Below are positions 1-42,115 of a DNA stretch of 42,115 bases, in pieces. Position 1 is the stretch's first letter. Each line of letters opens with the position of its first letter. Source of the DNA: Acetatifactor muris (lineage in GTDB: Bacteria; Bacillota; Clostridia; Lachnospirales; Lachnospiraceae); assembly GCA_023664365.1 (NCBI GenBank), contig JAMPFR010000026.1, positions 1-42,115 on the forward strand, in the 5' to 3' direction. The position numbers and the translations under genes were made by a program. The notes under the pieces are model-generated. The model had not been told where the DNA came from. It saw nothing but the letters and a program-made list of their open reading frames with translations, and did no database searches.

Positions 1-102
1 AAAATTATCCGCAAGGCAGGCGGTCATAAAATCGTCGTCCATATAGCGGAACGATCTCAGGCGCTCTAAATCCTGTTGGTGTGTCTGCTCTGCCGTATTC
101 AA
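1..102 (-). CDS. PD-(D/E)XK nuclease-family (Rpn-like) transposase protein, 5' end only
   Basis: Only the first 34 codons lie in the window; the gene runs off the left edge. I place the start at the TTG at 100-102, which follows an AGAGGGTG ribosome site at a normal distance. The peptide begins LNTAEQTHQQDLERL and continues through RYMDDDFMTACLADNF. The 'DDDFM' block followed by a short variable stretch is what I remember from the N-terminus of the Rpn / 'PD-(D/E)XK nuclease family transposase' proteins that are abundant in Lachnospiraceae. The catalytic core lies outside the window, so the family call rests on this N-terminus alone. A good promoter and two leader hairpins lie upstream (127-233). 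Confidence 0.5.
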   Translation of the reverse strand, partial: MNTAEQTHQQDLERLRSFRYMDDDFMTACLADNF

Positions 103-126
103 AAATATCACCCTCTTTTATCACTA

Positions 127-195
127 CAATAGAATCAAAAAAACGATTCTATTGTCTAAATTCTATAACAGGAACCGCTTCGCGAACCCTGTTAT
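127..195. repeat. Two consecutive perfect inverted repeats in the Rpn-like gene leader
   Basis: First dyad: ATAACAGG (165-172) pairs with CCTGTTAT (188-195) around a loop with the palindrome TTCGCGAA (179-186). Second dyad: CAATAGAATC (127-136) pairs with GATTCTATTG (145-154) around an 8-base A-rich loop. Neither is followed by a clear U-run on the minus strand, so they do not look like plain terminators. The second ends about 10 bases before the ribosome site. The rest of the 103-410 gap holds no gene that I can see. Confidence 0.7.
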
Positions 196-204
196 CTAAG
201 TACT

Positions 205-233
205 ATTATACATCGGACAATAGCTTTTGAAAA
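205..233 (-). promoter_or_regulatory. SigA-type promoter for the Rpn-like gene
   Basis: On the minus strand a perfect TATAAT (210-205) lies 17 bases from TTTTCA (233-228, 4 of 6 to TTGACA). Transcription would start near 198 and give a leader of about 95 nt ahead of the TTG start, containing the two hairpins at 165-195 and 127-154. Confidence 0.6.
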
Positions 234-410
234 CTGAATTTTTCGTGAAATTTCTTAGTTCAATTCCTCCTCCCTCCGCTTAGTCCTGCCCTATTGCCTG
301 TTACTCTGTTAACTTCCGTTCTGAAGCTCCCGCTCAAGGTTCTTCCAGTTAAAACAGATCACTTCCAAAATTCAATAGACAAACGGCTTTTATATCGCCC
401 TCGCTATCGC

Positions 411-755
411 TCAATTGGGCTTATTCTGGAGAAATTTTGCATATTCCATAAAATGATTTGCGGTGGCGCTGTCAAAGGTAAGCATCACATCTATAACATC
501 CGTTATTGTATACTCCTCAGAGACACGCAGATTCAACACCTTCGGATCATCGCGATAGTCGGTACGCCCCAGCAGATAATCCGTGGTTACGCCATAATAG
601 TCAGCCAGCCGGCAAAGCATTGTATAATCAGGGGAGTGAACGTTATTTTCATAGTTGGAAACAGTAGAGACGGACACCTTCAGATAGGTTGCGACTTCTT
701 TCTGTCCAACATCCTTTTCTGCCCGCAGCCGGGTAAGAATTGCTCCTGTTGTCAT
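411..755 (-). CDS. XRE-family helix-turn-helix transcriptional regulator
   Basis: A 114-aa protein with a Cro/C1-type helix-turn-helix at about residues 5-63: ILTRLRAEKDVGQKEVATYL, then VSVSTVSNYENN, then PDYTMLCRLADYYGVTTDYLLG. This is the standard layout of small XRE repressors (DNA-binding, cytoplasmic). The C-terminal 45 residues form a short extension of unknown role, perhaps for dimerisation or effector binding. The ATG at 753-755 is preceded by a strong AAAGGAGATG site. The gene has no partner in the same orientation. Three near-identical direct repeats just upstream (789-835) could be its own operator. No target gene can be inferred beyond possible self-regulation. Confidence 0.85.
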   Translation of the reverse strand: MTTGAILTRLRAEKDVGQKEVATYLKVSVSTVSNYENNVHSPDYTMLCRLADYYGVTTDYLLGRTDYRDDPKVLNLRVSEEYTITDVIDVMLTFDSATANHFMEYAKFLQNKPN

Positions 756-788
756 ACGTTCATCTCCTTTGTAATTTCTATTTTATCT

Positions 789-835
789 ATTCTATCTCTT
801 TTCATTCTATCTCTTTTTTCATTTTATCTCTTTTC
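789..835. repeat. Three direct repeats in the XRE gene promoter region
   Basis: Units of 15, 17 and 15 bases (789-803, 804-820, 821-835) follow the pattern ATTYTATCTCTTTTC on the plus strand, equivalent to GAAAAGAGATARAAT on the minus strand. They lie 35-80 bases upstream of the XRE start codon. Their position suggests an operator array for autoregulation. The repeats also contain TAAAAT and TAGAAT, so they may overlap the -10 element. No protein binding is shown. Confidence 0.5.
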
Positions 836-950
836 ATACTTCGTAAAATAGTATTTTATGAATCCAATAAAATATATGTCCGTGTCCGGTAATATTTTAT
901 ATTATGTAAATTATATGCTGCCTTATTCCTGCTTGTGCCTAAATTTGCGT

Positions 951-978
951 AAAAAACAGAGACTCTTTCGAGTCTCCG
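951..978 (-). terminator. Intrinsic terminator of the glucosaminidase-lipoprotein operon
   Basis: The stem GAGACTC (959-965) / GAGTCTC (970-976) with a TTTC loop is followed, on the minus strand, by a run of six T (complement of A951-956). It begins 26 bases past the lipoprotein stop codon. The same 22-bp sequence recurs at 4447-4468. Confidence 0.85.
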
Positions 979-1003
979 TTTTGTCAAATCATATTCAGGG
1001 CAG

Positions 1004-2074
1004 TCACAGGATGTCATCCGACCATTCAATGTCTACCTCGCCTGAACTGGGCTCGGACGGCGGTTCCGGGGTTGGCTCCGGTGTTGGCTGCGGCTGCGGC
1101 GCAGGCGTCGGTTCCGGTGCAGGTGTGGACTGCGGCGTCTGGGACGCAGGCGGCTGAGGTACAGAGGGCTCCTGCGGTTCCGGCGTGGCAGAGGGTTTTG
1201 GCGTAGTTGACGGCTTTGGAGTGGTTGACGGCTTCGGCGCAGCAGACGGCTTTGGCGCGTCAGACGGCTCCGGTGTGGGCTCAGGCGCCGATTCTACGAC
1301 GTTGCCCTGCTCGTCATATTCCGTTACGACGATCTCATAATCAAAGCTGTCCCGCATGTTCCAGAGGTCATAGGTATCTCCTTCCCCATTTCCCTGTTTT
1401 ACCATAACAGAATGTTCTCCCACCGGCAGTCCCCGGGAATAGGTTCCCTGCTCTCTCCGTATCTCTCCGGTAGCGCCGTCAATGGTACACCTTTCAAAGC
1501 TGCCGTCATAAACGCCATCCGCTACCCCGGCCAATGTCAGCTGCACCACACTTCCCTGCTGCTTCAGGAGTATCATGCTGCCCTCCTGCAGATACCATAC
1601 ATTCGTATAAATCACTCCCGATATATCAGACCCTATCTGCACACTGAGAAGAATTTCTTCACCCTGCTGCAGAGTATAGGATCTTGCTCCCTCAATCATA
1701 TTATCCGCCATGGTCTCATACCAGGCGTCACTGTTCACAATGTGAATACATTCTCCAACGTATTCCTCCAGCTCTATATTTTGATAAAGCTCCATCATGG
1801 CCTTCTGGGCCTGTGCTCTCTTTTCCTCCTCCTGCTTTCCCGTATTACAAATCAGCTCGATTTCCCGGCCCGAATCCTGTGGTTCTGCACCGGCCATAAG
1901 CGCCTGACCCTCCACAGTGGTGGCTTTCTCCGCCATGGCAATCTCCTCAGCAAGTCTGGAGATCGTCTGCGGAGACGGCATATTAACCCGTGTCCTGCCG
2001 TCTTCCCCACAGCCGGTCAAAGCCAGACACAAAATCATCCCTATTCCCATCAGGCCATATATCCGTCTCCTCAT
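1004..2074 (-). CDS. Secreted lipoprotein with a Pro/Thr-rich C-terminal tail, function unknown
   Basis: 356 aa from the ATG at 2074, which has AGGAAG six bases upstream; a longer frame to 2122 exists but would put charged residues before the signal. The N-terminus MRRRIYGLMGIGMILCLALT ends in an LTGC lipobox, so the mature protein is expected to be lipid-anchored outside the membrane. The middle (about 90-260) has no domain that I can name with certainty; a stretch containing DGVYDGSF and EQGTYSRGLPVGEH loosely resembles a MORN-type repeat. Residues about 265-340 are a PEPT/PKPS-type low-complexity tail encoded by short DNA repeats, typical of wall-spanning linkers, ending in acidic EVDIEWSDDIL. 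It lies 52 bases after the glucosaminidase gene and shares its terminator, so a role at the cell wall with that enzyme is likely. Confidence 0.75.
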   Translation of the reverse strand: MRRRIYGLMGIGMILCLALTGCGEDGRTRVNMPSPQTISRLAEEIAMAEKATTVEGQALMAGAEPQDSGREIELICNTGKQEEEKRAQAQKAMMELYQNIELEEYVGECIHIVNSDAWYETMADNMIEGARSYTLQQGEEILLSVQIGSDISGVIYTNVWYLQEGSMILLKQQGSVVQLTLAGVADGVYDGSFERCTIDGATGEIRREQGTYSRGLPVGEHSVMVKQGNGEGDTYDLWNMRDSFDYEIVVTEYDEQGNVVESAPEPTPEPSDAPKPSAAPKPSTTPKPSTTPKPSATPEPQEPSVPQPPASQTPQSTPAPEPTPAPQPQPTPEPTPEPPSEPSSGEVDIEWSDDIL

Positions 2075-2126
2075 AGATACTTCCTCCATACAAACGGGCC
2101 GTCTCCGGACGGCAGCCCGCATAAGC

Positions 2127-4310
2127 TCAGTTTCCCTCCGCTTCGTTTATCAGCCCTGTCAGAAATTCATAGGTGGCGCTTCCCGGGTCATAACTCCCAC
2201 GCTCCAACAGCTGTTCTGCCAGAGAATAAATGCTTTTCGCCACCGGCGGGCCATACAGGGTAATGCTCTTTCCGTCTTTTTCGAGGATAATATATCCCCG
2301 AAAAGCATACTCTGTCTTATACTGTGCCGCAGGCATACCCACCAGCACAGAGGTATATCGGTACCTGCCGTCCACAGTCTCATACACCACATCCGTAAAG
2401 CCGCCGTTTCCGTCCGCCCCGTAAGCCATGCCGCTCTGCACCTTCTCACCGCCCTTCACCATGGGATACCGGTCTCTGTTGGCATTGTTCATCACAAGGG
2501 TGCCGTACTCCCGCAGCCGATACCGGTTTACGCCACCGCCCGCAAGCTTGTTTCTCAGTTCTGCTGATATTCCTGTCTTAAACCGGATTCCCGGCTTTCC
2601 GGTGATTCTGATGGAAAAACCGTGGTAGGTCAGCAAATCCGCAAGCTCCGGTTCCGGCGTGGCAATGTAGGCGCCGCTGCCGTAGCTTAAACTCCACACA
2701 TACATCCCCACGGGGACTCCCGACTCATTATATCGATAGACAACCGCCGCTGCCGCGCTTTTGTCTGATGCGGTGACAGTGACCGTTCCTTCTTCCGCCG
2801 TTCCCTGATATGCCACGCCGTCCAGCCACACGGTACTGTCGTTGTAACCCTCCGGCAGCTTCAGGGAAATATCCAGTGTTTCCACCACCGGATCCTCCGG
2901 TTCCGTTCCGGGCGCAGCGCAGGGCGCCCCGGGCATATTCAAATAGACAGGTATCTTGAACACAAACGGGCTGTCCAGAGCATTGGCGTCGGCATACAGC
3001 TTCCTGATACTCTGGGCTTCGGACTTTGGCGCCGAAATATTCTGCATATACTGATGGGTATATACCGCATGGCTGCCCTTTGGATTCACATTGAATTTCT
3101 GCAGATACAGCGTATCCTGTCCCTTTCTGATATAATTGGCAGAGATAAAATCCGCCCCGTCCCGAATCGCAAAATAGGCGTTTATCCAACCATGATCTTT
3201 GGCATACTTCAGGCCGTTCTCGTAGACTTCCTGATTGGTCTTTCCGCTGGCCCCTATATTAAAATAGTTATAATAGCCCTCATAACCGGGATAAGTGCCC
3301 GATATCAGAGGCGACGTACCCTGTCCCTGCTCCTGCAGCACCCTGGCCGCCAGATGAAAGGGACTGACCTTCCTGCATTCCTCTTTTCCGAAAAGCCAGA
3401 ACAGCTCTGCAAAAGTCAGCGCACTCATTCCGGGCGCGGGCTTGCTGTCATTCATGAAGGTATTGTTCAAAAAACTCTGCATGGCCTCCAGAGTGTGATA
3501 TTCCTCGTTATAAGTCAGCTGCTCAAACTGAAAAATTGCGCTTTCCGACAGGTTATTCCGGGGATCCATATACACCTTAACCGCCGCCTCCGTGGCATAA
3601 TACCAGTTCCCGGTATCATAAAGCCCGTTTTTCGCCCAGTCGGGAAGGCTCTTGTGTGCCAGGCTCTTTCCGCCCTGCAATTCATTATAAATGACGTCAT
3701 TCCAGTCCAGAGTGGTATTCATTTTTACAAAAGTCCAATTGGGATGCTGCTGCTTCAACTCCGTCAGTGCAGCCCTGTAGCTGGCCGGGAACTGCTCAAT
3801 ATCGGCATAAACCGTCTGGCCGCCCGCATCAATCCCATAAACGTAAGTCTTCGGGTTCATCCCGTATGTCTCCTCCCAGCTTAGAAACCGGGCGTCAGAA
3901 ACAGCCAGACAGGTTCGGGGAATATAACCGTAATATTCATTCCCCTCATATTCCAGCCACACATATTCCCAAACCTCATAATTATCATCCAGATATACGT
4001 CCAGAATGTTGACCTGCTGGCCGCTGAGTACCGTAACCGCTATCTCTCCCTCATAGGAAGGCGTGGTTCGTACGGGGTATTCGTCGGCCAGATACACCAG
4101 GGCCATAATTTCTCTCTCCGCCGCTATTTCTTCCAATGCAGCTCCTGCCTCGTCTATCAGCAGGGCGGCCTCTGCCTCCATATCGGCGGAATACCGGGCG
4201 CCTGCCGCGCGGACGGCAGCGCCTGTCCCGGGCATCCCTGCCAAAAGCAGCACTAAAGCCAGAAAGCACAATATGTATTTTTGAATTTGCTTTTGTTTTT
4301 GCTTTTTCAT
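2127..4310 (-). CDS. Secreted LytG-type endo-beta-N-acetylglucosaminidase with SH3 and C-terminal surface domain
   Basis: 727 aa from the ATG at 4310 (AGGAG five bases upstream). A signal peptide covers about residues 1-36 (KYILCFLALVLLLAGMPG). An SH3-like region at about 65-140 (VRTTPSYEGEIAVTVLSGQQ and EGNEYYGYIPRTCL) would bind the wall. The glucosaminidase domain lies at about 255-440 and includes SPFHLAARVLQEQG, whose Glu is in the usual catalytic position, followed by GTSPLISGTYPGYEGYYNYF and NIGASG, very close to LytG/GH73 enzymes. The last 250 residues (FSIRITGKPGIRFKTGIS and following) resemble a domain that I recall from other Lachnospiraceae surface proteins, function unknown. Predicted role: cutting peptidoglycan glycan strands outside the cell during growth or separation. 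First gene of a two-gene operon with the lipoprotein. Confidence 0.85.
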   Translation of the reverse strand: MKKQKQKQIQKYILCFLALVLLLAGMPGTGAAVRAAGARYSADMEAEAALLIDEAGAALEEIAAEREIMALVYLADEYPVRTTPSYEGEIAVTVLSGQQVNILDVYLDDNYEVWEYVWLEYEGNEYYGYIPRTCLAVSDARFLSWEETYGMNPKTYVYGIDAGGQTVYADIEQFPASYRAALTELKQQHPNWTFVKMNTTLDWNDVIYNELQGGKSLAHKSLPDWAKNGLYDTGNWYYATEAAVKVYMDPRNNLSESAIFQFEQLTYNEEYHTLEAMQSFLNNTFMNDSKPAPGMSALTFAELFWLFGKEECRKVSPFHLAARVLQEQGQGTSPLISGTYPGYEGYYNYFNIGASGKTNQEVYENGLKYAKDHGWINAYFAIRDGADFISANYIRKGQDTLYLQKFNVNPKGSHAVYTHQYMQNISAPKSEAQSIRKLYADANALDSPFVFKIPVYLNMPGAPCAAPGTEPEDPVVETLDISLKLPEGYNDSTVWLDGVAYQGTAEEGTVTVTASDKSAAAAVVYRYNESGVPVGMYVWSLSYGSGAYIATPEPELADLLTYHGFSIRITGKPGIRFKTGISAELRNKLAGGGVNRYRLREYGTLVMNNANRDRYPMVKGGEKVQSGMAYGADGNGGFTDVVYETVDGRYRYTSVLVGMPAAQYKTEYAFRGYIILEKDGKSITLYGPPVAKSIYSLAEQLLERGSYDPGSATYEFLTGLINEAEGN

Positions 4311-4375
4311 TCCGCTCCTGTATTCTCGCGCCGAGATGACCGCCGGGTCTGTCGGATTTTACATCTGTTGCTTTA

Positions 4376-4405
4376 AGAATACCATAACATATGCTTTTTT
4401 ACCAA
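4376..4405 (-). promoter_or_regulatory. Possible promoter of the glucosaminidase operon
   Basis: On the minus strand TTGGTA (4405-4400) and TATTCT (4381-4376) are separated by 18 bases, with TGG just upstream of the -10 (extended -10). Each hexamer matches the consensus at about four positions. It lies about 65 bases from the start codon. Confidence 0.4.
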
Positions 4406-4447
4406 TAGAAAATATTTCCACTCAAACATTAAATTTGCAAAAGGAAA

Positions 4448-4465
4448 GAGACTCTTTCGAGTCTC
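4448..4465 (-). terminator. Terminator of the three-gene cassette
   Basis: GAGACTC (4448-4454), TTTC loop, GAGTCTC (4459-4465), then on the minus strand TTTCCTTTTG. It sits eight bases after the stop of the HD protein gene and is identical over 22 bp to the terminator at 958-979. Confidence 0.75.
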
Positions 4466-4473
4466 CGTCCTCC

Positions 4474-6729
4474 TTACATAATTTCATCAATGCAGATATC
4501 CATTATAAAATATAAAAAGTAGTCGGAATAGAAATCAAATACCATTTCACCGGTATCTCTTTTCCTTTTTCTCTTTTCACAGATAGTCAGGTAATCCCTT
4601 TCTTCCGTGTAGCTTTGCACCACCTCACATATATCCCCCCGCAAGGGATAGTGAACCTCATATCGATATGTATCCTCCTCCCAAAACGACTCTTCCGAAG
4701 AAAAATCGCAGTGCATCAGTGCAAAGCAGTCTGCCATCAAGGCTATCATATTTTTGTCCCTGATATTCCATACCTGCGCCGTCATCTTTGCCAGCTGCTC
4801 ACAATATACAGAAAGCTCCTCTTCATATTTCTTTCCTTTCTCCTCTTTCTCCCCCTCCACGGAAAACGCAAGCTTCTTTTTGCAGGCCATACGGCCGAGT
4901 ATCAGTAAATACAGGTAAAAATCCAGAGACTGCAGCAACAGTCGCTTTGTTTCAGTGGTTGTCTGCATTTTCATAGTACCGTCCGGCGTCCGGCAGGTTA
5001 ACTCACTGTAATTTGGAGAAATCTTGCTTATTAATATATCATAAAAGCTTTTCCTGCATTTCTTTTTTTCAATGCGGTTTTTCAAAGTAAGAAACGCTGT
5101 AGACTTTTCTAAAAATTTCCTCTCATCCCATAAATATACCAGCTTTTTTCCCAGATCAACAGGTTCTGCGATAACCGCGCTTATATCCTTCTCCCTGCCT
5201 GATGCTGCTGCAAATTCTTCCAGAATCTTTACCTTAACAGCCACCGGATTATTCGTCAGAAAAGCCCTCACATAAATATCCGGAACCCTCTCCTGCTTCT
5301 TTGCCATCTCCCGCAGCTCCCGGATCCCCCGCAGCCGCTGCAAAGCAAACGTATCATTGTACCGTGCCAGCTGCAGTAACGCCTTTCTGTCACATTTCAG
5401 ATCGAGAATCCATCTTCCTCTTTTCTCTTTCTCTGTCTTCTCTACGCAGGCAATTTCCAGTTCCGTGAAAGGCGCCACATTAATCATGCGCCGGTTCGGA
5501 AACCAGAGGCTGTTCCAGCCCTTGGCGCCGCAGACGCAGGAATAGGCATAGACATGCCCTTCGTTTCTCCGGCGAATCATAGGCGTCTTACATTTATCAC
5601 AGACAAAAAACGCGCTTTTGTCGCTGATCAGGAAATAGACCCTCTCCCATTCCTGAAGATCGTCGCACAGGCGAAACAGATAGGAAATAGGATTTTCCGT
5701 AAATACGCTGTGATAGCGGTCATACTTCTTTTTAGCCTGAAATTCATATTTCAAAGTATGATTATATATTACCAGCGCCGACAGCTCCAGCACCATACGT
5801 TTGACCGGCTCCAGGCTGAAAATCCGGCCGTTGTCATAATACTGCATCAGCAGGATAATTGCCGAATACGCGCCGTGATCGCTGTCCTCCAGCCGTTTCC
5901 TGATTTCCTCTTCCGGAACCGTAGAAAACAGAAGACTGTTGCTCAGCAGGCTTTTAACGTGCGGCATGCAGTTCCCCGCGTCCATAAAAATATGCGACAT
6001 GGGCAGAAAACTCTGCATTCTCGCCATATTGCGGCGCATATATACAACAGGGTATCCTATATCATGCACCAGAGAGGAAACTGCTGCCGTAGCAAAAATA
6101 ATATAATGATAGCAGCATTCCGAAACCCCTTCATCGTCGTACATAATCTCCTTCAGGCAATCCCATTTTCGGATCGTGGTTTTCTCCCTCTGCTCGCGAA
6201 CGCTGCGCTGCATTTCCACAGCTACCCTGCTGTTTTCCCTGCTGTAAATATCCATACAGGTGCGCCAGAGTTCATCCTGATCCAGAAACATAAACATTTC
6301 ATACAAATTACGCACCTGATGCAGATAATGATCCCGGTAATAACTGTAATCATGCTGCTGTTCTTTATACTCCAGATGCATCATCCACTCAAAGTAAAAG
6401 TAGGAACTTTGAAAAAGCTCCTCCAGTCCGTCTATGTTTACATATTCCCTTAAGAATTTTTCTGTCACCAGCTCCAATATGTTTGTGTTTTCAGTGTCGC
6501 GGGCGCTTCCGTAATGATAAACCTTATCTACGGTCAGAAAGGTTTCCACCGCCCGATCCATATCCCAGCGCCCGTCCTCTCCCGGATAGAAATTTTTCAG
6601 CAGCTCCTCCAGTACCGATACGGACACAGTCTCTCCCGGCGCTTTTGTATACAAAAACTTATGCCTAAGTACGTCAAAATCAGCAAGATAATCCTGCATT
6701 GTCATTCCGTTAAAAATCATTTTTCCCAT
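4474..6729 (-). CDS. HD-domain protein with zinc ribbon (third gene of the cassette)
   Basis: 751 aa; ATG at 6729 with AGGAG six bases upstream; overlaps the preceding ATPase gene by 13 bases. Not a protein that I recognise, but motifs are visible. RDHYLHQVRNLY (H137) followed by LVHDIGYP (H222-D223), DSDHGAYSAI (H285), YNHTL (H324) and FRLCDDLQEWER (D356) reproduce the metal-ligand pattern of an HD phosphohydrolase-type domain at about residues 125-365, with every expected His/Asp present. A four-Cys zinc ribbon follows directly: CDKC (377/380) and CVC (398/400). The remaining 350 residues are alpha-helical looking and unassigned. There is no signal or membrane segment, so it is cytoplasmic. 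An active HD domain would cleave a phosphate ester (nucleotide or cyclic nucleotide); the substrate is unknown. Confidence 0.65.
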   Translation of the reverse strand: MGKMIFNGMTMQDYLADFDVLRHKFLYTKAPGETVSVSVLEELLKNFYPGEDGRWDMDRAVETFLTVDKVYHYGSARDTENTNILELVTEKFLREYVNIDGLEELFQSSYFYFEWMMHLEYKEQQHDYSYYRDHYLHQVRNLYEMFMFLDQDELWRTCMDIYSRENSRVAVEMQRSVREQREKTTIRKWDCLKEIMYDDEGVSECCYHYIIFATAAVSSLVHDIGYPVVYMRRNMARMQSFLPMSHIFMDAGNCMPHVKSLLSNSLLFSTVPEEEIRKRLEDSDHGAYSAIILLMQYYDNGRIFSLEPVKRMVLELSALVIYNHTLKYEFQAKKKYDRYHSVFTENPISYLFRLCDDLQEWERVYFLISDKSAFFVCDKCKTPMIRRRNEGHVYAYSCVCGAKGWNSLWFPNRRMINVAPFTELEIACVEKTEKEKRGRWILDLKCDRKALLQLARYNDTFALQRLRGIRELREMAKKQERVPDIYVRAFLTNNPVAVKVKILEEFAAASGREKDISAVIAEPVDLGKKLVYLWDERKFLEKSTAFLTLKNRIEKKKCRKSFYDILISKISPNYSELTCRTPDGTMKMQTTTETKRLLLQSLDFYLYLLILGRMACKKKLAFSVEGEKEEKGKKYEEELSVYCEQLAKMTAQVWNIRDKNMIALMADCFALMHCDFSSEESFWEEDTYRYEVHYPLRGDICEVVQSYTEERDYLTICEKRKRKRDTGEMVFDFYSDYFLYFIMDICIDEIM

Positions 6730-7802
6730 GGATTCTCCTGTTCCTTCAACGTATCGTCCTTTTCGATTTCAAACCGGTTTCTTTCCGTAATTGTACTGTA
6801 CTCATGGTAAGAAATATTATACTTGTTCCGGTACACTTTTCCCGGTGTCGTTTGTTCCATCATTACCTTATACAGCTCCGAAACGTTTTGTCTTACCCGG
6901 TCTTCATATGCGGTCAAATCTTTTGACTCCGAAAAGAAAGGATTATTCAATATGGAGTTCACCGTGTCGAAATCCTTAAGCTTCGTTGTACACCTATTCA
7001 TTTCCCTGATATTCCCCAGTGCAAGGGCCATATGCCCGATATCCTCCGTTGTCACCTGGTAATAATGCATCTTTATCTTCTTGCTGTCTTTAGTTGCCAT
7101 CGCGCGAAGCAGATTGAGAATCATGTCGGAATACTCATCATATCCGGGCGGCATATCGATCACCACGTTTTTATATTGTCCCAGGGGCTTCTCTCCTCTG
7201 TCATTGTCAGGTGCATAAGTCGCATTCCTGTGTAAAATAAAATCAAGCAACCGCTCCAGACGGTAAATATAAATACCGGCAGCCAACTTCCCCGTATAAT
7301 TTTGATGCGGAAACCATATCTTATCCTTTGACTTCGCACCGGCCAGAATAAAATCCAGAGATCCGTTCATCGTGTAGGCCACACCTGACTCAGCCGCCGG
7401 ATCTGCCTCTTTTGCATAGGAAAAGGTATTCTGCACCAGCTTCTCCGGAAGGAAGTCCATATCCTGCACAAAGCAGCTCAGATTGTCTTCCTCCCGGTAT
7501 CCGTCCGGAATAGCAATCGTGTGTTTCAAGCCGCTGCCATGGAGCACGGGCCCGGAGTTTTTCTTCATATCCTCCAACACCTTCGCACATGTCTCGCTGC
7601 TTGCCACGGTGCCATCCCGAAACAGCAGCGGCTGCCATGCGGAACCCCTGAAATCCGCATCCAACAGTAACACCTCTGCCGGCCCCTCCAAATTTTCCTT
7701 CGCAAGCTCCAGGGCTTTAAAAAGGGAGCAGGTGCTTTTACCGCACCCGCCCTTCATGGAATGCATGATATGAAAACAAATCTCTTTATTATTTCCGCTC
7801 AC
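6717..7802 (-). CDS. ParA/MinD-like P-loop ATPase (second gene of the cassette)
   Basis: 361 aa from a GTG at 7802 (GAGG site upstream); 13 bases after the first cassette gene and overlapping the third. The N-terminus carries a deviant Walker A, MKGGCGKST (K17GGCGKST24), with the signature second lysine of the ParA/MinD/Mrp class. VLLLDADFRG (D48/D50) matches the Walker A' position and VVIDMPPGYDEY (D216) the Walker B/switch position. The gap between these two blocks is longer than in a typical chromosome-partition ParA (residues 50-213), indicating an insertion. No ParB gene or parS-like sites are visible nearby, so plasmid or chromosome partition is not supported. Within the cassette it is more likely an ATP-dependent switch that recruits or positions its partners. 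Confidence 0.75.
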   Translation of the reverse strand: MSGNNKEICFHIMHSMKGGCGKSTCSLFKALELAKENLEGPAEVLLLDADFRGSAWQPLLFRDGTVASSETCAKVLEDMKKNSGPVLHGSGLKHTIAIPDGYREEDNLSCFVQDMDFLPEKLVQNTFSYAKEADPAAESGVAYTMNGSLDFILAGAKSKDKIWFPHQNYTGKLAAGIYIYRLERLLDFILHRNATYAPDNDRGEKPLGQYKNVVIDMPPGYDEYSDMILNLLRAMATKDSKKIKMHYYQVTTEDIGHMALALGNIREMNRCTTKLKDFDTVNSILNNPFFSESKDLTAYEDRVRQNVSELYKVMMEQTTPGKVYRNKYNISYHEYSTITERNRFEIEKDDTLKEQENPWEK

Positions 7803-7815
7803 CGCTTTTTCCTCT

Positions 7816-9903
7816 TTACTCGTTGATTAATGTGCTGTTCAGGTAAAGCGAACTTCCCGTATAGTGAAATTTCTCGCAGCACTCCGCAATACAGTGCAGC
7901 GTCTGCTCAAAATTATCCTCATTCACCTCAGGGCATACCATACCTCGAAAGGTATTGATAAAATACCCTCTCATATCCGGAACTCTTCTCATCCGCAGAT
8001 TCTCCAGGCGCTCAACGGTCACAAATACTGTTCTGTGCAGCTTGTGTCTTCCGAAAAGATCATCCTGCCGCAGGGGCGTCACACCCGGCAGCTTCTTCCC
8101 CTTGCAGATCTCCATCCAAGGCTGAGACCATAAATGAGCAAACACCAGATCGCTTACGCTGTCTGCATTTACAATAACAGAATGAATCAGCAGTTCCCGA
8201 AAATACCTTTTTACACAATACATACCGCCGGCCTTCAGGGCAAAATCCAATACCGCCTCCGCCAATTCTTCCGCCCTGTTTCGGAAAATTTCTTTCTGCT
8301 TTTCATCCCAACCCTCTTCGAACAGAACAATGCCATAATGAATATCTATGCGTTTCACCTCGGCGTTTATTTCATATTGCAGCATCAGAGCCGACTGATT
8401 CAGTCTTTTGATCAGACAGTCCTCCGAAACATCCGTCGCCTTGCTTACCTCTGCCAGAAAGGCCCTGCAGTAATCATTTCCTATACTTTTCAGTATCTTC
8501 CAGAGATTCAGGGACACATAACGCTGCCTCTTCTCCTGTATCTCTTCCCGGCTGTATGCCAAAAACTTTCCATATTTCTCATTAAAGGCCTTTTCATCTG
8601 TTTTTGCCAGCTTATATACTAACAGTCTTCTTCCTGCATAATATTCATCGTTGCAGACACTGCTGTACTTCAGATCCCGGGAGGCAATGCTGCTGCCCTC
8701 CCTGATATAGAGATAAATATCCGCTCTTTCTTCAGATACCGCCAACAGGTTCTGAAACAGCTCCGCGTCAAATTCAAAAGAGGATGAGTCACTCTGCCGC
8801 AAAGAATTCAGCCACAGCCCCGTATAATGATAAATGTCCCGATAATATGCCGCCTTCTCCTTAAAGTCTTCCCTGGCCGTACTCCTGTCCAGACACCACC
8901 TGCAGTAAGTCCTTACATTCCTCTCCTCAACCGTTTTGGGACTCTGCCACTGCCTGTACAGACAGTTAATATCCAAGAAGAGAATAATATCATACTTTCC
9001 CGCCAGTTCTCTGGCGTCATCCAGGTTTGATAAATCAAACAGCTGTTCACCGGCCTCATCCTGAAAATAATACTCTCCCATATAGGGGATATTCTTAAAT
9101 TCAGTCCACCTTATTTTTATTTCCGGATTCAACAATCTTTCTACTGATTCCGATTCACCGGACAGGCTGCCGAATACCGCTATCCGGATTTCCCTCTGCT
9201 CGGAAGGGCTTCCCTGCGCCGGATGGCTCGCCTGAAAGCTGTGAATCTTCTCCCAGATCCGCAGATAGGGTATATCCGTATTCCCTTCTCTCTGCCTGAA
9301 GGCATATGCCTCGGCCGGGCCGTACGGATCCTCTGCAAGAGCCTCGTACACCTGATTACGGCAAAAAAGCTTTATCTGCTGCCGATTCCGATTCTGAGCG
9401 GCAAACACAGCCTCCAGAACCGCGTGCCTGACTCCCTCCGTCTTGGAGAGCATATGCTCAAGTTCATGCTCCACCAACGCATTCATCACGCGAACCGGAT
9501 GCCACGGCGAAATAGAATAACGGTTGGTATTTTTATTCCTCTCACACCCCAGCAGATACAGTTCTTCTACCCCCCGGCTGTAATCCGACGTCTCCCCCCG
9601 GGAGGCGTTCCGCTCTTCCCCCGCAGCATCCAGCAGCTCTACCAGCGTGGAAAAGTAATCTGCCACTACCTGCTCTCTCTCATTCCAGTCCATTTCCGAT
9701 AAGCCGAAAAAGCTTTTATACGTTTTTATAACAGAGTCTTTAAATTCCTCCGGCATTTTGTCCGCCTGCTCCAGCAGCCTGCGCTGCGTCTCTGCCGGAC
9801 ATGCAAAAAAGACATCCCTGGCGGCCCTATCCGCCCCGGCTGATGTCTGATTTCCTGCTTCACATTGTATAACGGTTGTATTTTTTTCCTTCTGATCCCC
9901 CAT
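7816..9903 (-). CDS. Large protein of unknown function (first gene of the cassette)
   Basis: 695 aa from the ATG at 9903, preceded by TAGGTG; a GTG three codons upstream is possible but has a poorer site. I do not recognise this protein. It has no signal peptide or membrane helix and is rich in charged residues and helices. About residues 120-150 contain the segment RYSISPWHPVRVMNALVEHE. In the middle, REIRIAVFGSLSGESESVER (about 245-265) and KYDIILFLDINCLY (about 310-325) look like beta-strands of an alpha/beta (Rossmann-like) fold, but no nucleotide-binding loop is obvious. The C-terminal third is helical. It leads a tightly spaced operon (13-base gap, then 13-base overlap) with an ATPase and an HD protein, suggesting a sensor, scaffold or effector in the same complex. 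Confidence 0.6.
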   Translation of the reverse strand: MGDQKEKNTTVIQCEAGNQTSAGADRAARDVFFACPAETQRRLLEQADKMPEEFKDSVIKTYKSFFGLSEMDWNEREQVVADYFSTLVELLDAAGEERNASRGETSDYSRGVEELYLLGCERNKNTNRYSISPWHPVRVMNALVEHELEHMLSKTEGVRHAVLEAVFAAQNRNRQQIKLFCRNQVYEALAEDPYGPAEAYAFRQREGNTDIPYLRIWEKIHSFQASHPAQGSPSEQREIRIAVFGSLSGESESVERLLNPEIKIRWTEFKNIPYMGEYYFQDEAGEQLFDLSNLDDARELAGKYDIILFLDINCLYRQWQSPKTVEERNVRTYCRWCLDRSTAREDFKEKAAYYRDIYHYTGLWLNSLRQSDSSSFEFDAELFQNLLAVSEERADIYLYIREGSSIASRDLKYSSVCNDEYYAGRRLLVYKLAKTDEKAFNEKYGKFLAYSREEIQEKRQRYVSLNLWKILKSIGNDYCRAFLAEVSKATDVSEDCLIKRLNQSALMLQYEINAEVKRIDIHYGIVLFEEGWDEKQKEIFRNRAEELAEAVLDFALKAGGMYCVKRYFRELLIHSVIVNADSVSDLVFAHLWSQPWMEICKGKKLPGVTPLRQDDLFGRHKLHRTVFVTVERLENLRMRRVPDMRGYFINTFRGMVCPEVNEDNFEQTLHCIAECCEKFHYTGSSLYLNSTLINE

Positions 9904-9988
9904 ACAATTCACCTATCCGTCTTTAGTCTATCCTATTCATTGGGACATGTCAAGATGTCAGTACTTAAAATCTCCTTATCGTCAAAAA

Positions 9989-10067
9989 ATTATACCATGA
10001 AGACAGCACACATTTTTACATGTCCTATAATTTCTTTTAGTATGTCATATGATTCATTTATTGTCAA
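9989..10067 (-). promoter_or_regulatory. Promoter region of the three-gene cassette
   Basis: Two candidates on the minus strand. One is an extended -10, TGGTATAAT (-10 at 9994-9989), with no good -35. The other is a perfect TTGACA (10067-10062), 17 bases from CATACT (10044-10039, 4 of 6). The 179-base gap between the polysaccharide operon and the cassette is clearly more AT-rich than its surroundings and holds no other gene. An AAGGAG near 9970 is not followed by a usable reading frame. Confidence 0.5.
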
Positions 10068-10082
10068 TTGCAAAAATATATT

Positions 10083-11099
10083 TCACAGCTGCCTCAGCCG
10101 CCTGTGCAGCTTCCTTATGCCCTTGGGCGCCAGGGCAAAGAGCGTATGATACACCTTGTTTTTCCCTGTCAGCAGCGGGTTCCCCATAGCCTTCAGCCAG
10201 TTTCGCCTGAGATACCTTACAATATCCCGGTACATCCCGTTTTCCCGGTTCATCTGCGCAATGGGGATGTGCAGCATATATTCCAGCCGCTGGAAAACGC
10301 CGAACCGGAAGGCCGTCGTCTGCAGCGCAGGGTACTCCCGGCTCACGATTTCCGCCGCCAGGTCGGCGTTATCCACACAATCGGCATACACTCTGGAGAA
10401 ATCGTCCCTGCTCTCCTTTCTGGAATTGCTGCCCAGCCGGTAAAACACATGATAGGCATGACCGGGAAGGGACACAATGGGGCCCAGTCTGTGCAGCATC
10501 TGTATCAGCAGGCGGAAATCCTCGTTCAGCATGCCAAGGGGAAACCGACTTTCTCCCCCGCCTTCCCGGCCCGCTGCAGGCTCCGGTTCCTCCGGGAAAA
10601 ACATTTCCCGGCGTATCAGCTTTGTACAAAAGGAGCAGTCCCCCCTGTGCATCAGCAGCTCCCTCATAAATTCCTCCGGCGGAATGCACAGGCTCTTCTC
10701 CGGCGGAATGCAGATATCCGGCAGCATATTGCCTTCCCCGTCCCTTTCGTCCCTGCCGATCTGTGCGGCGTTGACATGGTACCGGCAGACTGCCGCATAC
10801 AGCCGTTCATACATATCCGGCTCCACATAGTCATCGCTGTCCGCAAAGCCGATGTAATCCCCCTTTGCTTTGTCAATTCCCAGGTTCCTGGCAGAGGAGG
10901 AGCCTCCGTTTTCCTTATGAAATACGCGGACACGCCCGTCCCGCTCCGCAAATCGGTCGCAGATTTCACCGCTGCCGTCCGTGGAGCCGTCATCCACCAG
11001 GATAATCTCCATATCCTGCCATGTCTGCGCCAGCAGCGAATTTACGCAGCGCTCCAGATATTCCTTTGTGTTATAAACCGGCACGATAACGCTAATCAC
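10083..11099 (-). CDS. Family 2 glycosyltransferase, last gene of the polysaccharide operon
   Basis: 338 aa from a GTG at 11099 that overlaps the upstream stop codon (GTGA); an AGAGGGAGAA site precedes it. The frame stays open much further upstream (to 11393), but that part overlaps the previous gene and is not protein-like. VISVIVPVYNTKEYLERCVN starts the GT-A fold; ILVDDGSTDGS and IGFADSDDYV give the nucleotide-sugar and DXD metal-binding positions. It has no membrane helix. It should add one sugar to a lipid-linked repeat unit at the inner face of the membrane. Donor and acceptor cannot be read from sequence. No hairpin terminator follows it before the AT-rich gap. Confidence 0.88.
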   Translation of the reverse strand: MISVIVPVYNTKEYLERCVNSLLAQTWQDMEIILVDDGSTDGSGEICDRFAERDGRVRVFHKENGGSSSARNLGIDKAKGDYIGFADSDDYVEPDMYERLYAAVCRYHVNAAQIGRDERDGEGNMLPDICIPPEKSLCIPPEEFMRELLMHRGDCSFCTKLIRREMFFPEEPEPAAGREGGGESRFPLGMLNEDFRLLIQMLHRLGPIVSLPGHAYHVFYRLGSNSRKESRDDFSRVYADCVDNADLAAEIVSREYPALQTTAFRFGVFQRLEYMLHIPIAQMNRENGMYRDIVRYLRRNWLKAMGNPLLTGKNKVYHTLFALAPKGIRKLHRRLRQL

Positions 11100-12496
11100 T
11101 GTCTCTTCTCCCTCTTCAACAATGCGTACATCTTCCGCTCCGGAATCACAGCCGCCGGGGCGCAGGGTGCAGGGGCGAATCCGGCCTTTTCGCAGGCCGC
11201 CGAACCGTGGAAATCTCCGGTGGGACAGTCTGAGGGCTTCCGGTCGGAAGCCTTCTGCCTGCTCTCCTTCATTCTGCCGCCCCCCCGAATAAGCCCCAGG
11301 CTCCCGCAAAGCTCCCACAGGGACTTTGCGGCATTTTCCGCATTCCAGATCTCCGTGATGGTCCTGTATGCGTTTCTTCCCAGCCGGGCGCAAAGCTCCC
11401 TGTCCCGCACAAGTCTCTCTGCCAGCGCAAACAACTCCTTCCTGTTTCCGTCCCGATAGATAAAGCCGTTTTCTCCATCATGCACCAGGAAAGGCGCCGC
11501 TCCCGCCATGTGGCCTGCAATCAACCCGCAGCCGCTGTTCATGGCCTCATTTATAACTGCTCCCCAGCCCTCCTGCCGATCGCTGGTAAACAGGAAGATA
11601 TCCGCTCTTTCCATATATTCCCGGACCTGCTCCGGAGCCAGAAAGCCCGGAAATCCCACTTCCTTCTCCAGGCCATATTCCGCCCGCAGGACTTTCATCC
11701 GTTCCTCCATGGCACCGCCCCCAATCATATCCATATGAAAGGAAAGGCCTTCGGATTTCAGGTGCCTTGCAGTTTCCAGCGCCAGCTCCGGATGCTTCAG
11801 TTCAATCATACGGGCGGCCCAGAGAATATAGGGCACCTTGCCCGCCCCGGAGGCCGTATCCGCCGTGTCAGAAGCCCCGCCGACCGCCCCCGCCGTGTCA
11901 GAGGCCCCGCTGTCCGCTCCCGCTGCATCAGGCTCCCTCCAACCCTTCCCGGCCAGCAGCCTGTCCACGTCATAGTGTTTCGTCTCCGTGAAATATCCCC
12001 AGCAGTACATTTTCCCGGGGTACGCCCGCACAATGGAGAAATCCGAAGGCACATAGGCCCCCGCACAGAGAAGATACACCGGCGATTTCCGGTATCTGGT
12101 ATGGTCATGATACTTCTTTTTCAGCCCTCTGGGCGAAACCGCCTTCCACTGTCCCGTCCTGTACAGGCGCTCGCTGCATCGGATTACAGCCTTCCCCTGC
12201 GCCAGCCGCCCCTGAATATAGCTTTCATCCTCACAGCCGCCAAACATCACAAGCTCCGCATCGGAAATCAGCCTTTTACACGCTTCCTCTTCCTGATAGT
12301 ATAATCTCAAATAGGGCTGCTGTACCTGCTCTGCCCAGCCCATCCGGACTCTCTCCTCCTCTACAGGCTCCGTCTGCACAAAAGCAAAGCTTCCCCCGCA
12401 GATCTCATACATGGCGTTACAGAAGGGAATCTGATGGTGGTTCAGATAATTGGATACAAATACAAAAACAGGCTTTTCGATAACATGCGTATTCAA
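11096..12496 (-). CDS. Family 4 (GT-B) glycosyltransferase with a repetitive linker
   Basis: 466 aa from a TTG at 12496 (GGAGGG upstream, inside the end of the previous gene, three-base spacing). The C-terminal Rossmann half contains ILWAARMIELKHPELAL, MIGGGAMEERM and FLFTSDRQEGWGAVINEAMN, the last being the EX7E-type donor-binding region of GT4 enzymes. Between the two halves (about residues 193-222) lies an Ala/Gly/Ser/Asp linker with repeated GASDTA units encoded by a GC-rich tandem repeat at about 11845-11935. Residues about 420-466 form an unusual basic tail beyond the normal fold. Role: transfer of a sugar from a nucleotide donor during repeat-unit assembly. Confidence 0.85.
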   Translation of the reverse strand: MNTHVIEKPVFVFVSNYLNHHQIPFCNAMYEICGGSFAFVQTEPVEEERVRMGWAEQVQQPYLRLYYQEEEACKRLISDAELVMFGGCEDESYIQGRLAQGKAVIRCSERLYRTGQWKAVSPRGLKKKYHDHTRYRKSPVYLLCAGAYVPSDFSIVRAYPGKMYCWGYFTETKHYDVDRLLAGKGWREPDAAGADSGASDTAGAVGGASDTADTASGAGKVPYILWAARMIELKHPELALETARHLKSEGLSFHMDMIGGGAMEERMKVLRAEYGLEKEVGFPGFLAPEQVREYMERADIFLFTSDRQEGWGAVINEAMNSGCGLIAGHMAGAAPFLVHDGENGFIYRDGNRKELFALAERLVRDRELCARLGRNAYRTITEIWNAENAAKSLWELCGSLGLIRGGGRMKESRQKASDRKPSDCPTGDFHGSAACEKAGFAPAPCAPAAVIPERKMYALLKREKRQ

Positions 12497-12499
12497 TCT

Positions 12500-13846
12500 T
12501 TAACCCTCCGGCGCAGTGATGATATTTGTATAGATTTCCGTCATTTTAGCGTAATTTCTCTCCCGATTATGATTTTTTTCTGCATGTTTTCTTGCATTTT
12601 TACAATATTCGTCACGCTTATTCTTATTTTTCCATATTTCAATCACTGATTTTGCAAGCCTTGCGGAAACAACCTCCAAATTACTGCCGTTATTTAAGCC
12701 CTTTCGGAAGCCCTGGTACTGTATGCCGTCCTCTCCTCCCGTAAAAATACCGGGAATACCTCCCACATCTGCGGTGACACAGGGCATCCCCAGCAGCATT
12801 GCCTCCCCCAGAGAGTTAGGAGAATTTTCCACGGAAGAACAGCAGACAAAGAGATGGCTTTTCAGGTATCTCTCCTTCATCTGCTCCTCATTCAGCCTTC
12901 CCAGCATGACTACCCTATCCTGCAGGCCGTTTTCTCTTATCAGCTTTCGCAGATACCTTCCGTAACCGGACAGCTTCAGCTTCTGTTTCAGCGTTTCACA
13001 GCCAATCACGCTGTTCCCCGCCACATAAACCTTTGTATCGGGAAATTCCTTCAAAATCTGTCTCATGGCCTTCAGCATATAATGAAACCCTTTGACGGGA
13101 TAGTCCCCCTGGCTGAGGAAAATGGAATGAGGAATACAGTCTTCCTCCTTCCAGCAGACGCCGTAAAAGCTTTCCCGCAGAGTCTCGTTCATATTATAAT
13201 AGGCAGCCTGCGGGTTCCACTCCTTTGTGTGGGAACGATCCCATTCCGTCCGGCCTGCTATATTTCCCGCAAGCCTGACCGCCTCCCTCTCCATCTCGCC
13301 CCGCAGAGCAAATTTCCGCTGCTGTTCCCGAATGCTGTCCTTTTTTAGGCGATCCCGCAGCGTAGCGGAACGGATTACCCGCTCCGGCATATCCGCAAAA
13401 TAGCTCTCGGCGCACTGGGAGCAGAGTCCCTGAATGCTGACGAGCAGCTTTTTCTTCTCCGCAAACACCCTGCACATGGCCAGGGTATGGGGATATTCCG
13501 TGCCAAAGCAGTGTACCATATCCGGCCTGCAGGAAGCTATGATCTTCCCCAGCCGTTCCTCCAGCCCTTTGTCATAAAGCTCCGGCCGGGTTACATCCTC
13601 CCGGAAACCGTAGCAGGCCAGCCTGCTCCCCCGGATGTTCAGTGTGCGCATACAAACTTCATGCCCCTCCGGAAACATATTTTCCGGCGCCGGAAATGCC
13701 ACCGCCAGTTCAATTCCGTTTTCGTTCCGCTTTTCCAGTATCACGGACGCCAGACCGGAAAGCCAGCCCTCCTTGTTGGAGGCCTCTATATTCAGTTGCT
13801 CCGCAATCATAGGCATCATTACATTACACAGCCACAACACCTTCAT
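12500..13846 (-). CDS. Family 4 (GT-B) glycosyltransferase
   Basis: 448 aa from the ATG at 13846 (MKVLWLCNVMMP); a longer frame to 13915 adds a low-complexity AGKERAGKGRAG stretch and is rejected. The first half has HCFGTEYPHTLAMCRV, the second IPHSIFLSQGDYPVKGFHYM, VYVAGNS, VVMLGRLNEEQM, and the donor-site motif CCSSVENSPNSLGEAMLLGM (EX7E-like). The purine-rich block between this start and the upstream stop (13850-13920) resembles the one at 16985-17040. Expected cytoplasmic or peripheral membrane enzyme of surface-polysaccharide assembly. Spacing to the upstream sugar-phosphate transferase gene is 95 bases. Confidence 0.87.
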   Translation of the reverse strand: MKVLWLCNVMMPMIAEQLNIEASNKEGWLSGLASVILEKRNENGIELAVAFPAPENMFPEGHEVCMRTLNIRGSRLACYGFREDVTRPELYDKGLEERLGKIIASCRPDMVHCFGTEYPHTLAMCRVFAEKKKLLVSIQGLCSQCAESYFADMPERVIRSATLRDRLKKDSIREQQRKFALRGEMEREAVRLAGNIAGRTEWDRSHTKEWNPQAAYYNMNETLRESFYGVCWKEEDCIPHSIFLSQGDYPVKGFHYMLKAMRQILKEFPDTKVYVAGNSVIGCETLKQKLKLSGYGRYLRKLIRENGLQDRVVMLGRLNEEQMKERYLKSHLFVCCSSVENSPNSLGEAMLLGMPCVTADVGGIPGIFTGGEDGIQYQGFRKGLNNGSNLEVVSARLAKSVIEIWKNKNKRDEYCKNARKHAEKNHNRERNYAKMTEIYTNIITAPEG

Positions 13847-13941
13847 ACTAACCCCGCTCTTCCTTCCGGCCCTTCCTTTTCCCGCTCTTTCCTTTCCTGC
13901 CCTTCCCGCCTGCATCCGGTGGTAAGCCTGCTACACTGTTC

Positions 13942-15396
13942 TCACCGCGTCTCCTCCGAAGAAGCCTCAGCCTGTCTCTGCTTTTCTTCTCTCAGCGCGG
14001 TAATCTGCTCCGCCTCCACTCCCTCCGTGCTGTCCGGCCAGAACAAAATCTTCAGAGTAAGCATCATCAGCTTTAAATCCAGCCAGGTGGAATAATTCTC
14101 AATGTAGGTTAAATCCAGCTTCAGTTTGTCATAGGGACTGGTATTATATTTTCCGTATACCTGGGCAAATCCTGCCAGCCCCGCCTTCACCTTCATCCGG
14201 AACACGAACTCAGGCATTACCTCAAGGTACTGGTCAATAATCTCAGGTCTCTCGGGCCTTGGCCCCACAAAGGACATGTCGCCCTTTAAAATATTGAGCA
14301 GCTGGGGCAGCTCGTCAATCCTACACTTGCGGATAAACTTTCCCACCGGCGTAATACGGCTGTCATTTTTCCGGGCCAGTCTGGCCACGCCGTCCTTCTC
14401 CGCGTCCGTTCGCATACTGCGGAATTTCAGGATCTTAAATTCCCGACGGTTCATGGTACACCGCACCTGCTTATACAGAACCGGGCCTCCGTCGTACAGC
14501 TTGATGGCAATGGCCGTAATCAGCATGAAGGGCGAAGCGAGAATCAGCAGAAGCAGGGCGCACACGATGTCCGTCAGCCTTTTCAGGAAACGCTGCTCCA
14601 TAGTCAGACTGTACTCTCTGGTCAGTAAAATAGGGCTGTCAAACACATGCAGTTCCTCGGCGCCCATAAGAATAACATCCGTAATCTTAGGTATAAGATA
14701 CACTCGTATGGAACGTTCATAGCAGAATTTCAAAAGAGGCCCCCGCTCCTCCACGGAGATGTCTCCCAGTACTACGGCATTACACTCATCGCTTTCATAG
14801 GCCGCTGTAATTTTATTACATAACGCCCGGAATCCTTCTTTCACATGAACGCAGCCCGTAATAATATATTTATCCTTCCGGCTCTCAAATTTACTGCAGA
14901 TTTCGTCAATGGGCCGGTCCCCGTGGATCAGCAGAAGCTTGCGGGGCGGAAAAAGGCGTTTATATATCCTGTTTGCAATATTGATGTAAACTATCACCAA
15001 CGCCGTCTGCTGCACCATCATGAAAATAAAAATCTCCGGCGTCAGCAGCCGCCTGGACATAATGGACAGCTCCAGGTAGATGATAATATTTGCCAGCAGG
15101 GTGGACAGCACCTGGGAAAACACAATTTCCGCATTCTTCTGGTAGCCCAGGCGGATACTCCCGTAGGTGGCCGAGAAAAACAGAATCACCGCCGTGTACA
15201 GCCCAACCTCCGCAATATTGCCTCTGGACCACAGATTCTGCAGACCCTCCACCAGGCTGAAGCGGAACGTGTTCCACCAGTGATAGCCGAAAACAGCCAC
15301 CTCCAGGGCGATACAGATACCAATCAGTCCCAGATTAATCAGGCGCTTAAAGGTTTCCCGTTTTCTGATTTTTTTTTCGTTGGTATATGCTTTCAA
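13942..15396 (-). CDS. Polyprenyl-phosphate sugar-1-phosphate transferase (initiating enzyme)
   Basis: 484 aa from a TTG at 15396 with GGAGG seven bases upstream. The N-terminal half has four or five membrane helices (GLIGICIALEVAVFGYHWW; GLYTAVILFFSATYGSIRL; IIIYLELSIM; VQQTALVIVYINIANRIY), followed by a soluble nucleotide-binding-like region. The C-terminal catalytic domain (about 270-460) shows RFLKRLTDIVCALLLLILAS, GPVLYKQVR, KILKFRSMRTDAEKDG, RKCRIDELPQLLNILKGDM and SFVGPRPERPE, the hallmarks of the WcaJ/RfbP/CpsE family. It moves a sugar-1-phosphate from a UDP-sugar to undecaprenyl phosphate, the first step of repeat-unit synthesis. Its presence with four glycosyltransferases defines the operon as capsule/exopolysaccharide synthesis. 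No flippase or polymerase gene of this pathway is in the window. Confidence 0.92.
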   Translation of the reverse strand: MKAYTNEKKIRKRETFKRLINLGLIGICIALEVAVFGYHWWNTFRFSLVEGLQNLWSRGNIAEVGLYTAVILFFSATYGSIRLGYQKNAEIVFSQVLSTLLANIIIYLELSIMSRRLLTPEIFIFMMVQQTALVIVYINIANRIYKRLFPPRKLLLIHGDRPIDEICSKFESRKDKYIITGCVHVKEGFRALCNKITAAYESDECNAVVLGDISVEERGPLLKFCYERSIRVYLIPKITDVILMGAEELHVFDSPILLTREYSLTMEQRFLKRLTDIVCALLLLILASPFMLITAIAIKLYDGGPVLYKQVRCTMNRREFKILKFRSMRTDAEKDGVARLARKNDSRITPVGKFIRKCRIDELPQLLNILKGDMSFVGPRPERPEIIDQYLEVMPEFVFRMKVKAGLAGFAQVYGKYNTSPYDKLKLDLTYIENYSTWLDLKLMMLTLKILFWPDSTEGVEAEQITALREEKQRQAEASSEETR

Positions 15397-15411
15397 TCTA
15401 TGTCCTCCACT

Positions 15412-16170
15412 CTACACCCTTCTCCTGACTGCCCTGACCGCCCAGAAGCAGAAATGCCAGGCGCTGCTCAAGATTCCCATTCCCTCTGCTTTCCGGTACA
15501 GGTTCCAGATGCGCCTCACAGCCTCCAGCTTATTGGAAGATAAGGTTTTGCCGGATCTGCGGTACTTTGCCAGATTTTCATCCAGCCCGTAGGCAGTATA
15601 GCCGTTCCGCAGAACCTTCCACCACAGCGCAGTATCCTCGCTCTTCATAACCGGCATTTCCAGCAGGCTCTTTTCGATTTTTTCCGTATCAAACATTACC
15701 GTAGTGGTAAATATGGTGGTGTTTTTCAATGCCTGCCGGTAGTTTAATGTCTCCGGCACCCGAACCACCTTGCCCGTGCCGCTGCCGTCCTCATGTACAA
15801 ACTCATACCCGGTAAAGGCAAAGGCCGCATCTTTCTCCCGCATAAACGCCAGTTCCCGCTCCAGCTTTTCCGGAACCCACAAATCGTCCGCATCCAGATA
15901 GGCAATGTAACGCCCTGCCGCCTCCTTCAGTCCCCGGTTCCTGGCCAGCGCCGCCCCTCTGTTTTCAGGCTGCCTGATGAGCCGGATGCGATCCTCTCCC
16001 CTTTTCAAAATAGATTCTTCAATGATTGACACTGTCCTGTCGCTGCTTCCGTCTTCCACCAGCAGAAGCTCCCATCGGGAATAGGTCTGGGCTGCAACAC
16101 AGTCAATGGTCTCCTCTATAAACCGTTCCACATTGTAGACGGGCACGATAATGCTAATCAACTCATCCAA
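15412..16170 (-). CDS. Family 2 glycosyltransferase
   Basis: 252 aa from a TTG at 16170, with GAGGAA eight bases upstream and only ten bases after the previous stop. The GT-A domain is clear: ELISIIVPVYNVERFIEETI, LLLVEDGSSDRT, NRGAALARNRG and IAYLDADDLWVPEKL (DXD), then SEDTALWWKVLRNG, which matches the acceptor-side ED motif. No transmembrane segment apart from a hydrophobic end (ILSSAWHFCFWAVRAVRRRV) that may associate with the membrane. Likely the second or third sugar-adding step of the operon's repeat unit. Confidence 0.9.
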   Translation of the reverse strand: MDELISIIVPVYNVERFIEETIDCVAAQTYSRWELLLVEDGSSDRTVSIIEESILKRGEDRIRLIRQPENRGAALARNRGLKEAAGRYIAYLDADDLWVPEKLERELAFMREKDAAFAFTGYEFVHEDGSGTGKVVRVPETLNYRQALKNTTIFTTTVMFDTEKIEKSLLEMPVMKSEDTALWWKVLRNGYTAYGLDENLAKYRRSGKTLSSNKLEAVRRIWNLYRKAEGMGILSSAWHFCFWAVRAVRRRV

Positions 16171-16180
16171 AATCGTTTCC

Positions 16181-16984
16181 TCACCGTATCAATAAATAAT
16201 AACCTTCCAATTTTTCCGCCTGCACCCCCAGCAGCTCCTGAAAACATTCTATGGTCTCCTCAGGCCTGTCCTCCGGTATCAGAATGCAGTTTACACCCTC
16301 GGACACGGCCGTCTCCGCACAGTAAATATCCGGCACCGTTACCTCGCCCGCCTCCGCCTCCATCCAGCGGTACAGATCATAATAGCCGCCGGGATATTTT
16401 TCATAGGAATACGCGGTCAGATCCGAATCCCACATATCCCTTCCGTACAGAAGCTGTATCCCCCCGTCACAGGCCCTGGCGTATTCCGCCACGCTCCGGG
16501 GCGCCCAGAGACAGATTTCTCTTCCCTGCATCCGTTCCTGCAAGTTTGCCAGCAGCCTTTCCGCCTGCTGCCGTTCCCCCTGCCTTCCGCAGACCTCATG
16601 GGGATTCGTCCCCATGCCGCCGCAAAACACCAGCCCTGCCGCCAGAAGCGCCGCTGCCCCAAGCCGTCTCTTCCTGCTTTCTTTTTGCAGGAATTCCGTC
16701 ATAAACAGAGTGGCGGCATAGCCTGTCCCGGCAGTCACGGGAACAATGCTCCATATCCATTTGTAGTCATAAAATCTTGTCTGGTACAACTGCAGAAGCG
16801 CCGCCGTCACCGGCAGGATACAAAATAAAGTAACAGCCGTTGTGTATATCAGAAATTTCTTCTGCTGTACCTTCTTATAATATATCCATAAAAACAGCAG
16901 GGAAATCAGCAATGCGCCAGCCAGCTTCCCGGCTCGGTTAAAATTCAGCCAACCCTGCCAGGTATTTTCAAGAAGCTCCGCCAT
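16181..16984 (-). CDS. Membrane protein, likely C-terminal half of a split multi-pass protein
   Basis: 267 aa; ATG at 16984 with AAGGAGG six bases upstream; overlaps the previous gene by 17 bases in another frame. It has three or four membrane helices (LAGALLISLLFLWIYY; LIYTTAVTLFCILPVTAALL; IVPVTAGTGYAATLFM; LGAAALLAAGLVFCGGMG), then a soluble tail of about 140 residues probably facing outward. It lacks a normal N-terminal first half for a stand-alone membrane enzyme, and its frame stays open for 90 bases upstream of the ATG inside the preceding gene. Together with that gene it has the length and layout of one larger membrane protein (about 580 aa, resembling what I recall of the DUF6077 family). 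Function unknown; polysaccharide assembly is inferred from context. Confidence 0.6.
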   Translation of the reverse strand: MAELLENTWQGWLNFNRAGKLAGALLISLLFLWIYYKKVQQKKFLIYTTAVTLFCILPVTAALLQLYQTRFYDYKWIWSIVPVTAGTGYAATLFMTEFLQKESRKRRLGAAALLAAGLVFCGGMGTNPHEVCGRQGERQQAERLLANLQERMQGREICLWAPRSVAEYARACDGGIQLLYGRDMWDSDLTAYSYEKYPGGYYDLYRWMEAEAGEVTVPDIYCAETAVSEGVNCILIPEDRPEETIECFQELLGVQAEKLEGYYLLIR

Positions 16985-17915
16985 CCGCCGCCTCCTTTTC
17001 CGCCGTCTCCTTTCCTGCCCTTTCCTTTCCTGCTCCCGGCTTAACCCTGATAAAACCGGCCAGCAGCATCCCCGCCGTCACCGCCAGACAGGCTCCCAGG
17101 CCGTATAACGTCCACAAAATACATGCTTCCGCCGCAACGCACAGCGGCAGATAAATATATTTTTTCCGCAGGCACAGGGACAGGGCATAGGGAATCAGCA
17201 CCGTATTCCGTATTGTCACACCCCGCCAGCCGGAAAACAGAAGGCCGAAGCCGTCCATACCATAGCCATAGCTTCCAATCCAGACCAACAGCGCCGCCAT
17301 CACCAGAAAACAAAGCTGCCTGCTTCTGTTCTCCGGAAACAAAGCCTTTGCAAGACAGCTGTAAGCTCCATAACAGCACAGAAGCGTAATCACAGGAATC
17401 ACATACAAAATCAGCGTATCGGGCCGTATGTGAAAAATACTGCTGAGGGACGCATAAAGCATTGGAAGACACAGAATCTCAATCCGCAAAGGAAGTCCGG
17501 CCTCATATGCCCGTCCGGTCATGGGATTCACCTGATAACAGGCGTCCGTCTCCAGAAAACTCACCACTGTTTCCACAGTCATGTCGCCCTGCACATATAC
17601 ATTTTTTCCCATTACCATGAAAAGTATCTGGGAAAGAGCCAGAAAAACAAAAAGGGCAAGAAGAAGCCTTTCACCTGCGGAAAAGCTGCGTCTCCCCTCC
17701 TCTTCCTTCTCCCGGATCCCGGCCCTGCGGAACCGGAATACCGCAAAAATTCCCAGCGCAGCCGCAGACAACACCACAAGAAGCCCGAACAGCAGCGTGC
17801 ACACGGAAACACTCCTGTGCAAAAACACACCGCACAGCTGGGCCGCCTCCGCCGCCCCGATTGCCATGATAAAAAATAATATCATAATATCTGCAAATGA
17901 ATCCCGTTTACCCAT
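16968..17915 (-). CDS. Multi-pass membrane protein (DUF6077-like), first gene of the polysaccharide operon
   Basis: 315 aa from the ATG at 17915 (weak ribosome site, CGGAAC). About eight membrane helices, e.g. IMILFFIMAIGAAEAAQLCG, LLLALFVFLALSQILFMVMG, LILYVIPVITLLCCYGAYSC, QLCFLVMAALLVWIGSYGYG and ACLAVTAGMLLAGFI. The outside loop QGDMTVETVVSFLETDACYQ followed by NPMTGRAYEAGLP resembles the conserved loop of DUF6077 proteins seen next to glycosyltransferase genes in Lachnospiraceae. The last 25 residues (GAGKERAGKETAEKEAADGG) are low complexity, encoded by a purine-rich stretch, and do not look like part of a folded protein. This is where the frame appears to have broken from the following gene. 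Confidence 0.6.
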   Translation of the reverse strand: MGKRDSFADIMILFFIMAIGAAEAAQLCGVFLHRSVSVCTLLFGLLVVLSAAALGIFAVFRFRRAGIREKEEEGRRSFSAGERLLLALFVFLALSQILFMVMGKNVYVQGDMTVETVVSFLETDACYQVNPMTGRAYEAGLPLRIEILCLPMLYASLSSIFHIRPDTLILYVIPVITLLCCYGAYSCLAKALFPENRSRQLCFLVMAALLVWIGSYGYGMDGFGLLFSGWRGVTIRNTVLIPYALSLCLRKKYIYLPLCVAAEACILWTLYGLGACLAVTAGMLLAGFIRVKPGAGKERAGKETAEKEAADGGAS

Positions 17916-17973
17916 TCTGTTCCGCGCCGCCTGTCTGATCCTTCAAACTCCAAAGCTCCCGTTCATTTCGCTC

Positions 17974-17979
17974 ATTATA
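17974..17979 (-). promoter_or_regulatory. Extended -10 promoter of the polysaccharide operon (proximal)
   Basis: Minus strand TGGTATAAT with the -10 at 17979-17974 and no recognisable -35 at 17-18 bases. It lies about 60 bases upstream of the first gene of the operon. Confidence 0.5.
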
Positions 17980-18001
17980 CCATGTGCGCAGAAAAGGAAG
18001 C

Positions 18002-18105
18002 GCCCCAAAGGGGCATTTACTTTTCAAGCCATGGATGCAGTATAATGCGCTGCGCAAGCGGCGGCAAGGCCGCTGCTACGGCCTTGAATTCTGCGTCAGC
18101 AGAAT
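18002..18105. repeat. Cluster of perfect hairpins upstream of the polysaccharide operon
   Basis: Three dyads: GCCCC/GGGGC (18002-18014, three-base loop, followed on the minus strand by a T-rich stretch); AAGGCCG/CGGCCTT (18066-18085); ATTCTGC/GCAGAAT (18088-18105). They sit between the two candidate promoters, so the distal transcript would fold strongly. The sequence around 18088-18116 recurs in inverted orientation at 22111-22145. No gene is seen in 17980-18141. Confidence 0.65.
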
Positions 18106-18106
18106 C

Positions 18107-18135
18107 ATTATACCATACTTCCGAAACCCGCACAA
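18107..18135 (-). promoter_or_regulatory. Second, distal promoter of the polysaccharide operon
   Basis: Minus strand TTGTGC (18135-18130), 17 bases, then TATAAT (18112-18107) with TGG in front (extended -10). A transcript from here would begin inside the 18088-18105 hairpin and carry a leader of about 190 nt with three hairpins before the first gene. Confidence 0.5.
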
Positions 18136-18141
18136 GCAAAA

Positions 18142-18167
18142 GCAGCCGGCATATACGCGCCGGCTGC
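18142..18167 (-). terminator. Probable terminator of the Spo0A C-domain gene
   Basis: GCAGCCGGC (18142-18150) pairs perfectly with GCCGGCTGC (18159-18167); on the minus strand it is followed by TTTTGCTTG, a weak U-run. It lies about 55 bases past the stop at 18225. Confidence 0.65.
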
Positions 18168-18224
18168 CAAAGCGTTCTTGCAAAAGAATTTTCTGTTTAC
18201 GGGTTACATCATTTTTGTACAGCT

Positions 18225-18602
18225 TTACATTGCCTTTATATCCAGGCGGACCTTGTCGGCAATGCGGGCAATGTACTCGCTGTTCGTGGGTCTGGTCCTG
18301 CCTGTCCGTGCGGAATAACCGAACATTTTTTCAAAGGTTTCCGCGTTTCCTCTGCTCCATGATACCTCAATGGCATTTCGGATTGCACGTTCCACCTTTT
18401 GCTCTGTCGTCTTAAACCGCTTTGCTATCGTCGGGTACAGCAGCTTCGTCACGCTGCTGACCACTTCCATATCTCTTCCCGACAGCAGTATCGCATCCCG
18501 CAGGTAATGGTATCCCTTGAGATGCGCGGGAACGCCCACATCCAACATAACACCTGTAATATATCTTTCCAGTTCACAATCTTTTACCGTGCCAATATCC
18601 AC
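18225..18602 (-). CDS. Stand-alone Spo0A C-terminal DNA-binding domain protein
   Basis: 125 aa from a GTG at 18602 (AAGGGG upstream). The whole length aligns by eye with the effector domain of Spo0A: VMLDVGVPAHLKGYHYLRDA, TKLLYPTIAKRFKTTEQKVE, RAIRNAIEVSWSRGN, FGYSARTGRTRPTNSEYIAR and IADKVRLDIKA. The recognition-helix region is intact. There is no receiver domain: the 126 bases between the start and the preceding gene are non-coding with stops, so the phosphorylation switch of true Spo0A (about 260 aa) is missing. It should bind DNA at Spo0A-box-like sites (TGTCGAA) without phosphorelay control, perhaps as a constitutive regulator or a competitor of Spo0A. Neighbours give no target. Confidence 0.9.
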   Translation of the reverse strand: MDIGTVKDCELERYITGVMLDVGVPAHLKGYHYLRDAILLSGRDMEVVSSVTKLLYPTIAKRFKTTEQKVERAIRNAIEVSWSRGNAETFEKMFGYSARTGRTRPTNSEYIARIADKVRLDIKAM

Positions 18603-18728
18603 ACAATTACCCCTTTCCTATCCATACCTTTATAACGGTCCGTACACTTTCTTTTGTAAGAACAGTTATATGTTATCATATTCTTGGTAAAAGGTGAATA
18701 TTTCAGGCCGTTAAGAAACTGTTAAGAT

Positions 18729-19658
18729 TTACAGCTTCTCCTTCACCAGATACATGGGACGCCTCTTGACCTCCATATAGGTCTTCGCCAGATACTGCCC
18801 CAGAATCCCTGTGCAAAAGAACTGAACGCCGCTTAAGAACAGCATAATACACACCAGGGAGGGCCAGCCGGACACCGGATCCCCGAAGATCAGCTTCCGC
18901 ACAATGATAAAGATAATCATGACAAAGGCCAGCAGGCAGAACAGCACTCCCGCCACCGCTGCAATCATCAGCGGCGCCGTAGAAAACGCCGTGATGCCGT
19001 CCAGGGAATAGATCAGCAGCTTCCAGAAGCTCCACTTCGTCTCGCCCCTGGCCCGCGCTACATTCTCATATTCCAGCCATTTGGTCCGAAAACCCACCCA
19101 GCCGAATATGCCCTTTGTAAAACGATTGTATTCCTGCATGGAAAGGATTGCGTCCACCACCTGCCTGGTCATCAGCCGATAATCTCTGGCGCCGTCCATA
19201 ATTTCCGTCCTGGAAATCTTCTTCATCAGCTTATAAAACATCCGGGCGAAAAAGCTTCTGACGGGCGGCTCGCCCTTACGGCTTACCCGCCTGGTAGCCA
19301 CGGAGTCATAGCCCTGTTCCAGCCAGGAAAACATTTCTGGCAGGAGAGACGGCGGATCCTGCAGATCCGCGTCCATCAGCACCGCATAATCTCCTTTGGA
19401 GTGCTCAAGCCCCGCAAAAATCGCGGCTTCCTTGCCAAAGTTTCTGGAAAAGGATACCAGATGCACGCGTTCGTCCCCTTCCCGGAGCCTTTTCACCTCC
19501 GCCGCCGTTCTGTCCGCAGAACCGTCGTCTATATATAAAATTTCCATGTCAATACCCTTCTCTTTGAAAAAGGAATCGTTCTTCACCAGCTCCTCATAGA
19601 AAAGCGATACATTCTCTTCCTCATTATAGCAGGGAACCACCACACTCAGCAGACTCAT
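18729..19658 (-). CDS. GtrB/DPM1-type polyprenyl-phosphate glycosyltransferase
   Basis: 309 aa; ATG at 19658. The GT2 domain shows LSVVVPCYNEEENVSLFYEE, ILYIDDGSADRT, SFSRNFGKEAAIFAGL and DYAVLMDADLQDPPSLLPEM (DXD), the exact pattern of DPM1/GtrB/YkcC-like enzymes. Two C-terminal membrane helices (MIAAVAGVLFCLLAFVMIIF and LVCIMLFLSGVQFFCTGILG) anchor it, ending in a basic KRRPMYLVKEK. It makes a polyprenyl-phosphate-linked sugar used as donor on the outer side of the membrane, e.g. to decorate teichoic acid, capsule or glycoprotein. It sits 60 bases downstream of the histidine kinase gene and may be cotranscribed; no flippase (GtrA) gene is adjacent. Confidence 0.9.
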   Translation of the reverse strand: MSLLSVVVPCYNEEENVSLFYEELVKNDSFFKEKGIDMEILYIDDGSADRTAAEVKRLREGDERVHLVSFSRNFGKEAAIFAGLEHSKGDYAVLMDADLQDPPSLLPEMFSWLEQGYDSVATRRVSRKGEPPVRSFFARMFYKLMKKISRTEIMDGARDYRLMTRQVVDAILSMQEYNRFTKGIFGWVGFRTKWLEYENVARARGETKWSFWKLLIYSLDGITAFSTAPLMIAAVAGVLFCLLAFVMIIFIIVRKLIFGDPVSGWPSLVCIMLFLSGVQFFCTGILGQYLAKTYMEVKRRPMYLVKEKL

Positions 19659-19697
19659 GCTCCTTCCGCCCTTTCCGATTTATATTGTTACTTCTGA

Positions 19698-19731
19698 TTC
19701 TCTAGGAGTGCATCTTCTCTAGGAGCGCATC
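19698..19731. repeat. 17-bp tandem duplication spanning the kinase stop codon
   Basis: Two copies (19698-19714 and 19715-19731) of TTCTCTAGGAGYGCATC, differing at one base. The second encodes the kinase C-terminus and its TAG stop; the first lies just after the gene and carries the same in-register TAG sequence. It looks like recent replication slippage. Confidence 0.8.
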
Positions 19732-21899
19732 TTCTCCTTGGGTAACCAGGACTTTATGGCGGTACAGATTTCCTTCATCTCTATGGGCTTTGCCACAAAG
19801 CCGTTCATACCCGCCGCATAAAATTCCTGTTTTGCCTCTTCCATGGCGTCTGCGGTCAACGCTATGACGGGAAGCTTCTGATAGTAGCCGCCTTCCAGCT
19901 TCCGCAGCGCCACAGTTGCCTCCACGCCGTTCATAACCGGCATCCAGTGATCCATGAACACCAGGTCATACCGGTTCTTCTGAATCATTTCCAACGCCTC
20001 CGCTCCGTTTTCCGCCGTGTCAATCTGCATCTGCAGAGGCTCCAGCAGCAGCACCGCCACCTCCCGGTTGATTTCGTTGTCATCCGCAATCAATACCCTG
20101 GCCTCCGGCGCGGTAAACTCCTGATAGTCCTCCGGTACGTCCTTTTCCTGCACAGCCGCACTTTCCCAGGAAACGCCTACTGTCTCCTCACTCCTCAGTT
20201 TCTGACAAACCGTGAAATAAAATTCACTTCCCTGTCCGTATTCGCTCTTTACGTCTATCTTTCCGCCCATCAGCTCCACCAGCTGTTTTGAGATGGACAG
20301 CCCCAGCCCGGTGCCTTCCTTATGGTGGTTTTTCTTTGTATCAACCTGTTCAAAGGCCCCGAAAAGCTTCTGCAGATCCTCCTGCCGGATGCCCTGTCCC
20401 GTATCCTTCACCGATACAAAAAGCCTGACGTCCTCGCCATCCTTTTCCTGCACCCGGATTGTCAGCCGGACATATCCCTTATCCGTAAACTTAATGGCAT
20501 TATTACCTATATTTATGATAATCTGGCGGAGGCGCATGGAATCGCCGTACAGCTTCACCGGCAGATTGCTGTCGATGTCAAACTGCAGCTCCACCTTCTT
20601 TTCCCCGATTCGATTCTGAAATATCATCCTCAGATCGCTGAGCATGGAAGCCGGAAAATACTCCTCCTCCACAATTTCCAGCTTTCCGGACTCGATTTTG
20701 GAGAAGTCCAGTATATCGTTGATAATCGTCAGCAGGGCAAGGCCGGAATTTTTAATATTATGTAAATATCCCGTCTCCTTTGGAGAATGCTGCTCCCGAA
20801 GCAGTATCTCCGTCATGCCCACAATGGCGTTCATAGGCGTTCTGATTTCATGGGACATGTTGGAGAGGAAGGAGGACTTTGCCTTGTTGGCGCTTTCCGC
20901 ATGCTCCTTTGCCACCACCAGCTCCTCCACCAGACGGTGGTTTTCCGTCACATCCACAAGCAGCAGGCAGTAGCCTACAATCTCATTTCTCTGAATCAAA
21001 GGCGTAACGTTTCGCGCATAGTACTGTTCTCCAATCCGCACTCTTGTTTCCGCGGAACGGAAGGTCTTAATCACCTGCTCTGTCACCTTCACGTTCTTCG
21101 TATACCCTGCCAGCTCCGGAAATATCCTGTTTGCATAGGCATTGGAATCCAGATAGCCGTACAGCGTATCCACAATGACGAATGCGTCCTCGATATTCTC
21201 AAAAACCCACTCCCGCCCGGTATCTGCAACCGTGAAGAACTCTCCCCTTAACACATACAGAATCACAATCAGAAGGGAACAGGCCGCCAGCAGCGGAATC
21301 ACGTCAAAGGGCATGGGAACACACAGCCTGACAATCAGCGATCCGAAGACCACCAGCTGAGCGCTTGCCAGAATGGTAAGATTTCTCTTTTCCCGCACCA
21401 GCTTCGTCTTGAACCATTTTAATACGGTATATAGAATGGCCAGCAGCAGTACAATACAGATAATGCTGTACCGTATCATGAAAATCAGGCCCGTCTCCGT
21501 CTGCAGCAGTCCTTCCGACAGTTCCGGCTTAACCACCCGATCCGACGCCACCAGATATACCAGCCTGTCATCCCAGGTACACAATACAACCAAAAACTCA
21601 AAAAAGCCCCAGGCGTTTCTGAGCCTCCAGGGATACTTAATCTGAAGATAATCCAATACAAAAAAAGCAAAGAAATAATAAAACAGCACATTTCCCATAC
21701 AGGATATACGCCATGACAAAAAAGCTGCCTCATGACCGCCTGCGCCCAGCTGCAGAAAATATCCCGCATTCATCACCAGGCATCCGATGTCGGCCAGCAG
21801 CAGATTCTGAATTACCTTATTGGGCTGTTTCCTAAGCAGGGCAAGGGCTCCCACAAGGAGAATTCCGCACCCGAATATCTGTACCATCTGTAACCACAT
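19719..21899 (-). CDS. Membrane hybrid histidine kinase (7TM-PAS-HisKA-HATPase-REC)
   Basis: 726 aa from the ATG at 21899 (GGAGG eight bases upstream). Seven or so membrane helices cover residues 1-218, as in kinases with the N-terminal 7TM sensor. A PAS-like region follows at about 230-320 (EDAFVIVDTLYGYLDSNAYA). The H-box FLSNMSHEIRTPMNAI gives phospho-His H350; the N-box NIGNNAIKFTD (N467), G1 KDTGQGI (D499) and G2 GTGLGLSI (529-536) are intact. The C-terminal receiver has ADDNEIN and VFMDHWMPVMNG with phosphoacceptor D650, then ALTADAM and FVAKPI. No Hpt domain or cognate response regulator is next to it, so the phosphate target must be elsewhere. It is divergent from the DUF3048 gene. 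Confidence 0.92.
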   Translation of the reverse strand: MWLQMVQIFGCGILLVGALALLRKQPNKVIQNLLLADIGCLVMNAGYFLQLGAGGHEAAFLSWRISCMGNVLFYYFFAFFVLDYLQIKYPWRLRNAWGFFEFLVVLCTWDDRLVYLVASDRVVKPELSEGLLQTETGLIFMIRYSIICIVLLLAILYTVLKWFKTKLVREKRNLTILASAQLVVFGSLIVRLCVPMPFDVIPLLAACSLLIVILYVLRGEFFTVADTGREWVFENIEDAFVIVDTLYGYLDSNAYANRIFPELAGYTKNVKVTEQVIKTFRSAETRVRIGEQYYARNVTPLIQRNEIVGYCLLLVDVTENHRLVEELVVAKEHAESANKAKSSFLSNMSHEIRTPMNAIVGMTEILLREQHSPKETGYLHNIKNSGLALLTIINDILDFSKIESGKLEIVEEEYFPASMLSDLRMIFQNRIGEKKVELQFDIDSNLPVKLYGDSMRLRQIIINIGNNAIKFTDKGYVRLTIRVQEKDGEDVRLFVSVKDTGQGIRQEDLQKLFGAFEQVDTKKNHHKEGTGLGLSISKQLVELMGGKIDVKSEYGQGSEFYFTVCQKLRSEETVGVSWESAAVQEKDVPEDYQEFTAPEARVLIADDNEINREVAVLLLEPLQMQIDTAENGAEALEMIQKNRYDLVFMDHWMPVMNGVEATVALRKLEGGYYQKLPVIALTADAMEEAKQEFYAAGMNGFVAKPIEMKEICTAIKSWLPKEKMRS

Positions 21900-21952
21900 A
21901 ACTGTAACCTCCGCAAAGCACTGCTCATCTAAACGCGCAAACCCGCTCTAAT

Positions 21953-21961
21953 ATTATAGCA
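21953..21961 (-). promoter_or_regulatory. Extended -10 promoter of the histidine kinase gene
   Basis: Minus strand TGCTATAAT (-10 at 21958-21953); a TTACTT 16 bases further up may serve as a weak -35. It is about 55 bases from the start codon. Confidence 0.6.
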
Positions 21962-22041
21962 TATCTCCCCCGCAAAGTAATCCAAAATGTTAAATATTCT
22001 TAATTTTGACAAGTCCGTGAGACGAAACCGCACTTTTGTGG

Positions 22042-22119
22042 TATAATAAGTCCATAGTCACGGCATGAAACAGCCGTATGGCCATCAATACCATGATTGG
22101 TCTGTAATCATGGTATAAT
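22042..22119 (+). promoter_or_regulatory. Two extended -10 promoters before the DUF3048 gene
   Basis: TGGTATAAT occurs twice on the plus strand, with -10 hexamers at 22042-22047 and 22114-22119. Neither has a clear -35 at the right distance; a TTGACA at 22006-22011 is 30 bases from the first -10. The second lies in the right arm of the hairpin ATACCATGAT / ATCATGGTAT (22088-22097 / 22107-22116), so a transcript from the first promoter would fold across it. Confidence 0.5.
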
Positions 22120-22170
22120 AAATAATCCTGCTGACGCAGAAAGGGAACTATAACGAAAGGGAATTGCAAT

Positions 22171-23328
22171 ATGAAGAAACGGAAATTTGTGCTTATGCTT
22201 ATTATGATAAGCATTTTTATGCTGTGTTCCTGCGGGCCGAAAAACGACGCCCCGGATTCGGAGCTGCCGGATTCAGGGAATTCTGCCGGCTTCGGAGACA
22301 CAGTGCCGCCTGACAGCTCTCTGCCGGCGGATTCAGCGGAACTCTCCGGGGAGGATGATTCTCTTCCTCCCAAAGAGGGAATGGTTCACAGCCGACTGAC
22401 CAATGAATGGGTGGATATAAGCGTAGCCGATACCAGGCCCATTGCGGTTATGACGCCCAATGAACACAACGCCCAGCCCCAGTACGGCATTTCAAAAGCA
22501 TCTGTTATTTATGAAGCAAACGTGGAAGGGCGCATGACAAGACTTCTTGCCATTTACGAGGACTGGACCGATTTTGAGAAAATCGGAAACATCCGAAGCC
22601 TCCGCACCTATTATGCTTACTGGGCATTTGAATGGGACGCCTTTATCATCCATATCGGCCATCCTTACTATGTGGATGAACTGATAGCCGCTCCGGATAC
22701 CCAGACCATCAATGAGAGTAATTATCCGGATTCCACTGCATTCTACCGGGATGAATCCCGGGTTCCTCCCCACAATGCCTTTGCTACCGGGGAGAAGATT
22801 CTGGATGCAGTCAACCGGAAGGGCTATTCAACAGACTACCGCGGGCTTGCCGACAGCAGCCACTTCCGCTTTACAGGCGCCTCAAAGCAGAACACTCTGG
22901 AGCAGTACGGGGAGGATGCAAAAAGCGCCGTCTATATCGACATGTCCGGCTGCTATCCTGTGACCCGCTGTTACTTTGACTACAATCCGGAGGACGGTCT
23001 CTACTACCGCTCCCAGTTTCTTTCCGGCGGCGCCGACGGCCCCCATATTGACGGGTTGACGGGAGAACAGCTGACCTTTAAGAATATTCTGGTACAGAAT
23101 ACCAAGGCCTGGGATCTGGGAGACGGCTATCTGGCCTATCAGTGCGTGGACAATACGGAGGACGGCTGGTACTTCACCAACGGCAGGGGGATTCATGTGA
23201 CCTGGGAAAAGAGCAGCGACTATGGTTCCACCAGATATTACGACGACTCCGGAAATGAAATTCTGCTGAACACGGGAAAGACCATGATCTGCATTGTTCA
23301 GTCCGGAGACAACTTCACCTTCCGCTGA
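22171..23328 (+). CDS. DUF3048 (YerB-like) lipoprotein
   Basis: 385 aa; ATG at 22171 with AAAGGGA upstream. The signal MKKRKFVLMLIMISIFMLCS ends in a lipobox LCSC (Cys21), so it is lipid-anchored outside the membrane. A Pro/Ser/Asp-rich linker (about 25-70) leads to the DUF3048 N-terminal domain: RPIAVMTPNEHNAQPQYGIS, VIYEANVEGRMTRLLAIYED, IGNIRSLRTYYAYWAFEWDA and the C-terminal part with NGRGIHVTWEKSSDYGSTRY and GKTMICIVQ. The family includes Bacillus YerB; its biochemical role is not established. Only full-length plus-strand gene in the window, divergent from the kinase and convergent with HPr, so probably monocistronic. Confidence 0.9.
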   Translation: MKKRKFVLMLIMISIFMLCSCGPKNDAPDSELPDSGNSAGFGDTVPPDSSLPADSAELSGEDDSLPPKEGMVHSRLTNEWVDISVADTRPIAVMTPNEHNAQPQYGISKASVIYEANVEGRMTRLLAIYEDWTDFEKIGNIRSLRTYYAYWAFEWDAFIIHIGHPYYVDELIAAPDTQTINESNYPDSTAFYRDESRVPPHNAFATGEKILDAVNRKGYSTDYRGLADSSHFRFTGASKQNTLEQYGEDAKSAVYIDMSGCYPVTRCYFDYNPEDGLYYRSQFLSGGADGPHIDGLTGEQLTFKNILVQNTKAWDLGDGYLAYQCVDNTEDGWYFTNGRGIHVTWEKSSDYGSTRYYDDSGNEILLNTGKTMICIVQSGDNFTFR

Positions 23329-23364
23329 AGAAGGGCCGCATCCGGAGAAATTTCCTATAAGACG

Positions 23365-23397
23365 AAAAAAGGGCTGTGCCTTCCGCACAGCCCTGCT
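23365..23397. terminator. Bidirectional terminator between the DUF3048 and HPr genes
   Basis: GGGCTGTGC (23371-23379) pairs with GCACAGCCC (23385-23393) around a five-base loop. Six A precede it (U-run for the minus-strand HPr transcript), and TGCTGTTTTCC follows it for the plus strand. It lies between two convergent genes. Confidence 0.85.
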
Positions 23398-23403
23398 GTT
23401 TTC

Positions 23404-23667
23404 CTATTCACCCAATCCGTTTTCCACTGCCTGCACCAGCGTCTTCAGGGCTTCCTGTTCATCCTCGCCCTCGCAGACAAACTCGATTTCGTCACCGCAC
23501 TTTACGCATGCCCCCAACACGCTCAACACACTCTTTGCATTCGCTGTATTCTCTCTGAACGTGAATGTAATCAGGGATTTAAACTGCATTGCTTCTTTGC
23601 ACAAAATGCCCGCCGGTCTGAGGTGCAAGCCCGTAGGATTTTTAATCACTACCTTCTGACTTACCAT
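23404..23667 (-). CDS. ptsH: HPr phosphocarrier protein of the PTS
   Basis: 87 aa from the ATG at 23667; nine extra residues in the longer frame are not HPr-like. NPTGLHLRPAG places the EI-phosphorylated histidine at H15. NAKSVLSVLG puts S46 at the HPr kinase site, so both phosphorylation sites of a Gram-positive HPr are present and it is not Crh (which lacks His15). It carries phosphate from PEP via EI to sugar-specific EIIA proteins and, when Ser-phosphorylated, acts in catabolite repression. No ptsI gene is adjacent; the gene has its own promoter and terminator. Confidence 0.92.
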   Translation of the reverse strand: MVSQKVVIKNPTGLHLRPAGILCKEAMQFKSLITFTFRENTANAKSVLSVLGACVKCGDEIEFVCEGEDEQEALKTLVQAVENGLGE

Positions 23668-23728
23668 TTTCCGCCTTTCCCTCCAATTCTGCATATTTTG
23701 CTGTCATACAGCGTCCTTCTCTCTATTC

Positions 23729-23757
23729 ATTCTAGCATGATTACCCGCTAATCACAA
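23729..23757 (-). promoter_or_regulatory. Promoter of the HPr gene
   Basis: Minus strand TTGTGA (23757-23752), 17-base spacer, TAGAAT (23734-23729) with TGC in front (extended -10). It lies about 60 bases before the start codon, after the end of glmM. Confidence 0.65.
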
Positions 23758-23771
23758 GTGCTTTTTCACAC

Positions 23772-25121
23772 TTAGAACATTACATCCTGAATCAGGTTTG
23801 CCAGCTTTTCCGCTTCCTCCCGGATCACCTCCTGATCTTTACCCTCTATCATAACCCGTACCAGCGGCTCCGTGCCGGAAGGCCGAATCAGCACACGTCC
23901 CTCTCCTGCGAACTTCGCCTCCAGTTCCCTGATTGCCTCGGCAACTCTGGGATATTCCATGTACTTCTCCTTCTTATGATCCGCCACCTTGGCGTTCGCA
24001 AGGGCCTGAGGAAGCACCTCCATAATGCCTGCAAGCTCTGAAAGGCTTTTGCCTGTCTCCACCATGACCTGAAGCAGGTGCAGGGCGCTCAAGAGGCCGT
24101 CCCCTGTAGTGTTTTCGTCCAGAAAGATAATGTGTCCCGACTGTTCTCCCCCCAGGCTTGCGCCGATTTCCTTCATACGCTCCATGACATAGCGGTCGCC
24201 CACTTTTGTCTGCTCGATAGTCAGCCCGTTCTTCTCCCCCATTAAAAAGAATCCCAGGTTACTCATGACTGTAGCCACGATGGTATTCTTCTTCAGCTTT
24301 CCCCGGCTCTTCATGTGGTTTCCCACAATTGCCATAATCTGATCGCCGTCCACCACCTTGCCGTTCTCATCCACCGCCAACAGCCTGTCTGCATCCCCGT
24401 CAAAGGCCAGGCCGATATTTGCCTTTTCATAAACTACCCTGGCCTGCAGCTCCTCCATGTGGGTAGAACCGCAGTTAGAATTAATATTTGTTCCGTCCGG
24501 ATTGTTGTGGATGGCTACAATGCTGCCTCCCAGCTCCTTTAAGGCTTCCACGGAGGTGTAATAGGAAGCTCCCTCCGCGCAGTCCACTACCATCTTCAGG
24601 CCTTTAAGATTCACGGGAACCGCCCTGATGGAATGGTTTATGTATTCCTCCCTTGCGTCTGTGCGGTACTTCACCTTACCCACGCCAAGCCCTACGGGAA
24701 ACTTGATATCCTGCATATTTCCGCGAATCAGTTCTTCGATTTCATCCTCCAGCTGATCCGGCAGCTTATAGCCGTTTCCGTCAAAGAATTTAATGCCGTT
24801 GAACTCAACCGGATTGTGTGAGGCCGAAATGACAACTCCCGCATCCGCCCTGTAGTTCCGCGTCAGATATGCCACCGCAGGGGTGGGAAGCACTCCCACA
24901 AAGACGCAGTTGGCCCCTACGGAGCAGGCGCCTGCCATCAGCGCGTTGGCAAGCATGTCTCCGGAAATTCTTGTGTCGCAGCCTACCATAATGGTAGGCT
25001 TATGCTCCTTCTCCTTTGTGAGCACATATGCTCCCGCCTGCCCAAGCTGCATGGCAAACAACGGTGTCAAATCCTCATTTGCGACGCCCCTGACGCCGTC
25101 TGTTCCGAATAATCTGGCCAT
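23772..25121 (-). CDS. glmM: Phosphoglucosamine mutase
   Basis: 449 aa, the usual GlmM length; ATG at 25121 with GGAGGAAG upstream, two bases after cdaR. The N-terminus is MARLFGTDGVRGVANEDLTP. The active-site serine loop is VVISASHNPVE (S101), the metal-binding loop FDGDADR, the sugar-binding loop GGEQSGH, and the phosphate-binding loop RPSGTEPLVRVM. It converts glucosamine-6-phosphate to glucosamine-1-phosphate in the cytoplasm, leading to UDP-GlcNAc for peptidoglycan. In Firmicutes GlmM interacts with CdaA and can inhibit c-di-AMP synthesis, and the cdaA-cdaR-glmM order here matches that operon. Confidence 0.97.
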   Translation of the reverse strand: MARLFGTDGVRGVANEDLTPLFAMQLGQAGAYVLTKEKEHKPTIMVGCDTRISGDMLANALMAGACSVGANCVFVGVLPTPAVAYLTRNYRADAGVVISASHNPVEFNGIKFFDGNGYKLPDQLEDEIEELIRGNMQDIKFPVGLGVGKVKYRTDAREEYINHSIRAVPVNLKGLKMVVDCAEGASYYTSVEALKELGGSIVAIHNNPDGTNINSNCGSTHMEELQARVVYEKANIGLAFDGDADRLLAVDENGKVVDGDQIMAIVGNHMKSRGKLKKNTIVATVMSNLGFFLMGEKNGLTIEQTKVGDRYVMERMKEIGASLGGEQSGHIIFLDENTTGDGLLSALHLLQVMVETGKSLSELAGIMEVLPQALANAKVADHKKEKYMEYPRVAEAIRELEAKFAGEGRVLIRPSGTEPLVRVMIEGKDQEVIREEAEKLANLIQDVMF

Positions 25122-25123
25122 TC

Positions 25124-26422
25124 TTATACTTCCTCCGGTTTTATAAACCTTACTGTTATTGTAATTTCATCCTCCATGGATACCTTATCCGGAGAAACAC
25201 CCTCAGGCAGGGTAAACGCAACGGGAATCCTGTAATCCGTTTCCTCCGGTTCCTCTATTTCTTCCTCCGCCAGCCATGCTTCGACGTCCACCTGTCCCCG
25301 GATCAGATCCTCCTGCACCGCCTGAACATCCTTTTCCAGTCCGGAAACCGTCAGCTTATAGCCTTCATCCGGCTCTACCAGCTCCAGCTCATAGCCTTCC
25401 GGTATATTGACAAATTCAAAGTCATCCGCGCTCAGCGCAATGGTTCTGTCCACTACGGGCTCCACATAGACGGTTACCGTCACCCGCCCGTTAAAGCTGC
25501 TGTCCGCAAGCCTCACATTATCCTTCAGATAATCCCTGATATTGACGGTATTCACCACATTGCCTTCGGCCCCCGTAATATCAAGCTGCTCCGGGGGAAT
25601 CGATACGCTGTTGATACCGGCAATCACCGTTGCCGGCCCTGCAATTCTCACGGTCTCCGTGTCGCATTCCACCTGTCCCGTAGCCAGGTAACCCTCTGCG
25701 GGCGTCCCTGTCACCGCCAGCTTCACAGGCACTTCCTTCACCGCCAGCACCTCCACCGTCATATGAATGGAATTCACATTTGTGAACACGTTGGAGAACT
25801 CCAGAAGATTTCCTTCCGCATCATAAAGCTTAGGCTCTACATTCAGGGACATACTGTTGGTTGCGCCGCCCACGTCAACCTCCACCCGGGCATAACTGAT
25901 TTTCTCCACCGCCGACTCCGGACCGGTCACGCTGATATAGTTCTGATCCGCGGAGGAACTCATCACAAGATAGCCCTCCGCCACCTCACCCACTGTCTGA
26001 CTCTGTACCCGAATCAATTTGCTGGCGCTTTCCTCCACATTCAGACGCACCGTCTCGTGGTCTCCCCGTATAGAGTCGTACCTGGTGGAAGAAACCCCCT
26101 GAATACTATATGAAATAGCAATGGTATTAATGTCTGTCAGCTTGCTCACATCTGCAACCGCCACAATATCAGACGCCCTGAGATCCCTCGTGACACTTTT
26201 GGGCGCCCGGATAGTCACCCGCACAACGTCCGAATTATCTATTATCTCGTAGACCTTGTTTTCCTCCTCCAGCAGATTCGTGTTGGTCAGTCTGACGGAA
26301 ATACCGGAAAAGGTAACGGTTTCCGGCGGATCGTTTATCTGTACTGCCAGAAACCACAGTACAAAGGCCACGAGCAGGGAAACCAGCTTCAGTCCCCAGT
26401 TATGAAATATCTTCTTTTTCAT
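25124..26422 (-). CDS. cdaR: YbbR-domain membrane protein, CdaA regulator
   Basis: 432 aa from the ATG at 26422 (MKKKIFHNWGLKLVSLLVAF), which overlaps the end of cdaA by 23 bases; the frame reaches 26476, but those codons lie within cdaA and add a non-signal-like sequence. One membrane helix (about 9-29) is followed by LAVQINDPPE, then by about four YbbR repeats on the outside, recognisable from repeated VPVKLAVTGTPAEGYLATGQ-like stretches and PEQLDITGAEGNVV. The tail is acidic (AWLAEEEIEEPEE). It binds CdaA and modulates c-di-AMP synthesis in Bacillus and Listeria; the direction of control in this organism is unknown. Confidence 0.92.
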   Translation of the reverse strand: MKKKIFHNWGLKLVSLLVAFVLWFLAVQINDPPETVTFSGISVRLTNTNLLEEENKVYEIIDNSDVVRVTIRAPKSVTRDLRASDIVAVADVSKLTDINTIAISYSIQGVSSTRYDSIRGDHETVRLNVEESASKLIRVQSQTVGEVAEGYLVMSSSADQNYISVTGPESAVEKISYARVEVDVGGATNSMSLNVEPKLYDAEGNLLEFSNVFTNVNSIHMTVEVLAVKEVPVKLAVTGTPAEGYLATGQVECDTETVRIAGPATVIAGINSVSIPPEQLDITGAEGNVVNTVNIRDYLKDNVRLADSSFNGRVTVTVYVEPVVDRTIALSADDFEFVNIPEGYELELVEPDEGYKLTVSGLEKDVQAVQEDLIRGQVDVEAWLAEEEIEEPEETDYRIPVAFTLPEGVSPDKVSMEDEITITVRFIKPEEV

Positions 26423-27296
26423 TCTTCGCCTTGCTCCTCCCCTTCCAGATATGCTTCCCTTTGGGCTTTTCCTCATTCTGCCTGTTTAAAATCTGCTGCA
26501 GCCTGGCCTTCAGCTCATCAGGCCCCAGGCCTCTCTCAAGCCGGCCTTCGTAAGCCACGCTTACCTTGCCCGTCTCCTCGGAGACAATGACGGTCAGGGA
26601 ATCCGTGGCCTCGGAGATGCCTACGCCCGCTCTGTGACGGGTTCCCAGTTCCTTGCTCAGATCCAGATTATCCGACAGGGGCAGATAACAGGTGGCGGAG
26701 GTAATTCTGTTCCCCCGCACAATAACAGCTCCGTCGTGAAGCGGAGTGTTGTGTTCAAATATATTGATAAGCAGCTGGTTTGTGACAATACCGTCCACCT
26801 CTATACCGGTGCGCTCGTAATCCCGCAGGGACTCATTCTGCTCGATGACAATCAATGCTCCGGTTCTGGCTCTGCCCATCTCAAAGCTGGCCTTGACGAT
26901 CTCATTGATGGTCTTCTCGGAAAAATGCTCCTGCTCCCGTTTGGAGGCGTCGGAAAACACCCCGGAGGGAAGGAAATTCTTTTTTCCCAGCTGCTCCAAC
27001 GCATGCCGCAGCTCCGGCTGCATCACCACCACAATGGCAATCACCGCAAAGCTCAGCAGATTTTCCGCCAGCCAGAGTATGGTGCTCATATCCATAATAA
27101 AGGCCAGCAGCAGCACTACGCAGATTACAATAAGCCCCTTCAGCAGCTGCCAGGCCCGGGTGGTCTTCATCCAGGCCAGAATATAGTATACCAGAAAGGC
27201 AATGATCAGGATTTCCAAAATATCTCCCGCCTCAATCGTCGTCCGGTATGTGCTGAAACCTTTTACATAATTCACTAATGTGTCAACCCACTGCAT
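26400..27296 (-). CDS. cdaA: Membrane diadenylate cyclase
   Basis: 298 aa; ATG at 27296. Three membrane helices lie at about 27-95 (ILEILIIAFLVYYILAWM, LLKGLIVICVVLLLAFIM, LLSFAVIAIVVVMQP). The DAC domain (about 115-255) shows GALIVIEQ, NTPLHDGAVIV with the DGA motif (188-190), GTRHRAGVGISE with RHR (220-222), and the C-terminal SVAYEGRLERGL. These are the residues that bind and join two ATP molecules into cyclic di-AMP. The charged tail is slightly long. Product: the second messenger controlling potassium and osmolyte transport and wall homeostasis. Gene order cdaA-cdaR-glmM is the conserved one. Confidence 0.96.
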   Translation of the reverse strand: MQWVDTLVNYVKGFSTYRTTIEAGDILEILIIAFLVYYILAWMKTTRAWQLLKGLIVICVVLLLAFIMDMSTILWLAENLLSFAVIAIVVVMQPELRHALEQLGKKNFLPSGVFSDASKREQEHFSEKTINEIVKASFEMGRARTGALIVIEQNESLRDYERTGIEVDGIVTNQLLINIFEHNTPLHDGAVIVRGNRITSATCYLPLSDNLDLSKELGTRHRAGVGISEATDSLTVIVSEETGKVSVAYEGRLERGLGPDELKARLQQILNRQNEEKPKGKHIWKGRSKAKNEKEDIS

Positions 27297-27326
27297 CTGC
27301 CTTATGTCTCACTTTATCTTTAATAA

Positions 27327-28439
27327 TTAAAACAATTCCTCGTAGTCGTCGCTTTCTGTATTTTCATCGTCCAAATCCACGTTCCCCACGGTGACGCTTT
27401 TTCCGCCTCTGTAATCTCCTCTTGCCCTTCCGGCTCCCGACATGCCGCCGGCTCTGCTCCTGGTTCTCTCCGGAACCCGCTCCATGGTGACGCTGCGCTC
27501 GCCGCTCCTGTGACGCTGTGTGTTAATCCGCTTCACGGTTTTGGCCGGGGCAGACACCGTCATCTTGGGAACCGCCTTGACATAATAATAATATTCGTCA
27601 TCCTCAAACTGTACCTTTTCCGTCCGGCTGTAGTCCACACAGAAGCGGAAAAATTCGATTACCTTCGCCACTGCCAGCGCCAGAAGCGATCCAAGCAGGG
27701 CGAAGCCCACGGAAAGATTGATGTCGTATACCAGATCTCCCACCAGCAGAATCACAATATCCGTCATGGCTCCCGCCACCATTGCAATGGTCCACACATG
27801 GTCAAAGGACATTCTCCTGATAAGGTAAACTACCAGAATAGTGATTGCAAAGGCGGCAATGACTACCAGCATCTCTTTGTTCTTAATGATTCCATCGATA
27901 ATCAGCCGCAGCTTCGCTATGGCGTCGCTGTCCTCCATAGTGCCCAGAGCGGGCGCACTGGCAAGCACTGTCTGAAAGAAATAGTGAACCGCCACGCCGC
28001 ACCCTACCGATACAACCGACGCCGGCGAACAGAGCAGCCCTGCCGCGATGGGAACCACATAGGGAATCTTCATGGCACAGAGCAGAGGCGTCACCAGCAC
28101 CAGCACCGAATCCTTGGGGCTGAACCGGAAAAACAGCAAAAACATCACAAGAAACATACACAGCCCCACCAGAGCCACTTCCATGGAAAGCGCATACAGA
28201 TGCAGCAGGCTGAACACCGCTCCAAACATTACTATGCAGCCTGTGGGCAGAAATGAACACATCAGCGACACAATCAACACGATGGCGATATTGTCAAGCC
28301 TTGTCATGTAGCCTATTTTACCGTTCAGCGTGTTCAGTACAATCAAAGCAAACAAAAACTTTACTATAGGCAGGATGAACACCTCATACCTGCTGTACAG
28401 CATTTTTATACGTTCTCTTATTTCCAGCAATCCTGTCAT
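27327..28439 (-). CDS. Multi-pass membrane protein with charged C-terminal tail, conserved unknown
   Basis: 370 aa; ATG at 28439 with GGAGGAAAT upstream, start overlapping the previous stop (ATGA). About eight or nine membrane helices fill residues 15-265, for example FILPIVKFLFALIVLNTL, VFSLLHLYALSMEVALVGLC, MLVVIAAFAITILVVYLI and LSVGFALLGSLLALAVAKVI. The last 110 residues are cytoplasmic-type, Arg/Ser/Gly rich, and include YYYYVKAVPKMTV and KTVKRINTQRHR, which I recall as a conserved signature of unannotated Lachnospiraceae proteins. No transporter or enzyme motif is visible. It sits 30 bases upstream of cdaA in the same operon, so a link to c-di-AMP control or the cell envelope is plausible but unproven. 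Confidence 0.7.
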   Translation of the reverse strand: MTGLLEIRERIKMLYSRYEVFILPIVKFLFALIVLNTLNGKIGYMTRLDNIAIVLIVSLMCSFLPTGCIVMFGAVFSLLHLYALSMEVALVGLCMFLVMFLLFFRFSPKDSVLVLVTPLLCAMKIPYVVPIAAGLLCSPASVVSVGCGVAVHYFFQTVLASAPALGTMEDSDAIAKLRLIIDGIIKNKEMLVVIAAFAITILVVYLIRRMSFDHVWTIAMVAGAMTDIVILLVGDLVYDINLSVGFALLGSLLALAVAKVIEFFRFCVDYSRTEKVQFEDDEYYYYVKAVPKMTVSAPAKTVKRINTQRHRSGERSVTMERVPERTRSRAGGMSGAGRARGDYRGGKSVTVGNVDLDDENTESDDYEELF

Positions 28440-28858
28440 TTATTTCCTCCGGCCGTCTTCTTTCCGGCGCTTTCGCCGCCATAGAGAGAACCCAGCTTTT
28501 TTAAATTATGATAATAGCGCTTCAGGCTGTTCTTCGCCTTTACATAGCGGTAAGTGCTGATAATATATGTCAGCAGGCCGTACGCCACAATGGAGATGGC
28601 ATAATTAATCAGTATCTCCTTTGCAAAGCCAAGCAGATCCATCTTGTACAAATCCTGCATAAACTCCTCAAAGTCATACAGCATGTACAGCGCAAAGATG
28701 ATTCCAAAGGCAATGGTGCCGCAGACAACGGACTTCAGCACCTGAACGGCAATGTAATCACTGCGGAAATAATTGCCGATTTTCACGTTCTTCCTGCCCT
28801 CGCCGCTCTCATAAGAAGCCAATTGGGTCATCAATATCACTCGTTCCTCATTCAGCAT
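28436..28858 (-). CDS. Small membrane protein with two helices, conserved unknown
   Basis: 140 aa; ATG at 28858 with AGGAGG upstream; ten bases after yvyF and overlapping the next gene by four bases, hence translationally coupled to it. After a short soluble N-terminus (MLNEERVILMTQLASYESGE) come two hydrophobic spans, SVVCGTIAFGIIFALYMLY (about 43-62) and ILINYAISIVAYGLLTYII (about 85-104). The basic C-terminal stretch contains RYVKAKNSLKRYYHNLKKLG. No known domain. The coupling suggests that it forms a complex with the 370-aa protein encoded next. Confidence 0.7.
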   Translation of the reverse strand: MLNEERVILMTQLASYESGEGRKNVKIGNYFRSDYIAVQVLKSVVCGTIAFGIIFALYMLYDFEEFMQDLYKMDLLGFAKEILINYAISIVAYGLLTYIISTYRYVKAKNSLKRYYHNLKKLGSLYGGESAGKKTAGGNK

Positions 28859-28868
28859 GGAAAGCCTC

Positions 28869-29279
28869 CTATTTCAGGAACCTCATCTTAGCTCCGGCGT
28901 CCTCTTTACTTTCCTTCTGAGGCGCGGGCTTCGGCCGTCCCGAATTCAACACATCCTTAAAGTCCCTCGTCATGTTTCCCTTGCACTTTTCGCAGAATCT
29001 CCCGCAGCGGATAGGCGCTCCGCAGGATTCACAGGTCAGGTACAGGGCGGAATCCTCCGTAACCTCAAGACGCTCGTCCCGCAGCCACTGGCGAATCTGC
29101 GCCGCATCCACGTCACATGCCTCTGCTACCTGGGGAATTCCCACGCCCTTATGCTCCCTGATATACTCCTTTACCTCCTGAAACTTTGCCTCCAGACTCT
29201 CCCGACAGACCGGGCAGGTGCTGGGGCCCGAAACATAGTTGAAAATCCTTCCACAAACTCTGCAATTTCTAATATTCAT
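28869..29279 (-). CDS. yvyF: YvyF-like flagellar operon protein (zinc ribbon plus HTH)
   Basis: 136 aa from the ATG at 29279 (CGGAGG five bases upstream); a ten-codon-longer start lacks a ribosome site. It opens with a zinc ribbon (CRVCG and CPVC), then a MerR-like helix-turn-helix (GVGIPQVAEACDVDAAQIRQ, WLRDERLEV), then a second ribbon (CESCG, CEKC). This matches the 'flagellar operon protein' family (TIGR03826; YvyF of Bacillus, encoded between comF and flgM). It lies 29 bases after comF, reproducing the comF-yvyF pair, though flgM and the hook-associated genes do not follow here. It is a presumed DNA- or RNA-binding regulator of late flagellar genes. Confidence 0.85.
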   Translation of the reverse strand: MNIRNCRVCGRIFNYVSGPSTCPVCRESLEAKFQEVKEYIREHKGVGIPQVAEACDVDAAQIRQWLRDERLEVTEDSALYLTCESCGAPIRCGRFCEKCKGNMTRDFKDVLNSGRPKPAPQKESKEDAGAKMRFLK

Positions 29280-29308
29280 AGTATCCTCCGTTTTTGCGGC
29301 AAAATTCA

Positions 29309-30091
29309 TTATACACCCGCTCCGCAGGCCAGAGTAACAAAATAAACCCGCTCTGCACCGGCTGCCCTCAACGCCCTTGCCGCCTCATCGATGGTAGCCC
29401 CGGTGGTATAAATGTCATCGAAAACTAGAATCGTCTTTAATTTTACATCATTTTTCGGTATATTGAAAGCCCTTTTCAAATTATTTTGACGTTCCTCCCG
29501 ATTTAATTTTTTCTGGGGGGTGGTATTCCTGGTCCGCACCAGCAGATGGCTGTAAACGGGAATGCCCATCCGCCGTCCCACCGCGTCGGCCAGCAGCTCC
29601 GCCTGGTTGTAGCCCCGGACGGCCCTGCGGCGCCTGTGCAGCGGAATGGGAACAAAGCCGTCAGGCTGCAGTCCTCTGATATAATCCCCCAGATAATCCG
29701 CAAGCTGTTCCCCGAAAAACTCGGCGTATTCTCTCCTTCCCCCATACTTGAAGCGGTAGATGGGCTCCGCAGCGCTGTCGTATTCATAGAGCGCCCTGCC
29801 CCTCTCAAAAAGATGTGCTTTCTCCCGGCAGTCCCCGCAGTATTCCTGTCCTTCCTCCGTCTTTTTGCCGCACCGCATACACCAGGGCGGCGTGAGAAGT
29901 TTCAGCCTGTCCATACATTTCAGACATATCTTCTCTCCCCGCCGCCCCACAATATCGTCACAGACAGGACAGCGCCGCGGATAAACCGCCTGCAGAACAA
30001 TTTCGGGAAGTATCGCAACACCCGTTTTGATAACATGTGATTTCTTATTTTCTTTTATGTTTTCGTCTATATTTTCCCGTGCATTCCCCAT
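29309..30091 (-). CDS. comF: ComF-family phosphoribosyltransferase-like competence protein
   Basis: 260 aa from the ATG at 30091 (GGAGGAGGG upstream); the frame is open to 30166, but the earlier codons overlap hairpins and lack a ribosome site. It has the ComF zinc-binding N-terminus with four CXXC pairs (CPVC, CLKC, CMRC, CGDC). Next come YRFKYGGRREYAEFFGEQL, FVPIPLHRRRRAVRGYNQAE and RTRNTTPQKKLNREERQNNL. The PRPP-binding loop is ILVFDDIYTTGATIDEAARA. In Bacillus ComFC helps DNA uptake/processing during transformation; the exact biochemistry is unsettled. Between recD2 and yvyF. Confidence 0.93.
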   Translation of the reverse strand: MGNARENIDENIKENKKSHVIKTGVAILPEIVLQAVYPRRCPVCDDIVGRRGEKICLKCMDRLKLLTPPWCMRCGKKTEEGQEYCGDCREKAHLFERGRALYEYDSAAEPIYRFKYGGRREYAEFFGEQLADYLGDYIRGLQPDGFVPIPLHRRRRAVRGYNQAELLADAVGRRMGIPVYSHLLVRTRNTTPQKKLNREERQNNLKRAFNIPKNDVKLKTILVFDDIYTTGATIDEAARALRAAGAERVYFVTLACGAGV

Positions 30092-30135
30092 ACATAGCCC
30101 TCCTCCTGATTCGCTGCACTTCATAACATCCATCA

Positions 30136-30210
30136 TGCCGCCTCCGGCGGCGCAAACCAATCCCACGGAATCTGCGGCTCCGAGAAGAATCGCTTCTCCT
30201 GCGATTCTTC
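30136..30210. repeat. Two perfect hairpins between recD2 and comF
   Basis: GCCGCC (30136-30141) / GGCGGC (30145-30150) with a 3-base loop, and GAAGAATCGC (30184-30193) / GCGATTCTTC (30201-30210) with a 7-base loop. No U-run follows either on the minus strand, so they are not typical terminators; they may attenuate read-through or protect mRNA ends inside the operon. Confidence 0.65.
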
Positions 30211-30227
30211 AGTGTGAAAACCCGGCC

Positions 30228-32462
30228 TCAGCCCATGGGCAGTGCGCATTCCCGGATCCTACGATCCAATGCGGTATAACGCCTGTTATCATCAGTGTTG
30301 TCGATCATATCCCGCACCGTTGCGCTGCTTCCCAAAATCGTCACGCAGCTTTTGGCCCTTGTAATTGCCGTGTACAGCAGATTTCTGTTGAACAGTACCC
30401 TTGCACCGCCCAGCAGAGGCAGAATAACCGCCGGATACTCGCTGCCCTGGGATTTGTGGATGGTAATGGCATAGGACAGCTCCAGTTCCTCCAGCAGAGA
30501 AAAAGGATAAGTCACCCTGCGCTGTTCGTCATACTCCACAACCAGACTGGCTGCATTCTCATCAATCCGAAGAATCCGGCCCATATCACCGTTGAAAACC
30601 CCCACTCCCTTATCCACGGGAATCCCGTATTTGCTGACAATCTCCCACTCCAGCTGGTAATTGTTCTTCACCTGCATGACCTTGTCTCCCTCCCGGTAAA
30701 TCCCGGATCCATGGACATGCTCCCGCTTCTTTGCGTCGGGCGGATTCAGATATTGCTGCAGAATACCGTTCAATGTCTCACATCCCAGGCTTCCCTTCCG
30801 CATAGGCGTCAGCACCTGAATGTCAAAAGGAGTCGTCCCCACATATTTGGGCAGCTTTTCACGAATCAGCTGTATCATGTGCTTGTATATGACATTTGCG
30901 TCGGTTCTCTCCAGCATAAAAAAGTCTCTGGATTTATTATCCAGGGCAATCTGCTGCCCGCTGTTAATTCTGTGTGCATTGACGATAATGTCGCTTTCCT
31001 CTGCCTGACGGAATATCTTTTCCAGCTCCACCATGGGAAACTGCCTGCTCTCTATTAAATCCCGCAGTACCTGCCCCGGCCCCACGCTGGGCAGCTGATT
31101 CACGTCTCCCACCAGAATCAGCCTGGTTCCGGGCACGACAGCCTTCAGAAGCGCCTGAAAAAGCTGAATATCCACCATGGACATCTCATCAATAATAATA
31201 ACATCTGTTTCTAATGGATTATCCTCGTTTCGCTCAAACCGAACCTTCCTTGCAGCTTCATCGGAAAGGGCGCCGTTCAGCTCCAGCATACGGTGAATGG
31301 TTCTGGCTTCAAAGCCTGTGGCTTCTGTCATACGCTTTGCGGCGCGGCCGGTGGGCGCTGCCAGAAAAATATCCAGTCCCTCCGCCTCAAAGTAGCGGAT
31401 AATCATGTTTATGGTTGTGGTCTTCCCCGTTCCCGGGCCGCCGGACAGGATAAACAGCCCGTTCCGGATACACTCTGCAGCTGCCTTAAGCTGCAGCTCA
31501 TTGGGTTCCAGCTCCAGGCTCTTTGCCAGCTTTTCCAGCCTTTTTTCAATAGCTGTATTCTGAGAGGGAAGGTTTTCCGCCTCCGCCATGGGAACATTCA
31601 GCTCCATCAGCATCCTGGCGCAGTTCAGCTCCGCATAGTAGTAGGAGGACGCAAAAGCGCTGTCTCCCTTTATCACCAGCTTTTTATCCATCATCAGATT
31701 ATCCAGCTGGGGGCGCACATTCTCCCGATCTATCCCCAGCAGGGCCTGCGCCCGCTCCAGCAACTCCTCCACCGGCAGGAAGCAGTGCCCTTCCCCCACC
31801 GCCTGCAGCAGCACATAGAGAATGCCGCTGCGGATGCGATAATCGGAATCTGTGTGTATCCCGATTTTTGAAGCCAGCTCATCCGCCATGCGGAAGCCCA
31901 CCCCTGAAATGTCTTCCGCAAGCCTGTAAGGATTTTCCTTCATGACTCCGTAAAGCTCCATGCCGTAGGTATCGTATATTTTCACAGCCAGAGCGTTGGA
32001 GATGCCGTACTGCTGCAAATAAACCATAGCGTCCCGCAAATCCTTTTTTTCTTCCATCTGCACGGCAATTTCTCTGGCCTTGCGCTCGCTGATGCCCTTT
32101 ATCTCCGTCAGCCGCTCCGGCTCCTCCTCTATGATGCGAAAGGTATCATCCCCGAACTTTTTCACAATCCTTGCAGCAAGCGCCGCACCCACTCCCTTTA
32201 CGGCTCCCGAACCCAGATATCGCTCCATTCCGGCACTGTCCTCAGGGATCACCGTGTGAAAGCCGGCCAGTTTAAACTGCTTGCCGTATACGGGATGCTC
32301 CACATAATCTCCCCGGGCGGAAATGGTCTCGCCCTGAGTCAGTCCCCTGCACATGCCCACACAGGTAATTTCCTCTCCTTCCACAGTCAGGCTCATAACC
32401 GTATAGCCGTTCTCTTTGTTCTGGAAAATAATGTGATCCACATATCCGTTAATTGTTTCCAT
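30228..32462 (-). CDS. recD2: RecD2-type SF1B 5'-3' DNA helicase
   Basis: 744 aa from the ATG at 32462 (AGGAG seven bases upstream); a longer frame to 32558 adds 32 unrelated residues. N-terminal OB-like region (INGYVDHIIFQNKENGYTVM), helix-hairpin-helix repeats (GSGAVKGVGAALAARIVKKF, LTEIKGISERKAREIA, ISGVGFRMADELASKIG), then helicase domains: LSGGPGTGKTTTINM (Walker A, about 341-348), LAAPTGRAAKRM, IIIDEMSMVD (Walker B), LVGDVNQLPSVGPGQVLRD, LTPMRKGSLGC, and the C-terminal ITIHKSQGSEYPAVILPL and LLYTAITRAK. The long N-terminus separates RecD2 from RecBCD's RecD. Works in DNA repair and replication restart without RecBC. Confidence 0.95.
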   Translation of the reverse strand: METINGYVDHIIFQNKENGYTVMSLTVEGEEITCVGMCRGLTQGETISARGDYVEHPVYGKQFKLAGFHTVIPEDSAGMERYLGSGAVKGVGAALAARIVKKFGDDTFRIIEEEPERLTEIKGISERKAREIAVQMEEKKDLRDAMVYLQQYGISNALAVKIYDTYGMELYGVMKENPYRLAEDISGVGFRMADELASKIGIHTDSDYRIRSGILYVLLQAVGEGHCFLPVEELLERAQALLGIDRENVRPQLDNLMMDKKLVIKGDSAFASSYYYAELNCARMLMELNVPMAEAENLPSQNTAIEKRLEKLAKSLELEPNELQLKAAAECIRNGLFILSGGPGTGKTTTINMIIRYFEAEGLDIFLAAPTGRAAKRMTEATGFEARTIHRMLELNGALSDEAARKVRFERNEDNPLETDVIIIDEMSMVDIQLFQALLKAVVPGTRLILVGDVNQLPSVGPGQVLRDLIESRQFPMVELEKIFRQAEESDIIVNAHRINSGQQIALDNKSRDFFMLERTDANVIYKHMIQLIREKLPKYVGTTPFDIQVLTPMRKGSLGCETLNGILQQYLNPPDAKKREHVHGSGIYREGDKVMQVKNNYQLEWEIVSKYGIPVDKGVGVFNGDMGRILRIDENAASLVVEYDEQRRVTYPFSLLEELELSYAITIHKSQGSEYPAVILPLLGGARVLFNRNLLYTAITRAKSCVTILGSSATVRDMIDNTDDNRRYTALDRRIRECALPMG

Positions 32463-32579
32463 GCATTTTCTCCTGTTTGGTATCGGAATGTTTATGGCCT
32501 CTGCCGGACAAGACACCTGTGCCACAGGCGCCGGCAGATGAAGCTGTCTGAACGACATGATTTCTCAATAGACTTAAAA

Positions 32580-32603
32580 AGGCTGCCCTGTTTCAAGCAG
32601 CCT
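32580..32603 (-). terminator. Terminator of the mbl-flagellar operon
   Basis: AGGCTGC (32580-32586) pairs with GCAGCCT (32597-32603) around a 10-base loop; on the minus strand it is followed by TTTTAAG. It is about 25 bases past the rod-binding gene's stop and also separates that operon from recD2. Confidence 0.8.
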
Positions 32604-32627
32604 AAAAACTGTTTCATTTTCTCTGAT

Positions 32628-33047
32628 TCACGCCTCCGCTGTCTCAGAAGCATTGGCTGCCGCGGCAGCCTCCATCGCCTCCGCAGAAACCGTATCCAGA
32701 CCATAGTTCCGCTTCATCTGCTCGTATAGCATCTGTGCCAGTCCAAGCCCGCTCTGTTCCGTGGTCTGCTCCGCAATGGACTGCAACATCTGATCCTTGT
32801 AAAAATCAGTCATGGTACTGGTGTAATTGGACGTCTCCTCGCTCTGAGGCACGGTTTTCATCATGCCCTTATACAGCTGCTCCACAAAATATGCCTCAAA
32901 CTGTTTGCAGGCATCCAGCAGTTCATCGTCCGTGGCCTTGGAATAATCCGTGCCGTTCAGTTTATCCTTCAGTTTTGAGGCCGACTGGTTGGCCGCATTG
33001 GCATAAGCATCGCTGTACATGCCGGTAATATCAGTCATATTTGTCAT
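32628..33047 (-). CDS. FlgJ-type flagellar rod-binding protein (no muramidase domain)
   Basis: 139 aa; ATG at 33047 with AAAGGAG nine bases upstream. The core DELLDACKQFEAYFVEQLYK followed by GMMKTVP, and TMTDFYKDQMLQSIAEQTTE, SGLGLAQMLYEQMKRNYG, matches the rod-binding domain of FlgJ N-termini. The peptidoglycan hydrolase half found in Proteobacteria is absent, as in many Gram-positives. It is thought to cap or chaperone rod assembly. An Ala-rich tail (AEAMEAAAAANASETAEA) follows. Last gene of the mbl-flhO-flhP operon. The wall-cutting activity may come from another enzyme, possibly the LytG-like protein of this window, but nothing shows that. Confidence 0.88.
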   Translation of the reverse strand: MTNMTDITGMYSDAYANAANQSASKLKDKLNGTDYSKATDDELLDACKQFEAYFVEQLYKGMMKTVPQSEETSNYTSTMTDFYKDQMLQSIAEQTTEQSGLGLAQMLYEQMKRNYGLDTVSAEAMEAAAAANASETAEA

Positions 33048-33071
33048 TTATGTAGTTCTCCTTTCAAATCT

Positions 33072-33239
33072 TTGCGGCGCGGTTCCTGCCTTCCCCTGCG
33101 GAGTTCGTGCTCCGCACGACGCGCATTCGCTGCGGGCTTCGCCCTGCGCATTCCCTTGCGGCGCGGTTCCTGCCTTCCCCTGCGGAGTTCGTGCTCCGCA
33201 CGATGCGCATTCGCTACGGGCTTCGCCCTGCGCTCATTC
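33072..33239. repeat. 84-bp tandem direct repeat, two copies, with internal hairpins
   Basis: Two adjacent 84-base units (33072-33155 and 33156-33239) differ at only a few positions. Each contains the dyads TGCGGAG/CTCCGCA and GGGC/GCCC. The period is a multiple of three, and a minus-strand frame (33044-33259) reads through as two 28-aa repeats containing RAEHELRRGRQEPRRK. That frame has no good ribosome site of its own. The block sits between the flgG-like and rod-binding genes, inside the flagellar operon. It reads as an expanded intergenic element rather than a gene. Confidence 0.85.
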
Positions 33240-33298
33240 GCCATGTTCGTAAAATTCACAAATCAATATGCAAGCATATGATTTGTGACCTTTACTCA

Positions 33299-34114
33299 CT
33301 ATCTCCGCAGGTTGTTGGCCTGCTGCAGCATTTCGTCGGACGCTATGATAGCCTTGGAATTCAGTTCGTAGGCCCGCTGGGCCACAATCATGTTCACCAT
33401 TTCGTCCGCCACCTGAACGTTGGAGCCTTCCAGAAAATTCTGCAAAATCGAACTCTTCTCCACATTGGGATTGGTGGCTTCATTAATCGGCTGGCCGCTG
33501 GCTGCGGTCTGCTCATAGAGGCTGTCCCCCAGCTTAGCCAGACCGTTAGGGTTGTTGAACTGGAAAACGCCGATTATCCGTCCTATGGACTGAGGATTAT
33601 TCTTTTCATCAGGATAGCAGAGCTCCCCGTCCTTTGTGACGGTAATTCTGCTCAGGATATAGTTGTTGTTCAATATAATAGGCTGGCCGTTGGCATCAAG
33701 CACAGGAAGGCCGTCCGTGGTGGCAAGCATATTGCCGTTGGCGGCGAGGGTAAATTTCAGATTACCGTTACGGGTATAGTAGGTATTGCCGTCCTCTCCC
33801 CGTACCGCAAAGAAACCTTTACCGTCAATGGCAAATGAGGTCTCGCTGTCGGAGGATATTAAGTTGCCCTCCCTGAAGACAGAGGAGATTGCGGAGTTGC
33901 GGGTACCCAGTCCCACCTGTGCGCTGGTAGGCTTCTGCGCGCCGTTTGCGGTGGTGGTTCTGGTCTGCAGGGTCTGATACAGCAGGGTCTTGAACTCATT
34001 CACCTGAGTCTTATAGCCTGTGGTATTGACATTTGAAAGGTTATTGGCTATTGTGTCAAGATTTGTCTGCTGGGCAATCATGCCGGTTGCCGCTGTCCAT
34101 AAACTGCGTACCAT
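33299..34114 (-). CDS. flhP: Flagellar distal-rod/hook-basal-body protein, FlgG family (FlhP-like)
   Basis: 271 aa; ATG at 34114 with AAAGGAAG upstream. The N-terminal rod motif VRSLWTAATGMIAQQTNLDT followed by IANNLSNVNTTGYK, the central GTRNSAISSVFREGNL and SFAIDGKGFFAVRGEDGNTY (FlgF/G central domain), and the C-terminal LEGSNVQVADEMVNMIVAQR, AYELNSKAI are diagnostic. It is exported through the flagellar type III apparatus to build the rod. In Bacillus subtilis two paralogues, flhO and flhP, follow mbl, and the same order here supports the FlhP name; on sequence alone FlgG is equally fitting. Confidence 0.88.
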   Translation of the reverse strand: MVRSLWTAATGMIAQQTNLDTIANNLSNVNTTGYKTQVNEFKTLLYQTLQTRTTTANGAQKPTSAQVGLGTRNSAISSVFREGNLISSDSETSFAIDGKGFFAVRGEDGNTYYTRNGNLKFTLAANGNMLATTDGLPVLDANGQPIILNNNYILSRITVTKDGELCYPDEKNNPQSIGRIIGVFQFNNPNGLAKLGDSLYEQTAASGQPINEATNPNVEKSSILQNFLEGSNVQVADEMVNMIVAQRAYELNSKAIIASDEMLQQANNLRR

Positions 34115-34162
34115 GTTACATACTTCCTTTCTGTGACTAATCTACTCAAACTTCCCGACATA

Positions 34163-34234
34163 CCGCCAACGGCGGCACAAAAATTAATGACTTAGATTTT
34201 CTCAGGCAGCGTACTTTGCTGCTTTAGAAAATCT
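34163..34234. repeat. Hairpin pair between flhO and flhP
   Basis: CCGCC (34163-34167) / GGCGG (34171-34175), and a longer structure, AGATTTTCT (34194-34202) / AGAAAATCT (34226-34234), enclosing GCAGC / GCTGC (34206-34210 / 34218-34222). The second is a 41-base near-continuous stem on either strand, starting 10 bases after the flhO stop. It could be a leaky terminator or an RNA-processing or stability site setting the flhO:flhP ratio. Confidence 0.65.
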
Positions 34235-34243
34235 TCATTCCGT

Positions 34244-35020
34244 TCAAAGCTTTCCAAGCTGGGATACTGCGATCTCCAGAGAACTGTCATAGGTCTGAAT
34301 GACCTTCTGGCTGCTCTCATATGCCCTGGTAATGGAAATCAGGTTCACCATCTCGGACACAATCTGCACATTGGCCATTTCCAGATACCCGGACTTTACC
34401 TCGGCGTCTCCGTTGATGCGGGTAGCTCCTTCTATAGGGCGGTAATAGGTCTCGCCGTACTTCTCCAGATAATTATAATCTTCAAAATCCGCCACCTGAA
34501 TCCTTGCCACATCCACGCCGTTCTGGGAAATGGTGCCGTCGTTCCTGATTTTGGAATCAATCAGCGTATTCAGCCGGATTCTCCTGTTCTGGGTATCCAG
34601 CACATAGTCTCCGTCCTCTGTCACAAGGTAGCCGTCCCTGTTCAGAGTAAACTGGCCTGCCCGGGTATACATGGTAGACATCTCTCCTGCCTTGTTGGTA
34701 AACTCAATGGCGAAGAAACCTTCTCCCGACAGAGCGAGATCATAGGTATTGTCCGTCACCCGGAAAGAGCCCTGGGTATAGTCCGTATAATTTTCACCAA
34801 TCTTCACACCGGGATTATTGTAGCCCAGCCGCTTTACATTCTGCAGTCCGATGGATTCATCCTTAATCTTTACCGCCAGGACTCTGTCAAAGGACTGGCT
34901 GGTAGCGCCTTCCTTCTTATAGCCTACGGTATTGGCGTTTGCCAGATTATTAGTCATGGTGTCCATTCTGTGCTGCTCGTTAATCATACCCGTATACGCG
35001 GTATATAACCCCTTTAACAT
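34244..35020 (-). CDS. flhO: Flagellar proximal-rod/hook-basal-body protein, FlgF family (FlhO-like)
   Basis: 258 aa; ATG at 35020 with GGAGGAAG upstream, 28 bases after mbl. The N-terminus LKGLYTAYTGMINEQHRMDT and MTNNLANANTVGYKKEG is the rod-protein helix. TDNTYDLALSGEGFFAIEFT is the central domain and SGYLEMANVQIVSEMVNLIS, ITRAYESSQKVIQTYDSSLE the conserved C-terminal helix. It is a paralogue of the next gene; the extra loop GVDVARIQVADFEDYNYLEK distinguishes it. Forms part of the flagellar rod across the cell wall. Confidence 0.88.
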   Translation of the reverse strand: MLKGLYTAYTGMINEQHRMDTMTNNLANANTVGYKKEGATSQSFDRVLAVKIKDESIGLQNVKRLGYNNPGVKIGENYTDYTQGSFRVTDNTYDLALSGEGFFAIEFTNKAGEMSTMYTRAGQFTLNRDGYLVTEDGDYVLDTQNRRIRLNTLIDSKIRNDGTISQNGVDVARIQVADFEDYNYLEKYGETYYRPIEGATRINGDAEVKSGYLEMANVQIVSEMVNLISITRAYESSQKVIQTYDSSLEIAVSQLGKL

Positions 35021-35048
35021 CCGTGCTTCCTCCGTATTCCGCTAACTG

Positions 35049-36041
35049 CTAACTCTCCCTGTAACCCGACAGGAATTCCACATATCTTCCGGTTCCCACC
35101 GCCACTGCCGTCATGGGATCTTCGGCTGTCATGGTGTTGATACCCGTCTTTGCGGATATCAGCTCCTCCAGTCCCCGCAGCAGGCTGCCGCCGCCTGTGA
35201 GCACGATTCCTCTGTCGGCGATATCCGCCGCCAACTCGGGAGGCGTCTTCTCCAGCACGCTGTGGATGGTCTCCACTATCTGAGCCGTGGTCTCCCGAAG
35301 CGCCTCCTCCGATTCCTCAGAAGATACCTTAACCGTCTTGGGAAGACCGGTAACCAGATTACGGCCCCTCACATCCATATAGTCAACCTCGGTTCTGGGA
35401 TAGGCAGAACCAATCTTAATCTTCAAATCCTCCGCCGTTCTCTCACCAATCAGCAGATTATGTTTCTTCCGCATGTAGCGGACGATTGCCTCGTCAAAAT
35501 CGTCTCCCGCAATCTTGATGGACGCGCTGACAACGGTTCCTCCCAGAGAAATCACCGCTATATCCGATGTACCGCCGCCTATATCCACAATCATATTTCC
35601 GCAGGGCTTGGAAATGTCAATCCCGGCTCCGATAGCCGCCGCAATAGGCTCCTCGATGATGGCAACCTCTCTGGCGCCGGCCTGATAAGTGGCGTCCTCA
35701 ACCGCCTTCTTCTCCACCTCCGTAACGCCGCTGGGAACGCAAACCGCAATGCGGGGCTTCCGGAATGTCCTCCTGCCAAGCGCCTTCTGGATAAAATACT
35801 TCATCATTTTCTCGGTGACGGTGTAGTTGGAAATAACACCCTGGCGCAGGGGACGTACCGCCACAATATTGCCGGGCGTCCTTCCCAGCATCAGGCGCGC
35901 ATCCTCACCGATTGCCTTAATCTTGTTGGTATCTCTGTCAAATGCTACAACGGAGGGCTCCTTCAGAACAACGCCCTTTCCTCTGATGTATACTAAAATA
36001 CTGGCCGTACCCAAATCAATACCGATATCTGTACACTGCAT
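35049..36041 (-). CDS. mbl: MreB-family actin-like cytoskeletal protein (Mbl)
   Basis: 330 aa from the ATG at 36041 (MQCTDIGIDLGTASILVYIR); the frame extends to 36080, but the upstream residues are not MreB-like and AAGGGCAGT precedes 36041. Actin-fold motifs are IDLGTAS (phosphate 1), MIVDIGGGTSDIAVISLGG (phosphate 2), and IVLTGGGSLLRGLEEL (adenosine), plus RPLRQGVISNYTVTEKMMKY. It polymerises along the membrane and directs wall synthesis in rod-shaped cells. Its position before flhO-flhP mirrors B. subtilis mbl rather than the mreBCD operon, hence the symbol. No mreC or mreD is nearby. Confidence 0.9.
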   Translation of the reverse strand: MQCTDIGIDLGTASILVYIRGKGVVLKEPSVVAFDRDTNKIKAIGEDARLMLGRTPGNIVAVRPLRQGVISNYTVTEKMMKYFIQKALGRRTFRKPRIAVCVPSGVTEVEKKAVEDATYQAGAREVAIIEEPIAAAIGAGIDISKPCGNMIVDIGGGTSDIAVISLGGTVVSASIKIAGDDFDEAIVRYMRKKHNLLIGERTAEDLKIKIGSAYPRTEVDYMDVRGRNLVTGLPKTVKVSSEESEEALRETTAQIVETIHSVLEKTPPELAADIADRGIVLTGGGSLLRGLEELISAKTGINTMTAEDPMTAVAVGTGRYVEFLSGYRES

Positions 36042-36096
36042 ACTGCCCTTGCCCCTTTCTGATGAACTCCCACGGTTCAAACCCGATTACACGATT

Positions 36097-36169
36097 CCAG
36101 TCCTGTAATCCCATTCCTGTAATTCCGATCATACGATTTCTATTATAACCGAAATCCATTCATTTTCAT
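36097..36169 (-). promoter_or_regulatory. Promoter and repeat-bearing leader of the mbl operon
   Basis: Minus strand ATGAAA (36169-36164), 16 bases, TATAAT (36147-36142). The leader before mbl has two tandem 14-bp copies (36097-36110, 36111-36124) of CCAKTCCTGTAATY (plus strand). The remaining 36170-36378 gap between mbl and uvrA has AT-rich sequence and the uvrA terminator but no gene; spoIIID, which precedes mbl in Bacillus, is absent. Confidence 0.5.
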
Positions 36170-36221
36170 AGTTTTTTATGAAAATTTTTTCGGGCTTTTA
36201 TAAAAATCCGCAAGGGACCGC

Positions 36222-36300
36222 AAAAAAGCACAGACACCGTAACTCGGCGGTTTCCTTCCGCCCGGACAGTTTCCCTCTGCCCGTGTTCTGCATCCGTGCT
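36222..36300 (-). terminator. Possible terminator after uvrA
   Basis: AGCAC (36227-36231) pairs with GTGCT (36296-36300), enclosing a stem GGCGG/CCGCC (36246-36262); on the minus strand the structure runs into TTTTTTG (36227-36221). The loop is large and pairing incomplete, so it is only moderately convincing. Confidence 0.4.
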
Positions 36301-36378
36301 TCTTTATTTTTATTCTATACCATATGCGCCCGCATCTGACTCACGCACAATATATATCGGCTCAAACCTTCGATTCCT

Positions 36379-39255
36379 TTAGGCTCTTTCCAGCATTTTT
36401 TTCACATAGGCGCCTGTGTAGGACTTCTTGCTCGCCGCCACTTCCTCCGGTGTGCCTGTGGCAATGATGGTTCCGCCCCGTTCGCCGCCCTCGGGACCGA
36501 TGTCAATGATATAGTCCGCAGTTTTAATCACATCCAGATTGTGTTCGATGACTACCACCGTATTGCCGCCGTCCGCCAGCCTGTGCAGGATGTCCACCAG
36601 CTTGTGTACATCCGCAAAATGCAGTCCCGTGGTGGGCTCGTCCAGAATATAAATGGTCCTGCCCGTGCTGCGCCGGGACAGTTCGGTGGCAAGCTTGATG
36701 CGCTGGGCCTCGCCGCCGGACAGGGTTGTGGAGGGCTGCCCCAGCTTTACATAGGAAAGTCCCACATCATACAGCGTCTGTATCTTGTTCCGGATGGAGG
36801 GCAGATTCTCAAAAAAGGGCAGTGCCTCCTCCACCGTCATGTCCAGAACGTCAAAGATGCTTTTCCCCTTATACTTCACGTCCAGCGTCTCCCGGTTATA
36901 CCTTTTGCCGCCGCACACCTCGCAGGGCACATACACATCCGGCAGGAAGTGCATCTCGATTTTAATAATGCCGTCGCCGCCGCAGGCTTCGCAGCGGCCT
37001 CCCTTCACATTAAAGCTGAACCGGCCCTTTCCGTACCCTTTTGCCTTGGCGTCCGCCGTGGAGGCAAACAGATCCCTGATCTGGTCGAACACTCCCGTAT
37101 AGGTGGCCGGATTGGAGCGGGGCGTCCGCCCGATGGGCGACTGGTCGATGGCAATCACCTTATCAAGCTGCTCCGTTCCGGAAATGCCTTTATGTTTCCC
37201 GGGAATACACCTTGCCCGGTTCAAATCTCTTGCCAGACGCTTGTAAAGTATCTCGTTCACCAGAGAGCTTTTGCCGGAGCCGGATACTCCCGTGACGCAG
37301 GTCATAACTCCCAGCGGAAATTTCACGTCAATATTTTTCAGATTATTTTCCTGCGCGCCCTTCACCGTCAGCCATCCCGTGGGCTTTCTGCGCTCCTTCG
37401 GCACAGGGATTTTCAGCGCGCCGCTTAAATACTGTCCGGTTACGGATTCCGGCACCTGCATAATCTCCTCCGCCGTGCCGCAGGCAATCACCTCCCCGCC
37501 GTGGGAACCGGCGCCGGGCCCTATATCCACCACATAATCCGCCGCCAGCATGGTATCCTCATCATGCTCCACCACAATCAGGGTATTCCCCAAATCCCGG
37601 AGACTTTTCAGGGTATTCAGAAGCTTGTCGTTGTCCCGCTGGTGGAGTCCGATACTGGGTTCGTCCAGAATATAGCAGACTCCCACCAGCCCGGAACCAA
37701 TCTGAGTGGCAAGCCTGATTCGCTGGGCTTCGCCGCCGGACAGGGTTGCCGTTCCTCTGGACAGCGCCAGATATTCCAGCCCCACATCCACCAGAAATCC
37801 CACTCTCGCCCTGATTTCCTTCAAAATCTGCTTTCCGATAAGCTGCTGTTGTTTTGTCAGGGCCATGTGTGCCAGAAACTCATGGAGATCCAGAATGGAC
37901 ATGGACGTCACCTCATGGATATTTTTGTCACAGACCGTCACCGCCAGGGATTCCTTCTTCAGACGCATCCCCTTGCATTCCTTGCAGGGAGTGATGCGCA
38001 TAAAGGTTTCATACTCCTGCTTCATGGTGTCGGAGAAGGTCTCCTTATACTTTCGCTCCACATTTTTAATCAGGCCTTCAAAGGCCACGGGATAAACGCC
38101 CCTGCCCCTCTGACCTTCATAATACACATCCACCGTTTTATCGCCGGTGCCATGTATCAGAATGTTTTTAATCTTATCGGAATACTTCTCAAAGGGCGTG
38201 TCCAGATCAAACTTGTACTCCTTGCACAACGCCTGCAAAAGGGCGTTGGTAAAGCTCTTTTTGTCCATACAGGACTGCCAGCCTGTGACGGTGATAGCGC
38301 CCTCATTAATGCTCAATGTCTGATCCGGTATCATCAGGTCAATGTCAAACTCCATCTTATAGCCCAGGCCAAAGCACTCCGGACAGGCTCCGAAGGGATT
38401 GTTGAAGGAAAAGCTTCTGGGTTCAATCTCGCTGATGCCGATTCCGCAGTCAGGACAGGAAAAGCTCTGGCTGAATACCACCGGCTCTCCGCCGATAACG
38501 TCCACCACCAGCTGCCCGTCGGCCAGATCCAGAACATTCTCTATGGAATCCGCAAGGCGGCGCTCAATTCCCGCCTTCACCACCAGCCTGTCCACAATAA
38601 TGTCAATGTTGTGCTTAATGTTCTTGTCCAGGGTAATATCCTCGGTCAGTTCATAAAGACTGCCGTCAATGCGCACCCGCACATAGCCGCTGCGCTTGGC
38701 CCGCTCCAGCACCTTCTCATGGCGGCCCTTCCGCCCCCGCACCACGGGGGCCAGCAGCTGCAGCTTTGTCCCTTCCGGCATCTCCATGATCTGATCTACC
38801 ATCTGATCCACCGTCTGCTTTGCAATTACCCTGCCGCACTGAGGACAGTGGGGAATTCCCACCCTGGCGTACAGCAGACGAAAATAGTCGTAAATCTCCG
38901 TGACGGTCCCCACCGTGGAACGGGGATTTCTGTTGGTTGACTTCTGATCGATGGAAATTGCGGGAGACAGGCCTTCAATCTTCTCCACATTGGGCTTTTC
39001 CATCTGCCCCAGAAACATCCTTGCGTAAGAGGACAGGGATTCCATATAGCGGCGCTGTCCCTCTGCATAAATGGTATCAAAGGCCAGGGAAGATTTCCCG
39101 GAACCTGACATTCCCGTGAGAACCACCAGCTCATTTCTGGGAATGTCCACATCTATATTTTTCAGGTTATGCTCGTTGGCTCCCCGTATTTTAATATATT
39201 CCCGCGCTTTTTCCTTCGGCAGCATCTTCGCCGCCTTCTCTTCCGTCCTGCTCAT
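36379..39255 (-). CDS. uvrA: Excinuclease ABC subunit A
   Basis: 958 aa; ATG at 39255 with AGGAGAGA directly upstream, supplied by the duplicated uvrB end. Two ABC ATPase modules: Walker [19 protein letters not shown] and [18 protein letters not shown]; signatures [17 protein letters not shown] and [18 protein letters not shown]. Walker B regions are [15 protein letters not shown] and [15 protein letters not shown]. Zinc-finger CXXC pairs (CPQC near 140; CPDC/CPEC near 270-300; [14 protein letters not shown] near 740-770) are intact. It recognises DNA damage with UvrB at the start of nucleotide excision repair. Full length for the family and slightly extended at the N-terminus ([20 protein letters not shown]). 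Confidence 0.98.
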
Positions 39256-39259
39256 TTCT

Positions 39260-39384
39260 CTCTCCTACTCTTCCTCCGGCTTCTGCAGCTTCTGCTTCAG
39301 CTCTCCTACTCTTCCTCCGACTTCTGCAGCTTCTGCTTCAGCTCTCTCCTACTCTTCTTCCAGCTCCTGCAGCTTCTGCTTCAG
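39260..39384. repeat. Three-fold tandem repeat of the uvrB 3' end
   Basis: Units at 39260-39300 (41 bp), 39301-39341 (41 bp) and 39342-39384 (43 bp) share CTTCTGCAGCTTCTGCTTCAG-type sequence, equivalent on the minus strand to codons for ELKQKLQ plus the stop and an AGGAG. The third unit is the true uvrB C-terminus with the TAG at 39349-39351. The other two fill the space before uvrA, so the intergenic region is copies of coding sequence, each bringing its own AGTAGGAGA. Confidence 0.9.
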
Positions 39385-41370
39385 CTCTATCATCTTGTCA
39401 CGCAGCTCCGCAGCCGCTTCGAAGTTCAAATCCGCAGCTGCCCTCTGCATCTTCTTCTGTACATCCGCAATGACCTTCTCCAGTTCCTTGCGGTTCATGG
39501 ACTCCGGATCCTTCTCGAACTGCATTTCCTCTTTGGCTATGACCTTGGAAATGCTAATCAGCTCCCGCACCGCCTTCTGAATGGTCTGAGGCGTGATGCC
39601 ATGCTCTTCATTGTACTTCATCTGAATTTCCCGGCGGCGGTTGGTCTCGTCCAGGGCAACCCGCATGGAATCCGTAATCACATCCGCATACATGATGACA
39701 TGCCCTTCCGCATTCCGGGCCGCACGTCCGATGGTCTGTATCAGAGAAGTACTGCTCCGCAGAAATCCTTCCTTATCCGCGTCCAGAATGACTACCAGGG
39801 ATATTTCGGGAATATCCAGTCCTTCTCTCAGCAGATTGATGCCCACCAGCACGTCGAACACATCCAGGCGCATATCCCGGATAATCTCCGCCCGCTCCAG
39901 AGTATCAATATCGGAGTGCAGATATTTTACCCGGACTCCCACTTCCCTCATATAGTCCGTCAGGTCCTCCGCCATCCGCTTTGTCAGGGTGGTAATCAGC
40001 ACCTTATTGTGCTTCTCCACCTCCCTGTTGACCTCTCCTATCAGATCGTCAATCTGCCCTTCCACCGGCCGCACGTCCACCTTCGGATCCAGCAGTCCCG
40101 TAGGACGGATAATCTGTTCTGTGCGCAGTAATTCGTGGGCCTCCTCATAATCCGACGGCGTGGCGGAAACAAACAGCATCTGATCGATATGAGTCTCAAA
40201 TTCCTGAAAATTCAAAGGCCGGTTATCCAGCGCGGAAGGCAGGCGGAACCCATAGTCCACCAGTGTCTGTTTCCTGGAACGATCCCCTGCAAACATGCCC
40301 CGAATCTGGGGGATTGTCATGTGGGACTCATCTATGATAATCAGGAAATCCTCCGGAAAAAAGTCCAGCAGCGTCATGGGCGGCGCACCCGGCGGCGCAA
40401 AATTCAGATGCCTGGAGTAATTTTCAATGCCGGAGCAGAAGCCTGTCTCCCGCATCATTTCCACGTCAAAGTTGGTGCGCTCCGCAATCCGCTGAGCCTC
40501 AATCAGCTTGTCCTCCCCTTTGAAATAGCGAACCCGCTCTTCCATTTCCTTCTCAATATTATCGCAGGCCTGCCGGATTTTCTCTATGGGGACTACATAG
40601 TGGGAGGCCGGATAAATGATAATGTGGTTCAGGGACGCGTATACCTTGCCGGACAAGGGCTCCACCTGACATATTCTGTCTATTTCATCCCCGAAAAATT
40701 CAATGCGGATCAGGTAATCTCCGCCCTGGGCAGGATACACCTCCACCACATCCCCGTGTACCCGGAAGCACCCCCTCTGCATATCCATCTCATTCCGCGT
40801 GTACTGAATATCCACCAGTTCCCGCAGCACCTGATCCCTGTCCTTAGTCATGCCCGGTCTTAAGGATACGGACATCCCCTGAAATTCCTCCGGGCTGCCC
40901 AGGCCATAGATGCAGGACACGCTTGCCACCACCACTACATCCCGCCGCTCTGTAAGAGAGGCAGTGGCGGACAGACGCAGCTTGTCTATCTCGTCATTGA
41001 TGGCGGAATCCTTCGCAATATAGGTATCCGAAGAAGGAACATATGCCTCCGGCTGGTAATAATCATAATAGGACACGAAATACTCCACCGCGTTCTCAGG
41101 GAAAAACTCCTTGAACTCGCCATACAGCTGTCCGGCCAGGGTCTTATTGTGAGCTATGACTAAAGTGGGCTTGTTTAACGCCTGGATGACATTGGCCATG
41201 GTGAAGGTCTTACCGGAGCCCGTCACACCCAGCAGGGTCTGGAACTGGTTTCCCTCCCGAAAGCCTTTCACCAGATCGGCTATGGCCCGGGGCTGGTCGC
41301 CGGTGGGCTTGTATTCCGAGTGAAGCTTGAATGGTTTTTGTTCGATGAACGAGCTTTGTTCATTTTGCAC
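39349..41370 (-). CDS. uvrB: Excinuclease ABC subunit B
   Basis: 673 aa from a GTG at 41370 with a strong GGAGGTGA six bases upstream. Helicase motif [21 protein letters not shown] (residues about 46-65), the DNA-gripping beta-hairpin [20 protein letters not shown], motif [16 protein letters not shown], motif IV-VI region [15 protein letters not shown] and [19 protein letters not shown]. The C-terminal UVR motif [20 protein letters not shown] binds UvrC. It verifies damage with UvrA and recruits UvrC. First gene of uvrB-uvrA, with an SOS box upstream. The last 14 codons are the unit that has been tandemly copied after the stop. Confidence 0.98.
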
Positions 41371-41427
41371 AAAAGGTCACCTCCGTCAGGTATGGCTAAA
41401 AGTGGAAGCCCTGTTATTGGTTTCCAC

Positions 41428-41436
41428 ATTATATCA
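41428..41436 (-). promoter_or_regulatory. Extended -10 promoter of uvrBA
   Basis: Minus strand TGATATAAT, with the -10 at 41433-41428, 58 bases before the GTG. There is no good -35 at 17 bases. A weaker promoter further upstream (TATACA near 41455, with TTCTAA) would place the LexA box over its -35. Confidence 0.55.
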
Positions 41437-41475
41437 CAGGAAAATTTATTTGTATAGATGCAAACAGCAATTTTT

Positions 41476-41489
41476 AGAACATTTGTTCT
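41476..41489. promoter_or_regulatory. LexA (SOS) box upstream of uvrBA
   Basis: AGAACATTTGTTCT is a perfect palindrome matching the Gram-positive LexA/DinR core GAAC-N4-GTTC. It sits about 45 bases upstream of the proximal -10 of uvrB and 38 bases before the -35 of the divergent glycosyltransferase promoter. SOS control of uvrBA is known in Bacillus; here repression from this distance would need the upstream promoter or looping. Confidence 0.8.
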
Positions 41490-41526
41490 TCATGGTGCCA
41501 TTTAGTCCATAGGAAGCTTATTTCCG

Positions 41527-41555
41527 TTGAACGGGCAGAGCTTTTGTGATAAGAT
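41527..41555 (+). promoter_or_regulatory. Promoter of the right-edge glycosyltransferase gene
   Basis: TTGAAC (41527-41532), 17 bases, TAAGAT (41550-41555) with TGA in front (extended -10). It lies 60 bases before the ATG at 41615. Confidence 0.6.
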
Positions 41556-41614
41556 GAAATTGCATGTATTGTTGATTTGGTTATTACGGAGGCCGGCAGG
41601 AAAGGTAGATTAAA

Positions 41615-42115
41615 ATGACATTACAATTATTGGTGGCTGCCGTGAACAGGGAGCCGGAAGAGCTTGCAGAGGAGATGCGGATTGACAGTGACGCTGTCAT
41701 TGTCAGTCAGGGCGATCATTATAGATACGAAGAATTGGCATGGCGGGGGCATCGGCTCCGATTTTTCTCCATGGCGGAGCGGGGAGTAGGCCTGAGCCGC
41801 AATTTCAGTCTGCAGCGCGCCGATGCAGATGTGGTTTTGTTTGCCGATGAAGATATTATCTATGAACCGGATTATGCCAAAACGGTTCTGGAAGCCTTTG
41901 CGGCACATCCGGAGGCGGATATGCTGCTTTTCAATGTGCAGGCTATGCCCGGGCGGGAAACCTACCGCAATGACAGCTTTGGCCGGGTGCGATGGTATAA
42001 TTGCGGCCGTTATCCGACCTACAGCTTTGCAGCGCGCCTTCGTCGGCTTCATGAAGAAAATATTACCTTTTCGCTGCTGTTTGGCGGCGGCGCAAAATAC
42101 AGCAACGGGGAGGAC
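41615..42115 (+). CDS. Family 2-like glycosyltransferase, truncated by the window edge
   Basis: 167 codons from the ATG at 41615 (AAAGG eight bases upstream), open to the end of the window. It starts MTLQLLVAAVNREPEELAEE, then VIVSQGDHYRYEEL, MAERGVGLSRNFSLQRADAD and VVLFADEDIIYEPDYAKTVL. The DED in VLFADEDIIY is in the place of the GT-A DXD metal motif, and GVGLSRNFSL matches the arginine-containing helix before it. The first strand lacks the common VPVYN, fitting a divergent GT2 group that I recall from Lachnospiraceae. Product and partners lie beyond the edge. Confidence 0.75.
   Translation, partial: MTLQLLVAAVNREPEELAEEMRIDSDAVIVSQGDHYRYEELAWRGHRLRFFSMAERGVGLSRNFSLQRADADVVLFADEDIIYEPDYAKTVLEAFAAHPEADMLLFNVQAMPGRETYRNDSFGRVRWYNCGRYPTYSFAARLRRLHEENITFSLLFGGGAKYSNGED

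Follow-up and report, generated by a model that had tools for sequence, protein, structure and literature searches.

Among described systems, the closest to the genes reported here are the restriction modules DndFGH (DptFGH) and SspFGH. Phage resistance by SspFGH depends on every one of SspF, SspG, and SspH; a Walker A motif is found in SspF and an FtsK-like end in SspH (PMC8092258). DndFGH uncoupled from phosphorothioate modification has also been described (PMC10853773). In modules of the DndFGH/SspFGH type, the effector step and the DNA pump are inseparably joined. The cassette studied here lies in a stretch of 42,115 nucleotides from Acetatifactor muris (contig JAMPFR010000026.1; the whole stretch is termed the window) and consists of three genes, termed A, P, and HD. 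DndFGH/DptFGH and SspFGH differ from it in their F and G genes, which the window cassette lacks, and on the sequence comparisons below it appears to be linked to restriction systems only through a five-gene sister form, F-G-B-P-HD.

Layout and predicted proteins of the cassette

The features discussed are the following.

2127-4310, minus strand: downstream flank gene, 727 amino acids (aa), outside the cassette
4447-4466, minus strand: terminator-like hairpin 3' of gene HD; consensus match only
4474-6729, minus strand: gene HD, 751-aa predicted HD-superfamily phosphohydrolase with zinc ribbon; ATG start; predicted effector
5530-5601, minus strand: zinc ribbon of gene HD, C377-x2-C380 ... C398-x-C400; identical in 22/22
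6061-6066, minus strand: HD dyad H222-D223 of gene HD
6717-7802, minus strand: gene P, predicted 361-aa ParA/MinD/Mrp-type ATPase; GTG start
7734-7754, minus strand: deviant Walker A motif of P, KGGCGKS, residues 17-23, with signature lysine
7816-9903, minus strand: gene A, 695 aa; ATG start; predicted scaffold/sensor
8599-9300, minus strand: putative Rossmann-like domain in the middle of A, residues about 202-435; possible distant likeness to class I SAM methyltransferases
9904-10082, minus strand: AT-rich stretch upstream of A with two promoter-like sites, -35 at 10067 and 9953; consensus matches only
10083-11393, minus strand: upstream flank, family-2 glycosyltransferase (Pfam PF00535, 9e-42), outside the cassette

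The initial annotation, made from the window sequence, had described a three-gene operon with a 13-base gap and a 13-base overlap, and these were found at 7803-7815 (between A and P) and 6717-6729 (between P and HD), respectively; gene A has an alternative in-frame GTG at 9912. The AT-rich promoter region that it had assigned to the operon has a G+C content of 29.6%, compared with 46.6% for the cassette and 51% for the window, and contains the two promoter-like sites, while its terminator (4448-4465) was recovered as the hairpin at 4447-4466. Both kinds of site are frequent in the region (19 promoter-like sites observed against 9.4 expected, and 12 terminator-like sites against 4.7), so these consensus matches are weak evidence. 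The cassette had also been placed between a polysaccharide operon and a wall-hydrolase operon. On the polysaccharide side, the upstream genes are family-2 and group-1 glycosyltransferases by Pfam; on the other side, the 727-aa downstream neighbor had no Pfam match at E≤1e-3, and its role as a putative wall hydrolase is the reading of the initial annotation.

The earlier assignment of P as a ParA-like ATPase was borne out by its deviant Walker A motif with the signature lysine, its DxD motif, and its DxPG motif. The motifs KGGxGK and DxD are present in all 20 aligned members (window included), with K17, G18, G19, G21, K22, D48, D50, D216, and D254 identical throughout; P219 and G220 of the DxPG motif are each kept in 19 of the 20. 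The Pfam ParA model matched at 1.3e-5, below its curated cut-off; the P profile matched Mrp-type, PF-32, and Soj chains of the PDB (7.5e-8); and the sole PADLOC match was PDC-M28B (5.5e-4, residues 12-69). Profiles of P from the three-gene and five-gene forms matched each other at 99.8%. From its motifs, P is thus predicted to be a ParA/MinD/Mrp (SIMIBI)-type protein with ATPase activity.

Gene HD had been annotated as an HD plus zinc-ribbon protein, which agrees with the conservation of H137, H222-D223, H285, H324, D356-D357, and the four cysteines in 22/22 aligned members (window included). Its assignment to the HD superfamily rests on this conserved motif and is a prediction. We infer from the H..HD..D pattern that these residues include metal ligands, and which of them bind metal is likewise read from the pattern. 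Searches against Pfam, NCBIfam, and PDB sequences gave nothing usable, and none of the PADLOC models matched at E≤1. There was no phosphodiesterase sequence match among PDB chains; a possible likeness to cyclic-nucleotide phosphodiesterases comes from structural matches. The structure model of the HD protein had a pLDDT of 76.1 and a pTM of 0.81. Foldseek searches with both structure models, that of HD included, gave no match at E≤1e-3, and absence from such lists does not exclude a fold. HD proteins of the three-gene form are 716 to 960 aa long, versus 522 to 581 aa in the aligned five-gene form; their additional C-terminal length is one candidate for the trigger of an A-P-HD system without F and G. 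In the genome G577, the HD gene is an unbroken ORF of 535 aa, despite stops reported inside the matched span.

Gene A, the predicted scaffold/sensor, had no Pfam, PADLOC, or PDB-sequence match at E≤1. A single NCBIfam match (0.088) was at chance level, and short chance matches for A and HD, such as troponin and AzuC, were discarded. None of the 19 members of the A/B group (B being the corresponding gene of the five-gene form) matched PADLOC at E≤0.1. In profile comparison, A aligned with the C-terminal part of B (columns 77-587 of the A profile with 383-889 of the B profile) over 459 columns at 93.5% (E 2.3e-7; column-reversed control, 0.1%), which indicates that A and B are homologous. Inspection by eye of the 19 aligned A/B proteins showed neither the glycine-rich SAM motif nor the catalytic motif. 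The putative methylase-like Rossmann domain of A/B parallels the dead methylase of DndH, a likeness that is suggestive only.

Conservation and the five-gene sister form

A pattern-based scan with the HD alignment over 84,980 species, with one genome each, confirmed 25 loci. For counting, a set of 25 distinct loci was formed by removing the remnants L037 and L039, merging L036 and L038, and adding the window, L005, and L088 (from G577); a third remnant (L107) and partial, distant HD matches were also left out. L036 and L038, which lie on separate contigs of a single genome, were taken by inference as one system, with B of L038 split over two ORFs. In 25/25 of these loci, each with a strong HD relative, P is the gene directly upstream of HD. 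The search used HD, so it did not itself favor the finding of P at every locus; as several of the loci belong to related species, they do not amount to 25 independent events. The gene next upstream of P is A in 8 of the 25 (the window and L015 to L021) and B in 15 (L005, L024 to L035, L038, and L088), and F and G precede B in 15/15. The genes are thus kept together elsewhere, whereas lack of co-occurrence had been named as the result that would speak against a functional set.

The 813-aa protein of L021 was taken as A-like on a single-sequence hhalign score of 96.9%, yet it was absent from the hmmsearch at 1e-3. At L023 the A candidate, an upstream protein of 839 aa, was weak (25.8%) and was left out of the A count; L022 has P and HD, and A was not recognized there. 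No F or G profile match was found in the stretches read around the window and the nine other loci of this kind (L015 to L023), nor in any of the 164 ORFs of the window. L022 is a Rikenellaceae record, while most other loci are from Lachnospiraceae or other Clostridia; the record of L025 is Calditrichales, yet its genome (G204) is counted in the same class as that of the window. In L022 (8748-13670), the P-HD pair is followed by a CYTH-domain gene (4.8e-18) and then by genes that had no Pfam match or were not scanned. Between-locus distances for A/B, P, and HD are correlated across 20 loci (r of 0.945 to 0.975), and also within the eight three-gene loci (0.81 to 0.98) and the twelve five-gene loci (0.965 to 0.98); no more than 2 of 2000 permutations reached such values. 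Joint inheritance would produce this pattern, although a shared species history would by itself lead to some degree of correlation.

The genome of the window itself also holds the five-gene form (L005, 121-8735, contig C84 of G000). It adjoins two large genes that matched models of DNA methyltransferases, and one neighbor is a methyltransferase with a type IV restriction enzyme-like part (mREase_IV, 1.2e-8). F aligned with a profile of five DptF sequences at 96.9% across 400 columns (E 2e-10), the reversed control giving 0.1%, and it matched the PADLOC SspF model at 4e-13. G matched PADLOC SspG in four of nine members (best, 3.5e-11), and its match to a profile of five DptG sequences was weak (10.6%, over 26 columns at one end). 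The five-gene form therefore shares with DndFGH/DptFGH a DptF-like ATPase followed by an SspG-like protein and then a further subunit, in kept order, and with SspFGH the order F-G-x. It differs from DndFGH/DptFGH in having a ParA ATPase and an HD protein in place of the DptH restriction enzyme and HerA/FtsK domains. Profiles of A, B, the five-gene P, and HD reached at most 1.8% against a five-sequence DptH profile, a comparison that gave no support to B as a DptH homologue. SspH differs from B in its FtsK-like end; the comparison of B with SspH was made by PADLOC scan only, with 0/19 A/B proteins matched. By position, B-P-HD appears to occupy the place of DndH/SspH. Neither phosphorothioate modification genes nor sspBCD were seen by eye in the listed flanks.

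Weak PADLOC matches to other systems were mad7 for one of nine G members (0.0013), mad8 for F (0.0096), and BrxF for F (6.6e-4); the other components of MADS and of BrxF systems were not found.

Patchy distribution, empty sites, and remnants

In the window the cassette separates the glycosyltransferase gene (10083-11393) from the 727-aa gene (2127-4310). Among 13 same-genus relatives with the downstream gene, eight have orthologues of the two genes adjacent to each other without the cassette (G019, G014, G006, G009, G010, G003, G011, and G018; in G014 the glycosyltransferase lies only partly in the stretch). Of the other five, G016 has another glycosyltransferase and G022, G021, G023, and G004 have none in the fetched stretch. 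The downstream gene was matched in 16 of 41 genomes, the window's own included, with G001 and G043 falling outside the count of 13. By parsimony and rarity, insertion in the window is favored over loss in eight relatives.

HD matches were rare at every level sampled (E≤1e-3 in the relatives): 3/61 relatives (strong in the window's own genome and G020), 5/291 genomes of the class sample (own and G204), 13/348 of the family (own and G577; all other matches were partial, at 5.6e-9 or weaker), and 7/348 of the phylum sample (own and G737). A/B matches in the family were limited to the own genome, G577, and a fragment in G514 (3/348), so that the two of 348 genomes with full-length A/B are also the two with strong HD. 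Remnants point to loss as well. L039 (in G014) is a 78-base piece of HD beside the deacetylase gene that precedes the intact system L035; L037 consists of HD pieces beside a flank 97.6% identical to that of the intact L027; and L107 (5514-9309, G514) has F and G of normal length and a truncated B of 249 aa, and neither P nor HD lies within the 15 kb read. On these sequence patterns, rarity with gain and loss would suit defense or mobile cargo. HD had no match in phages or plasmids, and F had none in plasmids; these negatives cover close relatives only, because tblastn with F also missed plasmid-borne DptF genes. Viral contigs gave generic ParA only, and 16 viral ParA loci had no profile match to A, B, F, G, or HD.

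Proposed role and rival explanations

We consider it rather probable that the cassette is a laterally exchanged counter-invader module, directed against phages or other mobile elements. The initial annotation had proposed a sensor or scaffold, a switch, and a nucleotide-acting effector, perhaps anti-phage. This reading is favored indirectly by the five-gene paralogue with its DptF/SspF-like and SspG-like proteins, by presence and absence at a conserved site, by the remnants, and by defense-type genes near some other copies; it is disfavored by the lack of any known defense model matching A or HD and of any PADLOC match (1e-5) among the ten neighbors of the window cassette. At other loci, eight of ten neighbors at five of six loci matched PADLOC models at E≤1e-5: a SIR2/ThsA-like protein, a type III methyltransferase, and an endonuclease effector model at L019, an AbiL pair at L023, SIR2 at L033, an AbiEii-like protein at L026, and a DNA methyltransferase at L005, with no match among the neighbors picked at L022. 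The neighbors were picked by eye and have no background rate, so they give weak support, and many five-gene loci are flanked, by eye, by ordinary genes.

The following steps draw on what is known of the protein families. A would be scaffold and sensor, with A or B holding the complex, and F (the DptF/SspF-like ATPase) and G (SspG-like), where present, would recognize the invader. P would switch state on ATP binding and hydrolysis and would probably load the complex on DNA, its ATP state binding both DNA and A/B; hydrolysis or loss of a partner would then release or activate HD. HD may be a multi-metal phosphodiesterase or phosphohydrolase that, once released, would cut nucleic acid or nucleotides. 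In the five-gene form, B-P-HD would replace the DptH/SspH nuclease-translocase, and the A-P-HD of the window would be the form without F and G. More tentatively, and with considerable doubt, the two forms could define a new counter-invader class in which a captured genome-segregation ATPase of the ParA kind, not a HerA/FtsK pump, would hold an HD phosphodiesterase on the DNA of the invader. In that class, A/B would serve as a scaffold resembling an inactive methyltransferase, in parallel to the inactive methylase domain of DndH, and the system would work with DptF/SspG-type sensors or, as in the window, entirely without them.

Other readings place P and HD in different processes. HD could hydrolyze a cyclic or regulatory nucleotide in a signaling or stress module, with P as its nucleotide-dependent partner, A as the sensor, and no anti-invader role. 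We regard this as unlikely, as F and G look like subunits of restriction systems, the operons show no recurring nucleotide cyclase (by eye), and a rare, patchy presence with remnants is ill suited to a core pathway. The resemblance of P to ParA and Mrp proteins, together with conjugation-like genes near L017 and site-specific recombinases near L034 (both by eye), would agree with maintenance or partition of a mobile element, in which P is a true ParA and A and HD are cargo or partners that place or stabilize DNA. Yet no ParB-like gene was recognized by eye in the listed flanks, HD keeps its metal-type residues in 22/22 members and is without match on plasmids or phages, and we know of no part for an HD domain in partition; this explanation seems very unlikely.

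A toxin-antitoxin-like or abortive unit, with a toxic HD restrained by A and P and selected by addiction instead of defense, would account for the close linkage, the apparent horizontal spread, and the probable degradative enzyme. The large multi-gene layout speaks against it, as does L107, which shows by its missing P and HD that the set can be lost; its mechanism also overlaps with that of a counter-invader module. We hold addiction to be highly improbable.

In agreement with the earlier remark that the set is not a named system, A and HD had no match in PADLOC-DB, and no system combining ParA, HD, and SspF/DptF-type proteins was found in the literature searched, preprints and most subscription journals lying outside its scope. 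In text searches of two papers, PMC12839542 names no ParA protein among the matches listed (12 of 19) and PMC10853773 names none among all matches, and "HD domain" occurs in neither. Against PADLOC-DB and the papers searched, the cassette is thus not a known system; it is a variant tied through its sister form to DndFGH/SspFGH-type modules, with an undescribed ParA-HD execution stage. In its five-gene form, the proposed counter-invader module would keep the sensing pair and exchange the pump-nuclease for three separate proteins, a scaffold, a ParA switch, and an HD enzyme; with the stripped form of the window in addition, sensing and execution would become testable apart. If this is true, ParA ATPases join the machinery that bacteria turn against invading DNA.

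Clover (CloA, a dNTPase, and CloB) resembles the cassette in having an HD-superfamily effector in a small defense operon (PMC12265719). Distant relatives of HD at L012 to L014, L090, and L091 match the HD profile with E of 1e-13 to 3e-15. These relatives, among them the HD protein with RyR described below, differ from the cassette in that the stretches read beside them gave no profile match to A, B, P, F, or G. Several further observations concern neighboring genes. Upstream of F at L033 (1-2142) there is an HD protein of another kind, at least 713 aa long and carrying an HD_3 domain (1.2e-18). The SIR2/ThsA-like gene at L019 (720-4882) is preceded by the gene of a 970-aa protein that matched neither Pfam nor PADLOC and is possibly an undescribed partner, and a metallo-beta-lactamase-fold gene (1.7e-8) lies about 0.8 kb before A at L020 (4599-5762). 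At L013 (6663-9341) and L090 (7019-10647), distant HD proteins of 578 aa are directly followed by a TIR-like gene (by eye at L090); the L013 protein ends in RyR (5.2e-15), and its TIR neighbor matched at 6e-18, with TIR and LRR assigned by Pfam.
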